DNA of 64,000 bases from an uncultured Candidatus Saccharibacteria bacterium (GTDB taxonomy: Bacteria; Patescibacteriota; Saccharimonadia; Saccharimonadales; Saccharimonadaceae): contig CAMCBN010000005.1 of the NCBI GenBank assembly GCA_945873065.1, forward strand, positions 1-64,000. The letters run 5' to 3'. Below, in pieces: positions 1 to 64,000 of the stretch. The translations under genes and the position numbers were made by a program. Numbering within the stretch: the stretch's first letter is position 1; every line of letters starts with the position of its first letter. Under the pieces are notes generated by a model. The model was not told where the DNA came from, did not search any database, and saw only the letters and a program-made list of their open reading frames with translations.

Positions 1-3
1 ATG

Positions 4-26
4 AAAAAGTCGCCGATTCAGGCGAC
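4..26 (-). terminator. Rho-independent terminator of tRNA-Gly
   Basis: On the minus strand a GTCGCC / GGCGAC stem with a 6-nt loop is followed by a run of five T. It lies directly downstream of the minus-strand tRNA-Gly. The same hairpin with its upstream flank recurs after tRNA-Ile2 at 42239. Confidence 0.8.
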
Positions 27-48
27 GATTCCGAAAAAATCCGTATTC

Positions 49-123
49 TGGTGCGGGTGCGGGGAATCGAACCCCGATCCCAAGTTTGGAAAACTTGTAT
101 ACTAACCGCTGTACTACACCCGC
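49..123 (-). tRNA. tRNA-Gly(UCC)
   Basis: The reverse complement folds as a cloverleaf. The acceptor stem GCGGGTG pairs with CACCCGC, the T-arm is GGGGTTCGATTCCCC, and the anticodon loop TTTCCAA gives anticodon UCC. The discriminator base is A, and the 3' CCA is encoded at 49-51. A terminator follows it. Confidence 0.95.
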
Positions 124-164
124 GCAGTCTTTATGATACCATTTTTATGATGTACAATAAAGAC

Positions 165-611
165 ATGACACATCGACAACGTCTCCACACACTACACGGT
201 GGGTCCACTCACACTAACGGTTTCGCTAGAATCCAAAGACATAACTCTATTAATCGTACCAGCGACATTACTGTCCGGCCGATCGGTGGACAACGTTCAC
301 TTCAGGACCGCCGTTCTGCTAATGCTCGTTACCAGCGCTCACATACCATGACGCGGTATCGTCATGATGCACACTTTGGCGGTGAAACCACCTCATCTGA
401 GTATCTCCAAGGCGAAGAACCATATATGCGCAACGAACGTTTGCGTGATGGCGTTAGCTCACGGGTCAAAGAACCAGAAAATTCGATTCGGGCAAGTCAG
501 CAGCATACGCAACGCGCGACAGTGCAATCCAGTACACAATCTCGGTTCGCTCCCAACATCAAACCAAGATTTACCGAACCATCACCACGCAAGTTTGATC
601 CGTTTGGATAG
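165..611 (+). CDS. Hypothetical Arg/Ser-rich protein
   Basis: I do not recognise this 148-residue protein. It is polar and rich in Arg, Ser, Thr and Gln. It has no signal peptide or membrane segment and ends in a proline-rich tail (KPRFTEPSPRKFDPFG). The open frame extends upstream through the opposite-strand tRNA-Gly, but the ATG at 165 is preferred: a TACAAT hexamer ends 6 nt before it, which fits the leaderless promoter pattern seen elsewhere in the window. It converges on the Clp-like gene, leaving only 9 nt between them. The composition suggests a disordered, possibly nucleic-acid-binding protein. That is inference only. Confidence 0.5.
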   Translation: MTHRQRLHTLHGGSTHTNGFARIQRHNSINRTSDITVRPIGGQRSLQDRRSANARYQRSHTMTRYRHDAHFGGETTSSEYLQGEEPYMRNERLRDGVSSRVKEPENSIRASQQHTQRATVQSSTQSRFAPNIKPRFTEPSPRKFDPFG

Positions 612-620
612 ATATCTAAG

Positions 621-3032
621 CTACCCGTTTTCATCACTACGAAACGCTGCTTGCGCCTGCTCCAGCGTTACAGTGATCGTACTCCCCGGGGTGACCACAC
701 CGCTCAACATTTGGCGAGCAACTGTGTTTTCGACAGCTTTCTGCACTACGCGGCGCATTGGACGAGCGCCGAGTCGCGGATCATAACCTCGTTGCACTAG
801 AAAATCACGTGCATCAGGCGATACTGTTACCGCGATTTTTTGCAATGCCAAGGTCTTATTTACATTAGCTACTACCAGATCAAATACTTGGCCTAATTCA
901 TTCATAGTAAACGGACGGAATAACACAATCTCATCAAAACGGTTGAGAAATTCTGGGCGGAACTGCCCACTGTTAATGAGCTCATCTGTGAATTGTTGCT
1001 CAAATTGTTCGAGTCTATATCCTTGCTCGATGTATTGTCTGATACGATCAGCGCCAGCATTGCTAGTTGCTATCACAATAGCGTCACGAAAACTAACCTC
1101 ACGATTTCTTGTATCTCTCAGAATACCTTCGTCTAGCAACTGCAATAATGTCGCCAAAACTTCTGGGGCGGCTTTCTCTATCTCATCTAACAGTACCACG
1201 CTAAATGGTTGCTTCATTACCTGTGCCGTGAGACTCATCGGATCATCTGCCCCATCGGCAATCAGGCGCATAACATCCTCGGGCCGAACGTATTCATTGA
1301 GGTCGATCCGGACCATTCGCTCTTCTCCACCAAAGTACACATCGGCCAATGCTTTGCTCAGCTCTGTTTTACCAACACCAGTCGGGCCAAGAAAAAGAAA
1401 AGCACCAATGGGACGATTCTGGTTGCGCACACCAGCACGCGCCCGGCGTAGCGCATCACTAACAACATTCACTGCCCGAGTTTGATTGACCATTCGTTGA
1501 TGGATCAATTCTTCCATATTAAGCAGGCGCTGCCGGTCATCAATATCGTTTGCAACACTAATCTTCACATCCATCGTCTGCTCGATTGTCTGCTGAATCG
1601 ACCGCTGTGTCACTACATTATCGTGATGGTAACGAGCCGCTGACTCTAGTAACTTAATCGCCTGACCAGGCATAGCTAAATCATGGATATACCGCATACT
1701 TAAACGATATGCTTCGCGCAGTGCCTGGTACTGATAAACTACCCGCTGCTGATGCTCTATTATAATGACCTGCTCCTGCAAGATACGCAGCGTCTCAGCC
1801 TCACCTGTCGCTGGTACTGTGATACGATTAAGTGCATTGATTAACGATGGGTTGCGCTGGCCTATCTGCAAAAAACGCTGTTCATCCATGCTCAATATCA
1901 CCCGTAAACGGCCTGCCTCGAGAATAGGTAATAATACATTCGTTAGATCGACAGCACCCACACCCTCTTCAAAGAAGAGCTGGGCATTATCCAAACAGAT
2001 AATGATATTCTTTGCCATATAAGCCTCACCCAATACTTGCATGACAAGATTTTCCAACTCACCACGGCCAGGGGCCGCTGAGATTAATGCCGATGAATCC
2101 AAAATAAATACTTGACGAAACTTAAGATCGCGCGACAATCGCTCAGATGCATCTAACAGACGACTAGCAAAAGCATGAATGATCGTCGTCTTACCGGTAC
2201 CAGCCTGTCCTACTAATACTGCATTTTGCCGGCCATGTCGACTAAAGGTGTCGATGAGTTGATCGATAGCCTGCTGGTGCGATGCTATATCAACAGTAAG
2301 TACACCGCCACCACGACCGATTTGCTCGCTGATATTCTGACCGAATCGCGTTAGCAATGGTATATACCCAAACGACCAATCACGAGCGATACCACCAGTC
2401 CTGCTCGGGCGCTTAGTGCGTTCCACTAATTGTTGAATATGGTGTTGCCATTGAATCGTTGCATCAAGATCGGCGTCATCAATCTGCAAATGAGCGAGTG
2501 CTGTCTCGTACCCTGGTACGGTACGTATTAACGCGGTCATCAACACACCACTGGTGATTTCTGGTAAATCATTTCGCTGACGAATCGTGTCTGCCATCTG
2601 CCACACCTGCACCATATCTTGCGATGTGTCACTCACGACCTCATCTAATAATGCTGGTCGCAGTCCTAACCTCATCGCCATAAACATGCTATCACCTACC
2701 GGGCGAAGTGCCCAAGCAATGTCGCGCGGTGTTGGATTATTGGGTATACGCCCCAAGATATCACTCGCTAGCAACCCATCTATCGTTGCTCCTTGTGGTG
2801 GTATGTCACCAAGTTCACCTCGATACCAGCAATTTACAGCATATGGCAATGCTGCGATACTAGCAACAAACCATCCCCATGCCGATTCAACTACTAACAA
2901 CATCACCCCAGCAGCGACCAACACGACTGCCAGTACCCACCACCATCTAACGAAAGGCTTCAACTTTACTGCGAAACGAGATTTGCGCGCCCGCCCACTC
3001 GTATAACGAAAATCCCCTACCACGGCAGCCAT
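621..3032 (-). CDS. Membrane-anchored double-AAA+ Clp-type ATPase
   Basis: ClpA/ClpB/ClpC-like unfoldase with two AAA+ modules. A basic N-terminus leads into two hydrophobic segments (about residues 30-65) in place of the usual Clp N-domain repeats. The first Walker A is GQAGTGKT near residue 275. Its Walker B ends in Asp-Asn (CLDNAQ) instead of Asp-Glu. The second AAA+ has GPTGVGKTE near 549, LLDEIEKA and a C-terminal Clp D2-small domain. A longer reading starts at 3086, but the ATG at 3032 (AAGGATG) gives a 16-nt overlap with the upstream membrane gene instead of 70 nt. It probably unfolds substrates at the membrane. Whether it partners ClpP cannot be judged here. Confidence 0.85.
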   Translation of the reverse strand: MAAVVGDFRYTSGRARKSRFAVKLKPFVRWWWVLAVVLVAAGVMLLVVESAWGWFVASIAALPYAVNCWYRGELGDIPPQGATIDGLLASDILGRIPNNPTPRDIAWALRPVGDSMFMAMRLGLRPALLDEVVSDTSQDMVQVWQMADTIRQRNDLPEITSGVLMTALIRTVPGYETALAHLQIDDADLDATIQWQHHIQQLVERTKRPSRTGGIARDWSFGYIPLLTRFGQNISEQIGRGGGVLTVDIASHQQAIDQLIDTFSRHGRQNAVLVGQAGTGKTTIIHAFASRLLDASERLSRDLKFRQVFILDSSALISAAPGRGELENLVMQVLGEAYMAKNIIICLDNAQLFFEEGVGAVDLTNVLLPILEAGRLRVILSMDEQRFLQIGQRNPSLINALNRITVPATGEAETLRILQEQVIIIEHQQRVVYQYQALREAYRLSMRYIHDLAMPGQAIKLLESAARYHHDNVVTQRSIQQTIEQTMDVKISVANDIDDRQRLLNMEELIHQRMVNQTRAVNVVSDALRRARAGVRNQNRPIGAFLFLGPTGVGKTELSKALADVYFGGEERMVRIDLNEYVRPEDVMRLIADGADDPMSLTAQVMKQPFSVVLLDEIEKAAPEVLATLLQLLDEGILRDTRNREVSFRDAIVIATSNAGADRIRQYIEQGYRLEQFEQQFTDELINSGQFRPEFLNRFDEIVLFRPFTMNELGQVFDLVVANVNKTLALQKIAVTVSPDARDFLVQRGYDPRLGARPMRRVVQKAVENTVARQMLSGVVTPGSTITVTLEQAQAAFRSDENG

Positions 3033-3403
3033 CCTTGCATCGTTAATATCAATCCGATAATAGGCAACACTGGCACTAGTGCCCAACTAAACAAAGTAGC
3101 TACGCCTACTAATGCCATCAGTACCAACGCGACCAAACCAAAAATGATCATAAAACTACGAACGACCGCCCCTATCGCCCGTGAAATCAATCGATCGAAA
3201 AAAGCACGAATCTGCACACCGATCGGCCCACGCACCGCTCCAGCCGATATCTGACGAAATGGCGAAAACCATGTCCGAATCAACAAATCAATCGAGAAGT
3301 AATCAAAAGTACTGACGATGTGTCCCCACACAACCAAGACACGCTGCCACCAACCAGCGCCGTACCACCAACGAAAGAATGCCAGCACTACCATGACCAC
3401 CAT
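3017..3403 (-). CDS. Small multi-pass membrane protein upstream of the Clp-like ATPase
   Basis: A 128-residue hydrophobic protein of unknown function. It starts with a Trp-rich segment, has an amphipathic middle containing several Arg, and ends in two closely spaced membrane segments with the terminus LTMQGWLPW. Its 3' end overlaps the start of the Clp-like ATPase, so the two are probably co-translated and may form a membrane complex (inference from overlap only). Internal Met codons a few residues in could also serve as the start. Confidence 0.7.
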   Translation of the reverse strand: MVVMVVLAFFRWWYGAGWWQRVLVVWGHIVSTFDYFSIDLLIRTWFSPFRQISAGAVRGPIGVQIRAFFDRLISRAIGAVVRSFMIIFGLVALVLMALVGVATLFSWALVPVLPIIGLILTMQGWLPW

Positions 3404-3581
3404 TGTAGCACACCGCGGCAGTTATCCTCAAAGCCACATTTTGCCCTGAAGATAGACATGCCACCATAGCACTGCTTCATTTATATCGACCGAGTCTTAC
3501 TGTCGCTTCATTCCCGACACCATCGATAGAAGCTGCACTCAAACCCTCTTGCGCCAGCTCCTCGTGAAACCCTAGACATGC

Positions 3582-3587
3582 TATAAT
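3582..3587 (+). promoter_or_regulatory. -10 hexamer TATAAT of murT, leaderless layout
   Basis: A perfect TATAAT is followed by exactly 7 nt and then the ATG of murT. No Shine-Dalgarno sequence fits in that space, so the transcript should begin at or next to the start codon. Confidence 0.75.
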
Positions 3588-3594
3588 ACTAGAT

Positions 3595-4866
3595 ATGATT
3601 CGTATTTCAACTCTCGTCGGCAAGGGTGTGCAAAAAGCCGCTCAATTGCGTGGTGGTGGGTCGGCGCTACCCGGACTTGTCGTCGAAAAGATCGACAAGC
3701 AATTTTTATCTCGTACTTTACAATCTCTACCATATGGCGTAGTCGTCATCAGCGGTACAAATGGCAAGACCACTACCACCAAGATGGTCGTCGAGCTCAT
3801 GCGAAGCCAAGGGTTGCGGGTATTCACTAATCGTACTGGAAGTAATTTCACTCGTGGTGTAGCAGCAGCACTATTAGAAGAAGTCGACAGTAAGGGCAAT
3901 CTACCAGCTGATATTGCAGTAGTCGAGCTCGACGAGGCTCATGCTGTCCACTTCGTTCGACAAGTAGCGCCACGGTATTGTCTTCTACTGAATGTCTTGC
4001 GCGATCAACTAGACCGCTTCGGTGAGATCGACTACACTGCGCAGTTACTTCACGTCATTGCCACACACACTACACACGGTATTGTCCTAAATGGTGACGA
4101 CCCTCGTCTTGCGCGATCTGAGTTTCGCACAGATACCACCGCACCTATTCATTATTACGGCGTGAATCAACACTTAGCCAAACTTTTTCCTAGCGACGAC
4201 GCTATGCGAGATGGTACCACTGCACCAGCCAACCGACAAGCAGCCTACGACGTAGAGCTTTACGATATGCGCAATAATGACATCACATTCCGATTTGATC
4301 AACACGATCATACTGTTACACTCAAGCTCAAAGGTAGTTATAATGCCCAAAACGCCGCTGGCGCCATCGCTTTAACTCGCTGCGTCCTTGGCGAGCGGTG
4401 CGACAATAGCACAATGCTCACTGCCCTAGCTAAAGTCGAACCAGCCTTTGGCCGTGGTGAGACCGTTACCATTCACGGTCATCCGTGCGAGCTAGTACTC
4501 GTCAAGAATCCAAGCGGGTTTCGACTGAGCCTAGCTTCGTTTGATCCATCACAAGCAGCCACGATGATCGCCATCAACGACCAATACGCCGATGGTCGTG
4601 ACATGAGCTGGCTATGGGATGTCGACTTCAACAGCCTGCGAAGTACTGGGGTAGCCATGATAAGTGGTGTGCGCGCTTTTGATATGGCACTTCGATTACA
4701 ATACGACGAGGTAGAAGCACAACAGATTATACCAAACCTAAAACAGGCACTAGCTGAGTTTTTGGCGTCAAATACCGACAGGCCATTGCGTATTTATTGT
4801 ACTTATACTGCCATGCTCACACTACGCCGCGAGCTTAACACTTACACGAAAGTAAACACCGTATGA
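3595..4866 (+). CDS. murT: Lipid II isoglutaminyl synthase, MurT-type Mur ligase subunit
   Basis: MurT with GatD amidates the alpha-carboxyl of D-Glu in the lipid II stem peptide, using ATP. The Mur-ligase P-loop GTNGKTTTTK is at residues 54-63, followed by the central domain (LLLNVLRDQLDRFGE) and a C-terminal MurT/DUF1727 domain containing DVDFNSL. The family usually has a four-Cys zinc ribbon inserted in the central domain. Here that stretch (about residues 160-235) has no Cys pairs. The start is fixed by TATAAT-N7-ATG. The stop overlaps the gatD start (ATGA). Length of 423 aa is slightly below the family norm, as expected without the ribbon. Confidence 0.92.
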   Translation: MIRISTLVGKGVQKAAQLRGGGSALPGLVVEKIDKQFLSRTLQSLPYGVVVISGTNGKTTTTKMVVELMRSQGLRVFTNRTGSNFTRGVAAALLEEVDSKGNLPADIAVVELDEAHAVHFVRQVAPRYCLLLNVLRDQLDRFGEIDYTAQLLHVIATHTTHGIVLNGDDPRLARSEFRTDTTAPIHYYGVNQHLAKLFPSDDAMRDGTTAPANRQAAYDVELYDMRNNDITFRFDQHDHTVTLKLKGSYNAQNAAGAIALTRCVLGERCDNSTMLTALAKVEPAFGRGETVTIHGHPCELVLVKNPSGFRLSLASFDPSQAATMIAINDQYADGRDMSWLWDVDFNSLRSTGVAMISGVRAFDMALRLQYDEVEAQQIIPNLKQALAEFLASNTDRPLRIYCTYTAMLTLRRELNTYTKVNTV

Positions 4867-5594
4867 ACATGAAGCATCACACTATCACGATCCTACAACT
4901 CTACCCCAAAGCTATGAATATCTATGGCGACTGGGGTAATGTTCTTACACTCAAACGACGGCTTGAGTGGTATGGCTACAGCCCCATTGTAGCCGACTAC
5001 AACCCAGGCGATGTATTCCCCGAAGATGTTGATATTGTTGTCGGCGGAGGCGGACAAGATTCCGGCCAAATCACCATCCAAGATGATCTCCTCGCCATCG
5101 CCCCAGCCTTGCATCGTCTAGCCGATGATGGAGTGCCGATGCTCGTGGTATGTGGACTATACCAACTATTTGGCAAATCATTCACTACTGCTCGTGGTAA
5201 TGTCATTGAGGGGATCCGCCTATTTAACATCGAAACGATCGCTGGTAGCCAACGACTAATCGGTAATATCACTACCAAAAGTGTCGATTTCGGCGAAATT
5301 ATCGGCTACGAAAACCACAGTGGCCTTACGCAACTTGGGGATGATGTATCGCCACTTGGTATCGTGGTACGTGGCGCTGGCAATAACGGGCAAGATCAGA
5401 CCGAAGGCGCACGCTATCGTAATGTGATCGGCACATACATGCATGGGTCTGTTTTGCCCAAGAACCCTCGATTAGCCGATTTCTTGATAGAGCAAGCTGT
5501 CACACGCATATACGGCGACTTCTCGCCAGTGACGTTAATCGATGACACTTTTGCCAATCAAGCACGAGCAGTTGCCATGAAGCGACCGCGCTAG
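4863..5594 (+). CDS. gatD: Lipid II isoglutaminyl synthase, GatD glutamine amidotransferase subunit
   Basis: Class I glutamine amidotransferase that supplies ammonia to MurT. The N-terminal LQLYPKAMNIYGDWGN is typical of GatD. The nucleophile lies in VVCGLYQLFG (Cys97) and the catalytic His in GTYMHGSVLPKNP (His194). It overlaps murT by 4 nt, so the two are translationally coupled. An alternative start is the second Met, two codons later. The pair implies amidated peptidoglycan, a Gram-positive feature. Confidence 0.93.
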   Translation: MNMKHHTITILQLYPKAMNIYGDWGNVLTLKRRLEWYGYSPIVADYNPGDVFPEDVDIVVGGGGQDSGQITIQDDLLAIAPALHRLADDGVPMLVVCGLYQLFGKSFTTARGNVIEGIRLFNIETIAGSQRLIGNITTKSVDFGEIIGYENHSGLTQLGDDVSPLGIVVRGAGNNGQDQTEGARYRNVIGTYMHGSVLPKNPRLADFLIEQAVTRIYGDFSPVTLIDDTFANQARAVAMKRPR

Positions 5595-5599
5595 CCGAC

Positions 5600-6766
5600 C
5601 TACCGTGGGATAATTTTCATCAAAAACTTACGTTTAACGGCACAGTATATCAATAATACTGCCCCAATAGACAATGCCGCATTGCCAGGGATTTCTCCTA
5701 AACGATTAAACGATGTGATATACACATCAGTCGTGTAATAGTCCGGAGCAAACACCAAATGCAAGCCCAGCACAACAAAAGCATGTAGTGTATATACGTA
5801 CAGCGAGTTTCGCCCAAATGCCAACAGCAGCCAACCACACCACCGTACTATACTGTCTTCATATCGACGAAATATTATGTAGAACCCCGCAAACCACAAC
5901 CAAGCTAATGCGATCCGCCCAGGTGGTAGATCAAGTTTACTTAATTGTTTTGCTATTTCTGCGTACATCGTCACTATCGCATGGTTGAGATCCCCATTCA
6001 GCCCAGGCGCGACGAACACTGCATATACATTAAGAGATAACGTCACAACAAACAAACCAACGACACCCTGCTTCACTCGATAGCGCCAACTTATAGGCCG
6101 CGACTGCCATGCTTGTATCACTTCCGGCAAGTAGTATCCCAATACGAACGCCATAAAGAATAATAGTTGCCATGTCAGTGGCTGATTTAATTCACTTACT
6201 GGGCGTGGAGCAATCGCCCAAACCACCCCACTGATAGCCAAAACTACACACCACCAGCCACGACGAAGTAACCACAACGCAGCCGGTGCTACTACCAAAA
6301 ACAGTGCATAGAGACGTAAATAATCCGCCCAACCGTAAAATTGCTGTAATGTAATTATCTGCCACCCAAGTACAAATAAATCAGTATGCGCATCGGGTAG
6401 CGGCATTTTCACCCCCGGGTTACCTACAAACTGCCAGCTAATCAACAAAGCTAACACCGTCGCAATGATACTCGTTAGATATAGTGCCCCCGCTCGCTTC
6501 CACATCAATTTCGCCGCCGACATCAAAGGTTTATCACGCAACTTTGCCCCTCGTACGAGACCAAGCACCAAACCCGAAATGATGAAGAACCCTTCTGCTG
6601 CCGTTACTATGAGCCTACTATCTCCCGTCATAAAAGCAAACCCATTCGGGAAATATGTTAAATGATCTAAAATAATAACTACCAAAAACCAGCCTCGCAT
6701 CAAATCAAGGCTCACGATGCGCCCGACTTTAGATGGCGCTGATATTTTCGTTGAAATACTCGTCAC
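5600..6766 (-). CDS. OpgC/acyltransferase-like membrane protein
   Basis: A 388-residue protein with about ten membrane segments. The N-terminal block SLDLMRGWFLVVIILDH followed by FIISGLVLGLVRG matches OpgC and acyltransferase-3 style enzymes, which transfer acyl or succinyl groups to envelope glycans. A GTG start lies 8 nt after a TATACT hexamer. It is convergent with gatD and followed on the same strand by a GT39-like glycosyltransferase gene upstream, so a role in surface glycan modification is plausible. The acceptor is unknown. Confidence 0.75.
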   Translation of the reverse strand: MTSISTKISAPSKVGRIVSLDLMRGWFLVVIILDHLTYFPNGFAFMTGDSRLIVTAAEGFFIISGLVLGLVRGAKLRDKPLMSAAKLMWKRAGALYLTSIIATVLALLISWQFVGNPGVKMPLPDAHTDLFVLGWQIITLQQFYGWADYLRLYALFLVVAPAALWLLRRGWWCVVLAISGVVWAIAPRPVSELNQPLTWQLLFFMAFVLGYYLPEVIQAWQSRPISWRYRVKQGVVGLFVVTLSLNVYAVFVAPGLNGDLNHAIVTMYAEIAKQLSKLDLPPGRIALAWLWFAGFYIIFRRYEDSIVRWCGWLLLAFGRNSLYVYTLHAFVVLGLHLVFAPDYYTTDVYITSFNRLGEIPGNAALSIGAVLLIYCAVKRKFLMKIIPR

Positions 6767-6829
6767 TGTCTACCAGTATAACAGTCTTACTTCTAAATAA
6801 TACAGAATAGTCGTCAAACCACTACAAAA

Positions 6830-8401
6830 TTACGTTCGCTCAAATACAGCAGTGACCAATGTATCGCCAGATTCTGATACAAAACGGTACTGTGATGGCA
6901 AATTTGGTATGGTAGAACTATTTCTGTAGTATAGTACCTTGATACGTTTCGCTTTCGTAAAAGGTTGCGTACTATCACGTAGTTTACGATACTCACTAGT
7001 CTCGAGAGGTGCATAACCACCTTTCAGAGCAGTCGGACTATTATCGACGAACGATAATTCTGTGCACGAAGTACGCTGAATATAATAACTAATCTCGATC
7101 GCAACATACGGATCAGCAGTCACTACGATAGAGCCATCCTTGCATCCTTGCAAGTCGGCCACAACACGCTTCACATTGGGCTGATCCTGTCGTTGAAAAT
7201 TAAAATTACCCCGCCAATACAGTTGGCCTACCCCATAAAGCATCATCACTGGCACAAACAATAATACTGCTCTGCGCTGCCATGACGGCCAGTTTCGCTT
7301 GATAGCTACAGCTGTGTATATGACAACTCCCAGTATCGTTACAAGACTTGGCGCGATATATGTCAAATATCTTTCAACATACATAGGTGCTGCTACTATG
7401 GATACAATCAACAGAATACTCACTGGGGCCACACATTGGAATACTAGTAGCCAAAAAACCGCTTGGTGCTGCATTTGTCGCAATGCTCGCGGCCAAGCCC
7501 AAATTACTAGCAACACTAACCCTATCACCAATAGCGATGTGATTGCACCCAAAAACATCGTCGGTTTATACAGTGTATTGAATGAGATAATACCAACTAA
7601 TTGATCAATATTCATTGGCTGCGCAATCTGTGCGCGAGCACCATTTCCCAACTGGCTGACTAGTACCAATAACCACGGGGTAAATAACACCACGCTTCCT
7701 ACATATGCCCATACCCACGGCAACCTAAACCATGTACGAGCACGTCTACTAAGTAATAAGCCTTTCCGACGAGACATCACTATAAGCCAAAAAACATGCG
7801 ACATCCAAAAAAATGCCGTATAGTACACGGTCAACATGCCTAGCGCAACTAACATTGCATACACAGCCCACAATCTTCGTGAATGACTATACCAAGCTCG
7901 AACCAACACAGCAGTAGCACTTACACAAATCAACGACGCCATCGCGTACATGCGAATCTCGAACCCATAGCGCATGAGTAGTGGCGTACATGACAATAAT
8001 GCAAGTGTATACATAGCCGGCCTCACTCCAAACCACCGCCGAGCAAACGATGCAGCGACGATTATTGATAGCCCATAACATACCACGCTTAGTGACCGTA
8101 GTGCTGCCTCGCCGAATCCCCATATTCCAGCCCACGCCTTTAGCACCAAATAATATAGCGGCGGATGGGTATCTAGACCTGTCAAACGAAATAATTCAGC
8201 TACTGGTTGCCGCGCCAACCAAATCGAATACGACTCATCAAACCACACACTTTGCTGCGAACCAATCCACCAGCATATAGCCATAGCCATCAATGGCAAA
8301 AAAATAAGGGCTATATAAAACGCTTTTAGAGAGCGCTGAGGATCAGTATCACGAGGACTCTTTATCGCGCGAGAAATGCCATGTGTGGGCGTTTTTTGCA
8401 T
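6830..8401 (-). CDS. GT39-like membrane glycosyltransferase
   Basis: About 523 residues with roughly eleven membrane segments. After the first segment comes WFDESYSIWLARQPVAELFRLTGLDTHPPLYYLVLKAW, split here only as the family pattern: an acidic DE in the first loop and the D-THPP-YY motif, both characteristic of PMT/ArnT-type (GT39, GT-C fold) enzymes that use polyprenyl-phosphate sugars. A C-terminal soluble domain follows. The frame is open to a TTG at 8428, but ATG 8401 is preferred. The sugar and acceptor are unknown. Confidence 0.8.
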   Translation of the reverse strand: MQKTPTHGISRAIKSPRDTDPQRSLKAFYIALIFLPLMAMAICWWIGSQQSVWFDESYSIWLARQPVAELFRLTGLDTHPPLYYLVLKAWAGIWGFGEAALRSLSVVCYGLSIIVAASFARRWFGVRPAMYTLALLSCTPLLMRYGFEIRMYAMASLICVSATAVLVRAWYSHSRRLWAVYAMLVALGMLTVYYTAFFWMSHVFWLIVMSRRKGLLLSRRARTWFRLPWVWAYVGSVVLFTPWLLVLVSQLGNGARAQIAQPMNIDQLVGIISFNTLYKPTMFLGAITSLLVIGLVLLVIWAWPRALRQMQHQAVFWLLVFQCVAPVSILLIVSIVAAPMYVERYLTYIAPSLVTILGVVIYTAVAIKRNWPSWQRRAVLLFVPVMMLYGVGQLYWRGNFNFQRQDQPNVKRVVADLQGCKDGSIVVTADPYVAIEISYYIQRTSCTELSFVDNSPTALKGGYAPLETSEYRKLRDSTQPFTKAKRIKVLYYRNSSTIPNLPSQYRFVSESGDTLVTAVFERT

Positions 8402-8476
8402 GTTTTTATAGTAACTGGTTACATGCAAAAAATCTACTGGCTACTACTATATTTTACTGGTATACTATCAGCGTGG

Positions 8477-8553
8477 GTACCCGTAGCTCAGCTGGATAGA
8501 GCGTTGGTTTCCGGAACCAAAGGCCGCAGGTTCGAATCCTGCCGGGTATACCA
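8477..8553 (+). tRNA. tRNA-Arg(CCG)
   Basis: The acceptor stem GTACCCG pairs with CGGGTAT (a G-U at the first pair). The D-arm is GCTCAGCTGGATAGAGC, the anticodon stem-loop TTGGT-TTCCGGA-ACCAA gives CCG, and the T-arm is GCAGGTTCGAATCCTGC. CCA is encoded at 8551-8553. A TATACT hexamer lies about 12 nt upstream. Confidence 0.95.
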
Positions 8554-8568
8554 AATACTTAGCGCATA

Positions 8569-8785
8569 GTACTCACTACTGATGTTCCATTGATTGTACT
8601 TGGCGCTGGTATGGTGACGCTCCGATTATCTTTTTCGCTTTTCGTGGGTATCATAGCCTTTTTTAATAGCAATTGACATTGTCATCAACCGAGTTCGACC
8701 GCAAAGCCAAAGTTGGGTGCTATGGCTGGGTGCCAGCATATTGATCGGCAGCAACACCATCAGTCAAACGATTCAGACATCATAG
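8569..8785 (+). pseudogene. Possible decayed membrane-protein remnant
   Basis: Between tRNA-Arg and the pilin gene, two short open stretches meet with a +1 shift at 8674-8676. The first reads as a hydrophobic peptide (DVPLIVLGAGMVTLRL...FVGIIAFFN). The second continues with DIVINRVRPQ and WVLWLGASILIG before a stop. Neither has a start or RBS. The hydrophobic periodicity suggests a fragment of a transporter C-terminus, but the stretches are short and could be chance. Confidence 0.25.
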
Positions 8786-8798
8786 ACTTATGAAATTA

Positions 8799-9269
8799 TT
8801 ATGGCTGTAGTACAGGTACACACACCTGCGGAGCACCTGCTATTGTCTCAACCCGCTGACATAGTCCTACGACGCCAGCCACCGATGTCATAGACTCTCC
8901 GTTCATGGCATGCGGGGTGCTACATGAACCTTCTTTAGGCTCATTGTCTGTTTTCTTCACAATATATCTCATATCGCTTGATGTACGTGTCGTTGCTTCA
9001 AGGCAAAAGTCATTCGATGACACATACTTTAGTGTAGTCGTCACATTGTCGCTTTTTTGATAATCATCTGGCAAAGCCATCGGATAACCGTTATGAAATG
9101 TCCTGAAGCTATCCATTGCTGCTGATACTGCCTTTAGGTCATTCACCAACTCTGTCCGAGCAGAACTCTGTCGCCAACCAGCATATCCTGCTGCTGATAC
9201 CGCCGCCAAAATAGCTAGCACTACAATTACCGTCATTATTTCTACGATCGTAAACCCTTTTTTACCCAT
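8799..9269 (-). CDS. Type IV pilin-like prepilin
   Basis: A class III signal GKKGFTIVEIMTVIVVLAILA: a short basic leader, then cleavage between G and F by prepilin peptidase, Glu at +5 and a hydrophobic alpha-helix. The globular part contains Cys residues that could form a disulfide. The total is 156 aa. The start at 9269 is set by TATAAT ending 6 nt before the ATG. No other pilus gene lies nearby, so it may be a minor pilin or major subunit of pili assembled by genes elsewhere. Type IV pili drive twitching and host contact in Saccharibacteria, which is known for the group but not shown here. Confidence 0.85.
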   Translation of the reverse strand: MGKKGFTIVEIMTVIVVLAILAAVSAAGYAGWRQSSARTELVNDLKAVSAAMDSFRTFHNGYPMALPDDYQKSDNVTTTLKYVSSNDFCLEATTRTSSDMRYIVKKTDNEPKEGSCSTPHAMNGESMTSVAGVVGLCQRVETIAGAPQVCVPVLQP

Positions 9270-9390
9270 AATCACATTATACCATAAGCGTAATTAAATA
9301 AATCATACATGCTTATTTTTATTTTTTCTTGAGATTTGACACACTAAGGTATTGATTTTTTTGCCACCCCTGTTGTATAATGCGTTCACT

Positions 9391-9939
9391 ATGAGACGAA
9401 ATGAACTACTACCGCGCTCTTTGCGAGGAGCGACTATTTTAACAATTGGCCTATCGGCTTTAACTGGCTGCAGTGCTGCCGCAGAGTACGGGCAAGCACC
9501 AAAAGCACCCGTAGCGGAGCAACAAAACGCCGCCGCAATGGAGGCGGGCGCCCAGGCACAAGCCAACGCAACAGATCTAATTGACCGCTATCAAGCCTAT
9601 CTCGACGCAACGAAGCGTGGTGATACCGACACAGCCTCGCCTTTACCAAGTGATGCAGTTATAGTAGAGCGGCGTATCGGCGATGGTGGCAGTATCGGTA
9701 CCGCTGTTGATGCTGCTATGAAAAACTACGCCGAGGAGAGTCACGCAAATGGAGAAGACATCATATGGGACTCAGTCCAAAATGGCATCACCAATGCGAC
9801 GAGCGCACATATCAAAGAAACGCTCGGTATAACGATGCCTCACCCTAACGATTCTGTCTCTGTAGCTATCTACGATGCAGATGGCGACCCCGCCACTGAA
9901 GGGTCTGTCGCTGTCCCTGTCGACATCAAGGTCGGATAA
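9391..9939 (+). CDS. Putative lipoprotein
   Basis: A 182-residue secreted protein of unknown function. The basic N-terminus and hydrophobic stretch end in a lipobox LTGC (Cys near residue 26), so it is probably lipidated and held on the outer face of the membrane. An Ala-rich linker follows, then a mixed domain. TATAAT lies 9 nt before ATG 9391. An earlier in-frame start at 9352 would place the start inside the promoter and is rejected. Confidence 0.7.
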   Translation: MRRNELLPRSLRGATILTIGLSALTGCSAAAEYGQAPKAPVAEQQNAAAMEAGAQAQANATDLIDRYQAYLDATKRGDTDTASPLPSDAVIVERRIGDGGSIGTAVDAAMKNYAEESHANGEDIIWDSVQNGITNATSAHIKETLGITMPHPNDSVSVAIYDADGDPATEGSVAVPVDIKVG

Positions 9940-10031
9940 GGCTCACTACCTACAGTCTTAGTACAGCTACTTTCACCTATGCTAAACTCTTACTCGTTGC
10001 ACCTCTCGGTGTCGATTGTTATACTGTTTTT

Positions 10032-10463
10032 ATGAAGGATTTTTCATTCTCGGTCAGTCTAATTCGTGCATGGTTGCGCGGTCGTGTCGCTGTGGACGAT
10101 TCGCTTGTTCACGTTACGCTACCCTATACAATTTTTTGGATAATATCGCTTGGCTCCCACCGTGAATCAATCCCCGCAAAAAATATTAGCAGCGTCAAAG
10201 AAATCTTTCATATATCAGTTCCCCAAATTATCGTTGGAATCGTCATGGTCTATTTCACGATGTTTGATATTACCCATGGGCACAAACCGCTGGCAATCTT
10301 CCTGCTATTTTTCCTTGGCGTTATACTGATTTTAGATGCTATTCGCGTCATTATCACGATAGAAAAATCCGGTCAATCACTAGCTATCCGCCTACCTTTT
10401 TATGAGAGAGCCAAAGCAAGGCAGATCACATCCGCTCTACGACAGCTCATACAACGTCAGTAA
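10032..10463 (+). CDS. Small membrane protein with PH-like fold
   Basis: A 143-residue protein. Two hydrophobic segments in the middle (around PQIIVGIVMVYFTMF and AIFLLFFLGVILIL) sit between an N-terminal beta-rich part (VDDSLVHVTLPYTIF) and a C-terminal strand-and-helix part. The layout resembles bacterial PH-domain membrane proteins, but the match is weak and the function is unknown. A TATACT hexamer ends 6 nt before the ATG. Confidence 0.55.
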   Translation: MKDFSFSVSLIRAWLRGRVAVDDSLVHVTLPYTIFWIISLGSHRESIPAKNISSVKEIFHISVPQIIVGIVMVYFTMFDITHGHKPLAIFLLFFLGVILILDAIRVIITIEKSGQSLAIRLPFYERAKARQITSALRQLIQRQ

Positions 10464-10501
10464 GAGCTAGCTGTTCGCGACTCAACCCTCTATAGTTAAT
10501 G

Positions 10502-11008
10502 TTAGATAAAATCACTATCTTCACTAACAGCCTCCTCATCATACGGAAACTCAATGTTATATTCTTTCTTTAACTGTACACGATCGACAGCCGATTCATT
10601 AGTGTCAATCAAAAATCGGCGATTCAACATGGTGCGACCAAGCAGAATCGGATAGATCTTTTTTGACCTGTCAGCCAGCGTGAATTTTGCATTAAAAATC
10701 TTTGGTCCCAATTTTACCTTGAATCGCACATCATAACGCTCTTCGCGATGCCCAAACGAATTTGCAACTATTACCTTTTGGAACTTATCTGTCGCTATAC
10801 GTTGCGCCATTGACCCGCACACCGGGTGTCCACCAAATAACGTAAACGAAACAATTCCATCTTTTTCAACAATATCGCTGGCATGCACCGCCGAGCGATA
10901 TGCCCCACTGTCTACCTTAGCCGGAACACCATGAATATTCAGATCAACGAAATTAAGCCGCTCGGAGCGACCTATAATTAATTTATGAAAATCGTTGCGC
11001 GTAGACAT
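10502..11008 (-). CDS. Retropepsin-like aspartic protease (RimB/COG4067 family)
   Basis: A 168-residue protein with the family signature VDSGAYRSAVHA (catalytic Asp33 in DSG) near the N-terminus and the C-terminal LLGRTMLNRRFLIDT. Relatives are encoded next to RimK-like ATP-grasp ligases and are thought to remove or process the added amino acids (family knowledge). Here it lies downstream of a decayed ATP-grasp gene and a DUF1704 peptidase. A TATAAT at about 11053 gives a leader of roughly 40 nt, so this gene has its own promoter. Confidence 0.8.
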   Translation of the reverse strand: MSTRNDFHKLIIGRSERLNFVDLNIHGVPAKVDSGAYRSAVHASDIVEKDGIVSFTLFGGHPVCGSMAQRIATDKFQKVIVANSFGHREERYDVRFKVKLGPKIFNAKFTLADRSKKIYPILLGRTMLNRRFLIDTNESAVDRVQLKKEYNIEFPYDEEAVSEDSDFI

Positions 11009-11136
11009 AATGATTCAATGCGGCTAGCTTTTCCTATCCTATATGTTATAATTATACCAATAATCAAATGTTTTGTAAATAGTTATGCATATCCTTCTTG
11101 TCGGAAAAGCCTTTTCAGAAATTAAACAATACTTGG

Positions 11137-11777
11137 TCAGCAAACATCACCTTTATCGCACATACTGATATCCAGAGAGGGGTATGTAACCATCGTGTCT
11201 GTTATGGTACGGCGAACATCATTTTCGTTTTTAAGGAGCTGCTCAATCGTGCTTACGCCATCGCCAGTCACCGCGGGGCGCTTACGCAATATGGCTGCTC
11301 GTAAACGTTGTTTTATGATCACGAAACGGACTTCTTCACCAGTAATTTGCTCTTGTACGACTAGAGCACTATCTTGCTCGAGTCCACTTTTTACCGCATC
11401 ATACAAGCTATCTATTGTCATAATGTCCCTTACGATAGAGATCCATAGACCGGCTTCACGATAAGCGGTGCACGTTGTATGATATCTTCGTAATGGGCAA
11501 GCTGTGTGTGGTCGTCTATTCGTATTGTCATCGGAACACGATACCCCATGCTTGCAACGTAATCACTAGCCAAAGACTTGTTGCGGGAAAGTTCACGAAT
11601 GGCATTATGAGTCGTCGGATATGCAAGAGCTGGGCTATGATAAGTCATCCATCGAACGCGTCCGTCTTTGAAAAATCGCGTGAAAGGGATTTGATCAATC
11701 ATGAACTGTTCTGCAACAAAACCTCTTGCCACCAAAGCCTGGGTTATAATTGCAATATTTGACGTTTTGTCTTCCAT
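11137..11777 (-). pseudogene. ATP-grasp ligase remnant, frameshifted and truncated
   Basis: The first frame (11777-11430) carries an ATP-grasp N-terminus with SRNKSLASDYVASMGYRVP and the nucleotide-binding IVKPVYGSLS, then stops at TAA. The next frame, offset by one base, continues with ALVVQEQITGEEVRFVII and RPAVTGDGVSTIEQLL, typical of cyanophycin-synthetase/RimK-like ATP-grasp, and stops at 11137. The C-terminal catalytic part with the metal ligands is missing. Total length is about 210 codons against more than 300 expected. The start is still intact: TATAAT-N7-ATG at 11777. It is transcribed right after the DUF1704 gene. Confidence 0.75.
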
Positions 11778-11785
11778 GTGTTCTA

Positions 11786-13150
11786 TTATACACCCTCAAC
11801 TACCGATTTAATCGACGAGGGCATTGGTGCCATTTCATTGAGAAGTTCTCGATCAATAGGATTAAACGGATTAAATTTTGCCGAAAGCAACCAGCGCATA
11901 CCTTCATCAACCTGATCCGCCTCTGCTATAGCGTTAAGCAGTTTCCAGGCGCCATTAAGACCATGGAGGTAATTAATATCTTTGCGGTGCGCGATACCAC
12001 GATCGATATCCGTCATGCCTGCAAATGTACGACGGATTTGCCTTTCAGCCATTCGTTCTGCCTGGGAAATTTTCTCTGGAGTCAGTTTATCGCCCGCTAG
12101 CGTAATCTGACGCATAGACTTCGTCAGCTGAGCAACTTTATCTTGAGACAGACCGAGCGATTCAACAAAGCCGATTGACACATAATGATCAATGCCTCGA
12201 TTCGGATCATATTTTCTATTAAGACACTGTTCAAGTGCAATCTCAAACGACTCTTCAAACTCACTATATGTCGCCGTGCCTGCTACACCAATCTCGTCAC
12301 CATTAGATTCTGCAATACCAGACCTAAGGGCGTGCCCAAATACCTCGTGAACAACAAGGTTTTTAGCAATATCCTTTGAAACTTGTTTCTGCGAAGGAAC
12401 GACCACTTCGCGCGAAGACGCACGCACAGAAACAGCACTCTTTGCCCGCTCAATCACTTTAGCCTTCCAGCCATTGTTGCGTAAATCAGGAGTGGTATCG
12501 ATCGCCAGATTAAACACCTCGACCAACTGGCTTGCATCAAGTTCGTCGCTCTCAACAGTATTGATCATCTCAAAAATATCGCTAAACTGGCCTTCGAGCC
12601 ACTCACCAACTACAGTCAAAGTCTTTTCTGATGGCTGCTCTAACATCACTTCTTCGCCTTCAATTTGTACCGCACTCGCATAGTCATCAAGTTCATCGAG
12701 AAGCGAGGCTTTTGCTATTTCCAAATCCTTCGGAACAGACGTCGCTTCTAAAAGTTCTATCTTTTTACACAAAGCCGCCTTGAACAGCACCGGGCTGTAA
12801 TGGCTATAGCGCTCAGCCTCAAGTCTACGAATATCATCGCTTCTGTCCACCTCGCCAGTTACCTGGTCAACCATTACCCCAGCGAGCGCCAATTCTAATA
12901 GCCGCTGACGAATCAAGCCTTTTACAGCTAAAGTCGAGGAGTCCATCGTATCGTGCAATTCTTCGAGATAAGTCGCCAACTCGTCCTGAGAAGTATGCGC
13001 CCCTTCAGGATCATATTCATCGACTGTCCTTTTAGAGAGAATCGTATCGCCATTTGAAGAAGCTAGCGTGTCAAGTTTTGCAGGCGTATAGGGCGATGAC
13101 CGTCGTATAGCTTCTGTGGCGCCTTGTAAAACCTGTCTCTCTGTATTCAC
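11786..13150 (-). CDS. DUF1704 family metallopeptidase (MATCAP/QEGLA-like)
   Basis: A 454-residue protein. The HEVFGH motif at residues 268-273 is an HEXXXH zinc site typical of DUF1704, the family that includes eukaryotic tyrosine carboxypeptidases (MATCAP). The glutamate-rich EESFEIALEQ and following helices match the downstream part of the domain. It is probably a soluble, zinc-dependent carboxypeptidase. Its bacterial substrate is unknown. It heads a cluster with an ATP-grasp remnant and a retropepsin, so processing of ligase-added amino acids is a plausible link (inference). It starts with GTG. Confidence 0.78.
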   Translation of the reverse strand: MNTERQVLQGATEAIRRSSPYTPAKLDTLASSNGDTILSKRTVDEYDPEGAHTSQDELATYLEELHDTMDSSTLAVKGLIRQRLLELALAGVMVDQVTGEVDRSDDIRRLEAERYSHYSPVLFKAALCKKIELLEATSVPKDLEIAKASLLDELDDYASAVQIEGEEVMLEQPSEKTLTVVGEWLEGQFSDIFEMINTVESDELDASQLVEVFNLAIDTTPDLRNNGWKAKVIERAKSAVSVRASSREVVVPSQKQVSKDIAKNLVVHEVFGHALRSGIAESNGDEIGVAGTATYSEFEESFEIALEQCLNRKYDPNRGIDHYVSIGFVESLGLSQDKVAQLTKSMRQITLAGDKLTPEKISQAERMAERQIRRTFAGMTDIDRGIAHRKDINYLHGLNGAWKLLNAIAEADQVDEGMRWLLSAKFNPFNPIDRELLNEMAPMPSSIKSVVEGV

Positions 13151-13333
13151 TCTATGACAATAACATAATTTTTTATAAAAAGCAATGATTCTATGTTATC
13201 TACGAAAATAGGCCTCGCTTCTTCGTGCCGTCTTACGAAGCACCTTCTTTATCTCGTCCTCAGAAGCAGTTTTTAGCAGTCTTCGACACACCTAATATTT
13301 CATAATAGTCGCACTTGTTCATATATGTTTGTA

Positions 13334-13339
13334 TATAAT
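13334..13339 (+). promoter_or_regulatory. -10 hexamer TATAAT of the HdeD-like gene
   Basis: A perfect TATAAT lies immediately upstream of a CIRCE operator (13341-13367). Transcription would start inside the operator, giving a leader of about 65 nt that contains an AGGAGG Shine-Dalgarno. Confidence 0.65.
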
Positions 13340-13340
13340 T

Positions 13341-13367
13341 TTATCACTCCAAGTGCAAGAGTGCTAA
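13341..13367 (+). promoter_or_regulatory. CIRCE operator (HrcA site) of the HdeD-like gene
   Basis: TTATCACTC-N9-GAGTGCTAA, one mismatch from the CIRCE consensus, lying just downstream of the -10 box. HrcA, encoded at 19473-20252, should repress this promoter. Confidence 0.85.
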
Positions 13368-13413
13368 TAGTCTAAAGTGTGGTATGATGGAGCAAGGATT
13401 AGGAGGAATCATC

Positions 13414-14013
13414 ATGAATCAACTTCGGTTATTTTTACAGCAAGCGCGCCAAGAATTATTACTAATCGGTATCTCACTCATTTTGTTCGGTCTGTTGGCA
13501 TTATTCGTACCTGGCATCACTCTGACATTATTTGCCCAGATCATCGCTGGACTCGTCACGCTATGGGGCATTGTAAACATCATCGGAAGCGTGCGACGGC
13601 GCACCCATGATTTGTGGCTGCTCGGCGTAGTAACTGGTGGACTGATTTGCCTGATCGGCATCTTAGGAATATCATTTCCATTTATCATCGTTGGCACACT
13701 TTCGGCGCTCATCGGTGTCATTATTTTATTGTGGGGGCTGACAAATATAGCGTTTAGCAAAATTTTCCCAACTGGTAGCCGTGGTCGCATTCGGTGGCTG
13801 GCATCAGGAATGATCAGCGTAGGCGTGGCGCTGACACTACTATTCTTCCCTATCGGCAGCGCGCAAGTTGTAGTGTGGATTATAGGTGGCTATAGTTTAG
13901 TGATGGGTATCAGCTTAATAGGTAATGCATGGGACATTAGTAAAATAGACCAACAACTTAACGAGGCGCGCACTATCAAAAAATCACACGATGTCATTGA
14001 TATTGATGAATAG
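13414..14013 (+). CDS. HdeD/DUF308-like membrane protein in the heat-shock regulon
   Basis: A 199-residue protein with about six membrane segments and the repeated glycine-containing pattern of HdeD/DUF308 proteins (LFGLLALFVPGITL, WGIVNIIGSV, LLWGLTNIAF). ATG 13414 has a strong AGGAGG at 13401-13406. Earlier in-frame starts lack one. HdeD homologues are linked to acid resistance in enterobacteria. Here a CIRCE operator next to its promoter places it under HrcA, pointing to a role in membrane or proteotoxic stress (inference). Confidence 0.8.
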   Translation: MNQLRLFLQQARQELLLIGISLILFGLLALFVPGITLTLFAQIIAGLVTLWGIVNIIGSVRRRTHDLWLLGVVTGGLICLIGILGISFPFIIVGTLSALIGVIILLWGLTNIAFSKIFPTGSRGRIRWLASGMISVGVALTLLFFPIGSAQVVVWIIGGYSLVMGISLIGNAWDISKIDQQLNEARTIKKSHDVIDIDE

Positions 14014-14052
14014 TCGTCGCAGAATCCACCTTATCTGCTATATACTAGAATC

Positions 14053-14427
14053 ATGACAAAATATGAAGGAACAAAGCTAGCCGATTTCTCACCAATCACA
14101 AAGGTTAAGGAATTAGAAATCATCGATATCATCGAAGGCAACGGAGCCGAAGTGCAGCCCGGCGCAACAATTACCGCACATTATACGGGTGCGCTGTGCA
14201 AGAATGGTATTATTTTTCAGAGTAGCCATGACTTTGGAAAGCCAGTCACCTTTGGACTATACCAAGTCATCCAGGGCTGGACCGAAGGCGTACCGGGCAT
14301 GAAAATAGGCGGTATGCGCCGTTTGATTATTCCCAGTGAAATGGCGTACGGATCGGTGCGGGCTGCTAGTAACATTCCGCCGAATAGCGATTTGGTGTTT
14401 GATATTGAGCTGATAGAAATAAAATAA
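14053..14427 (+). CDS. FKBP-type peptidyl-prolyl isomerase
   Basis: A 124-residue cytoplasmic FKBP. It contains the core motifs GATITAHYTGAL, VIQGWTEGVPGMKIGGMRRLIIP and AYGS, and the C-terminal PPNSDLVFDIELIEI. It has no signal peptide. It follows the HdeD-like stress gene by about 40 nt but also has its own TATACT hexamer ending 6 nt before the ATG, so it may be read from both promoters. It catalyses cis-trans isomerisation of prolyl bonds during folding. Confidence 0.92.
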   Translation: MTKYEGTKLADFSPITKVKELEIIDIIEGNGAEVQPGATITAHYTGALCKNGIIFQSSHDFGKPVTFGLYQVIQGWTEGVPGMKIGGMRRLIIPSEMAYGSVRAASNIPPNSDLVFDIELIEIK

Positions 14428-14455
14428 ACAGTCTCATCATCTCTTATCTCTTATC

Positions 14456-14483
14456 AAAAAGACACCCCTAAGGGTGCCTTTTT
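14456..14483. terminator. Bidirectional terminator between the FKBP gene and dnaK
   Basis: AAAAA-GACACCC-CTAA-GGGTGCC-TTTTT. The GC stem is flanked by A5 on one side and T5 on the other, so it can terminate both converging transcripts. Confidence 0.8.
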
Positions 14484-14499
14484 GTGTTACGGGCACAAC

Positions 14500-16398
14500 T
14501 TATTTTTCGTCGACCACCTCACCTTCAACCGGCTCGTCTTTGTCTGATTTTTCATCAGACGACTTTGCGCTGTCCTCCTCGGCTTTTTTGTCATCAGCTC
14601 GCTGTTGGTACAACTTAGCACCGATAGACATTGTGGCATCCCCCAATGCCTTCACCGCTGCTTCGATCTCATCCTTATCTTCGGCATCTTTATGCTTCTC
14701 TGCTTCTTTGACGGCTTTTTCAATAGCCTTTTTGTCCTCATCGGAAATCTTATCTTTGAATTCATCTGGCATTTTCTTTGCCTGATAAATCGCGTTCTCT
14801 AGCTGATTTTTAGCATCGATCACCTCACGCTTTTTCTTGTCTTCATCAGCGTGTATCTCAGCCTCTTTTTGGGCTTTTTCAATGTCCTCTTTACTCATAT
14901 TGCCCGAATTTTGGACAGTGATCGACTGCTCTTTGCCAGTGCCCTTATCTTTGGCAGTAACATTGAGAATACCGTTAGCGTCGATATTAAAGGTGACTTC
15001 GATCTGTGGCACACCACGCGGTGCTGGAGCTATACCGTCAAGAGTGAAACGCCCAAGTGATTTGTTGTCGTTCGCAAATTCGCGCTCACCTTGTAGAACG
15101 TGAATTTCCACCTGAGGCTGGTTATCAGCTGCTGTGCTAAACGTCTGCGACTTGCTGGTCGGCACAGTGGTGTTGCGCTCAATCAATTTGGTTGAGACGC
15201 CGCCCATCGTTTCAATACCAAGGCTCAACGGTGTCACGTCCAGCAACAACACGTCCTTGACATCGCCCGCTAGCACGCCGCCCTGAATAGCTGCGCCAAC
15301 CGCCACCACTTCATCCGGGTTCACGCCTTGCATCGGGTCTTTGCCGAACAGTTTCTTGACGCGCTCAACTACGGCTGGCATACGGGTCATACCACCAACC
15401 AGCACAATTTCGTTAATGTCAGATTTACTGAGACCGGCGTCTTTGAGCGCCTTTTCAACCGGGCTGTCCAAACGATCGAGCAGGTCCTTTACCAAATCTT
15501 CCAATTTGGCCCGCGTCAGGCTTAATTCAAAGTGCTTTGGCCCATCAGCATCAGCGGTGATGAACGGAATATTAACTTCATATTCGGTGGTAGATGATAG
15601 TTCCTTTTTAGCCTTCTCTGCCTCATCCTTCAGGCGCTGCATCGCTGCGTTGTCCTTGCGCAGATCAATACCATCAGACTTTTTGAATTCATCGATAAAG
15701 TAATTGACGATAGCATTGTCAAAATCCTCGCCGCCCAAGTGCGTATCACCGTTGGTCGAGCGCACCTCAAACACGCCATCGCCCAGCTCCAGAATTGATA
15801 CGTCAAACGTACCGCCACCGAGGTCAAAGACAACAATTTTTTCTTCTTTACCTTTTTCCAGACCGTATGCCAGAGCGGCTGCCGTTGGCTCATTGATGAT
15901 GCGCTTGACTTCTAGGCCAGCGATTTTACCAGCGTCCTTCGTTGCCTGGCGCTGTGAGTCGTCAAAGTAAGCCGGCACGGTGATAACTGCTTCAGTGACC
16001 TTTTCACCCAAGAAAGCTTCTGCGTCTGCCTTGATCTTGGACAAAACCATAGCCGAAACTTCTTCTGGGGTGTATTCTTTGTTACCCATCTTAACCGCCA
16101 CACCATCGCCTTTTTTCACGATTTCGAATGGTAAGATATCGAGATCTTTTTGTACTTCTTTGTCGGTGAATTTACGGCCGATAAGACGCTTGACGCCGTA
16201 AATCGTGTTTTTGGCGTTGGTCACCCGCTGGCGCTGCGCCACCTGGCCGACCAGGCGTTCGCCCTTTTTATTGACTGCCACCACTGATGGCGTCGTGCGG
16301 TTACCTTCGGCATTCGCGATCACCTCTGGCTTGCCCGCTACCAGATAAGCGAAGGCGCTGTTGGTTGTACCGAGGTCGATACCGATAATCTTTCCCAT
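14500..16398 (-). CDS. dnaK: Chaperone DnaK (Hsp70)
   Basis: A complete 632-residue Hsp70. The ATPase start is [18 protein letters not shown], with [20 protein letters not shown] and [14 protein letters not shown]. The substrate domain carries [16 protein letters not shown]. The acidic C-terminal tail is Lys/Glu/Asp-rich. ATG 16398 has an AAAGGGGAA Shine-Dalgarno. A start nine codons earlier is possible but unsupported. It stands alone, with grpE-hrcA about 2.6 kb away and no dnaJ in the window. A promoter flanked by two CIRCE elements controls it. Confidence 0.97.
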
Positions 16399-16453
16399 AT
16401 AGTCTTTCCCCTTTCGTTTGTTCACAAGACCATTGCGTTTTTCTGATTCTATT

Positions 16454-16480
16454 TTAGCACTCCTTGCCTGTGAGTGCCAA
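16454..16480 (-). promoter_or_regulatory. CIRCE operator, downstream copy at dnaK
   Basis: Minus strand TTGGCACTC-N9-GAGTGCTAA, one mismatch from consensus. It lies just downstream of the dnaK -10 box, in the 5' untranslated region. Confidence 0.85.
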
Positions 16481-16487
16481 CATCTTC

Positions 16488-16516
16488 AGTATAAGAAATT
16501 AGCACTCACGTGTCAA
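16488..16516 (-). promoter_or_regulatory. dnaK promoter
   Basis: TTGACA (16511-16516), a 17-nt spacer and TATACT (16488-16493) on the minus strand. The -35 box lies inside the spacer of the upstream CIRCE. Confidence 0.85.
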
Positions 16517-16525
16517 GAGTGCTAA
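16499..16525 (-). promoter_or_regulatory. CIRCE operator, upstream copy at dnaK
   Basis: A perfect TTAGCACTC-N9-GAGTGCTAA whose N9 holds the TTGACA -35 box. HrcA binding here would block RNA polymerase directly. Confidence 0.95.
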
Positions 16526-16551
16526 TTTAGTTTTCACATAACAATGGTGCT

Positions 16552-17355
16552 TTATTGCACCAAGAACGCAGAAGATCGCGAGGCTTTTTGGACTTTTCTA
16601 TAATTTAGTATTGCCTGAAATAGCAAAACCACCCCTAAAAATACCGGACCATACACAATGTAAAACACACCACCGCGCTGCTCAGGCTCAGTAAGATTAA
16701 ATGCCGCATATACAAAAATCGCCCCTACAAACGGCCACAAGGAGCTCCACGCCACGACCAATCTAGCTCGCTGAGTCACCTTATGGTGGTCTCGTCGTAT
16801 ATGACACACCAATACCCACGACCAACTAACAACGGCCAATACCACACCCAGTGCTAATGCCCACACGTACACGTGAGGGGTATGCTGGCTATGCCGTTCA
16901 ATATCGACCACGCCTACTGATTTATTTAATTTATCTACTGCATCATTGTAGTTTTTTATCGCAGTATTGAGTTCTTCTGAAAAAGCAGTCATCTTAGTAG
17001 CATCTTTTGAATCTAAGACCGTAGGGAAGGTGTCTGTCAATTTTTTCAAAGCCAATACCGCCCGATTAAAATTATTACGAGACTCGATGTATGAGTCGCT
17101 CAGTCCTTTATCTGGAGTGCTATCGACTACGGCTGCGAGAGCTACACCAAGATCTCGGTTCTTTACCTTGAGAATATCGGTAGTCGCTTTTTTATTATTG
17201 TATTCTGCTGCAAATTTTTTCAATGAGGTGTTGATGTGCTCGATTCTGTCGAAATCTCGTTGATTACGATACGGAGCCTCAACGTGAGCCAAATCGCCAC
17301 ATCCAATTACCGCTATCATTAGACTTATTGTCAGTAAAACTATTCGCCTGAGCAT
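16552..17355 (-). CDS. Putative lipoprotein with C-terminal membrane helices
   Basis: A 267-residue protein, not recognised. The signal sequence ends in a lipobox-like AVIGC near residue 19. A predicted extracytoplasmic helical domain (about 30-150) is followed by three membrane segments (VWALALGVVLAVVSW, LWPFVGAIFVYAAF and VYGPVFLGVVLLFQAIL). A lipoprotein with further membrane spans is unusual, so the first segment may be an uncleaved anchor. It lies head to head with the beta-helix protein gene. Confidence 0.6.
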   Translation of the reverse strand: MLRRIVLLTISLMIAVIGCGDLAHVEAPYRNQRDFDRIEHINTSLKKFAAEYNNKKATTDILKVKNRDLGVALAAVVDSTPDKGLSDSYIESRNNFNRAVLALKKLTDTFPTVLDSKDATKMTAFSEELNTAIKNYNDAVDKLNKSVGVVDIERHSQHTPHVYVWALALGVVLAVVSWSWVLVCHIRRDHHKVTQRARLVVAWSSLWPFVGAIFVYAAFNLTEPEQRGGVFYIVYGPVFLGVVLLFQAILNYRKVQKASRSSAFLVQ

Positions 17356-17453
17356 ATGTTATCCAGTGTATCGTACGGTTGCGAAATTGTTAATAGACAT
17401 GGTACACTGGCCGCTACGGGTACTTTGAATTTATTTTGAAATTTATCAATATC

Positions 17454-18938
17454 ATGAGAAAGTTGTTTACAATTCCGTTACTCCTTATAGCCTGCGCAAC
17501 TATCGGTGCAGATACTGCATCAGCAGTAGGAACGGAGACTATCGACGCCAAGAACAACTCTATAGCTCGCCTAACAAGCGACAATGTTTCCAACAACGGC
17601 CCTGCCCTACAAAAAATACTTGACACCGCCGCTACCCGCAGCCACACCATCATTCACATTCCAGCCGGTACATACGCTTTTTCCGGAGTCGTACAGATGC
17701 GGTCGAATATCACTATAAATTTTGCACCAGGCGCAAAATTTTCGTCACGAAACTACGCCAGCTTTTCCTACCTAAGCAATCAATCTGGCTATGATGGAGG
17801 GGTACAAAACGTTACCTGGAACAACCCTTACTTTGATGGACGAGGGGGGTCGACTGCTATATCAAGTTCGATGGTCCACGCAAAAAACATCACCTTCAAT
17901 AGTCCTACATGGGACAGGGCTCAGGGCCAAGGCGATCACTTGATAGATATGCTAGGCAGCAGTTTTATCAAAATTAACAACCCACGGGTGATAGGCACGA
18001 CCAATGCTTATTTCCAAAACCCAAGCTCATACTACAAAGAGGCTTTCCAAATTAGCCATGCTACCCAGTGGTCTTACGGTGGCCCAACCCTTAGCGCTAG
18101 CGCTTTCGATAATCTCCCGAGCAACAACGTATCTATCAGTGGCGGCCTGTTCACCGCCTCCTATGATAGTGCTGGAAATATCACATCATACGCTCCGAGC
18201 CCTATCGGTGAACATGGTAATGTTGCAGGGATGCAAATCAACAATGTCACCTTCACCGGCAATTCTGTCATTGACCCTGCTCCAGGTAGTCAAAAAAGCT
18301 GGGCTTTAGGTACGATTCACTTCATGGCTACCAAAAATCTCGCTATCACCAACAACTCTTTCGAATATCGGCGTGCACCGGCAAATGAATATGTCATCTC
18401 TTTAGAATCTTACGCCAATACCCAAAATACTTTATCCACACAAAATATCGTTATTAGTGGCAATACTTTCAAAAACGTCTCACCGACTAAGGCATATGTT
18501 TATGCAGTAGCGGCGCAAAAAAACGGTAGCCGTAACACGATCGACAATGTCGCGGTGACCGACAATACTGTTTTTTTAAAAAATCCAAGTGTCCATCAGC
18601 CCTTCCTAGCGATGACTGGCCAGCAAAATATCCATAATGTTACCGATCGAAATAATTTATTTAAGTCATACCCTCAGACACCGTCAGCACAAAAGCCAAA
18701 AGACAACAAAGCCAAGAACCAGAACCAGCCTAGACCGAAGCTTACCGACCACGCCACTCAGCCAATCGGTGTACTGCCCCCAACGGTACGCCATCCAACG
18801 ACCGCATTGATAACCGTCGTGGTGATAGTTGCAGTAACTATGCTTTTGCAACTATCTGTACTCACATACTGTGCCATCAAAAATCGCAATCAAAACCGAA
18901 AAAAGTTAGTTGGCCCCGATAATCGCAAACGCCGTTAA
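17454..18938 (+). CDS. Secreted right-handed beta-helix (pectate-lyase-fold) protein with C-terminal anchor
   Basis: About 494 residues. A cleavable signal peptide (basic MRK, hydrophobic core, cut after TASA) leads into a repeated pattern of N-rich turns such as NVSISGG, INNVTFTGNS and NIVISGNTF, typical of parallel beta-helix proteins. A Lys/Pro/Gln linker then precedes a membrane helix and a basic tail, so the protein should stand on the cell surface. No catalytic residues could be assigned. It could be a glycan lyase/hydrolase or an adhesin. A strong hairpin follows the stop. Confidence 0.75.
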   Translation: MRKLFTIPLLLIACATIGADTASAVGTETIDAKNNSIARLTSDNVSNNGPALQKILDTAATRSHTIIHIPAGTYAFSGVVQMRSNITINFAPGAKFSSRNYASFSYLSNQSGYDGGVQNVTWNNPYFDGRGGSTAISSSMVHAKNITFNSPTWDRAQGQGDHLIDMLGSSFIKINNPRVIGTTNAYFQNPSSYYKEAFQISHATQWSYGGPTLSASAFDNLPSNNVSISGGLFTASYDSAGNITSYAPSPIGEHGNVAGMQINNVTFTGNSVIDPAPGSQKSWALGTIHFMATKNLAITNNSFEYRRAPANEYVISLESYANTQNTLSTQNIVISGNTFKNVSPTKAYVYAVAAQKNGSRNTIDNVAVTDNTVFLKNPSVHQPFLAMTGQQNIHNVTDRNNLFKSYPQTPSAQKPKDNKAKNQNQPRPKLTDHATQPIGVLPPTVRHPTTALITVVVIVAVTMLLQLSVLTYCAIKNRNQNRKKLVGPDNRKRR

Positions 18939-18950
18939 ATCAACTATACC

Positions 18951-18984
18951 GAAATACCTCATCTAACAAAAGATGAGGTATTTC
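18951..18984. terminator. Perfect 14-bp stem-loop between convergent genes
   Basis: GAAATACCTCATCT, a 6-nt loop, then its exact complement. The A/T-rich stem ends can provide the U-tract on either strand, so it serves the beta-helix gene and grpE alike. Confidence 0.75.
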
Positions 18985-19011
18985 ATCGGTGTTTATTAGA
19001 AAATACACTAC

Positions 19012-19476
19012 TTACTGCCGTGTTACTTTGACCATCGCATCACGAACCACCGAACCATGGTGAATGTACCCAGCTCGTAGCTCTTCTGCTATGACTTCCT
19101 TTCCGTCTGTCACAGCGTCATCAAACTGGACAGCTTGGTGTAACTCCGGATCAAAAGCCGTACCTGGCGTGGCGACAATTTTTTCTAGCCCCAATCCTTT
19201 AAGTTGCTTGTCTAGCTGTTTTGATACCGCCACAATACCTTGCGCCCAAGCATTATCCGACAATTCCTTAGGTACGTTCACTACTGCTCGCTCAAGCGTA
19301 TCTATGACTGGTAATAACTTTAAAATCGCCTTGATCTCGCCCGCATCATATGCCGACTTTTTTTCGCGCTCAACATTCTTGCGATAATTCTCAAAATCCG
19401 CTCGTGTGCGCTGTAAATCCAACAACAGCTCATCATCACACTGCACTGATTCTGTCTGTTTCTTGTGTTTTGTCAT
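19012..19476 (-). CDS. grpE: Nucleotide exchange factor GrpE
   Basis: A 154-residue GrpE that releases ADP from DnaK. The long N-terminal helix contains LQRTRADFENYRKNVEREK, followed by LLPVIDTLERAV and the beta-domain signature with FDPELHQAVQF and LRAGYIHHGSVVRDAMVKV. The start codon overlaps the hrcA stop by 4 nt, so it is coupled to hrcA and shares its CIRCE-controlled promoter. Confidence 0.95.
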   Translation of the reverse strand: MTKHKKQTESVQCDDELLLDLQRTRADFENYRKNVEREKKSAYDAGEIKAILKLLPVIDTLERAVVNVPKELSDNAWAQGIVAVSKQLDKQLKGLGLEKIVATPGTAFDPELHQAVQFDDAVTDGKEVIAEELRAGYIHHGSVVRDAMVKVTRQ

Positions 19477-20252
19477 TTATCACCTCTCCTGTCTTTTTGT
19501 GGTAGCTGTACTATCTTCATGTCACCACCATTATCGTGGTACTGCAACGATTTTTCGAGGACAGCACCAGTACGCCGCACTAGTTCCATCGTACGACGAT
19601 AACGCTGGCGCATCGGACCGATAACACCAATGTAGCTTCGATCGCTATATGGCGAACGAAACTTACTAATGATAAGTGTTGTGTCACTATTTTTTCCAAT
19701 CGGATTCTCGCTACCGATGAAAACGTTCAGCGGCTCATTTGGCCTTGCCTCGCGCAGCCATGGCTCGATATTGTCAATTAGGTTTGCCACCGACTGAACG
19801 TGCCGACCCTCCAAAAACTCTGGTTGGCTAAACAACCGGCCAATACCATTCATGTACAACTCACTACCAATAGTGGCAAACCCCAAATTGCCTGTCAATT
19901 CCACCAAGCTATCAACCGCACTACGAATAGCTCGATCTGATCGTTGTACGTTGAGCTGAACATGCGCAGCGATGGCCTTAGTACTGCGATCAATACCACT
20001 TGGTAACTCACTCATCTGCGCATTTGTAATGCCATTAACATACACACGATATCCACGGTCAGTCGGGATGCGCCCCGCACTCGTGTGTGGCGCTTTAACA
20101 AACCCCATGTCCTCAAGTTTAGCCATCTCGCTACGAATCGTCGCACTAGACACACCAAACAACTTCGCTAGCGTGACGCTACCAACCGGAGCGGCAATCT
20201 CTGCGTATTGCTCGATTATTGCCGCCAAAATCGCTTGTTGACGCTCTGTCAT
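19473..20252 (-). CDS. hrcA: Heat-inducible transcription repressor HrcA
   Basis: Repressor that binds CIRCE. An N-terminal winged helix (RQQAILAAIIEQYAEIAAPVGS then GVSSATIRSEMAKLEDMGF) leads to the C-terminal sensor domain ending in IGPMRQRYRRTMELV. The in-frame ATG at 20261 overlaps the -10 hexamer and cannot be on the mRNA. The ATG at 20252 lies 7 nt after TATAAT and is chosen. It is autoregulated through its own CIRCE and forms an operon with grpE. Confidence 0.95.
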   Translation of the reverse strand: MTERQQAILAAIIEQYAEIAAPVGSVTLAKLFGVSSATIRSEMAKLEDMGFVKAPHTSAGRIPTDRGYRVYVNGITNAQMSELPSGIDRSTKAIAAHVQLNVQRSDRAIRSAVDSLVELTGNLGFATIGSELYMNGIGRLFSQPEFLEGRHVQSVANLIDNIEPWLREARPNEPLNVFIGSENPIGKNSDTTLIISKFRSPYSDRSYIGVIGPMRQRYRRTMELVRRTGAVLEKSLQYHDNGGDMKIVQLPQKDRRGDK

Positions 20253-20259
20253 ATACCGC

Positions 20260-20288
20260 ATTATAGCGTATTTTTAGCACTCGAGCAA
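20260..20288 (-). promoter_or_regulatory. hrcA-grpE promoter, leaderless
   Basis: TTGCTC (20283-20288), a 17-nt spacer and TATAAT (20260-20265), then 7 nt to the hrcA ATG. The -35 box sits inside the CIRCE spacer, as at dnaK. Confidence 0.8.
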
Positions 20289-20300
20289 GGGGAGTGCTAA
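20274..20300 (-). promoter_or_regulatory. CIRCE operator of hrcA-grpE
   Basis: A perfect TTAGCACTC-N9-GAGTGCTAA overlapping the -35 region. Confidence 0.95.
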
Positions 20301-20314
20301 ACTAGCTTCATCAA

Positions 20315-21019
20315 TTAATACCGCAACTGTTCTAACAAATCACGCGCTGCAAGTCGCGCCTCATCGTCCTTGCGATTATAAACGTCTGGCCGCTGGGCAA
20401 TCTCTCGCACCACTCGTACGGTCGTGTCTAGATCGTCATTGATTATGAAATGGTAGTACGGGACCTCCAGAGCATGGGTTAATTCCTTGATTGCGCTATT
20501 AAAACGCCTAGGCCACTCAGCCTCAAATTCCTCCGTCGTAAGATAACGGGCCTGTAGACGTCGGCGCCACTCATCATAACTCGGTGGCAAAAGAAAAATC
20601 GCCACCACATGTTGTGATATTTTTTTATATTCATCTACCCCCTGTACGTCGATATCTGTCACTGCTATCCGCCCCTCGTCACGTGCACGGTGAAGTTCTG
20701 CTAGACCCGTACCATAAACCGTACCATGTACAAACTTTGCCTCAATGAACTGGTGCTCATCCAGCATCTGCTCGGCTCGCCATTGGCTGATGAAATGATA
20801 ATCTACCCCATCTTGCTCTAGAACACCACGATTGTGACGCGGTTGGCGCGTGGTGTACGATACGATATCGATAAATGTTGGATCGACTAATAACCGTTGC
20901 TTGGTCGTATCTTTGCCAGCTCCAGATATTCCCACCAAAAAGACTATTTTTGTCTGATCCACCAACCTTCTAGCTCGTTGATCTGGCTGATATTGTTCAA
21001 TCTTCTGCGATAAATCCAC
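20315..21019 (-). CDS. gmk: Guanylate kinase
   Basis: Phosphorylates GMP to GDP. The P-loop is GISGAGKDTT, followed by the GMP-binding SYTTRQPRHNRGVLEQDGVDYHF with its YTTR signature and DIDVQGVDEYK. At 234 residues it is longer than usual (about 205) because of N- and C-terminal extensions. A GTG start lies 5 nt after TATAAT. The P-loop has Asp where most family members have Ser, a minor variant. Confidence 0.88.
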   Translation of the reverse strand: MDLSQKIEQYQPDQRARRLVDQTKIVFLVGISGAGKDTTKQRLLVDPTFIDIVSYTTRQPRHNRGVLEQDGVDYHFISQWRAEQMLDEHQFIEAKFVHGTVYGTGLAELHRARDEGRIAVTDIDVQGVDEYKKISQHVVAIFLLPPSYDEWRRRLQARYLTTEEFEAEWPRRFNSAIKELTHALEVPYYHFIINDDLDTTVRVVREIAQRPDVYNRKDDEARLAARDLLEQLRY

Positions 21020-21097
21020 ACCTCATTATAGCATGTATGCCCACTCTACTAGCTACGTTAGTAGGATATTTGGTTTTATCGAGCAATTTCATTGACA

Positions 21098-21263
21098 AAA
21101 TTATCTATAACTTGCATAATATAATACATCTCGTAGGGCCGTGAAGCCAGCGGGCACGCCATTCTTACGGGGAAGGCTACTGTCGTTTGTTACGAGTTTT
21201 GATAGTTGTGTACGATAAAGTTTCGTGTTACGTTATAAATAGTCAGTAAATAAAGGGGATGCT
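21098..21263 (+). promoter_or_regulatory. Promoter and long 5' leader with possible structured RNA
   Basis: TTGACA at about 21093 with a 17-nt spacer to CATAAT gives a promoter reading rightwards. Downstream, CTCGTA (21130-21135) pairs exactly with TACGAG (21191-21196), which is followed by TTTT. The enclosed 55 nt is GC-rich and contains a further nested hairpin (CGTG/CACG) and an AGCC/GGCT pairing. I could not match it to a known riboswitch. The leader ends at an AAAGGGG Shine-Dalgarno before 21264. Confidence 0.4.
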
Positions 21264-22997
21264 ATGACAATAGCCGATACAATGCAGTTGGGGGATGTGA
21301 TCTATCGTTGTCGAGGATGGATAATATTAATCAGTGTTATCTTCGTGATAATAGTTTGGATTTTGCGCCTACGTGCTGCGCAAAAAAACACCGTATACAC
21401 CAACACATTACGCAAAAAATACGCTGTATTAGTAGTAGCGAGCGCTAATGAAGATCCAGATACGTTCGAACAATGCCTAGCAAGTATCAGAGAACACGGC
21501 CAGCCAACGCAATTACTCATATCGATCAACGATGCGACACACGCAGAATCGACACTTAGTTCTATCGCACGTGAATACGCTACAACAGTAGTAGAACAAT
21601 CCGGTATGCTCAGTTATCGCGAGCAGCTAGCTATTTTGGCACAAAAAGTCCGACGAGTCACTATCGTATTAGTAACAGACCCAACGACAAGATGGACAGC
21701 ATCAACAGCAAATGTACTGCAGCCATTTACCGATGAGAAGACGGGCTTTGTGAGTGGAAGACTTTTGTATGAACGACGTACAACCCAGATTTGGCAACGC
21801 GTCGGACGATGGATGCTTGATGTGCAACAGGGGGTGATTTTACCATTCCAAAGCTTTTATAAACAAGCTTATGGCGTAATACACCATACTACCTACGCAG
21901 TACGCCTGAAACTTTTGACTCAAGCACTTGATGATGCTCGGTCATTACCAGTGTCTGCTAGCCACCCATCTAGTATAAGTTTGTGGTTGACCCAACAAGG
22001 CTACAAGGCGCACTATCAAAGTAGCGCCTGTAGCGTGCTAAATTATACCCTGTCGCTGCAGCATATAATAGACCACTATACTGAGGTGAGCCGGGCAGCA
22101 TTTTGGCAATTGGTATGTCGACCGCACGCTATATGGGGACTTCAATGGCTCGTCCGGCTGACACATATTGGTTTCTGCGTGGTTGGGTTTGTATATGTTA
22201 GCGTTATTCTTGTTTTATTAGGCACACTGATACAAGGCTGGAATATATTACTGATTCCATTTGGACTGTCACACTACACTGGCTGGTCGATAATGGTTGT
22301 TTGTGGGGTATCTATAGCCTGGCTCGGCTGGCAAGTAGTGCGAAATCTACCCCATCTCCGACGCCATCCACGTGATGTATGGTTTTTACCAACGTATCTT
22401 GTGGCAGCTGGTGGAGTAGCATTGGCGAGTAAGCTATGGGGCATAGCCTCTGTTTCGCGCCAGCACGAATCTGATTCATCTCATCCCGTGTGGCGCTATG
22501 CAGCCACAATGTTGGCTGTTTTCATCGTACTAGTGACAGTGCCATTCGTATATTTTGTGGCAATAGTACCTTCGCCCCAACTAGCAAAGACTGAGTCCAC
22601 ACAGAGAAAAGATTCGCCAAACACAGCGATTGATACCAAAACAAAAGAACAGCAAAAATCAGCGCCATTAAAACACCAAAACAAGCCAAAAAATCAGCCA
22701 CAACGAAGAACAGCAAAGAAGCCTGCAAGCCTCCCAACAATGGTCGTTACTGCACAAGAGGGAGACTCTCAGTCTTCATTGGCTCGCAACTACATCGAGG
22801 GTAATCAGCAACTGCGCAATTTGACTGCAGCGCAACAAGCATACATTGAAAACCACCTAGTCACAGCTATGGGTAGGCGAGATGACATTGAAATCGGCGA
22901 AACCTTCACAGTGTCAGCCGAAACTATCCAGACGATCATTTCAGCAGCTAAGATACTAGACAACGATGCACAGGCAAGGTGGAACAAGTACGTATAG
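21264..22997 (+). CDS. Degenerate GT2-like membrane protein with LysM-like tail
   Basis: 577 residues. After an N-terminal membrane helix comes a GT2/hyaluronan-synthase-like fold: VLVVASANEDPDTFEQCL, then VTIVLVTDPTTRW, then VSGRLLYERR. The usual QxxRW acceptor motif is not recognisable, so catalysis is doubtful. Four membrane segments follow, a basic Lys/Gln/Pro linker, and a C-terminal module starting VTAQEGDSQSSLARNYI that resembles LysM. The ATG is preceded by AAAGGGG. It may bind or build surface polysaccharide or peptidoglycan. The exact role is unknown. Confidence 0.6.
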   Translation: MTIADTMQLGDVIYRCRGWIILISVIFVIIVWILRLRAAQKNTVYTNTLRKKYAVLVVASANEDPDTFEQCLASIREHGQPTQLLISINDATHAESTLSSIAREYATTVVEQSGMLSYREQLAILAQKVRRVTIVLVTDPTTRWTASTANVLQPFTDEKTGFVSGRLLYERRTTQIWQRVGRWMLDVQQGVILPFQSFYKQAYGVIHHTTYAVRLKLLTQALDDARSLPVSASHPSSISLWLTQQGYKAHYQSSACSVLNYTLSLQHIIDHYTEVSRAAFWQLVCRPHAIWGLQWLVRLTHIGFCVVGFVYVSVILVLLGTLIQGWNILLIPFGLSHYTGWSIMVVCGVSIAWLGWQVVRNLPHLRRHPRDVWFLPTYLVAAGGVALASKLWGIASVSRQHESDSSHPVWRYAATMLAVFIVLVTVPFVYFVAIVPSPQLAKTESTQRKDSPNTAIDTKTKEQQKSAPLKHQNKPKNQPQRRTAKKPASLPTMVVTAQEGDSQSSLARNYIEGNQQLRNLTAAQQAYIENHLVTAMGRRDDIEIGETFTVSAETIQTIISAAKILDNDAQARWNKYV

Positions 22998-23030
22998 GTA
23001 GCCCAATATTAGCACCACTAAAGTATGAGA

Positions 23031-24155
23031 CTACATCGATCTGAGAGCATTCATCATCGGATCGTTTGGTGTGATGTCGTAGTCATCGCCCTTGAAAACA
23101 GCGCTCTTATCGTTACGTAAATCCCACACCACATGCCCCACTACGCCACGTGCTCGCTGGACGCGTATTTTTGAGCGTAAGCGATCCGCCCTAGCCTGAG
23201 CCCCACCTACGTCATCAGGTTTGATACCAACTTCACCGATAAATAGCGGTTTATTAAGCCGTGCCGCTTGTCGCATACGTAGGTCCATACCGTTGAAGCT
23301 GTCACCTATAATATCACTATGTGGCTCATAGTCGTGCATCTCTAGCAGGTCGATATTCGGCCCGCTATGAATGGTCTCGTATCGATAACTCGATGTACCG
23401 AACTGTCCTGTGCCGATCGTACCCAAACTAATAAGATGCTTCGGATCGACTGCTTTAATGGTTGCTGCCATATCGTTCGCCCAGTCACGAATAACCGTTG
23501 CAGCCTTGTCTTCCAACTCTGGCGTGTGGCGCGACTTATCTATCGATCTGATCTCAGCTTCGTTGATCAACTGCCAAAAAGCAACGCCTGGGTGATCTTT
23601 ATAACGACTCACTAAAGCGACTGCGAAATCCTTATAAGTCATCGCGTTACGAGTACCCCAATGTGAAACTGCCGGGCTAACCAGCGTCCTATAGCCATAC
23701 TGGTACCAGTTTGATTCGTAAGTTTTTTTGATGCCATCGCACCACGACCCATCCTGATCAGCTAACACTACGATGACTTGTTTGCCATATTTGTGTGCCG
23801 TATTCAAAGTATGGTCGAAATATGACCAGGTCAGTTGACCATTGGTAGACTTTGGTCGAGCCAACCACTGACCAAACCACGCCCGCACTATAGTCACACT
23901 ACTACCTAGACTCTGCAACGCCTGAGCAAATAGATCACCCGTTGCTAAATTATAAGAGTAATTGCCATCAGAATTGGCATTATAAATATTCACACCAGTA
24001 AAGACAAACTCCTTACCATTGCGCATCAATCTCCGCCCATTACGCGTTATGAGACCAGTAGATGTAGCCCCCTGTAGCTGGCTAGACGAGTTGTTATTAC
24101 TACCTAGGCGACGATAACGTCGACTACGATAACCAGGATTAATCATCCAACCCAT
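23031..24155 (-). CDS. Glycoside hydrolase family 5-like enzyme without signal peptide
   Basis: A 374-residue TIM-barrel hydrolase. It carries GKEFVFTGVNIYN, VTIVRAWFGQWL, a putative acid/base in WQLINEAEIRS (Asn-Glu) and a nucleophile in KPLFIGEVGIK (Glu), the pattern of GH5 mannanases/cellulases. The N-terminus is Arg/Tyr-rich (YRSRRYRRLG) then Asn/Ser-rich and lacks any hydrophobic signal. It starts 1 nt after the stop of a small partner gene. How it reaches glycans, if at all, is unclear. Confidence 0.8.
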   Translation of the reverse strand: MGWMINPGYRSRRYRRLGSNNNSSSQLQGATSTGLITRNGRRLMRNGKEFVFTGVNIYNANSDGNYSYNLATGDLFAQALQSLGSSVTIVRAWFGQWLARPKSTNGQLTWSYFDHTLNTAHKYGKQVIVVLADQDGSWCDGIKKTYESNWYQYGYRTLVSPAVSHWGTRNAMTYKDFAVALVSRYKDHPGVAFWQLINEAEIRSIDKSRHTPELEDKAATVIRDWANDMAATIKAVDPKHLISLGTIGTGQFGTSSYRYETIHSGPNIDLLEMHDYEPHSDIIGDSFNGMDLRMRQAARLNKPLFIGEVGIKPDDVGGAQARADRLRSKIRVQRARGVVGHVVWDLRNDKSAVFKGDDYDITPNDPMMNALRSM

Positions 24156-24156
24156 A

Positions 24157-24627
24157 TTATTCTAAATCTCCGCCCAGGACCCACTCATTAGCCCGACGGT
24201 ATCGCAATGTTACACCCGACCATTGCGTACGAGATTTGACTGAGGCCGATGACCGCAGCACTACAGCCTTGCTCTCTGCTACAAAGATTATCTGTCCCTT
24301 ACCTACTTGACAAAATTCAACGATCGCACCATCTTTGATAGCATCATCTTTCGGCACTATGATAGTGACTGGCTTGGTTGAATTTACTTCCAATATAGCC
24401 ATATCCATATCCTCAGCGGTCAACCGGTGCCGTGGCCCCATAATCTCTTTGGTCGTCATATGGCGCACATCCAAACCTAATTTTTTCGTAGTCACAGCGC
24501 TATCTGCTAAGTCATCTGTCTGGACCGGCTTGAGCTTGCCATTATCCTTGTGAGATTGCTTCAAGAAATCATTAAGAATGTCACCCCACCTACCATCATC
24601 ACCACCGGGATTTGGTAATCGTGCCAT
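24157..24627 (-). CDS. Hypothetical protein, tail-fibre-like N-terminus
   Basis: A 156-residue soluble protein with the N-terminal pattern RLPNPGGDDGRWGDILNDFL and a C-terminal beta-rich part. Proteins starting this way occur in actinobacteria and Saccharibacteria, often ahead of surface or fibre-like proteins (recollection, not verified here). It is followed by the GH5-like gene after 1 nt, so the two form one unit. It may act as a delivery or docking module for the hydrolase (inference). Confidence 0.55.
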   Translation of the reverse strand: MARLPNPGGDDGRWGDILNDFLKQSHKDNGKLKPVQTDDLADSAVTTKKLGLDVRHMTTKEIMGPRHRLTAEDMDMAILEVNSTKPVTIIVPKDDAIKDGAIVEFCQVGKGQIIFVAESKAVVLRSSASVKSRTQWSGVTLRYRRANEWVLGGDLE

Positions 24628-24719
24628 AAATTCCTTTCCGCTAAATACTGCTTACACTTATCTTAAATAATTATTGCAAATAATTCAAGAAAACATTCAA
24701 AATCTACACAAAAGATAGA

Positions 24720-24920
24720 CTATTTGCCATAAGCCGAATACCCATAAGTACCACGCTTACGATTTTTCGTACCAAACACATCTAGGGCACTATCAGCCCA
24801 TCGCAATAACCCAGTTACGCCCACTAATGTAAGAAAAGCCAACACAGCATACTTCAAGAAATCTTTACGATCCATCTCCATGTCTAGCACTGTAGCGGCC
24901 TTATTTTTTATATGCAGCAT
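24720..24920 (-). CDS. 66-aa microprotein in the tat operon with Tat-signal-like start
   Basis: A small protein with one membrane helix. The segment MDRKDFLKYAVLAFLTLVG resembles a Tat signal (S-R-R-x-F-L-K plus hydrophobic core), but with Arg-Lys in place of Arg-Arg. A short polar tail with KRGTYGYSAYGK follows. It starts 4 nt after the tatC stop, so it belongs to the tatA-tatC operon. It may be a dedicated Tat substrate, a membrane-anchored accessory protein or a TatB-like partner. None of these can be decided from sequence. Confidence 0.6.
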   Translation of the reverse strand: MLHIKNKAATVLDMEMDRKDFLKYAVLAFLTLVGVTGLLRWADSALDVFGTKNRKRGTYGYSAYGK

Positions 24921-24924
24921 GATT

Positions 24925-25662
24925 TTATTTCATTGTGTCATGGCGTCGACGATTCGTCAATGCTATCGCTAAACAGCCGACTTGATATAATGCTATCAGT
25001 GGCACAGCCACCAGCAGCATATTAAATACATCGGGCGTTGGTGTAATAATAGCTGCCAATACCAATGCCCCAACTATGAAATATCTTTCGTATTTTAGCA
25101 AAGACCACAACGATAACTCATGCACCAAGTTAGCCCCCGCCATCAGTAATGGCAGCTGAAACATCACCCCCATGCCGAGCGTATAAGACACTACGAAACT
25201 TACGTACGAGTCCGCTGTGAGCGAAGCCTGAACATATTCACTAGCAAAGGATAACAAGAACCGAATCGCTCCAGGAACAGCTATAAAATACCCAAACATC
25301 ACCCCTGCTAGTAGTAAGGACAACGACGTAGCAAACAACCGCAGCGAATAGCCTCTAAAGTGTGGTGGCAAAGCTGGTGCTATATACTTGTATATTTGAT
25401 ATATAGCAACTGGCACACTGCAGGCTAGTCCAAACATTACCGTCACCGAAAAAACAAAATTAAACCCACCCGCCGGGGTAAGATATACAAGTTTATGCTG
25501 GTCTAATGGACGCAATATAAGACTAATCAGTTCACTACGCCAATAGTAAGCTACGGCAGACGCTACGACAAAACATGCCACCACTAAGGCAGCTCTCCGT
25601 CGCAGTTCCAACAAGTGTTGTCGAACTGTCATCACACGCCTCGACATAGTGTCGCTTGCCAT
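24925..25662 (-). CDS. tatC: Sec-independent protein translocase TatC
   Basis: A 245-residue, six-span TatC, which binds twin-arginine signals. Recognisable blocks are HLLELRRRAALVVACFVVAS at the N-terminus, LTPAGGFNFVFSVTVMFGL, and FQLPLLMAGANLVH before the last spans. It starts 2 nt after the tatA stop and is followed by a Tat-signal-like microprotein. No tatB is visible, so a minimal TatAC system is likely. Confidence 0.93.
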   Translation of the reverse strand: MASDTMSRRVMTVRQHLLELRRRAALVVACFVVASAVAYYWRSELISLILRPLDQHKLVYLTPAGGFNFVFSVTVMFGLACSVPVAIYQIYKYIAPALPPHFRGYSLRLFATSLSLLLAGVMFGYFIAVPGAIRFLLSFASEYVQASLTADSYVSFVVSYTLGMGVMFQLPLLMAGANLVHELSLWSLLKYERYFIVGALVLAAIITPTPDVFNMLLVAVPLIALYQVGCLAIALTNRRRHDTMK

Positions 25663-25664
25663 AT

Positions 25665-25898
25665 CTATTTGGCGTCTTTTGGCGTAGTGTCTGGACTAGA
25701 TTGATTATCCTTACGCGAGGAGTCATCTTCATCCATAGCCTCGCGTATACCTGTGCGCAGCTCTTTGGCTGAACTACCTATGTTGCGTGCTAATTTCGGC
25801 AATTGCGACCCCCCAAACAAAACCAGTATCACTACTGTTATAGCGATCACTTCCGGCGTGCCCAAGCCGAATATATCGGCGAATTGTGTATAGAACAT
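25665..25898 (-). CDS. tatA: Sec-independent protein translocase TatA
   Basis: A 77-residue TatA. One membrane helix (IAITVVILVLFGGSQLPKLARN) has the FGGSQLPKLAR hinge and is followed by an amphipathic helix and an acidic tail. The ATG at 25898 has an AGAAAGG Shine-Dalgarno. A longer in-frame start at 25967 would add an unrelated N-terminus. tatC follows after 2 nt. Confidence 0.92.
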   Translation of the reverse strand: MFYTQFADIFGLGTPEVIAITVVILVLFGGSQLPKLARNIGSSAKELRTGIREAMDEDDSSRKDNQSSPDTTPKDAK

Positions 25899-25966
25899 TT
25901 GCTTTTGCCTTTCTAATGTTGTTAACTTAATATTATAGTAATCGTCAATAGGTGAAATTTCAAGCA

Positions 25967-26239
25967 ATGCCCCACAGCACGTTTTTACAGTATTTCTCTA
26001 GTGTGTATGGGTTTACCGACGCTCGCGGCCACCAGTCTGTAGCTACCAACCCGATAGAATCGATGATAGATTCTAGCTGGCTATTTATAATGATGGTCGC
26101 TCTTATAGCAGCTATTTTAGCCAGTAGTATTGTTATACTATACCGCATCCTACAGCGTCGTAAACAACAAATTAATAACAGCAAAAAGTCTTTAGGTTTA
26201 TCACGTCGTACAGGAAACCTTACTAGGCGAAATATTTAA
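25967..26239 (+). CDS. Small single-span membrane protein
   Basis: About 90 residues of unknown function. One membrane helix (WLFIMMVALIAAILASSIVIL) is followed by a very basic tail (RILQRRKQQINNSKK), so it is probably N-out, C-in. It is divergent from tatA and its stop overlaps the lepA C-half stop by 4 nt. A GTG five codons upstream is an alternative start. Confidence 0.45.
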   Translation: MPHSTFLQYFSSVYGFTDARGHQSVATNPIESMIDSSWLFIMMVALIAAILASSIVILYRILQRRKQQINNSKKSLGLSRRTGNLTRRNI

Positions 26240-27198
26240 TCCCGCTTCAACATCACCGTAAACGCCTCGCTCGGAATATCAACTTTGCCAAAGCGCTTCA
26301 TGCGTTTTTTGCCGCGGGCTTGTTTGGCGAGGAGTTTTTTCTTACGCGATACATCGCCGCCGTAGAGATAGCCAGTGACATCTTTGCGGTAGGCGCCGAT
26401 GTTTTCGCGGGCAATGAATTTGCCGCCGATAGCTGCCTGCAAGCTGACCTCAAAACTTTGGCGCGGCACCACATCTTTGAGCTTTTTGGTGATTTCCCGG
26501 CCAAGTTTTTGCGACTCCGAACGGTGGCACATCACACTGAGCGCATCGACCATTTCACCCGCTACGTAAAAATCCACTCGCACCAAATCCTCCGGCTGGT
26601 AGCCCGCCAGTTCATAATTAAACGAACCATAGCCCGACGTCACCGATTTCAATTGATCATAAAAATCAGTCAGCAGATTCGCCAGCGGCGCCGTAAAGGA
26701 AATCAACGCCCGCTCATCAATGTAGCTGAGGTTTTTCTGGCGACCGCGCTTTGACACGATCAATTGAATTACCGCACCGATATAATCCTGCGGCACCACA
26801 ATTTCGCCATCAATCCACGGTTCGCGGATCTCTTGAATTTGCGCTGGATCAGGCAGCTCGGAAGCGCTTTTGATGTCAAGTTCCGTGCCATTCGTCAGGC
26901 TCACTTGATAGTCGGTGCTCGGATTCGTCACGATCAAATCGAGATTATATTCGCGCTCCAGCCGCTCGCGGATAATATCCATGTGCAGCAAACCAAGAAA
27001 ACCGATTCGCACACCAAAACCAAGCACCGGCGAATTTTCCGGCTCGAATTGCAGCGCTGAATCGCTCAAACTGAGCTTTTCGATCGCCTCTTTCAGGTCA
27101 TTATAGTCCTCATTACTCACCGGAAAAAACCCAGCATAAACGAAGGGTTTGATTTCTTTGTAGCCCGGTAGCGGCTGGACGATGGGCTTGTCGGTCAT
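26236..27198 (-). CDS. lepA: LepA (EF4) C-terminal half, separate gene
   Basis: 320 residues equal to EF4 domains III, V and the LepA-specific C-terminal domain. It starts MTDKPIVQPLPGYKEIKP, exactly where intact LepA passes from domain II to III, and then carries GFLGLLHMDIIRERLEREY, a PQDYIGAVIQLIVSKRG block and the terminal KKKLLAKQARGKKRMK. Its own TATAAT lies 7 nt before the ATG. The GTPase half is 6.1 kb away on the same strand. No conserved residues are missing at the junction, so two polypeptides could together form the factor. Confidence 0.93.
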   Translation of the reverse strand: MTDKPIVQPLPGYKEIKPFVYAGFFPVSNEDYNDLKEAIEKLSLSDSALQFEPENSPVLGFGVRIGFLGLLHMDIIRERLEREYNLDLIVTNPSTDYQVSLTNGTELDIKSASELPDPAQIQEIREPWIDGEIVVPQDYIGAVIQLIVSKRGRQKNLSYIDERALISFTAPLANLLTDFYDQLKSVTSGYGSFNYELAGYQPEDLVRVDFYVAGEMVDALSVMCHRSESQKLGREITKKLKDVVPRQSFEVSLQAAIGGKFIARENIGAYRKDVTGYLYGGDVSRKKKLLAKQARGKKRMKRFGKVDIPSEAFTVMLKRD

Positions 27199-27205
27199 TG
27201 ATTTA

Positions 27206-27211
27206 ATTATA
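27206..27211 (-). promoter_or_regulatory. -10 hexamer TATAAT of the lepA C-half, leaderless layout
   Basis: TATAAT, TAAATCA (7 nt), then ATG. This has the same geometry as the promoter of the lepA N-half. Confidence 0.75.
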
Positions 27212-27242
27212 CCACCTCTGTTATGGCGTGTAAATATAGCTC

Positions 27243-27548
27243 TTATTCTTGCCTATTCTGTTTCGCCAGAATCCCCTTCACCGACAGGCTGATCGGCTTG
27301 TCTGTGCGATGAATACAACCGATCCAACAGCACGGACGGCGTTTGCCGGCACCGAGGTCTTCGACCAAGCGTATCAGATGCTTTTGCCGCGTCGTTTCTT
27401 GCTTGGGGCTTTCGACCCAGCAAATCCATTCGTTGCGCATTAGCGGCGTGAGACTTTGCCAGGTTTCGGTCAAATTCGCACCTATAATAACCTGCTTCAT
27501 TTCAGGCGAGATTTTGTTATGAATTGTGCCAGCGTTAAGTTTAACCAT
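27243..27548 (-). CDS. YdeI/OmpD-associated family protein
   Basis: 101 residues with a helical pattern including SLTPLMRNEWICWVESPKQ, ETTRQKHLIRLVEDLGAGKR and C-terminal CIHRTDKPISL, which matches small YdeI/OmpD-associated proteins of unknown biochemical role. A TACAAT hexamer ends 8 nt before the ATG. It is the last gene before the lepA C-half in the inserted block. Confidence 0.6.
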   Translation of the reverse strand: MVKLNAGTIHNKISPEMKQVIIGANLTETWQSLTPLMRNEWICWVESPKQETTRQKHLIRLVEDLGAGKRRPCCWIGCIHRTDKPISLSVKGILAKQNRQE

Positions 27549-27618
27549 TTCACTGTATTGTATCATTTTACAGAGATGCCGTCGATGACACCCTTGCTAC
27601 CTGTATACTGGCAAAAAA

Positions 27619-28083
27619 TTACATATAGTCAGCTATTTTATTCGCGCAATTCTTGCCGATCTTTTCAGCTAATTCAGGGTAAGAAAACCAATTTCCACGG
27701 TGGTCCTGATTACGACGATAATCATCTTCAACCGTAATATCGCCATACGCAATCACCATAACTTGCCGGCGCACTACCCACGGTTCATCGTCCAAAAAGC
27801 TATAATCAAGACCGACATGACCCTCATCAACCACCCGCAAACTTCCCGTTGAAAAACCTCGTTCATACAACTGTCGCAAGATTTTATCAGACAACTCCGC
27901 CAGATTCGCCGACTCAATATACACAAAATCATCGTACTGTTCACCAAGCTCAACCAATCGATTGTTAATGACCGTATTGTACGTTTCATCATCCACAACC
28001 TTTTCATCCAGCCACACCCGCCTATCGCTGGTCACCGGCACTACGCGGCAATACATTTTTCCCGTAAAATGTTTGAATGTCAT
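27619..28083 (-). CDS. Hypothetical protein
   Basis: 154 residues, mixed alpha/beta, acidic, no signal or membrane segment. I do not recognise the fold. It starts 24 nt after the GIY-YIG gene and is probably co-transcribed with it. Confidence 0.55.
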   Translation of the reverse strand: MTFKHFTGKMYCRVVPVTSDRRVWLDEKVVDDETYNTVINNRLVELGEQYDDFVYIESANLAELSDKILRQLYERGFSTGSLRVVDEGHVGLDYSFLDDEPWVVRRQVMVIAYGDITVEDDYRRNQDHRGNWFSYPELAEKIGKNCANKIADYM

Positions 28084-28107
28084 CTTCTGCCACTCATTTC
28101 AAAAAAA

Positions 28108-28722
28108 TTATTTCTCATTATCAATATCTGGCAAATCTTTCAACTTCGTACCGTTAAAAGTAAAATACGCTGCACCTTGATACGCGCCGCTTGCATTCGC
28201 CCGGCCCTTATCCTCAAAAATCTTTCGCGCAAGTGGCGACAAGTGCCAAATTTGCCCGCCACATTCAACTTCACGCTCACCAACAACGACAGCCGTGATA
28301 CTATTGTCATTCACAAACGAGACAGTGTCACCATCTTGAATGCCCTTTTTATAGAAACTAAATCGCTGACCCTGCTGACGGACTTTAGTAATTTTTTCAA
28401 ACGTTTTTTCTTTATTCTGCTGACTTGGAAAGATAACCGTGCCATCAAACGAGAGCAGCAATTGTTGGACCAAGTCGTATTCAAGCGCAAACAATTCACT
28501 ACTCCCCACGCGATGTTTAGCAAAAATCTCATGAAGCAAGCTTTCTTTAGCGTCATAATCTTCAACTTCGATAGCGAAGCATCTCTTCAAACCAACGACA
28601 TTATAGTACCCATTAGCCTCAAGAAATCGCATTCGCTCCTGATACTGCTTTGACTGAGTCTTGCCAATCTTTATCAGTCCTGACACGGCAGTTGTCATAA
28701 TGTAGATAACACCTTTACTCAT
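28108..28722 (-). CDS. GIY-YIG nuclease-like protein (T5orf172 type) with DUF4357-like tail
   Basis: 204 residues. The N-terminal GVIYIMTTAVSGLIKIGKTQ is the GIY-YIG core in its T5orf172 variant (VIYI...IKIG), followed by an Arg (ERMRFLE) and a Glu (KESLLHEIF) at suitable spacing for catalysis. The C-terminal part with ASGAYQGAAYFTFNG resembles the DUF4357 module often fused to such nucleases. It sits inside the block that separates the lepA halves. A TATACT ends 8 nt before the ATG. Confidence 0.75.
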   Translation of the reverse strand: MSKGVIYIMTTAVSGLIKIGKTQSKQYQERMRFLEANGYYNVVGLKRCFAIEVEDYDAKESLLHEIFAKHRVGSSELFALEYDLVQQLLLSFDGTVIFPSQQNKEKTFEKITKVRQQGQRFSFYKKGIQDGDTVSFVNDNSITAVVVGEREVECGGQIWHLSPLARKIFEDKGRANASGAYQGAAYFTFNGTKLKDLPDIDNEK

Positions 28723-28978
28723 ATATACAAAGTATACCTCATGCCATCAGACTGCGCCTATTTCTAGACATTGAATCAGCCTATAGTGATATCAAAACCC
28801 TAGTCTATCGCCAACCGTGCATCACGAACACGCTGCAGCCTTCGTACAACTCTTAACGACCATCGCGCCACGGGCCCAGCAATCAATAATTGCCACCAAA
28901 AACACCCCAATTGCGCTTTTGGTGCAACTACTCCAGTGTTACGCCTTTGCACAGGCAAAAGCAACAGTTATCTCGTTA

Positions 28979-29767
28979 TTAGGCAATGTCTCGTCTTTTC
29001 AATAACCAATAACTAGCACTGATTGCAACCATTGTAACGCCTAGCGACAACGCTACCGAGCTGGTCGCCAGAGTGTGCGCGGTAAGTATGTCTAACGCAT
29101 CAAACCAACCAAAGACACTTATAGACTCTAGCCAAGCCAAATCTGGGCTGAGCTTAGCTGCTACAAATAGTGCGTAGCTAATGCCAATCACCAAGCTTGC
29201 CACCACTTCACCACACGCCCTACCCGCGCACGAAGCCAACAGGCCGATCGCAAATAACATTAATTGCACCAATAAAGCTGCCGTCATTAGCCGTCCAAAG
29301 TCAACTTCAAAACCACTAAGATCCGCAAATTGCCAAATAGCTGCCACGCTCGAAACCACCGTCGCTAGCCACACCGCCAGCACCAACACCAGCCCCGCCA
29401 ACAACTTGCTAGTCAAGATCTGCGAGCGTGAGCGCGGTTTCGGGTATAAAAACTCGCTGGTGCGCCCCGACTCTTCATTGCCCAACAGCCGCGCCCCTAA
29501 CATGCCACCGTGCACTGCCAGGATTACCGCTATGAAAATAAAACAAATCCCAAAGTAGCCGGCCACGGTCGTCAAATCAAAGCCGACCATACCAAACACC
29601 GCCTTGATGGTATCGGGAAAAGCCGCCATCATCTGCTGCGAACCGGCGGCATCGGCGGCCAGCAATTCATACTTGATCATACATAGATACATAAAAGCCA
29701 TCATCGCCGCCGCCCAGATCAATGTTCCCTTCCAGCGCCGCCTTAGCTCGTGCCAAAAAATATTCAT
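28979..29767 (-). CDS. ABC-2 type exporter permease
   Basis: 262 residues with six membrane segments. The N-terminal NIFWHELRRRWKGTLIWA and internal GRTSEFLYPKPRSRSQILTSK are typical of ABC-2 permeases of the DrrB/NatB type. It overlaps the upstream permease by 4 nt and forms the second half of a heterodimeric channel. The substrate is unknown. Confidence 0.82.
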   Translation of the reverse strand: MNIFWHELRRRWKGTLIWAAAMMAFMYLCMIKYELLAADAAGSQQMMAAFPDTIKAVFGMVGFDLTTVAGYFGICFIFIAVILAVHGGMLGARLLGNEESGRTSEFLYPKPRSRSQILTSKLLAGLVLVLAVWLATVVSSVAAIWQFADLSGFEVDFGRLMTAALLVQLMLFAIGLLASCAGRACGEVVASLVIGISYALFVAAKLSPDLAWLESISVFGWFDALDILTAHTLATSSVALSLGVTMVAISASYWLLKRRDIA

Positions 29768-30552
29768 AATGATGGCGCGTCCTTTCGCACGTAGATTAGG
29801 TAACTTACAAAAATCATCACCGCTGCCGTTACTAAACCAAAGCCAACGTGCGCTAAATCGTATTGCCCATCAAGCACAATTTTTCCATAATCAACAAAGC
29901 GGTACGGTGTCAGCCAGCGCATCGTAGCGTCGCCCAAAATCGTGCCCAAGATACTGAGCATAAACATCGCAAAGCTAAGCGTCAACGCTGGCGCGACTGG
30001 CGAGCGAATGTTGCGAACCATTTGCGACAAAAACAGCCCAGCCGCACATAGCCACAGTTGAATTAGTAAAAAACCACCCCAAAACATAGCAAAGCGAATT
30101 TGATCAAAATCACCAGCACCAACCAAATGGGCGATGACGAGTGACGTTATAAACGCCAGCCCGGCCACCGCTATCAGCGCTAACAGTCCGGCCAGCAATT
30201 TGCTCGCAAAAATCCGCGACCGCGAGACTGGTTTGGTGAGCAGAAACTCGCTCGTTTTGCTGCGCTGCTCGCGCGTCAAAGCTGCAAACCCGACCAGCGC
30301 GCCCATCGTCCCGCCAACCAAACTAATGAACGGAAAAACATTGCCAAGGAAACCCAAGAAGGTAAATTGATCCATTATACCGATTCCCATCATCTGCTGC
30401 ATCGACTCAAACGCTTTTTTGAGCGTATCGACATCTTGACTAAACGCTGGATAAATCGACAAATACAGGCTGATAAACAACACCGCACCCAGCGCCCAAC
30501 CGATAATATGCCCGCGCCAGGCTCGCAGCTCAAAGTCTAACACCGGCTTCAC
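29764..30552 (-). CDS. ABC-2 type exporter permease
   Basis: 262 residues with six membrane segments, paralogous to its neighbour (shared LDFELRAWRGHIIGWALG start and KTSEFLLTKPVSRSRIFASK loop). It overlaps both flanking genes by 4 nt, giving an ATPase-permease-permease operon. Confidence 0.82.
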   Translation of the reverse strand: MKPVLDFELRAWRGHIIGWALGAVLFISLYLSIYPAFSQDVDTLKKAFESMQQMMGIGIMDQFTFLGFLGNVFPFISLVGGTMGALVGFAALTREQRSKTSEFLLTKPVSRSRIFASKLLAGLLALIAVAGLAFITSLVIAHLVGAGDFDQIRFAMFWGGFLLIQLWLCAAGLFLSQMVRNIRSPVAPALTLSFAMFMLSILGTILGDATMRWLTPYRFVDYGKIVLDGQYDLAHVGFGLVTAAVMIFVSYLIYVRKDAPSL

Positions 30553-31451
30553 GCCGCATCCTTTTGGTAATAATGCAGGAACAATTCTTCGAGATCCGGC
30601 TCTTCAATCGACAGATTAACCAGCTGGAGCTTAGCCAGCATGGCAGTGAGCCGGTTGGTGTCGCCGCGATACAAAAATCGCAAGCTGCTGGCAGTTTTTT
30701 CCAGATTGGTTATACCCGGTAGTTTGAGCAACTTGGTATCGGCCGGAGCAGCCAGTTCGGCGTGGACAATGACGTGACTGTTCTTGCGCAAAGTATCGAT
30801 AGACTCAATGGCGACAATTTTGCCCTCCTTGATAATAGCTACGCGGTCGCACAGCCGCTGCACTTCACCCAAAATATGGCTGCTGAATAAGATGGTAGCG
30901 CCGCGCTGGTTTTCACTCTGCATCAGATCAAAGAAGGTTTGTTGCATGAGCGGATCTAACCCGCCGGTTGGCTCATCGAGAATAATCAGGTCTGGCTGAT
31001 GCTGCAAACCCTGGACGATACCAACCTTCTTTTTATTGCCATAACTGAGGTCATCGATGCGCTTTCCTAGGTCGAGATTGAGCAATTCGGCTAACTGATG
31101 CATGCGTTTCTCGGTCTCCTGGCGCGGATGATTATAAAACTTAGCACTGTAGCGCAGCAGGTCGATGGCGCGCATATTGTCATAATAAAACACTTCGCTC
31201 GGCAGATAGCCGATGCGCTGGCGCAACTCTGGCCCGTGGTGCGTAATATCCTGACCAAAAATTTTAGCCACACCCGAAGTCGGCTGAATCAGTCCCAAAA
31301 GCGTACGAATTGTCGTCGATTTACCCGCACCATTCGGCCCGATAAACCCAAAGATCTCGCCCTCTCGCACCTCCAAATTCACCGCTTCAATCCCCCGCGC
31401 CTTGCCATAGCGTTTAGTGAGATTCTGCGTGAAGATGATAGTTTCCATCAC
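30549..31451 (-). CDS. ABC exporter ATPase
   Basis: 300 residues. Walker A is GPNGAGKSTT, the signature region LSYGNKKKVG (in place of LSGGQ), Walker B LIILDEPTGGLDP and H-loop FSSHIL. The C-terminal extension is of the CcmA/NatA type. The GTG start lies 7 nt after TATACT. With two ABC-2 permeases it forms a probable drug, peptide or lipid exporter within the block separating the lepA halves. Confidence 0.88.
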   Translation of the reverse strand: MMETIIFTQNLTKRYGKARGIEAVNLEVREGEIFGFIGPNGAGKSTTIRTLLGLIQPTSGVAKIFGQDITHHGPELRQRIGYLPSEVFYYDNMRAIDLLRYSAKFYNHPRQETEKRMHQLAELLNLDLGKRIDDLSYGNKKKVGIVQGLQHQPDLIILDEPTGGLDPLMQQTFFDLMQSENQRGATILFSSHILGEVQRLCDRVAIIKEGKIVAIESIDTLRKNSHVIVHAELAAPADTKLLKLPGITNLEKTASSLRFLYRGDTNRLTAMLAKLQLVNLSIEEPDLEELFLHYYQKDAA

Positions 31452-31640
31452 TACATTAAGTATAACACACTAACTAACACGAGTTAAATAATTCACCCTG
31501 AAAGCCGTCCAAACAACAACATCCCGTTATTGAGACAACCCCGAGAATGAAGACAATCGTCGCCAGTGGCCATTTCAACCATAAAACCACCCGCCACGAA
31601 CAACCAAGCATGCCAAAGATGCGGGGCGTGCATAACAGGA

Positions 31641-32297
31641 TCAACTTGCAGGAAAAACGTTACTTTCAAATCTCTTGCGAAAAATCCACGAGGCTATCAT
31701 GATAGACCATCCAAACAATACTACCTCTGACGCCACCGTCAGCGGCACCGAGACTCCACCCGCATAGTATGTATCTACGATTTTCAGCAGCGCAGCACAA
31801 ACGCTTGTTATTATAATCATCCGAGATTTCGTGATAATTGCCATTGCAATGACGAACGCGGCCAACGCAAGCGCCATCCAGTGCAGTCCTGCAAACATTT
31901 GACTTGCTGACAACAGAGTTGTTTCGTGGATAATTGGTAGTCCATTAACTGGGTAGACGAGGCGGCCAAGGGCCATCATCGTATGAAACGCACTAATTGT
32001 CACAACGATGCATAGGGCGAGGACTATACTTATACCAACAGGTCGCCGCTCTTTAAGTTTGCTATACAACAACACCACGGCAGCTAAAATCATTAACGCT
32101 CCAAATGCCAGCATCTCATCTGCCGCCTGCAAAGCAATTCTGTGCTGCTGCGCCCAAGCCACAATGCCAGAAGCGTCTGGCGAAATTACTGGCAGCGATA
32201 TCGCAATAATAATACTGACCGCCGCCAACAGGCCAAAGCCCATTAGCCATAAACTGCCGCTAATATAGGAAATGTTGCGACTGATGTGTTTAGCCAT
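31641..32297 (-). CDS. Multi-pass membrane protein (DUF4386-like)
   Basis: 218 residues with six membrane segments and few charged residues. The general pattern (SGSLWLMGFGLLAAVSI near the start, AGLHWMALALAAFVIAM later) resembles DUF4386 proteins. Function unknown. It overlaps the stop of the interrupted nitroreductase by 8 nt. Confidence 0.55.
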   Translation of the reverse strand: MAKHISRNISYISGSLWLMGFGLLAAVSIIIAISLPVISPDASGIVAWAQQHRIALQAADEMLAFGALMILAAVVLLYSKLKERRPVGISIVLALCIVVTISAFHTMMALGRLVYPVNGLPIIHETTLLSASQMFAGLHWMALALAAFVIAMAIITKSRMIIITSVCAALLKIVDTYYAGGVSVPLTVASEVVLFGWSIMIASWIFRKRFESNVFPAS

Positions 32298-33285
32298 TAA
32301 TTTGCCCGATCACATCTTTAACTTCTCGCCTCAACGAATACGCCTGCTGCTCGCCATACCCCAATCGGAGCAAGATCGTCGGGTATTCGCTTTCTACGCC
32401 CAGACCTGCCGCCATTTTGATCGAAAGATCATTTTCCTCGTTCGGCTGATTAAGATAGGCATGCGCGATACCCAGCTCGGTAGCTTTTAGTAAAAACCGT
32501 TGTAAAGTTCGCCCGAGATTAATCCATTGAGTCAGCGAGTTATCGCGCGTTGTAAATAGTGCAAAATGCGAAGAAGAATTGATCTTGACTTGGTCGGCTT
32601 TGTTCTGCGACTTCTCGTTGATCATCAACGACATGGCCAACTGAGAAACGAAACGCGGCAAGTTCGGCGCGCCAAACACTGCGTAGCTCAGACCGTCGCG
32701 CGTTTGGTCCTGATGCTTCTTGTTGTAACGCATCCAACTTTGTAGTTCACGCTTGAAAGCTGGGTTGTGCATCTGGCGTGAATTGCCTTGTAGTACATAG
32801 TTTGTAATCGTCGTAAATTCCTGAGTGCCATTTTCAAACAAACGAATCGTTATCCCTGGCTCTACGGATGTATTTTATAGCGCTACAATTTCTGTCTCAG
32901 ATATTTTGCGCTCATCATATTGACTGCGATTAGTCTGCCGCTTTGCAATTTGAGTAAATAGCGGATTGGCCGTCGCACCCCTATTAGTAAGCTCGATTGT
33001 GACAACCGCCGCAGTTTCGTTGACTGCAACCGTAGCGTCATAACCTTTATGCGAAGCTGCGATGCAAAGATTTTCAGTAGCACAACCCAAGCTGATAAAT
33101 AATTCACGATTATCCGCATCGACGACCGGTAGGGATCGCGAGAAATCAGGTTTTATCTCAATAGTATTTCCTGATAACTCAAAATACCAGGGTTGAGTAT
33201 TGTGTCCTGACGGCGCCTTTACCGCTTGCGCGACAAGTTCTTCAAAATCTTGCTGCGTCAGTTCTTTTCGTTCATGTTCCACCAT
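32290..33285 (-). pseudogene. Nitroreductase-family protein interrupted by an in-frame TAA
   Basis: The N-terminal part (33285-32875) has the nitroreductase FMN-site start with AVKAPSGHNTQPWYFEL. It ends at TAA (32875-32877). The same frame then continues without a break through NTSVEPGITIRLFENG to the C-terminal half with RTLQRFLLKATELGIAHAYLN and LLRLGYGEQQ. Read through, the protein is 331 aa, a normal length. A single substitution of one sense codon to TAA explains it. A sequencing error or genuine read-through are alternatives. Confidence 0.8.
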
Positions 33286-33309
33286 ATCTCTCCCTCCATG
33301 TTTTCTATT

Positions 33310-34275
33310 TTACTCTTTTGTAAAATATTTTTTCAGCGTCACCGTATCGCCCACTTTTGCCTCGCGAGTAGTCTTTAGGTTCGTCACAATGTAGCCAATC
33401 TCGCCAGTGTCGAGCAGCGGATCGGGTGTCATAGTTGGGCTGAGATGACCGACTTCTAGCGCCAGACCATTCGCTCCAGTCGCCATCATATGAATCGCCT
33501 CGCCCTTTTTAACCTGCCCGTCAACCACCCGAACATACAGGATCACACCGCGGTAATCGTCATAGTAGCTATCGAAAATCAGGGCGCGAGTCGGAATGTC
33601 GCTTGATTTTGCGTCAGGAAATTCTTGCTGCAAAAGCGACACTGGCGGCTTAATCCGCTCAACGATCGCCTCCAGAACTTTATCGACATTGTGCCCAGTT
33701 TTGGCAGAAATATGAATGATATCATCCTCACCGCAGCCGAGCAAATTCATCACTTGCTTAGACACACGTGGCACATCGGCGGCAGGCAAATCGACCTTGT
33801 TCAGTACCGGAATGATCGTTAAGTCCTGTTCCATAGCGAGATAAACATTGGCCAGTGTCTGCGCCTGAATTCCCTGGCTAGCATCCACCACCAGCACCGC
33901 GCCCTCACAAGCCTGCAAACTACGGCTAACTTCATAACTAAAGTCAACATGGCCAGGCGTGTCGATAAGATTGAGATCATACGATCCAGCTAGTGGCAAC
34001 CCTTCCGATAAATCGATAACTCTGTTGCTGGCGTTGCCTGCGACATTCGATTGAGAGGAAGCGGTTGCCGCTGACTGGCGATAGTTATACTTCATCCGCA
34101 CCGGCGCCAGCTTAATCGTAATCCCCTTTTCGCGCTCCAAGTCCATACTGTCAAGCAACTGCGACTTCATATCGCGCTTGGCAACCGTCCCCGTTATCTC
34201 CATCATCCGATCTGCCAGCGTACTTTTGCCATGGTCGATGTGGGCGATGATGCAGAAATTACGAATATTGTCCAT
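33310..34275 (-). CDS. lepA: LepA (EF4) N-terminal GTPase half, separate gene
   Basis: 321 residues equal to the G domain and domain II of EF4. It has AHIDHGKST at residues 11-19, [25 protein letters not shown] and ISAKTG, and the domain II barrel ends at [15 protein letters not shown], after which a short YFTKE replaces the linker and the gene stops. The G domain has an extra low-complexity stretch of about 30 residues before DTPGH. The start at 34275 follows TATAAT-N7-ATG. The ATG two codons earlier lies in the promoter spacer. The C-terminal half is at 26236-27198. Confidence 0.95.
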
Positions 34276-34282
34276 AGTCATT

Positions 34283-34288
34283 ATTATA
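34283..34288 (-). promoter_or_regulatory. -10 hexamer TATAAT of the lepA N-half, leaderless layout
   Basis: TATAAT, AATGACT (7 nt), then ATG of the GTPase half. Confidence 0.75.
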
Positions 34289-34294
34289 ACAAAA

Positions 34295-35959
34295 CTACTT
34301 ACTAAGCCATGTGGTTTTCACCCGCCCAAAGAATAGACGTTTCAGTCGTGCTATTACCGGATCCGCCTCAGACAGCCCCAGTTTTTTGCTACACCACAGA
34401 TATATCGAAAATCCAACTATCGTAATAATAATGAATTTCGGCAATAACAAAAAGAAGCGCTTATCGTTGCCTAAAGGAACGAGCATCACGGTCGCATAAA
34501 CAGCTAAAGCTGTCGGTATCGCGGCTAAAGCCATTTTTTGCAATGCCCGTACAAAGGTTCTATCAAACAAATGCGGTATTTTCTTTATCATAAACGAAAA
34601 CAATATTACCACCTCAACCACCGCGGAAATTGACTGTGCCCACGCTAAACCATAAGCTGCATTTTGGTTTTTTGACCAATTTGCAGTTAATACTATCGCC
34701 AAGCATATATTCAAAGCTATCGTAAAAAACGAAATATATAGTGGTGTCTTCGTATCCTGCTGTGCGTAAAAACTCCTCGCTGCAATATGATACAAGGTCC
34801 GGAAAAATATCATCACCACAAGAGCCCCCAACAGACCTGCCATCAATGTATCGCTACCCTTATACACAAACCCGACGACATATCCCCGCGCGAAATACGT
34901 AACCACCGCTACTGGCACCACCAGCCATACTATAACCCGTATCATCGATCGTAATTCTTTACGAAAAAGATCCTCGCGGCCTGCACCTAAGCGCTCTGTC
35001 ATCTGAGGGAAAGCTGCATTACTGATAGCTACACCGATCAAGTTCACTGGCATCAAGGCCAAACTCGATGTTTGCTGGTAAGCTCGAATCGAACCCTCAG
35101 CCATACGAGACGCTAAATTTGTTTCTACCAAGCCATTTAAATAATCAATACCCTGATCAAGTGATCTGGTGTTGAGTAGTTTTAATACCTGCCGAAACCC
35201 CTTATTCTTGGGGTTAATCTTGAAGCGATAATCGAATCCTACACCTATCAATCCGATTGAACTTACTATTAACTGCAATACCGATCCGAGCACTACGCCA
35301 AGCGCCAGACCCATAACCCCACCTTCGAACACCTGCCAGCCAAAGATGTTGATACCATCTGTGAAAAACAAAGCACCGATCACAATACCGATGTTGTAAA
35401 TCGTTGGCGCGAGGGCATAGAAGGTGAACCGGCCAATTGCTTGTTGGATACTAGCAATTACTGCAGAAATCGAAAACAAGAACGGATTAATGGCAATCAC
35501 ACGCATCATACTGACTGCCAAACTCCGGCCCGATTCGCTCAACCCGGGTCCAACAACATATGTGACAAGTGGCTCAGCAAATATCATAATCAAGACACTC
35601 GCCACTAGTGTAATAATAGCTAGAAAGTTGATCAAACTTGAGCTCAACTCCCATGCCGATTGTTTGTTACCTGTCACCATCCGTTGGTTAAACACTGGGA
35701 TAAACGAAACACTCAATGCTCCAGACACTAATACAAAAAACATAAAGTCTGGAATAGTAAAGGCTACTGTATAGGCATCAGCTCCAACCTTGTAGGTGTC
35801 ATAATACATCCCATTAATAAGACCCTCGCGGTATATTCCTAAGATACTTGATAACAGTGTCGAACCTGCCAAAAGTATAGCAGCATTTTTGATATTGAGC
35901 TTACCATTTGCTTTAGTGATAGCCGACCGAATACGCTGTCTGTTCTTTCCATGTGCCAC
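34295..35959 (-). CDS. murJ: Lipid II flippase MurJ
   Basis: 554 residues with about 14 membrane segments in the MviN/MurJ fold. Conserved parts include [29 protein letters not shown], and [20 protein letters not shown] later. It moves lipid II across the membrane for peptidoglycan assembly. The start is GTG with AGGA about 11 nt upstream. It lies 17 nt after ftsH and 19 nt before lepA-N. Confidence 0.92.
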
Positions 35960-35976
35960 GGTAATTGATCCTACTC

Positions 35977-37821
35977 CTAGTGGAGCTTGGCCTCCGTTGG
36001 GAGTGCTGCACCCTCCATTGCTGCGTTAGCTTCGTCTTCTTCAAGAGTTTCGTGTAGCAACAACTCATCCTTTAGTTTTTCGAGAACAGCTCGGTTTTTG
36101 CGCAACACTGCTTCAGCGCGACGAGCTGCCTCGGTAATGAGCCTCTCGACCTCATGATCGATTTCCTCAGCCGTTGCCTCACTGTACGGACGTTCGTGCG
36201 TTATCTTGTCGAAGACCATGCCGCCATTATCTTCATGAAACACCTGGTCGCGCAGTTTCTGGCCCATACCTTGCTCAATCACCATATCGCGAGCAATTTC
36301 CGTCGCCTTACGCAGATCCGAACCAGCGCCTGTAGTGATACCGTCGTCGCCGTAGATCAATTTTTCCGCGATGCGACCGCCCATTGCCCGAGCCAGAATA
36401 TCCTTAAATTCGTAAACATTAGTGTAGCTCTTATCCTCTGGCGGCAAGAACCACGTCACGCCGCCGGTACCGCCGCGCGGAATAATTGTCACTTTGTGCA
36501 CTGGATCAGAATCTGGCAACACATGACCAACGATAGCGTGGCCAGCTTCGTGATACGCTGTCAGCTCCTTCTCGTGTTCGTTCATGACTTTTGCCTTACG
36601 CTCTGGACCAATTGCCACTTTTTCAAACGCCTCGGTCAGATGTTCATTAGAAATTTTCTTCTTACCTTGACGCGCTGCAATAATAGCCGCCTCATTAGCG
36701 ATATTAGCCAAATCCGCACCACTAGAACCAGCTGTCTTGGCTGCTAATTTATCTAGATCCACTGTGGCGTCAATTGGCTTATTTTTGAAATGAACCTTCA
36801 GGATTGCCTCACGATCTTTGCGCTCCGGCAAGGTGATCGTAGTATGACGATCGAATCGGCCAGGTCGCAACAAAGCTGGATCAAGAACATCGGCTCGGTT
36901 GGTCGCTGCAATAATAATGACATTAGTGTCAGCCTCAAACCCATCCATCTCTACCAAGATCTGGTTCAACGTCTGCTCGCGCTCATCATGGCCACCACCC
37001 ATGCCAGAGCCACGTTTACGACCAACGGCATCTATCTCATCAATGAAGATAATTGCTGGAGCATTTTTTTTCGCCTTCGCGAAGAGATCGCGTACACGAC
37101 TCGCCCCAACACCGACAAACATCTCTACAAACTCCGAACCGCTAATCGAGAAAAACGGCACGTTCGCTTCACCTGCTACAGCTCGTGCCAACATTGTTTT
37201 ACCCGTACCTGGGTTACCGACAAGCAAGATGCCCTTTGGAATTTTTGCCCCCAAACTCTGATATTTCTTCGGATGCTTCAGGAAGTCTACTACTTCTTGC
37301 AAATCTTGCTTGGCACTTTCGTTGCCAGCTATATCATCAAATACCACCCTCTCCTTGTCGAGACCGTACAACTTAGCCTTACTTTTGCCAAAGCCCATCG
37401 CCTGGCTATTTTGCCCTTGCGCTTGGCGCATCATAAACATAAATAGCAAACCAATCAGCACTACCGGTACGACAATCGACGCAATACTCCAAGTAATCGC
37501 TCCTGTTTGTGACTCGGCCGTTGTCTTGATTTCTACTTTGTCGAATTTTAGCCCTTGACTATATAGCGTACCTGGTTCTTTTAAGCTACGCTCTGTTGGT
37601 TTTGACTGGCCTTTTGGCGTGATACGCAAATCATTTCCTTGTATTTCGATCAACGCGATCTTGCCATCGTTAGCTCTGCGTACCACATCCGATACCGAAA
37701 CTTCCTTTAGCGTTCCTTGCGGTGATGTGACAGCCCACACAGCCAAGAGCGACAGCGCAACCAGCGCCCAAAACAAGCCCAAACGAAGCATATTAGTTAC
37801 TCTCGAGGGTTTTTTCTTCAT
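35977..37821 (-). CDS. ftsH: ATP-dependent zinc metalloprotease FtsH
   Basis: 614 residues, membrane-anchored AAA+ protease that degrades misfolded membrane proteins. Two N-terminal membrane helices flank a small extracytoplasmic domain. Walker A GNPGTGKT at 202-209, Walker [12 protein letters not shown], the second-region-of-homology with RPGRFDR and the zinc site HEAGH at 424-428. A GGAAGG Shine-Dalgarno precedes the ATG. tilS is encoded just upstream, a common arrangement. Confidence 0.97.
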
Positions 37822-37877
37822 CAGTGAACTATTCCTTCCATTCTAAACCAACTATATAATACTATTCAATATCTGCT

Positions 37878-38726
37878 TTATTGTATCACTTCTATAGTAA
37901 ATTGCCGAGAGGTAAACCGCAGCTGTACACTGTCACCAACTACACAGCATGTCGCTGGACGATACGTCCGTATCGCATGTAGCGCACGTTGTAATCGTGG
38001 TCGTGTCGGCCGTGCCGCCCCTGCCCACATGATCATAGCACCAAGTAACTCCTGAGCGACAGCATCATCAAGTGTCGCCATCGCTTGACGTTGGGCAGCA
38101 AACATAGGCAGTACACGCTGTGTCTCATCAATAATTTTACTGCGCAATATTAATTGGTGCTGTCGTAATGAAGCCAGACTCTCCATAGTTTCAGCCGATA
38201 TTACCTGCTGGATACGTCGTCGCAGTCGATTACGTAAATATCTATCACTTCTATTAGTTTTGTCTTCTACCCATTCTAATCGATGATGCAACGCATATTC
38301 CCTTAGTGTTGCTTTATTTTTGCCTAACAATGGACGCTCGACACCAGGACGATTTAGTACTGCCAGACCACGCCACCCCGTACCACGTGTCAAATTAAGT
38401 GCGATCGTCTCGACCAAATCATCTAAATGATGTGCTGTCAATACTGTTGCCTGATGACGAACTGCCTCGTGCAACAAAAAATCATACCGCAGCTCTCTTG
38501 CGACCGCTTCACTGGCACCCGAGCCGAGATGGAGCTGCGTTGACACAAAAGGTACATCATAGTATCGTGCTAATCCAGAAACAAACCTAGCATCTGCCGC
38601 CGACTCGTTCTCCCGAATACCATGATCAACATGTGCTACTATGATCCGCTCCGGGATACGTCTCGCTAATATATCGAGCAATACCACACTGTCAACTCCG
38701 CCAGACACCGCCACGAGATACATCAT
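37878..38726 (-). CDS. tilS: tRNA(Ile)-lysidine synthase TilS
   Basis: 282 residues. The PP-loop VAVSGGVDSVVLLDIL lies at the N-terminus, then AHVDHGIRENESAADARFV and TAHHLDDLVETIALNLTRGTG. It converts C34 of tRNA-Ile2(CAU) to lysidine so that it reads AUA. The in-frame start at 38768 is rejected because TATACT lies exactly 7 nt before ATG 38726. Its likely substrate tRNA is encoded at 42141-42216. The C-terminal part is short compared with E. coli TilS. Confidence 0.93.
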   Translation of the reverse strand: MMYLVAVSGGVDSVVLLDILARRIPERIIVAHVDHGIRENESAADARFVSGLARYYDVPFVSTQLHLGSGASEAVARELRYDFLLHEAVRHQATVLTAHHLDDLVETIALNLTRGTGWRGLAVLNRPGVERPLLGKNKATLREYALHHRLEWVEDKTNRSDRYLRNRLRRRIQQVISAETMESLASLRQHQLILRSKIIDETQRVLPMFAAQRQAMATLDDAVAQELLGAMIMWAGAARPTRPRLQRALHAIRTYRPATCCVVGDSVQLRFTSRQFTIEVIQ

Positions 38727-38807
38727 GTACTTCAGTATACACCTCTGAACTACGATGTTAGAATCCAATTAGAAGAGTTTGCACTAAAGTATGTACGTAC
38801 GATCCGA

Positions 38808-40202
38808 CTACACACGCTGTTTACGCGATAGTTTGCTTGCTGCAGTTCTGATCGCTTCACTCCACGTCAAAAAGATATGAGGCACATCGGCTAACTGCTC
38901 GGCTGTCAAGTCGTTTTGGATGGCAAGCGTAATCTCTTGAATTAGCTCACTCGCGTGTGGGGCGACAATCGTACCACCCAGTAAAACACCATGTTTGTCG
39001 CTGATAAGCTTGACGAACCCTTCACGGAAATCACTAGTATTACTACGAGCAATCGTACCTAGTGGCACCAACACTTTGTTGATTTTTAAGTCACGTTTGA
39101 TGCAATCATCCTCGTTGAATCCAACACTTGCTATCTCTGGATAGATACATGTCGTTCGTGGCACAATATCATAGTCAAGCGAAATCGGAGAACGTGAGTT
39201 CAAAATATTATATGCCGCAAACCGCCCTTCGGCTAACACTGTCTGTGTCGGCATATCATTACCCAACACCTGCCCCGCTGCGTATATGGTACGAACATTT
39301 GTCTGGAAGAATTGATCCACAGTGATCCCATGATTTGAAAACTCAACCCCAGCAGCATCTAGCCCATCGACAAGCGTTGGCTCTGGTGTAGTAGCAACGA
39401 CCACATGTTCGACCTCAAAACTTCGCTCAATACCTCCCTGAACGTGCTGCACTAGAACCGTCCCTCGCTCTGTTTGTGAAATGGATCTAATGGTGGTTTG
39501 CGTATATATCTTCATCGACTGATTGTGTTGCAAGAGACTACTCACCGCTTCGCTCACTTCTTCATCTTCGTTCGGCAGAATACGCGAGGACTGCTCGGCG
39601 ATCGACACCTTTGCTCCACACACAGCGAAGAAATAACCCAATTCTATTCCTGTGGTTGTTGCGCCAATGATCAATACACTACGCGGGCGACGCTCAAGAG
39701 CTAAAGCAGCACGAGGTGTCAACCATTCTATCGATTCAATCCCCGCAATCGCTGGTGGCACAATGTGCCCACCTGTCGCTATCAGAATACGTTCAGTCGT
39801 AACAACATGGTCTCCAATAGCCACAGTATGCTCATCGACCAATCGGCCGCGTCCATAATATGTATCGATACCTTGCTGGTTATAGTAGTGTTCGTTATCG
39901 CTAGCACCAGTACGCTCAATTACTGTATCTTTCCAATGTTGAGCGGCTAAATAGTCAAAATTGATACGCTCTACATCAGCACCAAACACCCGACTACGCT
40001 GCGCCCGCGTGTACAATTGTGCAGCACTCAAAAGCGTTCGCATAGGGATGTCACCCCAATTCGGCGTTTCACCACCAAATGTATCAGCCTCAACGATCGC
40101 CACTTTTTTATCGGCTCTAGCTACAATCAATGCGGCTGTACTACCCGCCGCTCCACTACCAAGCACGAGCAAATCATAATCATAATGTGGTCGTCGTATC
40201 AT
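38808..40202 (-). CDS. Pyridine-nucleotide-disulfide-oxidoreductase-like flavoprotein without redox cysteines
   Basis: 464 residues with the architecture of dihydrolipoyl/mercuric reductases. FAD motif LVLGSGAAGSTAA at residues 12-24, NAD motif VLIIGATTTGIELGYFF, and a C-terminal dimerisation domain ending in HIFLTWSEAIRTAA. The redox motif CxxxxC is replaced: GGETPNWGDIP at 43-53 has Thr and Asp at the two Cys positions. It therefore cannot carry out dithiol-disulfide exchange by the classical route. It could be an NAD(P)H oxidase, quinone or other oxidoreductase. An AAGGAG Shine-Dalgarno and a TATAAT support the start. Confidence 0.85.
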   Translation of the reverse strand: MIRRPHYDYDLLVLGSGAAGSTAALIVARADKKVAIVEADTFGGETPNWGDIPMRTLLSAAQLYTRAQRSRVFGADVERINFDYLAAQHWKDTVIERTGASDNEHYYNQQGIDTYYGRGRLVDEHTVAIGDHVVTTERILIATGGHIVPPAIAGIESIEWLTPRAALALERRPRSVLIIGATTTGIELGYFFAVCGAKVSIAEQSSRILPNEDEEVSEAVSSLLQHNQSMKIYTQTTIRSISQTERGTVLVQHVQGGIERSFEVEHVVVATTPEPTLVDGLDAAGVEFSNHGITVDQFFQTNVRTIYAAGQVLGNDMPTQTVLAEGRFAAYNILNSRSPISLDYDIVPRTTCIYPEIASVGFNEDDCIKRDLKINKVLVPLGTIARSNTSDFREGFVKLISDKHGVLLGGTIVAPHASELIQEITLAIQNDLTAEQLADVPHIFLTWSEAIRTAASKLSRKQRV

Positions 40203-40318
40203 ATGGCAGACTCCTTACTCTTGCTTCCTGTCTTACACATTATATCATCCACAAAGAATTTAAACAGTAGTAGCCTAGGAAAATGTTTGAATATTTAGTT
40301 TCGTTTTTTACTTTTTGT

Positions 40319-40347
40319 TTGACTTTTGTTCGTATTAGTGCTACTAT
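40319..40347 (+). promoter_or_regulatory. Strong-looking sigma-70-type promoter
   Basis: TTGACT (40319-40324), a 17-nt spacer and TACTAT (40342-40347), reading towards a 38-aa ORF. Confidence 0.6.
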
Positions 40348-40387
40348 CATATCAGGTCGAAAATAAAACACAACCTAGAGGGTAGAA

Positions 40388-40504
40388 ATGAAAAAAACAA
40401 ACAAGCAAAATGATCTCGCTAGTTGGAATCGCACGCGTAGTATCACTGAACTGCAAAATTTCATTATGGTGCGACACAACCGATTAGCCAAGGTGGAGCT
40501 ATAA
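40388..40504 (+). CDS. Small basic protein of 38 aa
   Basis: An ORF starting MKKTNKQNDLASWNRT and ending RHNRLAKVEL. It has a promoter about 40 nt upstream, a GAGGG-like ribosome site just before the ATG and a strong terminator (40561) downstream. The peptide is basic and polar with no membrane segment. It is too short to recognise by family. The transcript could instead be a noncoding RNA of about 220 nt. Confidence 0.45.
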   Translation: MKKTNKQNDLASWNRTRSITELQNFIMVRHNRLAKVEL

Positions 40505-40560
40505 AACGAAAATTGGCAGTTCGTTTCTCTCCAATAATAAACATTTTTATATAATATAGA

Positions 40561-40583
40561 AACCCCGGCCAACCGGGGTTTTA
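40561..40583. terminator. Rho-independent terminator AACCCCGG-loop-CCGGGGTT-TT
   Basis: An 8-bp GC-rich stem with a CCAA loop followed by TTAT on the plus strand. It ends the transcript of the small ORF and may also stop the minus-strand tRNA-Met transcript. Confidence 0.8.
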
Positions 40584-40592
40584 TCTTTCTAG

Positions 40593-40669
40593 TGGTAGCA
40601 CCGACTGGGATTGAACCAGTGACCTCAGGCTTATGAGTCCTGCGCTCTAACCAGCTGAGCTACGGTGCC
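40593..40669 (-). tRNA. tRNA-Met(CAU), elongator
   Basis: Acceptor GGCACCG with CGGTGCT, anticodon loop CTCATAA, T-arm ACTGGTTCAATCCCAGT, CCA encoded at 40593-40595. It lacks the initiator C1:A72 mismatch and does not resemble tRNA-Ile2, so it is assigned as elongator Met. A TATAAT (about 40682-40687 on the minus strand) lies just upstream. Confidence 0.88.
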
Positions 40670-40721
40670 ATACTAAAGGCTATTATACCAAACGATCGCG
40701 TAATACACCAGGATAAAAAAG

Positions 40722-40745
40722 TAAAACCCCCACCTATAGTGGGGG
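40722..40745 (-). terminator. Terminator of tRNA-fMet
   Basis: Minus strand CCCCCAC-TATAG-GTGGGGG followed by TTTTAC and TTTTTT. It lies between the two Met tRNAs, so they are separate transcripts. Confidence 0.85.
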
Positions 40746-40752
40746 GCTTACC

Positions 40753-40831
<79 letters not shown>

Positions 40832-40842
40832 GCACGATTATC

Positions 40843-40872
40843 ATCATAGCAGCTATAATCATGACTTGTCAA
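40843..40872 (-). promoter_or_regulatory. Promoter of tRNA-fMet
   Basis: TTGACA (40867-40872), an 18-nt spacer and TATGAT (40843-40848) on the minus strand, about 11 nt before the tRNA. Confidence 0.7.
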
Positions 40873-40901
40873 GCGCATGCTGTGTATATACACGAAAATC
40901 T

Positions 40902-41363
40902 CTATTCACTGGTGTGTTTATAAACTCGCTGGGCAGTACTACCCGCCAAAAATTGCAGCCATTGCTCGAGGTTGCTGCTGCGCTCTTCTCTCATATTAGG
41001 TCTGGTCGTTTTTTCTCGTGCATCAGCCTGAGCACTCACCGTATTTTTTGGTAAGATTAACACTTTTTCACCCGGGGCTACTAGGCCAAGTTTCTGACGA
41101 GCCGCTAACTCTTTGTATTCTACACTTTCATAATAATTTTTCTGATATTGCAACGTCTGTGTCTCCAACTCGGTCAACTTCAACTGCCGGTGCTTGGCGT
41201 CGAGCTCGCGCTGCTGGGTATAATTTTGCTGCAACTTCACCACCGACTGCCACGCCCAATACAACGCCAATAATAGCGCCACTACCAATACGATTGTATT
41301 CGGCTGAAGGTAGTCGTGTTTAATTTTATACTTGATATGCCGGCGCGTTGCTTCATCAAACAT
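40902..41363 (-). CDS. FtsB/DivIC-like septum formation initiator
   Basis: 153 residues. A short basic cytoplasmic start, one membrane helix (NTIVLVVALLLALYWAWQS), then an extracytoplasmic coiled coil rich in Gln/Glu/Leu and the segment ELAARQKLGLVAPGEKVLIL, which matches the ReKlGyv-PgE signature of DivIC/FtsB. It links early and late divisome proteins. TATACT-N7-ATG sets the start at 41363 instead of 41384. Confidence 0.85.
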   Translation of the reverse strand: MFDEATRRHIKYKIKHDYLQPNTIVLVVALLLALYWAWQSVVKLQQNYTQQRELDAKHRQLKLTELETQTLQYQKNYYESVEYKELAARQKLGLVAPGEKVLILPKNTVSAQADAREKTTRPNMREERSSNLEQWLQFLAGSTAQRVYKHTSE

Positions 41364-41444
41364 CGTCCATAGTATACCGCACATGCCTATCTTTCAGCAA
41401 AAATTCTTGTATTTTTTCTACCCCTGTGGTATATCTGTTAGCGT

Positions 41445-42062
41445 ATGACAATAGCAGAAACATATATTGGCCATCCGAGCAATGATAATTGTAGTCGACA
41501 CACCACCCGTCTACACGAAACATCATCGCCAACTCCATCACCAGTCTCTAACGCCCTCGCCACAGCCGCTCTAGCTGCCCTGAATGTGCGAGGAGGTGCC
41601 ACATTTTATACTGTAGATACTCTTTTTGAGCTCTCTGATCCAGCACCAACACCCGCCTCCAACTCTCACGAGCATAAATTGACAAAAGAGCACTGGCTTT
41701 CATTCCTTCGTGAACAATATCAACAATACGCTACTCAGGGCAGCAGCATGAAAAAAGAGGTCCGTCATAGTGCGGAGCGGGGACTAGACTATCTTATCGC
41801 CGACTATCTTGATATTGATCGTCGCATAGTCGACCTTGGCCGTAGCCAGCAAATCACACAAGAGATTGATGACGACTGGCTGCGTATAGTCAGTTTGCGT
41901 TCACATCTACGTACTGAATATCTCACCAACAAAATAATCAATGCAAAGGCTGCTAAACCTACCACTACTTCACCACGGCGACAAGCACGACCATCGTCAT
42001 CGTTACCAGTTGCTCCCGACGCACGGTCTCTTGCCGCTGGAGAAGGCTTACGCCGCCTATAA
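41445..42062 (+). CDS. Hypothetical protein
   Basis: 205 residues, not recognised. A Ser/Thr/Pro-rich N-terminal third is followed by a helical acidic middle (LTKEHWLSFLREQYQQYA, DYLIADYLDIDRRIVDL) and a Pro/Ser/Arg-rich tail. No signal or membrane segment. It is divergent from the FtsB-like gene, sharing the upstream region, and precedes tRNA-Ile2. Confidence 0.55.
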   Translation: MTIAETYIGHPSNDNCSRHTTRLHETSSPTPSPVSNALATAALAALNVRGGATFYTVDTLFELSDPAPTPASNSHEHKLTKEHWLSFLREQYQQYATQGSSMKKEVRHSAERGLDYLIADYLDIDRRIVDLGRSQQITQEIDDDWLRIVSLRSHLRTEYLTNKIINAKAAKPTTTSPRRQARPSSSLPVAPDARSLAAGEGLRRL

Positions 42063-42125
42063 GTACCTGTTGTTTTGTATCATTATTTATTTACTCTATT
42101 GTTAGCAAAAATATTCACAATGCGA

Positions 42126-42131
42126 TATAAT
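42126..42131 (+). promoter_or_regulatory. -10 hexamer TATAAT of tRNA-Ile2
   Basis: A perfect TATAAT 9 nt before the tRNA. No good -35 box is seen. Confidence 0.6.
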
Positions 42132-42140
42132 CATACCCAC

Positions 42141-42216
42141 GGGGGCGTAGCTCAGTGGTCAGAGCAGCGGGCTCATAACCTGTTGGTCGCTGGTTCAAGT
42201 CCAGCCGCCCCCACCA
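42141..42216 (+). tRNA. tRNA-Ile2(CAU), lysidine-modified type
   Basis: Acceptor GGGGGCG with CGCCCCC, anticodon CAU, CCA encoded. The D-arm TAGCTCAGTGGT-AGAGCA and the whole variable/T region GGTCGCTGGTTCAAGTCCAGC match my recollection of E. coli tRNA-Ile2 closely. With a separate elongator Met and fMet, and tilS in the same window, this third CAU tRNA is best read as the AUA-reading isoleucine tRNA. Confidence 0.85.
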
Positions 42217-42238
42217 AAATCTGGAAAACTTCGGAATC

Positions 42239-42260
42239 GTCGCTTGAAGGAGCGACTTTT
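42239..42260 (+). terminator. Terminator of tRNA-Ile2
   Basis: GTCGCT-TGAAGG-AGCGAC-TTTT. Together with its upstream flank TTCGGAATCGTCGC it is nearly identical to the terminator after tRNA-Gly. Confidence 0.85.
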
Positions 42261-42327
42261 CATTTGCATTTCTTAATTCTTGTCAAAGGCAAAGTTTTCA
42301 GCATTGATTTGACTGTCTCTCACACAA

Positions 42328-42358
42328 TCAAAAAAGGCCTTCAAAAAGCCTTTTTTGA
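42328..42358. terminator. Bidirectional terminator TCAAAAAAGGC-loop-GCCTTTTTTGA
   Basis: A stem of about 11 bp whose A-run and T-run serve both strands. It ends the 74-aa gene on the minus strand. Confidence 0.75.
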
Positions 42359-42385
42359 ACCATGTTACCTTATAGCACCGTGGTA

Positions 42386-42610
42386 TTACTTTTTACTAGC
42401 GGACTTATCCTTCACAGCAAACGGGAATTTGTTGCGTGGGTTCTCCTTGACTGAGTATCCCTCTGGCATGTCGCAAGGTTCGCCCTTCGCGTTGTTTGGC
42501 GATTTGCAAAAGTAATAAATCGTTCGCTTCACACCACCACGCAGTACGGCATTCTTCCGTACATGCAGGTAATATGTTGTACCATTTGAGCTAGTATATT
42601 CGTAAGCCAT
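42386..42610 (-). CDS. Small conserved-looking protein, 74 aa
   Basis: Starts MAYEYTSSNGTTYYLHVRK, with TIYYFCKSP and MPEGYSVKENPRNKFPF after it. The aromatic-rich beta pattern resembles small hypothetical proteins found in many bacteria and archaea (start MAYEYTN, motif PEGYEV). Function unknown. A very good AGGAGG Shine-Dalgarno and a strong terminator indicate real, probably high expression. Confidence 0.75.
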   Translation of the reverse strand: MAYEYTSSNGTTYYLHVRKNAVLRGGVKRTIYYFCKSPNNAKGEPCDMPEGYSVKENPRNKFPFAVKDKSASKK

Positions 42611-42878
42611 AGTGTTAACCTCCTATTAGATCTTACAGGCTCTAGGGTACCTGGCACCAAAATAGATGTCAACACCCAAATTTTCATCACACGCTTTCTG
42701 CACATACAAATAGCACTATTGTCGCAAACACTGCAGTCTATTTAATAGAGCGTCGTTTTTATGCAATATACAGGGGTGAACTCAGCCTTTATTCTCCGCC
42801 CACGCCACCAGCAGACTGAAGCACAACGTCCTTCACTAAATTGTTGTAAATTATATCTTGTTTTTTGTTTTACCAGGC

Positions 42879-43508
42879 TCAAACTGAGCGATACCGAAGG
42901 TGCAGTAAAATCCTTAAAATACCAATACCCGCCAAGCGAACAACAATACAAAGCAGCACGATCAACGTCAATAGCACACTCCAACCAGCTACATCAGCTG
43001 ACCACAATGGTGCATTAAAAGTATAATAATACAAACTCGTATCGGGTAATTTGGCGGTTTTCTGGATACTTGCATCGCTACTGGTCAACTTACCTAGTTC
43101 TTCGTACACACACTGAACATAAGCGATCGACCAACTACTAAATCGAGGCTTACACACCGCATCTGCTTTAGCATTGGCAGTTTCAGCAGAACTGCTGGTT
43201 TGCACAGCTTTTAAAGCAGTTTTAGCATCACGGTTATACTGCTCCTGAAGATAGATCGGGCCGGTCTCGGTGTTCATATGGGCAGCTGTGTAACGCTGCA
43301 GGTCAGCCAAGCGCTGGCGTATCTGCGCCATATCGCCAGTTTTATCAGCTGCAATCACTGCACGGCGGCGTTCGGCCATGCCGACGTTATTAAGCCGCAA
43401 GAATGTCGCCGATATCACCATTAAAACAACCAGCGCCACAATTAAGTGCCACAACTTAATACGATTTAATTGACGCATTGATCGCTTCATCTGTCGTGTA
43501 TCAGCCAT
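42879..43508 (-). CDS. Membrane protein with large extracytoplasmic domain
   Basis: 209 residues. An N-terminal membrane helix (LWHLIVALVVLMVISATF) and a C-terminal one (WSVLLTLIVLLCIVVRLAG) enclose a helical domain with two conserved-looking Cys (VCKPRF, VQCVYEEL) that may form a disulfide. Function unknown. An AAGGTAGGG Shine-Dalgarno and a TATACT support the start. Note that a DsbA-like oxidase is encoded at 51749. Confidence 0.65.
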   Translation of the reverse strand: MADTRQMKRSMRQLNRIKLWHLIVALVVLMVISATFLRLNNVGMAERRRAVIAADKTGDMAQIRQRLADLQRYTAAHMNTETGPIYLQEQYNRDAKTALKAVQTSSSAETANAKADAVCKPRFSSWSIAYVQCVYEELGKLTSSDASIQKTAKLPDTSLYYYTFNAPLWSADVAGWSVLLTLIVLLCIVVRLAGIGILRILLHLRYRSV

Positions 43509-43640
43509 ACCCTACCTTGTCTACAAGCCAGTATATCACACTGCCTCATCTAGTTATATCTACCTTTGCATTACGTAAAAAATCATAGTTTCCTCTGTCA
43601 CTAGTAGGTATTTCGTGCTCGACGTTATATAATGATAACT

Positions 43641-44915
43641 ATGAATATCTATTTTGCAGGTATCGGTGGTGTTGGGTTGGGTCCACTGGCTCAATTGGCG
43701 CGCGATGCCGGACATCATGTGCAAGGTTCTGATAGCCATTATGGACTCGAAACGACCGAGCTCCAACGACGAGGTATTGTTATCACCGACGATCAGTCGG
43801 GTGAATATTTAGCGTATTGCCATCAACAACGACCGATCGATTGGTTTGTATACACTTCAGCGCTACCCATAGACCATCCAGAGCTAGTTCGAGCCAAACA
43901 ACTTGGTATTTATACTGCTAAGCGCGATGAATTACTAAATTACATTATTCGCGAAAAAGACCTAAATCTGATCGCCATCGCTGGCACTCACGGCAAAACG
44001 ACCACCACTGGCATGTTAGTGTGGACTCTACGTCAGCTAAACGTACCAGTTAGTTACTCTGTAGGGACGACTTTAGGCTTTGGCCCAAGCGGGCACTACG
44101 ACCCAGCAAGTCAGTATTTCATTTACGAGTGTGATGAATTCGATCGGAATTTTTTGCGATTTCACCCATTCTTAACATTAATCACCTCTGTCGACTACGA
44201 TCATCCCGATACTTATCCAACACAGCAATCATACTGCGACGCTTTTAGTCAATTCCTCGACCAAAGCGAACAAATTCTAATGTGGCGATCAGCCATCAAA
44301 ACGGGTGTCAGCGCACCACATCGTGCCCGTGTTCTCGACGACTCAGATGACATCTACTACGATATAAAATTAGCTGGCGCACACAACCGAGCCAATGCCA
44401 CACTTGTCGCTCGCGCCTGCAAACAGTTACGCCTCGGGCCAGCTGCACGTATAACCTCGGCGATTGAATCGTATCCTGGTGTCAGCCGACGATTCGAGAG
44501 GCTAGCTCAGAATATTTACACCGACTATGGCCACCACCCCGTAGAGATTGCTGCTACCCTACAAATGGCACACGAGCTGTCTAGTAATGTAGTATTAGTC
44601 TACCAGCCACACCAGAATATACGCCAGCACGAAATACGACAGCAATACACCGATGAAGTGTTTGCTGATGCCAATGAGCTATACTGGCTGCCGACTTATC
44701 TGACCCGTGAAGATCCAAATTTGCCAGTGCTTTCCCCGCAAGAGTTAACCGCTCAACTACATAAAGGTAAAGGCCTTCACTATGCCGAGCTCAATGATAC
44801 GCTATGGCTAGCTATCGACCGTGCTCGAGCTGATGGTGCACTCGTGCTGTTGATGGGAGCAGGTACAATCGATGGCTGGGCCCGCGAGCAAATTAAGCGT
44901 ACTAATAGCTTCTGA
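43641..44915 (+). CDS. murC: UDP-N-acetylmuramate-L-alanine ligase (MurC/Mpl family)
   Basis: 424 residues. The N-terminal UDP-sugar Rossmann block is MNIYFAGIGGVGLGPLAQLAR, then HVQGSD, the ATP site AIAGTHGKTTTTG, and the C-terminal NVVLVYQPHQNIR and YGHHPVEIAATL. It adds L-Ala to UDP-MurNAc. The ATG at 43632 overlaps the TATAAT, and the ATG at 43641 lies 7 nt after it and is chosen. A close call with Mpl-type ligases is possible since both share the fold. Confidence 0.9.
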   Translation: MNIYFAGIGGVGLGPLAQLARDAGHHVQGSDSHYGLETTELQRRGIVITDDQSGEYLAYCHQQRPIDWFVYTSALPIDHPELVRAKQLGIYTAKRDELLNYIIREKDLNLIAIAGTHGKTTTTGMLVWTLRQLNVPVSYSVGTTLGFGPSGHYDPASQYFIYECDEFDRNFLRFHPFLTLITSVDYDHPDTYPTQQSYCDAFSQFLDQSEQILMWRSAIKTGVSAPHRARVLDDSDDIYYDIKLAGAHNRANATLVARACKQLRLGPAARITSAIESYPGVSRRFERLAQNIYTDYGHHPVEIAATLQMAHELSSNVVLVYQPHQNIRQHEIRQQYTDEVFADANELYWLPTYLTREDPNLPVLSPQELTAQLHKGKGLHYAELNDTLWLAIDRARADGALVLLMGAGTIDGWAREQIKRTNSF

Positions 44916-44952
44916 ATAATTTTGAAAATCCATACCAACTCCTTCTTAAAAT

Positions 44953-45501
44953 TTATTTTTCAACCAAAAATTCCGTCGCTGGCACCTGCTCCCATTCGCC
45001 AAGAAAACGATCAAGCAGCGCTAAATAGGCGTTCCGCGTATTGCTCCAAATCAAATCATCATCGAGCTCAATCAGCTCGCGACGCGTCAGCCAACGAATA
45101 TCGGTTGACTCACCTTCATCAATTGCATGGCGCGGCTCGCTATTTGTTGTCAATGCATAACATATGTCGGTATGATAATGATCTGTTGGTATATCGTGCG
45201 TATTGATAAATAGCGGCTGCGGATGAAGCGTTGCGTGCGGCGATAATTCCTGCTGCGTAATGCGCAACTTTGGCTGCAATACCATCATTTGATCAAGCTC
45301 ATAGCCCGTTTCTTCACGCAGTTCATGCGCCAGCGCCGCCCAAGGTGTCTCGTCTAGTTCAATGTGCCCGCCTGGTGGCAACAATTTACCGAGTTTACGG
45401 TGCATATGCAGCAAAATTCGCGGTTCATTAGCATCCGTCCGCACAATGTACGCAGTGACAGTATGATCATGCTGACCGGGCTGGGTGTGTATGTGAGGCA
45501 T
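44953..45501 (-). CDS. NUDIX hydrolase
   Basis: 182 residues with a full Nudix box, GGHIELDETPWAALAHELREETGYE. It probably cleaves a nucleoside diphosphate derivative in the cytoplasm. The substrate is not predictable. AAAGGAG before the ATG and an upstream TATAAT define a leadered start. Confidence 0.87.
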   Translation of the reverse strand: MPHIHTQPGQHDHTVTAYIVRTDANEPRILLHMHRKLGKLLPPGGHIELDETPWAALAHELREETGYELDQMMVLQPKLRITQQELSPHATLHPQPLFINTHDIPTDHYHTDICYALTTNSEPRHAIDEGESTDIRWLTRRELIELDDDLIWSNTRNAYLALLDRFLGEWEQVPATEFLVEK

Positions 45502-45540
45502 GATTTCTCCTTTGGCTTTATAAAATTATTATAATTTAAT

Positions 45541-46209
45541 TTAATCAATCAACCCTCTGCTCGAGCGGCGCGCACTCACGAACTGAGTAACTCGCCCCTC
45601 GCCCAGCCAACGCTGCTCATAGGCAGTAAGGATTTTGTAATCATCTGCGAGATCAGACTCGTGCAAGTCAAAGCTTAGCTCCTCAATCGTCCACTTTTCA
45701 GCAACTAATTGCTCCAGGCTCCACTGGAAAAATGCCGGGTTATCGTGCTTGATAATCAACGAACCATCAGCACGCAGCAATGTAGCGTAGCGCTTCAAAA
45801 AATGCGGATGCGTCAGGCGCCGCCCGCTGGAGCGCTTTTTAGGGAATGGGTCGGAAAAGGTCAGCCATATCTCACTAACCGAATGCGCCAGAAATAACTC
45901 TTCTATTTGATCAGCCCGCGCCCGCACAAACCATACATTGTTCAGGCCGCGCTGCTCTGCCTCGCGCGCACCCTTCTGTAAGCGATCGCCCTTTACATCC
46001 AGTGCGGCAAAAGTTTTATCCGGATGGCGCGTTGCTAATTCTACCAAGAATAAACCATTGCCCGCGCCAATTTCCACCACGTCAATACTTACCTTGTGCG
46101 CCATCCACTCTATCATTTCAAAGCACAGTGGCGAATTAGCAAATAATGCAAATTTGTATTTTTTACGCTTGCGTGTAATGATAAACTGTTTTGGATCAAC
46201 AAAGTTCAT
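45541..46209 (-). CDS. trmB: tRNA (guanine-N7)-methyltransferase TrmB
   Basis: 222 residues. SAM-binding VDVVEIGAGNGLFLVELA, then FAALDVKG, and the TrmB signatures IWLTFSDPFPKKR and RLTHPHFLKRYATLLR. It makes m7G46 in tRNA. TATACT-N7-ATG fixes the start. Confidence 0.93.
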   Translation of the reverse strand: MNFVDPKQFIITRKRKKYKFALFANSPLCFEMIEWMAHKVSIDVVEIGAGNGLFLVELATRHPDKTFAALDVKGDRLQKGAREAEQRGLNNVWFVRARADQIEELFLAHSVSEIWLTFSDPFPKKRSSGRRLTHPHFLKRYATLLRADGSLIIKHDNPAFFQWSLEQLVAEKWTIEELSFDLHESDLADDYKILTAYEQRWLGEGRVTQFVSARRSSRGLID

Positions 46210-46303
46210 ACTTTACAGTATAACGAACATACGCGTTATCTACCTAATTATATAAAGCACAAGCTTATTCAAATCCTGAGTTACATCTGTTATAATTACT
46301 TCT

Positions 46304-47143
46304 ATGAAACCACTCGGCTCGCTAGAGACAACAGCCCTTGAGATCGTCATCACCCTGACAGCGGCGATTGGCTTATCGTGGATAGGGCCAAGGGTAATCA
46401 TGTGGTTGACTCGACACGTATTTGTAACTACATACCAGCGCACCTTACCCAAAAAAGATTTAGAAAAACGTCACAAAACACTCGGTGGGCTTTTTGCTAA
46501 CGTATGGCGTATTATCGTGGTGGTGGTAGCTGGGTACGCTATTTTCATCCACTTTTTCGACAAATCAGCCTTAGCGCCACTGTTTGCCAGTGCTGGGATC
46601 ATTGGAGTTGCCTTCGGGTTCGGTGCGCAATCGCTTGTCAAAGATTTCCTGTCAGGAGTTTTCATTATTAGCGAAAATCAATACCGTGTCGGCGATATAA
46701 TCGAAATCGATGGGTTCGGTGGCACTGTCGAGCGAATAGGCGTACGGTCTACTGTCATCCGCGATGTCGAAGGTAATGTCCACTTTTTCCCAAACGGTAT
46801 CGTTCAACACGTCACAAACAAGACCATGGGCTACAGTAAAGTCTACTTCACTATCACTGTCGCACCAGAAACCAGTATTAGCCAGGCTAGCGAAATCATC
46901 AATAAAATCGGCGAGGAGCTTTCGCACGAGGAACGATGGCAGCGCAAAGTTATTGAAGCACCTCATTTTGATATGCTCGGCGACTTCAACGCCTCCTCGA
47001 TCAGTCTTGTCATTTCTGGCAAAACTCAACCATCCGACCAATGGGCTTTGACCGCCGAAATGCGCCGACGTATTTTACGCGAATTTGACAAAGCAAATAT
47101 TGAGCTCGGCGCTGCCCTACCAGCAACTGCCAAGCGAAAATAA
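46304..47143 (+). CDS. mscS: Small-conductance mechanosensitive channel (MscS family)
   Basis: 279 residues. Membrane helices near the start are followed by the pore helix with GIIGVAFGFGAQSLVKDFLSG, then the beta domain signature RVGDIIEIDGFGGTVERIG and VHFFPNGIV, and the C-terminal cytoplasmic vestibule. It releases solutes on hypo-osmotic shock. TATAAT-N7-ATG. Confidence 0.92.
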   Translation: MKPLGSLETTALEIVITLTAAIGLSWIGPRVIMWLTRHVFVTTYQRTLPKKDLEKRHKTLGGLFANVWRIIVVVVAGYAIFIHFFDKSALAPLFASAGIIGVAFGFGAQSLVKDFLSGVFIISENQYRVGDIIEIDGFGGTVERIGVRSTVIRDVEGNVHFFPNGIVQHVTNKTMGYSKVYFTITVAPETSISQASEIINKIGEELSHEERWQRKVIEAPHFDMLGDFNASSISLVISGKTQPSDQWALTAEMRRRILREFDKANIELGAALPATAKRK

Positions 47144-47206
47144 ATCATGATCAAACCTCAGGTTATCTATTTGACCAAAAACCTCTGATACGTCATAATG
47201 TGTGAT

Positions 47207-47749
47207 ATGAAACGTGCGTTTTTTGTATTCATCGTGATAACCCTTACTACGTGCCAAACGGTGTCTGCCGATCCAATATCATCGTTAACAGACGACCAAT
47301 TATCGCAAATCAAGCAAAACTGCAGTCGTGTCAAAACAACACTTGCTCGCATTCACGCTAATGATGGTCTACTGCGTGTCAATCAAGGGCAACAATACGA
47401 AACTATCACTACCAAGCTCATGGCACCTCTAAACAGCCGCATCGCGCTCAATCAGCTAGACGGAGTTGACATGGTTAAAACAACTGTTGATTACAACACA
47501 CAACTATCTAAGTTTCGCGACGAATATCGCCTATACGAAGAGAAGTTATCAAACCTCCTACATATAGATTGTTCCAACGAACCGTATAATTTTTACGAAT
47601 CGATCAAACCAACGCGTAAACAACGAGCTCGTGTAGCAGCCTCGGTGACAAAATTGAACCAACTAATCGACCAATACAAGAGCCAACTCGATACATTCTA
47701 CTCAAAGACCTTCCCCACTCACAAGGAGAGCCCTAGCAATGAACAATAG
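47207..47749 (+). CDS. Secreted helical hypothetical protein
   Basis: 180 residues with a signal peptide (MKRAFFVFIVITLTTCQTVSA) and a helical domain rich in Gln, Thr and Asn, with Cys in QNCSRV and IDCSNEP that may pair. Function unknown. A good promoter, TTGACC-N17-CATAAT, then 7 nt to ATG 47207. The next gene overlaps its 3' end by 11 nt. Confidence 0.65.
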   Translation: MKRAFFVFIVITLTTCQTVSADPISSLTDDQLSQIKQNCSRVKTTLARIHANDGLLRVNQGQQYETITTKLMAPLNSRIALNQLDGVDMVKTTVDYNTQLSKFRDEYRLYEEKLSNLLHIDCSNEPYNFYESIKPTRKQRARVAASVTKLNQLIDQYKSQLDTFYSKTFPTHKESPSNEQ

Positions 47750-48128
47750 CAAACGCCGCATCATCAATATTTACAATACCTGGCGACAGAATCAGTTTCT
47801 TATTATGATTGTTAGTGTTATTATTGTCGCATGTACATCAGTGGCTATTGCCATGGACATTTATAACACCAGCGGCGCGGCTCAGGTCGACCTGAGCCGC
47901 CCAGGGTTCAAAGAAGTTCGCAAACAAGCAAATCGCGACACAACTCCCACCTCTTACCAATCTGATGGCAAGATCACCAAACAATCACTAGATGAATTCA
48001 AAAAGTTGTACCAAGATCGCCAGAAGAAAATTACTCAAAGCTCGTTTGATCCCTCTGTATTGAGTGATGAATCATTACAAATCTTCTCCAATAACAGCGA
48101 CACAACAAACAACGAATCAACTGAATAG
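47739..48128 (+). CDS. Single-span membrane protein
   Basis: 129 residues. One membrane helix (FLIMIVSVIIVACTSVAIAMD) is followed by an extracytoplasmic polar tail. Function unknown. It has AAGGAGAG before its ATG and overlaps the preceding secreted protein gene, so the two probably work together at the surface. Confidence 0.6.
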   Translation: MNNSKRRIINIYNTWRQNQFLIMIVSVIIVACTSVAIAMDIYNTSGAAQVDLSRPGFKEVRKQANRDTTPTSYQSDGKITKQSLDEFKKLYQDRQKKITQSSFDPSVLSDESLQIFSNNSDTTNNESTE

Positions 48129-48162
48129 CCCAGACTACATCCAATGTGATATAATCGTCTCT

Positions 48163-48699
48163 GTGAAAAAACTTTTTCTCAAAAGATATTTGTCAGAGTT
48201 TGTCTACGGCGCAGTGGATGGTACAGTAACGACATTTGCTGTAGTGGCAGCAAGTGCAGGAGCTGGTGTATCGAGTGCGTTCGTCTTGATTTTAGGTATA
48301 GCAAACTTAGTAGCGGATGGATTCTCGATGGGCGCAAGTGCTTTTTTGGCAGCGCAGGCAGAAAACGATGAATCGAGCGGGCGCTCAACCAAACACGCTT
48401 CACCTCGAATTATCGCCGCTGCAACCTTCAGTGCGTTCATACTAGTTGGTAGCGTCCCCGTACTACCCTACTTTTTTGATGTCATTAGTAGCAGCAAAAC
48501 TCCCGGTATAACTTTGTTTTATATTAGCTCAATCGCTACAGCATTAACCTTCCTGGCTATCGGCTATACCAAAGGTAAAGTTGGTGGTGAATCAACACTA
48601 AAATCTGCATTACTAACCCTCGCTTTAGGTGCCATTGCAGCAGGCTTGGCTTACTTCGCTGGAGATATTTTAGCCGCCTGGATGGGGGTGCAACTATAG
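48163..48699 (+). CDS. VIT1/CCC1-family transporter
   Basis: 178 residues with about five membrane segments. The N-terminal FVYGAVDGTVTTFAVVAASAGAG and VADGFSMGASAFLAAQAE are family signatures of vacuolar iron/manganese transporters. The soluble metal-binding loop is very short. It probably exports Fe2+/Mn2+. The GTG start lies 7 nt after TATAAT. An in-frame ATG at 48064 inside the preceding gene is rejected. Confidence 0.88.
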   Translation: MKKLFLKRYLSEFVYGAVDGTVTTFAVVAASAGAGVSSAFVLILGIANLVADGFSMGASAFLAAQAENDESSGRSTKHASPRIIAAATFSAFILVGSVPVLPYFFDVISSSKTPGITLFYISSIATALTFLAIGYTKGKVGGESTLKSALLTLALGAIAAGLAYFAGDILAAWMGVQL

Positions 48700-48724
48700 C
48701 TACAACCAGGCTATCTACGCCCGC

Positions 48725-50500
48725 CTAAAGGCCCAACTCCCGCAATGATTTTGGATCTGCCGCGCCGGGGCTGTCCGTCATAACATCAACCCCAGAACCA
48801 TTTTTCGGAAAGGCGATGATTTCGCGGATGTTCGATTCTCCAAGCAGCTCCATCAAAATACGGTCGACGCCAAAAGCGCAACCAGCATGCGGCGGTGCGC
48901 CATATTTGAAGGCATTGATCATAGCGCCAAATTTCTCATCAACATAATTATGATCAAAACCAAGCAGCTCGAATACTTTGTAGAGTGTTTCTGGACTATG
49001 ATTGCGCACGCCGCCAGAGCAAATTTCGTAGCCGTTCATCACCATGTCATATTGATCGGCGACGATGGCTAATTTTTCGGCATCGGTCGAGGCTTTCTCA
49101 AGCGCCTGGACGCCGCCGCGCGGCATCGAAAATGGATTATGGCCAAAATCGACTTTCTTACGCGCCTCATCCCATTCGTAAAATGGAAAATCAACGATCC
49201 AGGCCAGCGCAACGACATTTGGATCTTTAAGGTTGAAGTGAGCAGCAAATTCAGAACGCAACCGGCCGAGAACTTTGTTGACGGTGGATCGGGTGTCGGC
49301 ACCGAAGAATACTGTATCACCATCTGTCGCGCCTAATTTTTCTTGTACCGCCGCAAGCTCTGTCGCATTCAAGAATTTTGCGATCGGGCTCTTCGCTTCG
49401 CCGTTTTCATACGTAATATATGCCAAGCCGCCCGCGCCCTCGCTCTTCGCAATGTTAGTGAAATTATCGATTTGCTTGCGGCTTAAAGAGGCGCCATTCT
49501 TGACGCAAATCGCTTTAATACATTCAGCATTTTTAAACACGCCAAATTCTGTTGTTGAAAATACATCAGTCAATTCGACCAGTTCCATACCAAAACGCAG
49601 ATCTGGCTTGTCTGAACCATACGTTTCCATAGCATCACGGTAAGAAATACGCGGGATCGGACTACCATCGCCAACAGGTAGATCGCTCAAATCCAGCACG
49701 GTTTTGCCGGCAAAATCAGTCGCTAGCCGCTTCATCAACGGCTCAACCATTTGGCGCACTTCCTCGCCGTCCTCGACGAAACTCATCTCGCAGTCAAGCT
49801 GATAAAACTCGCCATACAATCGGTCAGCCCGCGGATCTTCATCGCGAAAACACGCCGCCAATTGGTAATAACGCGGCACGCCGCCAACCATCAACAGCTG
49901 CTTGAACTGCTGCGGCGCTTGCGGTAAAGCGTAATATTTGCCTTCGTGCAAACGGCTTGGAATCAGAAAATCGCGCGCGCCCTCGGGGCTGGAATTAGCG
50001 AGAATCGGCGTTTGAATTTCGATAAATTCTCGTTCGTCCATATATTGGCGAATGAGCCGGTACATCTCGGCGCGTTTCTTCAACATTCGCTGCATTTTGT
50101 CGCGGCGCAGGTCCAAAAAACGATATTTAAGGCGCAGTTCTTCATTGGCTTGATTTTCAGAAAACGGCTGAATCGGTAACGTTTCAGCGCGGTTAAGAAT
50201 CGTTAAATCTTCCACCACGATTTCGATACCGCCAGTTGCTAGATTTGGATTTTTCAAACCTTCTTCCCGCTCGCGCACTAGGCCAGTCGCTCTGACAACA
50301 AACTCATCGCGCAGACTTTCGGCTGTCCTGAAAGCTTCGCCCGCTTCAGGATTAATTACCAGCTGCACCAGACCCATATGGTCGCGCAGATCGATAAAAA
50401 TCAAACCGCCGTGGTCGCGGTGCGAATGTACCCAGCCCGCCACTATCACCGATTGACCGACAAACTCCGCCACATAATCAGATAAAATTCGTTGTTTCAT
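48725..50500 (-). CDS. aspS: Aspartyl-tRNA synthetase
   Basis: 591 residues, class II. Anticodon-binding OB fold (VIVAGWVHSHRDHGGLIFIDLRD), motif 2 CFRDEDPRADRLYGEF, the GAD insertion domain typical of bacterial AspRS and motif 3 GCAFGVDRILMELLG. TATAAT-N7-ATG selects 50500 over an upstream start at 50524. Whether it also charges tRNA-Asn is not decided here. Confidence 0.96.
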   Translation of the reverse strand: MKQRILSDYVAEFVGQSVIVAGWVHSHRDHGGLIFIDLRDHMGLVQLVINPEAGEAFRTAESLRDEFVVRATGLVREREEGLKNPNLATGGIEIVVEDLTILNRAETLPIQPFSENQANEELRLKYRFLDLRRDKMQRMLKKRAEMYRLIRQYMDEREFIEIQTPILANSSPEGARDFLIPSRLHEGKYYALPQAPQQFKQLLMVGGVPRYYQLAACFRDEDPRADRLYGEFYQLDCEMSFVEDGEEVRQMVEPLMKRLATDFAGKTVLDLSDLPVGDGSPIPRISYRDAMETYGSDKPDLRFGMELVELTDVFSTTEFGVFKNAECIKAICVKNGASLSRKQIDNFTNIAKSEGAGGLAYITYENGEAKSPIAKFLNATELAAVQEKLGATDGDTVFFGADTRSTVNKVLGRLRSEFAAHFNLKDPNVVALAWIVDFPFYEWDEARKKVDFGHNPFSMPRGGVQALEKASTDAEKLAIVADQYDMVMNGYEICSGGVRNHSPETLYKVFELLGFDHNYVDEKFGAMINAFKYGAPPHAGCAFGVDRILMELLGESNIREIIAFPKNGSGVDVMTDSPGAADPKSLRELGL

Positions 50501-50650
50501 ATCTGTTATTATAGCATAGTCCACTTATCTGTGAAATTTCCTCTGCCGTGTAAATTCGAGTCGATAGACCTTTTGATGAATCGTCAATTAGATATAGGGT
50601 GCTGACAAGTTTTATCTGAAATTCCACCACAGTTATCTAACACGGTTCTT

Positions 50651-51709
50651 TTATTTATTACTCGCCGATGGACCTAACAACAAAGATGACTCTGGCAATT
50701 CAGCCAGACGCTGTTCGTGTGGTATTTCTTCGTCATCCTCGATAATCATCGAACGACCCATCAATGCCTCGATACAATCTGCTAATGTCAACAATCCAAC
50801 TGTCTGCTGATATATATCAGTCACAACAAATAACGTCTGACTTGTAGTAATAAATGCAGCGAGCGCCTTCTCGAGCGATTGCTGATCGTCAATATAAAAT
50901 ACTGCCGGGTTCATCAAGTCTTGTGCTTTGGCTGAAGCAAATGGTCTCTGCTCCAAGATCTCCCGTGTAGACAATATACCCACTATATGATTAAGATCGC
51001 CCTGAATCACTGGGAATAAATCACGGCCAGTCCTGTGGAGCTCATCAAGAAGTAGCGGACCTACAACTGCTTCTGCATCTATCGTAGCGATCTCTGTTCG
51101 CGGCAACATGATATCATTAACACTTTTGTCAGCAAATTCTAAACAAGCTACAAGCTGCTGTCGCTCCACAGGAGCAAGAATCGATGGGCGAGCATGGCGT
51201 ATCAATTGCTTTAATTCAGCACGTGAACCGAGACGAAATTCAGTCTCGAGTGGTGGTACTACAGTACGCATTGAACGAGCTATGTGAGGGAACTGACCAA
51301 TCATACTCACGAGTCCAGGTTCGACCCTACTATATAGCCACTGCGCCAGTCGGTGTACCCAACCGACTTTAGCTGCACGACCATGCAGTAATGCTACGAC
51401 TATCGCCATAACGACCCCACCACCAAAATCAAACGCACCGATACCCGACATCACCACCAATACCACCAACACAGCCACCAGCCCATACCGTAGCGATACA
51501 AGATCCTCATATACTGCAACACGACGCAATTGCATGATCGCCTTGCGATTCTGCTGCTGTTGACGACGCTCCAACTCAGACACGCTAAGCCCTGGCGCAT
51601 CTGGCCACATACTCGATACTAGTACCAACATTGCCGTAAAGACAACAAATAAAGTAATCGTCATCACTTCCATAGCATCATTGTAGCGCACCATCTCTTG
51701 ATTAGCCAC
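50651..51709 (-). CDS. CorC/CNNM-like membrane protein with paired CBS domains
   Basis: About 352 residues. Three hydrophobic segments (TITLFVVFTAMLVLVSS, GLVAVLVVLVVMSGIGAF, and VVMAIVVALLHG) precede a cytoplasmic CBS pair (DIMLPRTEIATIDA and AQDLMNPAVFYIDDQQSL). This matches HlyC/CorC-type proteins, though the membrane part is short and divergent and no C-terminal CorC domain is visible. It may sense adenine nucleotides or affect Mg2+/cation transport (inference). Internal starts at the sixth and thirteenth codons are possible. It is divergent from the DsbA-like gene. Confidence 0.72.
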   Translation of the reverse strand: MANQEMVRYNDAMEVMTITLFVVFTAMLVLVSSMWPDAPGLSVSELERRQQQQNRKAIMQLRRVAVYEDLVSLRYGLVAVLVVLVVMSGIGAFDFGGGVVMAIVVALLHGRAAKVGWVHRLAQWLYSRVEPGLVSMIGQFPHIARSMRTVVPPLETEFRLGSRAELKQLIRHARPSILAPVERQQLVACLEFADKSVNDIMLPRTEIATIDAEAVVGPLLLDELHRTGRDLFPVIQGDLNHIVGILSTREILEQRPFASAKAQDLMNPAVFYIDDQQSLEKALAAFITTSQTLFVVTDIYQQTVGLLTLADCIEALMGRSMIIEDDEEIPHEQRLAELPESSLLLGPSASNK

Positions 51710-51748
51710 CAGTATACACGCTATAATGAACAGGTTAAAGGAGTGTGT

Positions 51749-52483
51749 ATGACGAAAAAATCTTGGTTGATATTTGCAGTGCTGTGTCTCAGTATATTAG
51801 GGGGGCTTGTCTGGCTATCCAAGCGAAGCGAGTCTGTCGATGTGACCAATGTAGACCCTGCCACTGTCCAATCCGCTAGCGATAAAAATGGTAATATTGC
51901 AGACCATACATTTGGTAGTGATAAACCAAAGGTGACTATAATTGAATACGGTGATTATCAATGTCCTGGCTGTAGCAAAGCTGCACCAACTCTTAAGTCC
52001 GTTGCTAGCAAATACAAAGATCACGTACAGCTCATCTTTCGCAACAACCCACTTTCGACTATCCACTCCAATGCTTTCGCAGCTGCAGCAGCAGTCGAGG
52101 CAGCCGGGCTTCAGGGCAAATACTGGCAAATGCACGACAAGGTATATAGCCAACAAAACACCTGGGAGTCGCTTAACGGAGATCAACGTACTAACTACTT
52201 CGTTAGTGTAGCACGAGATCTTGGCTTGAATGTCGATACATTTAAGGCTGACCTTAGTGAAGCCGACCGCACCAACTCGCGCATAAAAAAGAAAATCAAC
52301 TTCGACAAAACTCTCGCTGACAAACAAAATGTTGCTGGTTCTACGCCGGCTATTCTCGTCAATGGCAAGAACGTCACCAATCAACGCGTTAAAAACGGTA
52401 AAATCACCACCGACAGTGAAGCTGGTCAGGTTTGGGCAGACGCCGAGAGCTTCGGCAAACTCATTATCGAACCACTTTTGTGA
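51749..52483 (+). CDS. DsbA-like thiol-disulfide oxidoreductase
   Basis: 244 residues. An N-terminal signal anchor (KKSWLIFAVLCLSILGGLVWL) is followed by a DsbA/BdbD-type thioredoxin fold with the active site EYGDYQCPGCSKAAP (CPGC), FRNNPLSTIHSNA and the cis-Pro loop GSTPAILVNG. It should act outside the membrane, forming disulfides in secreted proteins. AAAGGAG at 51737-51743 and TATAAT about 20 nt upstream of the ATG give a leadered start. Confidence 0.92.
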   Translation: MTKKSWLIFAVLCLSILGGLVWLSKRSESVDVTNVDPATVQSASDKNGNIADHTFGSDKPKVTIIEYGDYQCPGCSKAAPTLKSVASKYKDHVQLIFRNNPLSTIHSNAFAAAAAVEAAGLQGKYWQMHDKVYSQQNTWESLNGDQRTNYFVSVARDLGLNVDTFKADLSEADRTNSRIKKKINFDKTLADKQNVAGSTPAILVNGKNVTNQRVKNGKITTDSEAGQVWADAESFGKLIIEPLL

Positions 52484-52497
52484 GAGAAAATTTGGCT

Positions 52498-52521
52498 GAC
52501 CATATGACAGACCATATGACA
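52498..52521 (+). repeat. Tandem 12-bp repeat, two perfect copies
   Basis: GACCATATGACA occurs twice in direct succession, with the palindrome CATATG in each copy, just after the DsbA-like stop. The function is unknown. Nothing else is seen between here and arcC. Confidence 0.8.
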
Positions 52522-52662
52522 TGACGGCCGACCCCACAACCTAGATGATGGATCTCTTTTTCGTCGAATCTTGTAGTGAAATTTCAACCCAAGGAAATCA
52601 TCTTACTGCAAATCAGATATCCAAGCTTGTTGCCTGTTGCTTTCTCGTGATGATATCCTGCT

Positions 52663-53619
52663 TTACGACTTAACGCGCGTGCCCGCCGCGCCATTAATCG
52701 CTTCGGCAGTTTTTTCCAGCGAAGTGATAATAGCAGTACGGCCCGTACCGCCAGCCAGGAACTTCAAAGCCGCCTGGGTCTTTGGCAGCATCGAGCCCGG
52801 CGCAAATTGATTATCATCAATATACTTTTGCAGTTCCTCGGCAGAAATTTCACCCAATGCTTGCTCGTTTGGCTGGTTGAAATTCACCTTTGCCGCATCA
52901 ACTGATGTCAAAATCAGCAGCGTGTCAGCACCAAGCTTATCAGCTAACAACGCCGCGCCAAAATCCTTATCGATCACCGCCTCCACGCCAGACAGCGTAC
53001 CATCTTCAGCCTTTAGCACCGGCACACCACCGCCACCTGTTGAGATCACCAATACTCCAGCATCAACGAGCGCCTTAATGACTGGTGCTTCGACAATTTC
53101 TTGAGGTTTCGGCGAAGGTACCACGCGCCGCCAACCGCGGCCAGCGTCTTCTTTGACAGTGTAGCCGCGTTCAGCAGTCACTGCCTTCGCCTCCTCTTCA
53201 CTGTAGAATGGACCGATCGGTTTGGTTGGATTTGCAAAGGCGGGATCGGCGGCGTCGACAATCGTCTGCGTTACCATACTTGTAGCAAATTTATCGCGCA
53301 TACCGACCTGGGTAAAGGCGTCATGAAACGCCTGCTGCAGCCAGAAGCCGATTAGCCCCTGACTCATCGCACCGCAATCATCCAGCGGCAAACTTGGCAC
53401 ATCTGGCGTATTGATGGCCTCTTCGTGCAAGATAATGTTACCAACCTGCGGACCGTTACCGTGAACGATCGCCACTCTATGACCCGCCTGGATCAACGGC
53501 AGTAGTTGCTGAACTGTACTGTCCGCCACTTTCTGCTGCGCCTGCGAACTGGCTTCGCCCTTTTTCTGCAGGGCGTTACCTCCGAGTGCAACGACAATTA
53601 TTTTTTCCTCTCCGCTCAT
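52663..53619 (-). CDS. arcC: Carbamate kinase
   Basis: 318 residues, amino-acid-kinase fold: VVALGGNALQKKG start, AIVHGNGPQVGNI, STGGGGVPV, AVIDKDFGAALLADKL and GSMLPKTQAALKF. It makes ATP and ammonia/CO2 from carbamoyl phosphate, the energy step of arginine fermentation. Last gene of the arc operon, starting 1 nt after the DDAH-like stop. Confidence 0.95.
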   Translation of the reverse strand: MSGEEKIIVVALGGNALQKKGEASSQAQQKVADSTVQQLLPLIQAGHRVAIVHGNGPQVGNIILHEEAINTPDVPSLPLDDCGAMSQGLIGFWLQQAFHDAFTQVGMRDKFATSMVTQTIVDAADPAFANPTKPIGPFYSEEEAKAVTAERGYTVKEDAGRGWRRVVPSPKPQEIVEAPVIKALVDAGVLVISTGGGGVPVLKAEDGTLSGVEAVIDKDFGAALLADKLGADTLLILTSVDAAKVNFNQPNEQALGEISAEELQKYIDDNQFAPGSMLPKTQAALKFLAGGTGRTAIITSLEKTAEAINGAAGTRVKS

Positions 53620-53620
53620 A

Positions 53621-54394
53621 TCAAAACCTCAATGACATACAAGTCAAACTGCCAGTTATCTTTTCAAATTCACTAGTATCAATGAGAATAACCTCATAAC
53701 CACAATCTCGGATCTTTTGTTCGATTTTTGGGTAGCCTTCTGGTACGATAACCTTGCCATTAACCCACAAACTATTCACAGCGTAATATTCATCATCATC
53801 GACCACTAGTTTATTAAAACTAGCAAAAGCTGGGTGATCCTCATAGGCTCGTGCGACAATTAGGTTATTATTATCTAGGTAAACAACATCATCTTTCAGA
53901 TGTAAAATACCTGTCACTGGTACAGTCTCAGCTGTCATACCATTACGTTCAAGAATAGCGGTAATTTGATCGGCTGCTGCCTGATTAGTACGATGACTCA
54001 AACCGATGTAATAATGATCACCTACCATCATAATGTCACCAGGGTCTGTTGTACCTGGCTCTACAATTTGTTCGATGTTATCGTAGTGCCTACTTAGGGC
54101 TTCGCGTAAATCCCGCAAACTAGCTTCGCCGCGACGGCTATCCGCCCCTGGACGTGCCAAAATCGCCACACCATGTGGTGTACATAGTGCATTATCCTCA
54201 ATAAATACACTATCTGGGTAATTTTCATTAGCCTCAAGTACTGTAACCTCTAGACCACATTCACGTAAAACCTCGACATAGCGTTCGTGTTGCTTGATAG
54301 CCAAGTCGTAATCTGGTTTACCCATCTCTGGTGTTTGGCTAATGCCATCAATCAGACTATGCGACGGGCGGCGAACAATCGCATATTTAAACAT
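53621..54394 (-). CDS. Dimethylarginine dimethylaminohydrolase-like amidinohydrolase
   Basis: 257 residues, pentein fold. PDSVFIEDNALC (substrate-binding Glu/Asp), GTTDPGDIMMVGDHYY, catalytic His in ILHLKDDVVYL and the nucleophile Cys252 in GSLTCMSLRF. It hydrolyses Nω-methylated arginines or a related guanidine to citrulline. Placed between arcD and arcC, it could feed citrulline from methylarginine into the same pathway. Arginine itself or another guanidine is also possible. Confidence 0.85.
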   Translation of the reverse strand: MFKYAIVRRPSHSLIDGISQTPEMGKPDYDLAIKQHERYVEVLRECGLEVTVLEANENYPDSVFIEDNALCTPHGVAILARPGADSRRGEASLRDLREALSRHYDNIEQIVEPGTTDPGDIMMVGDHYYIGLSHRTNQAAADQITAILERNGMTAETVPVTGILHLKDDVVYLDNNNLIVARAYEDHPAFASFNKLVVDDDEYYAVNSLWVNGKVIVPEGYPKIEQKIRDCGYEVILIDTSEFEKITGSLTCMSLRF

Positions 54395-54481
54395 ACTTTA
54401 CCTTTCTTTATTATCTGCGCTGATGAGCGGAGAAGCAATTTCTCGACCTCCCCGCCATCATTCATCGCCATTTCACTGTTT

Positions 54482-55942
54482 TTAATTAATACCCAAGGTC
54501 TCATTCAAAGCACCAACTAGCAGCTGCTGTGATGCGAATATCAGCAAAATCAAGAGAATCACTACCAGCACCCACTCCAGTGGGGTAAAGATCTTTTTAC
54601 TCTGCTGTTTGCGCATCCAGCCATAAACTATTACGCCAGGTGCATACAAAAACACTGTCACAAGCAGGTTATTTAGACCAGCAGCGTACACCAACCACAC
54701 GCTATACACACTAGCCATCACTCCAACGAAGACGTTTAACGCACGGTGTTTTGTATCTGGGTCTTCTTGCAAAGAGAATTTCAACTGATAAAATGCTGTC
54801 AATGCATATGGTATTAATATGGCTGATGTCGCTATAGCAATACCAATATTATAAACCGAACCGTGAGTTAGTGGTACTGTCAATATAAATATTTGCACCA
54901 ATAGGTTTGTCACCAGCAGCGAATTTTTTGGTACATGAGCTTTGTTTTCTTTGGCAAAAAACTTCGGGAAAGATCCTGTCTTGGCTGCCTGGTATGGTAA
55001 TTCAGCAGCAAACATAGTCCAGGCCAACCAGCCTCCCAACACGGCAATAATTAAACCAACATTAACCAACCAAGCGCCCCACGGCCCAACAACCCGCTCT
55101 AGCAAATTCGCCATCGCCGGGTCCTTTAGTCCAGCCAATTCTGGTTGTGTCGCCACACCGAAAGACAAGACAGTCATCAATACATAAATCGCCAGAACCG
55201 CACCAAGACCAACAAATGTAGCTTTTATGACATCACTTTGTTTTTTGGCACGCCCCGAAAAGACGACCGCTCCTTCAATGCCGATGAACACCCACACTGT
55301 CACTAGCATCATATCTTTAACCTGATTGACAACCGATTGTAAGGTAAGATTTTCGCCTGCGACACCCCATAAATCTTGTGAGAATATATTAAACTTAAAC
55401 GCCAAAACAACCACTATCAAGAAAACTATCAGTGGTACGATCTTGGCAATAGTGATCATTAAATTCACTACGCTAGCCGTTCGCACGCCTTTAAGTATCA
55501 GCCAGTGCACTCCCCATAGTAGAATAGTCATGCCAACAGCCGATATCCAGTTTTGGCCATCTTCGAAAACATGCGGGAAAAAATATCCCAGCGCCGCAAA
55601 GGCGGTCACAGCATATGCTATATTACCGATCCAGGCAGATATCCAATACCCCCAAGCTGAATTAAAACCGACATATTTGCCAAATCCAGCTTCAGCATAA
55701 CTATAAATACCCGCATCGAGATCTGGACGTTTAGCAGCCAGATTGCGGAAGCTCAGCACCAGGAATGCCATTCCTACACCGGTGACCAACCAGGCTATCA
55801 GTGTCGCTAAAGGCCCAGCCGATTCAGCAGTATTACGCACCAAATTGAATATACCAGCACCGATCATGCTGCCTATGACAAGCCCGCTTAGCGAGCGCCA
55901 GCCAAGCTTGCCAGCTTGTTGTGTTTGTTGTATTTCAGACAT
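54482..55942 (-). CDS. arcD: Arginine/ornithine antiporter (APC family)
   Basis: 486 residues and about 12-13 membrane segments. The APC start SLSGLVIGSMIGAGIFNLVRN is followed by VWVFIGIEGAVVFSGRAKKQ, as in ArcD/YdgI-type antiporters. It swaps external arginine for internal ornithine without spending energy. Its position between arcB and the DDAH-like gene supports this assignment. Confidence 0.92.
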   Translation of the reverse strand: MSEIQQTQQAGKLGWRSLSGLVIGSMIGAGIFNLVRNTAESAGPLATLIAWLVTGVGMAFLVLSFRNLAAKRPDLDAGIYSYAEAGFGKYVGFNSAWGYWISAWIGNIAYAVTAFAALGYFFPHVFEDGQNWISAVGMTILLWGVHWLILKGVRTASVVNLMITIAKIVPLIVFLIVVVLAFKFNIFSQDLWGVAGENLTLQSVVNQVKDMMLVTVWVFIGIEGAVVFSGRAKKQSDVIKATFVGLGAVLAIYVLMTVLSFGVATQPELAGLKDPAMANLLERVVGPWGAWLVNVGLIIAVLGGWLAWTMFAAELPYQAAKTGSFPKFFAKENKAHVPKNSLLVTNLLVQIFILTVPLTHGSVYNIGIAIATSAILIPYALTAFYQLKFSLQEDPDTKHRALNVFVGVMASVYSVWLVYAAGLNNLLVTVFLYAPGVIVYGWMRKQQSKKIFTPLEWVLVVILLILLIFASQQLLVGALNETLGIN

Positions 55943-55971
55943 AAAAGGTGACTCCTACACCTCTATTTAAA

Positions 55972-56967
55972 TTATAATGTTAATGCCATTACCGCTTTGA
56001 TACTGTGCATCCGATTTTCCGCCTCATCAAAGACTACGCTATGTTCACTACGGAAAACTTCGTCGGTAACCTCCATACAGTCAAGGCCGTATTCTTCGTA
56101 AATCTTCTTGCCAGTAACTGTATTAAGATCATGAAACGATGGTAGACAGTGCAAAAATTTGACATTTGGATTGTTTGTCTCGGCTAGCATCTGGCTATTT
56201 ACCTGATAGGGTCGAAGTAGAGCGATACGCTCAGCAAATTTGTCCTCTTCACCCATCGACACCCAGACATCAGTATAAATCGCATCTGCATTCATCAAAG
56301 CCGTGGTCCGATCATCTGTAACCGTAATACGAGCATCAGTTTCAGAGGCAGTCGCTCGTGCTAAATCTACTAGCGCAGCATCTGGATGTAGTTCTGATGG
56401 TGCTAAAATGCGGAAATCAACACCCATCTTGGCTGAGCCGATCATCAAACTATTAGCCATATTGTTGCGTCCATCACCGACAAAGACTAACTTCAAACCA
56501 TCTAGCGGCCCAACGTGTTCTTCTAGCGTCATGAAATCAGCCAAAATTTGCGTAGGATGGAATGAGTCTGTCAAGCCGTTCCACACTGGCACACCAGCAT
56601 ACTTAGCTAAATCCTCCACCGTTGAGTGCTTGAAGCCACGAAACTCAATGCCATCAAACATTCTCCCTAGCACCTTTGCTGTATCCTCTACTGACTCCTT
56701 TTTGCCTAATTGGATGTCACTAGCACCGAGAAACTCTGGTGCTACGCCTAAATCGTTAGCCGCTACAGTAAAAGCACAACGAGTGCGCGTTGACGTTTTT
56801 TCGAACAATAGCGCCACCTGCTTGCCTTCGTGTAAACGGTGCGGCTGGCCAGACTTTTTCTGACGCTTTAATTCGTGCGCCGTATCCAGCATCAGACGGA
56901 TATCTTCTGGTGAAAAATCCTTCAAAGTCAGGAACGACTGCCCTTTAAGGTTAGTGGCTAGTTGCAT
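55972..56967 (-). CDS. arcB: Catabolic ornithine carbamoyltransferase
   Basis: 331 residues. The carbamoyl-phosphate site is [15 protein letters not shown] (STRTR), then [23 protein letters not shown], and the ornithine/catalytic loop [10 protein letters not shown]. In an arc operon it runs citrulline phosphorolysis to ornithine and carbamoyl phosphate. It starts 1 nt after the arcA stop. Confidence 0.95.
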
Positions 56968-56968
56968 T

Positions 56969-58207
56969 TTAGATATCCTCCCGCACTAGCGGCATACTCA
57001 TACAGCGAGGTCCACCCCGGCCACGGCCAAGCTCTGAACCGTTTACCTCCAGCACTTCTACACCAGCTTCGCGCAACTTTTGATTAGTAACGTAATTCCT
57101 ATCATAAGTGACTACCACACCAGGTGCAATAGCGAGGGTATTGCTACCATCATTCCACTGCTCACGCGCTGCCGCGATCGGATCCCCACCACCACACTCT
57201 ATCAGTGTTATAGCTGGCTTGTGTAATGCATCCGCCAAAACTTTTTCTAGATCATGCTCGCGCCGAATCTGTGGGTATGGCTGCCCTTCAACCTTCTCGA
57301 GGATGAACAAATTAAGATGACCGGCGGCATCACGTATTTCTGGGTGAATTGTAAATTTATCATAATCAATCATCGTAAAGACCGTATCGAGATGCATAAA
57401 TGCATGACTCTTTGGTATCTCCAAGGCAATGACCTTTTTGAAATCAGAACCAGCAAATAAGTTCGTAGCCATTTTCTCAATCGCTTCGGGTGATGTGCGC
57501 TCGCTAATACCGATCGCCATAGTATCGTGACTCAATACTAACTCATCGCCACCCTCCATTGAGAACTTTTCGGTACGATTATACCAAACCGGTACGTTTT
57601 TACCCGCGAACCGAGGATGATGATCAATAATGTAACGCATAAACAACGACTCACGCCGACGAGCTGGCCAATGCATTTTATTAACAGTCAAGCCATTACC
57701 AATTGCCGCAGCTGGGTCGCGTGTAAAGTACAAATTTGGCATCGGATCAAGATAAAATGGATAGTAATTCTTCTCGACCATGTCGTGTAGCTGCTGCTGA
57801 TGCTCTGGCGGTAACTGCACCTCGTCTTTGCGTATACCAGCCATGATTTTTCGCACCATCTGGTGTGGATCCATAGCTAATAAATAGTGAGCCAAGGCGT
57901 GAGCAGTACGTTGGTTGTCTTGCTTGCTAGCAGTAATTATCTCAACAATAAACTGCCGACGCACAGCTTCATCGGCTAGTGCTTCTGCCGCTAGTTGGTC
58001 CAAGTAGAGGACTTCAACCCCTCGGCTACGCAACAAATCAGCGAAGGCATCGTGCTCTGCCTGTGCGACCTTTAGGTATGGTATGTCATCAAAGAGTAAG
58101 TCCTGCAAATACTCAGGGGTGAGGCTTTCTAGCTCCTCCCCTGGCCTATGCAGCAATACTGTCTTTAATCGACCGATTTCTGATGTGATATGAATTGGGC
58201 TGTCCAC
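56969..58207 (-). CDS. arcA: Arginine deiminase
   Basis: 412 residues. [13 protein letters not shown] start, the substrate site [25 protein letters not shown], catalytic His in [11 protein letters not shown] and the nucleophile Cys402 in [17 protein letters not shown]. It converts arginine to citrulline and ammonia, and heads the operon. The start is GTG with GGGGGAAATAGG before it. A TATAAT lies about 35 nt upstream with a small palindrome between. Confidence 0.97.
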
Positions 58208-58225
58208 CTATTTCCCCCATTGTAT

Positions 58226-58247
58226 TAACGTTAGCGTTTTTATTATA
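58226..58247 (-). promoter_or_regulatory. arc operon -10 box with candidate operator
   Basis: TATAAT on the minus strand at 58242-58247, followed by the palindrome TAACGTTA at 58226-58233, overlapping AACG-CTAA-CGTT. Position just downstream of the -10 box suits a repressor. No ArgR-like gene is in the window. Confidence 0.4.
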
Positions 58248-58325
58248 GCATGCTATGTACTATTACTACAACGATCTTGTACATCTCGGCAAATTCTGAG
58301 CCAATACATCAGCTATCCGAGCTGA

Positions 58326-58952
58326 TTACACCAAGTGCAAAATCGCCAGTGATTTTTCGACACGAAAGTTAGCGACTACATCACGATTTGTCTGTAACCA
58401 TTCATCGACTGCCTTGGCTACTCCAGGTAAGGCCTCATTAGCATAATCATCGACTATAATCGTAGCTTTTCCTTGAAATCTGCCACTACACACTCGGAAT
58501 GAGTCACGAATCGATTCGTAAAAATCACCATCAAAAAAGGCAAAACAAATGTTTTCTGGAGAACTGCTAGTCATAAAATCAGCAAACCAGCCCTTATGAA
58601 TTACCGGCGGCTTCAAACTAGCCTTCTTGAAATTTTGCATAAGTATCTTGCGTGACGCATTCAACTCACCAGCCTTGAATTGAGTGCCAACCGCGCCGAT
58701 GTCGGGGTCGGTCTTTTCTGGCAATCCCGTGAATGAATCATAAACGTGAAACTCTCCGATAAAGTTGTATATATCAAGCAATCTACGGATAAATAAACTC
58801 GTAGTGCCGACATAACAACCAAATTCAACTACATTACCACTCGCGCCGACGCGTAAAATATTTTCTAATTCTAGTAGCAAAACTCGCAGTTCGCCAGCGC
58901 TAACTTGATCAGAAATAATCGGGTGTTTATCAAGAAGTCTGTCAACGCTCAT
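58326..58952 (-). CDS. TylF/MycF-like O-methyltransferase family protein
   Basis: 208 residues, class I SAM methyltransferase. NVVEFGCYVGTTSLFIRRLL, FHVYDSFTGLPEK and the metal/catalytic block FFDGDFYESIRDSF with IIVDDYANEALPG are TylF features. The family methylates sugars in macrolide or surface glycan pathways. The substrate here is unknown. TAAAAT-N7-ATG selects 58952 instead of 58979. Confidence 0.82.
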   Translation of the reverse strand: MSVDRLLDKHPIISDQVSAGELRVLLLELENILRVGASGNVVEFGCYVGTTSLFIRRLLDIYNFIGEFHVYDSFTGLPEKTDPDIGAVGTQFKAGELNASRKILMQNFKKASLKPPVIHKGWFADFMTSSSPENICFAFFDGDFYESIRDSFRVCSGRFQGKATIIVDDYANEALPGVAKAVDEWLQTNRDVVANFRVEKSLAILHLV

Positions 58953-59095
58953 TAGTGTCATTTTACACCAAATGATCAATTTATTGATACTCTTCCTACA
59001 TGCTACAACATCTCTGACGAAACTTGGCTTAATTTATATTATTGTTCTCACATAAAATCATCACCCTGGCTATCTTATAGGCGTATAATAAAAGC

Positions 59096-59557
59096 ATGAA
59101 AGTCTCCAGCCCTGCATTCAACGATAATAGCAAAATGCCGAAGATTTATTCACGCTTCGGCGGTAACCAGCGCCCACCACTAATCATTAGCGACGTGCCA
59201 GACGAAGCCCAAAGTTTGGCTATCATTTGCTTTGATCCAGACGCACCATTTGGCGATGGGTTTTATCACTGGGTTGTATGGGACATACCACCAGACACGA
59301 CAGAGGTCACCAACGGCTACCTACCCGAAGATGCCACTGAAGGCATCACTAGCTGGGGCTCACTTGGTTACGGCGGGCCACAGCCACCATTCGGCACGCA
59401 TCGCTACCAATTCACTGTCTACGCACTAGACACCACACTAGGATTACACCCCAAAACAAAACCCAAAAAGGTATATCAAGCCATCACTCCGCATATTATC
59501 GACAAAGCTACTTTGACTGGTAAATTTGGAGCTCTAGATATTTTTGACATGAGATAG
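59096..59557 (+). CDS. YbhB/YbcL-type PEBP (Raf kinase inhibitor-like) protein
   Basis: 153 residues. SRFGGNQRPPLIISDVPDEAQSLAIICFDPDAPFG and FYHWVVWDIPPDTTEV hold the PEBP ligand-site motifs DPDAP and HWVVWDIP, and GPQPPFGTHRYQFTVYALD the C-terminal one. The phosphatidylethanolamine-binding-protein fold is clear, but the bacterial function is unknown. TATAAT lies 6 nt before the ATG. Confidence 0.92.
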   Translation: MKVSSPAFNDNSKMPKIYSRFGGNQRPPLIISDVPDEAQSLAIICFDPDAPFGDGFYHWVVWDIPPDTTEVTNGYLPEDATEGITSWGSLGYGGPQPPFGTHRYQFTVYALDTTLGLHPKTKPKKVYQAITPHIIDKATLTGKFGALDIFDMR

Positions 59558-59627
59558 ACTAGAACCTAGCAAGCAATCACCGTATATTATATCAATCACC
59601 ATAAAACCGATGTTATATCTTGCTCAG

Positions 59628-61643
59628 CTACTCAGCAAACTGACTGTTGTAGAGTTCCGCGTAAAAACCGCCCTGCTCTAGCAGTTCACTGTGTTTCCCC
59701 TGCTCAACAATGTTGCCATCGCGTACTACCAAAATCAAATCAGCGTCGCGGATGGTACTGAGACGATGAGCAATGACGAAACTAGTTTTACCTTGCATCA
59801 ACTTATCCATAGCTTTTTGAATAAGTACCTCCGTGCGCGTATCCACAGAGCTAGTCGCCTCGTCGAGAATCAATACTGGCGTTTTAGCTAACATCGCCCG
59901 CGCTATCGTTAACAGCTGCTTTTCACCCTGTGAGATATTCGCTGCTTCTTCACCCAAAACCATATCGTAACCACCAGGTAGTGAGCGAACGAAATGGTCG
60001 ACGTGCGCCTCTTTGGCGGTTTTTATCATTTCTTCTTCGCTAGCGCTTGGGTTGCCATATAGCAAATTTTCGCGAATCGTACCATTAAACAACCACGTAT
60101 CTTGCAGCACCATGCCAAACATCTGCCGCACATCGCTTCGTTTCATTCGACTAATATCTACGCCGTCGATTTTGATCGTACCACTGTTGATCTCGTAGAA
60201 TCTCATCAATAAATTGACAAGTGTAGTTTTGCCAGCTCCCGTTGGACCAACGATTGCTACTCGTTGTCCAGGTTTGACATGAACAGACAATCCTTTTATA
60301 ATCATCTTATCTGGCTTATAGCCGAAAACAACATTGTCCAACTCAACTTCACCTCGCACTGGTCGAGTAACTGTCGTAAGTTTCGCCTCGTCCTCCTCAG
60401 CCTCTTCGATCTCATCCAAAAAAGCAAATACTCGTTCAGATGCTGCTGCCGTAGACTGCAATACATTCGCGATGTTAGCCGTCTGAGCAATTGGTTGATT
60501 GAACTGCTGCATATATTGTATAAAAGCTTGGATATCACCAATTTTTACCCGCCCATTGATAGCTAGCCACCCACCCACCACTGCTACGGCGACATAGCCA
60601 AGGTTACCAATGAGTGTCATAACTGGATACATCAAACCAGAAAAGAATTGTGATTTCCAGGCACTATCGTACAATCGTCCGTTGATCTGACGAAAAGTAT
60701 CTACCGACCTTTCCATGCCATTGAACACTCTCATCACTTGGTGGCCAGCGTACATCTCTTCGATGTGACCATTTAGCTCGCCCAATTCAACTTGTTGGCG
60801 AATAAACTGTTTTTGCGACCTTTTGGTGATAGCAACTATCAGCCCAGCCGACATAGGCAACACTAGTAGTGCTACTAGCGTCATCTGCCAACTAATCGAT
60901 AGCATCATCACCGAGATACCAATAATCATGACTACTGCGCTGACCATTTGCGATAAACTCTGATTAAGCGACTGACTGATCGTGTCGACATCATTCGTCA
61001 CTCGACTAAGAACTTCCCCGTAGGTTTGTTTATCAAAATAACTCAGCGGCAAACGATTAATCTTGTGAGAGATATCCCGCCGCAATCGATACGTAATTCG
61101 CTGCGTAACATTAGTCATTACCCAAGCTTGGATATAGCGCAATATAGCACTCAGCACATAAAATCCCACCAACAACAGAACTATCCGTCCGATGATATCG
61201 TAACGAAAACCAGGTTTCCGTGTTAAATCCATAGCCTTGAATTTTGCTAGCGTATCACTATCCATAGAATCAGTGATCTTGCTGATATTTGGTGTCATCT
61301 GTAATAGCTTTTGGCCAGTAGTGCCAGTAGGTAAATGAATATTTTGTGGCAATGTGCTATGTACAGCCTCGTATATTTTAACGCTCGTGTAATCATCGAC
61401 AATTTGATTGGTCGCATCGCCTAGTATCCGCGGGCTAATGATCGCGAATATTGTACTACCAATGGTAAAAACCATAACTGCCAACAACTGCCACCGAAAC
61501 CCTAATAGATACAATACGAATTTACGCATAGTACCTTTAAAATCTTTAGCTTTTTCGCCAGTGCCTATACCATTACCTATTCGGCTACCATGCTGGCTAG
61601 TAGGGCGTTTTTTCATCGAAGAATCATTGTTTTGTTGACTCAT
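59628..61643 (-). CDS. Heterodimeric ABC exporter, subunit B
   Basis: 671 residues. Six membrane helices, with an unusually long extracytoplasmic loop of about 60 residues between the first two, precede an ATPase with Walker A GPTGAGKTT, signature NISQGEKQLL, Walker B VLILDEATSSVD and the H-loop AHRLS. The signature Glu/Asp after Walker B is present, so this is the catalytically competent partner. It starts 1 nt inside the stop of its frameshifted partner (TGATG). A multidrug, lipid or peptide exporter is likely. Confidence 0.9.
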   Translation of the reverse strand: MSQQNNDSSMKKRPTSQHGSRIGNGIGTGEKAKDFKGTMRKFVLYLLGFRWQLLAVMVFTIGSTIFAIISPRILGDATNQIVDDYTSVKIYEAVHSTLPQNIHLPTGTTGQKLLQMTPNISKITDSMDSDTLAKFKAMDLTRKPGFRYDIIGRIVLLLVGFYVLSAILRYIQAWVMTNVTQRITYRLRRDISHKINRLPLSYFDKQTYGEVLSRVTNDVDTISQSLNQSLSQMVSAVVMIIGISVMMLSISWQMTLVALLVLPMSAGLIVAITKRSQKQFIRQQVELGELNGHIEEMYAGHQVMRVFNGMERSVDTFRQINGRLYDSAWKSQFFSGLMYPVMTLIGNLGYVAVAVVGGWLAINGRVKIGDIQAFIQYMQQFNQPIAQTANIANVLQSTAAASERVFAFLDEIEEAEEDEAKLTTVTRPVRGEVELDNVVFGYKPDKMIIKGLSVHVKPGQRVAIVGPTGAGKTTLVNLLMRFYEINSGTIKIDGVDISRMKRSDVRQMFGMVLQDTWLFNGTIRENLLYGNPSASEEEMIKTAKEAHVDHFVRSLPGGYDMVLGEEAANISQGEKQLLTIARAMLAKTPVLILDEATSSVDTRTEVLIQKAMDKLMQGKTSFVIAHRLSTIRDADLILVVRDGNIVEQGKHSELLEQGGFYAELYNSQFAE

Positions 61644-63453
61644 CAGACTAAGACTCCTTTCTGTTTGGTAGTAGGCATCTTATCGCGGTGAGGTTCTTTC
61701 GTGTCAATCAAACCACTCGCCGCCGCGGCTATCTCTTTGTCACTAAGTTGCGAGGCAGCGATCTCACGATAAATTTTACAGCTATTCAACAACTCTGCAT
61801 GTTTGCCCTGGCCGACTACCTCGCCCTCATCGAGCACAATAATCTTATCAGCATCAGCGATAGTACTGATGCGCTGACCGACTATCAGCACAGTTTTCCC
61901 TTTTGTCTCATCGCGCAATCGCTTGCGCAATTGAGCGTCTGTCTTAAAATCAAGCGCTGAAAATGAATCATCAAAAATATACACATTTGGCTGTACAGCC
62001 AAAGCACGCGCTATCGATAAGCGCTGCCGCTGCCCGCCAGACACATTACTGCCACCCTGGGCTACAGCACTGTCCAATCCATCGTCTAGTTTAGCGATAA
62101 ACTCACTCGCCTGTGCTACTTTAATAACGCGCTGAATAGTCTCATCACTAGCCCGAGCATTACCATAAGTAACATTACTCCTGATATTACCACTAAACAA
62201 TACACCTTTTTGTGGCACATAGCCTATCTGGCTATATAAGTCTCGCAGCTTCAGATCACGGATATCCACACCATCAAGCAAAATCTGCCCTGCTGACACA
62301 TCATAAAAACGCGGAATGAGATTAATCAACGTAGACTTACCGCTACCCGTGCTGCCGATAAATGCTGTCGTCTGACCAGGCTCTGCTGTAAAACTTACAC
62401 CGCTCAACACCGGAAGGTCTGCGTCTGGATAGGTGAAAGTTACATTTTTAAATTCTATCCTACCCGTGCCCCCTTCGGCCAATTGCTTAGGCTTGGTAGG
62501 GTCAACTATAGATGGGTCGGTATCGAGTATCTCGCTCACTCGCCTAACAGATACAGCAGCACGTGGCGCCATAATGAATACCATTGAGATCATCAAAAAT
62601 GACATAATAACCTGCAGCGCATATTGCAGAAAGGCCAACATATTGCCTATGGCCAAGCCATCGCCATCAATCGCCAGCGCACCAAACCATACCACAGCAA
62701 TACTGGCGAAGTTCATGACCAACATCATCACTGGATCTAAAACCATCATCAAACGATTTACTACCAGATTTAGCTTCGTCAAGTCTTGATTAACCGATTC
62801 AAATTTATCCTCTTCAATCTTTTCATTATGAAAGGCTCGGACTACCCGCAAACCGGTCAAGTTTTCACGCGTTACGAGGTTTAGTTTATCGACTACGGTT
62901 TGTAATTTTTTAAAACGTGGAATCGCTACAATAAACAATATAGCGATAATTGCTAACAATACGCCAACTGCTAACGCAATAATCAGCTCAAGCTTGGTGC
63001 ACTTGCCAAAGCTTTTTGCAACCCACCAATCGCCATCAACGGCGCCATTAATGCTATACGCAGCAACATGATAGCTGTCATTTGTATCTGTTGGATGTCG
63101 TTAGTCGATCGGGTAATCAGAGATGCGGTCGAGAATTTGTTGAAATCAGCTAGCGCAAAACTCTCAATCCGCGCAAACACCTGATCTCGCAAACGTCGGC
63201 ACAGCTTTGTGGCTATCCGTGATGCCAAGAATACCGCTGCCACTACACATACACCACCAGCTGCAGTCACGGCTATCATCTGCCAACCGTTATGCCAAAT
63301 TTTATCCATATTTTGGCCAACGATACCTTCGTTAACAATATGCGCCATATAATCTGGCAGGCTAAGATTCGCCATAACAGAGCCATATGTTACTGCTAGC
63401 AAAATTAGTAGCTGCCACCAGTAGTGTTTCATTATTTCGAAAATATATTTCAC
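61643..63453 (-). pseudogene. Heterodimeric ABC exporter, subunit A, frameshifted
   Basis: The first frame (63453-62983) encodes the N-terminal membrane part (SLPDYMAHIVNEGIVGQ, SLITRSTNDIQQIQ), then runs into a stop after LQKALASAPSLS. The next frame continues from FGKCTKLELIIALAVG to the ATPase: Walker A GSTGSGKST, signature NVSGGQRQR, and Walker B YIFDDSFSALD. One extra A in the A5 run (63013-63017 on the plus strand, as T5) or a -1 slip there restores a 603-residue protein. Walker B is followed by Ser, so this half is the degenerate-site type as often seen in heterodimers. It may be a pseudogene, a slippage site or a sequencing error. Confidence 0.82.
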
Positions 63454-63529
63454 TTACTTTCCCTTCCGAATTTTCGCATTAAAGTCTAATACGTAAACTG
63501 CCCCTGCTCAACTATGGCTACGCCCGACC

Positions 63530-64000
63530 TCAAACTTTCGTCCATCGCAATAACTGCGCATTCAATGCCACGATTACAGTGGATAGCGACATAAAAATCG
63601 CGCCAATCGCAGGCGACAATATGGCTCCCCAAGGTGCTAACACACCAGCGGCTAGCGGCAATACTAGTACGTTGTAGCCAGCACCCCAGAGCAGATTTTC
63701 AATCATCTTATGATATGTGGCTCGCGATATCCTCATGATATTAGCGATAGCTAGCGGATCATCACTGACTAAAATCAGCCCAGCCGATTCAGCTGCTATA
63801 TCGGTACCCGAACCAATCGCTACACCTACATCTGCCCGCGCCAAGGCTGGTGCATCATTTACTCCGTCACCAACGAACATTACTCGCCTGCCTTGCTGCT
63901 GGTACCTTTCAATTATAGCAGATTTGCCCTCTGGTGGGACCTCAGCGTGTATGGTTATACCACCGAGACGCTGACTAATTTCCTGCGCCACAGCCTGACT
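63530..64000 (-). CDS. Copper-type P-type ATPase, C-terminal part (cut by window end)
   Basis: The frame is open to the window edge. The remaining 157 codons hold the end of the phosphorylation/hinge domain (VMFVGDGVNDAPALARADVGVAIGSGTDIA) and the last two membrane helices with the ATPase P1B pattern YNVLVLPLAAGVLAPWG. It is probably a heavy-metal (copper) exporter, but the metal-site CPC motif lies beyond the window. About 75 nt separate it from the ABC exporter. Confidence 0.9.
   Translation of the reverse strand, partial: SQAVAQEISQRLGGITIHAEVPPEGKSAIIERYQQQGRRVMFVGDGVNDAPALARADVGVAIGSGTDIAAESAGLILVSDDPLAIANIMRISRATYHKMIENLLWGAGYNVLVLPLAAGVLAPWGAILSPAIGAIFMSLSTVIVALNAQLLRWTKV

Follow-up and report, generated by a model that had tools for sequence, protein, structure and literature searches.

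RimK and RimB control the ribosome in Pseudomonas: RimB is a retropepsin-like endopeptidase that strips off the glutamates that RimK adds to ribosomal protein S6, it stimulates RimK to make poly-glutamate, and hybrids of RimB and RimK exist (PMC11957791). Peptidases of the MATCAP type are known from work on tubulin, where TMCP1 and TMCP2, both members of the MATCAP family, take off C-terminal residues and polyglutamate chains, acting opposite the ATP-grasp-type TTL/TTLL ligases (PMC10499314). In Pseudomonas aeruginosa, the RloABC system also has a retropepsin and an ATP-grasp protein in one operon, and its retropepsin cleaves poly-Glu in vitro (PMC12239564). Thus, RimK/RimB and MATCAP deglutamylases have each been described, and we found no account of their bacterial combination in the literature that we searched. 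Specifically, we found no account linking RimK to Saccharibacteria, or ATP-grasp proteins to DUF1704; a 2009 survey of amidoligases (cited by PMC12239564) may mention it. Here, we describe a locus within a 64-kb stretch of Candidatus Saccharibacteria DNA (the window) that is a decayed member of the known RimK/RimB kind, in a lineage-specific variant with a MATCAP-like peptidase and extra ligases.

Two intact peptidases and a damaged ligase

The locus, at 10502-13150, consists of an intact MATCAP-like zinc peptidase, a damaged ATP-grasp ligase and an intact RimB-like retropepsin (Table 1). A first-pass annotation of the window had described the ligase as frameshifted and lacking its C-terminus, with both peptidases intact; reading frames, profile searches and alignments all confirm this description. 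The window lies on contig C5 of a draft genome of 0.85 Mb in 6 contigs. The locus is anchored by an intact dnaK, and the FKBP-type isomerase is a conserved dnaK/dnaJ neighbour in genus mates (78-84% identity to its counterpart in G137 and G153). Near the 3' side of the cluster are genes for a prepilin-like protein (methylation motif at its N-terminus), a PMT_2-type glycosyltransferase and a tRNA-Arg.

Table 1. Positions of the features discussed in the text, in the window unless contig C6 is named.
Feature	Position	Strand	Remarks
PMT_2-type glycosyltransferase	6830-8428	-	near 3' side of cluster
tRNA-Arg (ccg)	8477-8553	+	near 3' side of cluster
Prepilin-like protein	8799-9275	-	near 3' side of cluster
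rimK 5' remnant, about 12 codons	10489..10524	-	VKIVILSNINYR; overlaps retropepsin end
RimB-like retropepsin, intact, 168 aa	10502..11008	-	DSGA motif; PF05618 53.2 bits, cut-off 27
Promoter-like site of retropepsin	11051..11079	-	TTTACA-17-TATAAT, TG before -10; consensus match only
5' remnant of convergent L-amino-acid-ligase-type ATP-grasp, about 25 codons	11085..11159	+	tblastn E 0.002
Broken ATP-grasp ligase, middle part, different frame	11137..11421	-	homology stops about 11155
Broken ATP-grasp ligase, N-terminal half	11430..11777	-	frame stops at SLS|RG motif
MATCAP-like (former DUF1704) zinc carboxypeptidase, intact, 454 aa	11786..13150	-	single open frame
dnaJ 5' remnant, about 32 codons, two frames	13226..13322	-	tblastn with L031 DnaJ
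FKBP-type peptidyl-prolyl isomerase, intact	14053..14427	+	PF00254 93 bits
dnaK, intact, anchor of locus	14500..16425	-	89-90% identity to DnaK of same-genus G137, G015
RimK, intact, 303 aa	C6 (L079) 8331-9242	-	
ATP-grasp/retropepsin fusion, 773 aa	C6 (L079) 9239-11560	-	

On profile evidence, we consider the peptidase to be a remote member of the MATCAP/DUF1704 family. Its zinc motif, HEVFGH (H268, E269, H273), and a downstream glutamate, E300, are invariant in aligned relatives; HExxxH with a downstream Glu is shared with the MATCAP/TMCP proteins KIAA0895L and KIAA0895, as is similarity at the profile level. The window peptidase alone scores 19.9 bits against Pfam MATCAP (PF08014), under the cut-off of 27, and matches no NCBIfam model of any kind; among 12 aligned members of the family, 11 give a match to the MATCAP model (E <= 0.1; best E 3.4e-28), and a joint profile of the family finds human KIAA0895L (PDB 7z5g) with E 8.8e-8. 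Unlike the MATCAP/TMCP proteins, the window peptidase is bacterial, very diverged, and found without tubulin. Structural proof of a MATCAP fold was not obtained despite a good predicted model (pLDDT 84.5): a Foldseek comparison with the PDB gave no match with E <= 0.001, the best being M3/M32-type metallopeptidases at E about 0.02. The QEGLA-motif proteins (TIGR02421) are a further point of comparison, matched weakly and far under the cut-off by the peptidase of a same-type cluster, L038 (54 bits versus 339). As a single query against our genome contig collection, the window peptidase found no relatives; the search succeeded with a retropepsin alignment as the query. In two related peptidases, HExxH replaces the HExxxH of the others, including that of the window (HEGGH in L032 6675-8003; HEATH in L060 6001-7380). 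In the same-genus genome G071 (L085 5005-6420), three stops break the peptidase, so that this eraser has decayed there independently.

We class the retropepsin as RimB-like rather than RimB, because it scores 58.1 bits against an NCBIfam RimB equivalog cut-off of 200; it also matches the RloA3 model, again well under the equivalog cut-off (53.8 bits). RloA proteins differ in having signal peptides and a transglutaminase/7TM partner, of which we saw no counterpart in the cluster of Saccharibacteria. The D-[TS]-G active-site motif is D33-S-G35, of which D and G are invariant among relatives. Private changes occupy four of 90 otherwise invariant sites, with zero to eight in relatives, and hence are not in excess. 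The promoter-like site upstream has 11 of 12 consensus bases, is one of four such sites with TG in the 64 kb, and has a similar extended -10 at the equivalent place in L031, L080 and L081. Rather than being adjacent or fused to a RimK, this retropepsin has just a rimK remnant of ~12 codons nearby, and its C-terminal tail differs from that of all close relatives exactly at the point where rimK is lost. Of the 13 genomes in the genus, the window genome is the only one with this subtype (315 bits versus 99 or less), and the retropepsin is 87% identical to the copies in L080 and L031, which belong to other genera, whereas DnaK is 89-90% identical to those of genus mates (Table 1). This pattern suggests that the retropepsin was acquired laterally, or that it is left over from a second type of cluster. 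The dN/dS of the retropepsin was discarded as a means of dating decay, with synonymous sites saturated.

More than the ligase has been lost

We set the break points of the ligase by alignment with the intact ligases of L038, L039, L025, L037 and L051. The middle part is 43% identical to residues 135-222 of the L038 ligase (E 2e-20). The last ~113 residues are missing, including the family-invariant D282, E301 and N303 (L038 numbering), such that the gene has neither the single open frame nor the C-terminal metal-binding Asp/Glu/Asn of a functional ligase. The middle part resembles cyanophycin-synthetase and GshAB-type ATP-grasps (about 41-42 bits, far under the cut-offs), and the ligases in relatives are single-domain proteins of about 340 aa that, in contrast to those enzymes, have no Mur-ligase or GshA part.

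The first-pass annotation held that only the ligase was broken. However, a tblastn search of the window with the intact-cluster proteins of the closest relative (G141, locus L031) showed that dnaJ, a convergent ATP-grasp gene and rimK have also been reduced to remnants, each sitting where intact relatives carry the full gene. The dnaJ remnant, just upstream of the peptidase, consists of two 16-residue pieces (81% identity, E 8e-6 each). The convergent ATP-grasp, which is intact in relatives (L031 1900-3135), is also picked out by an N-terminal position matrix, scoring 55.4, with the runner-up among 127,870 window positions at 21.3. With a RimK N-terminal matrix, the rimK remnant is the top of 127,930 window positions by a narrow lead (18.9 versus 18.4), and hence the case for it rests on its expected position. 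The L031 cluster (409-7626) has five ATP-grasps (RimK, two L-amino-acid-ligase-like proteins and two others), one retropepsin and one peptidase.

Homology extends to about 11155 for the broken ligase and to about 11159 for the convergent gene. A single deletion of roughly 1.5 kb over the convergent ligase pair would explain both the lost C-terminus and the lost second gene. The alternative that the ligase appears broken through a sequencing or assembly error has in its favour that the genome is a draft in 6 contigs, and that a lone frameshift is common in draft assemblies; the first-pass annotation had proposed resequencing of 11420-11430 to exclude an error. We consider such an error highly improbable. 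A base-call error cannot account for the broken ligase, because most of a second gene disappeared along with the C-terminus, and because dnaJ and rimK are reduced too; moreover, an intact dnaJ is located elsewhere in the genome. Resequencing would therefore not restore the ligase, and with several independent lesions and remnants we reject sequencing error as the sole cause.

A second locus in the same genome

A search of the same genome for another ATP-grasp, as the first-pass annotation had proposed, found two genes on contig C6. The first encodes an intact RimK that passes the NCBIfam equivalog cut-off for S6--L-glutamate ligase (350.7 versus 331 bits; Pfam RimK 202.6 and Rimk_N 120.7 bits). 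Beside it is a gene for a protein whose N-terminal part is a RimK-type ATP-grasp and whose C-terminal part is a retropepsin. The linker of this fusion, about 330 residues (roughly 300-630), matches no Pfam family, and fusions in relatives are just about 440-520 aa long. Of 253 sites that are otherwise invariant, 17 carry private changes in the C6 RimK, versus 2-7 in genus mates; from these counts, the displaced gene seems to have been evolving faster since it left the operon. Apart from the pieces in the window and the genes on C6, we found no further copy of the broken-ligase type in this genome, nor of the L-amino-acid-ligase type, the latter by a search without a positive control.

Contig C1 carries an intact dnaJ (DnaJ_C), directly followed by a DUF192-like gene and by genes of 480 and 240 aa; in genus mates, these three genes follow rimK. 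With dnaJ and the downstream genes on C1, and rimK on C6, gene order indicates that the ancestral row is now divided over three contigs (C5, C1 and C6). The three contigs are alike in composition, which supports, but does not prove, that they belong to one genome. Contamination is unlikely for C5, given a DnaK that is 90% identical to those of genus mates, and a composition like that of C1 and C6. The support for C6 is weaker: its composition is alike, but a relative of one neighbouring gene occurs in only one of 12 genus mates.

Where only the ligase is broken, the first-pass annotation had reasoned, either the erasers have gained a new role or the ligase acts from elsewhere, for example from the host. 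We favour a ligase acting from elsewhere. A host-supplied ligase is unnecessary, however, since the genome has its own RimK on C6, in addition to the ATP-grasp/retropepsin fusion. A new role for the erasers, such as cutting a host or phage peptide tail, could be reconciled with the altered C-terminal tail of the retropepsin at the point of rimK loss, and with a subtype that is unique in the genus. Nonetheless, we found nothing in favour of the new role as proposed, and consider it very improbable: the intact RimK in the same genome means that a new role is not needed, and both active sites are the same as in relatives.

The cluster recurs in Saccharibacteria

Related records come mostly from Candidatus Saccharibacteria. 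Among 151 genomes of the window genome's family, profile searches matched RimK in 129, the retropepsin in 115 and the peptidase in 63. The usual order is dnaK, dnaJ, peptidase, zero to three or more further ATP-grasps, retropepsin, rimK and a gene for a DUF192 protein; the additional ATP-grasps are common. Indeed, the trio is a recurring neighbourhood, as the first-pass annotation had anticipated, and intact ligases are found in related Saccharibacteria. In Candidatus Microsaccharimonas sossegonensis (L145, on the same contig as L036), the peptidase, retropepsin and rimK are all intact.

As in Pseudomonas and the RimBK hybrids, a RimK ATP-grasp lies beside a RimB-like retropepsin, and there are also ATP-grasp/retropepsin fusions. 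A RimK/RimB pair is present in most of the sampled Saccharibacteria genomes. In contrast to RimABK, a MATCAP-like peptidase and extra ligases have been added in many, with up to several further ATP-grasps near dnaJ/dnaK, and the fusion partners are often ATP-grasps other than RimK; the rimK of the window itself differs in being a remnant.

These families could be chance neighbours with no joint action, and rimK does occur without the peptidase in many genomes (129 versus 63 of 151). We consider chance very unlikely, since the order is conserved across many genera, the gene directly after the retropepsin is rimK in 101 of 109 distinct loci, and fusions recur (about 20 retropepsins in related loci are fused to an ATP-grasp). 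Moreover, no genome has the peptidase without rimK; all 63 peptidase genomes have it (P = 2e-6 assuming independent genomes, which they are not).

Discussion

We consider it probable that the locus in the window is a copy of a RimK/RimB-type polyglutamylation cluster that deletions have eroded and that is now dispersed, with erasers that either serve what the C6 RimK makes or are decaying. Given that RimB and the TMCP proteins are deglutamylases (PMC11957791, PMC10499314), the cluster looks, by analogy, as if it pairs a writer of glutamate tails with two kinds of eraser, and the write-and-erase reading in the first-pass annotation fits this biochemistry on S6 and tubulin.

From the gene content, lesions, remnants, recurrence and second locus described above, we infer the activities, substrate, expression and joint action of the parts as follows. 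In its ancestral form, the cluster most likely both builds glutamate tails and trims them. RimK would add glutamates to a carboxyl end, either of ribosomal protein S6 or of free poly-glutamate; the RimB-like retropepsin would cut inside the glutamate chain, and the MATCAP-like carboxypeptidase would trim residues off its end. The extra ATP-grasps may attach other residues or start chains. S6 of the window genome ends in KEESE. We considered the S6 tail as a marker of the substrate, and dropped it: tails ending in D/E are found in 31 of 37 genomes with rimK and in six of 10 without, a difference that is not significant.

The erasers in the window most likely have the C6 RimK product as their substrate, or else are redundant and decaying. 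The retropepsin in particular may be redundant, because contig C6 already has one. Taken further, redundancy would mean that the whole window locus is dying, with erasers that are not needed given the C6 RimK and its own retropepsin, and that are open only for lack of time. Four neighbouring genes are already remnants, and across the family the peptidase has a patchy distribution (63 of 151 genomes), with several stops in same-genus G071; together with the additional retropepsin on C6, these observations are what would be expected of a dying locus. Nonetheless, both erasers retain full frames and catalytic residues, and the retropepsin retains a strong promoter-like site with no excess of private changes; we therefore view a dying locus as unlikely, albeit well ahead of the other alternatives considered above. 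For the erosion and dispersal that we favour, both ways of accounting for the erasers remain, namely that they serve the distant RimK and that they have not yet decayed.

A broader, tentative possibility, which we put forward by analogy as more doubtful than the erosion of a RimK/RimB-type cluster itself, is a tail code in Saccharibacteria resembling that of TTLL and MATCAP in eukaryotes, in which RimK and additional ATP-grasps would write a glutamate-containing tail onto a protein that the retropepsin and the MATCAP-type peptidase would edit; in the genome studied here, the editors would still serve a distant writer. If the cluster does work as proposed, two kinds of eraser would be tied to one pathway. 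It would also suggest that bacteria which depend on a host and have very small genomes still bear the cost of editing ribosome or peptide tails, and the eroded copy in the window would be a natural experiment on which parts are dispensable.
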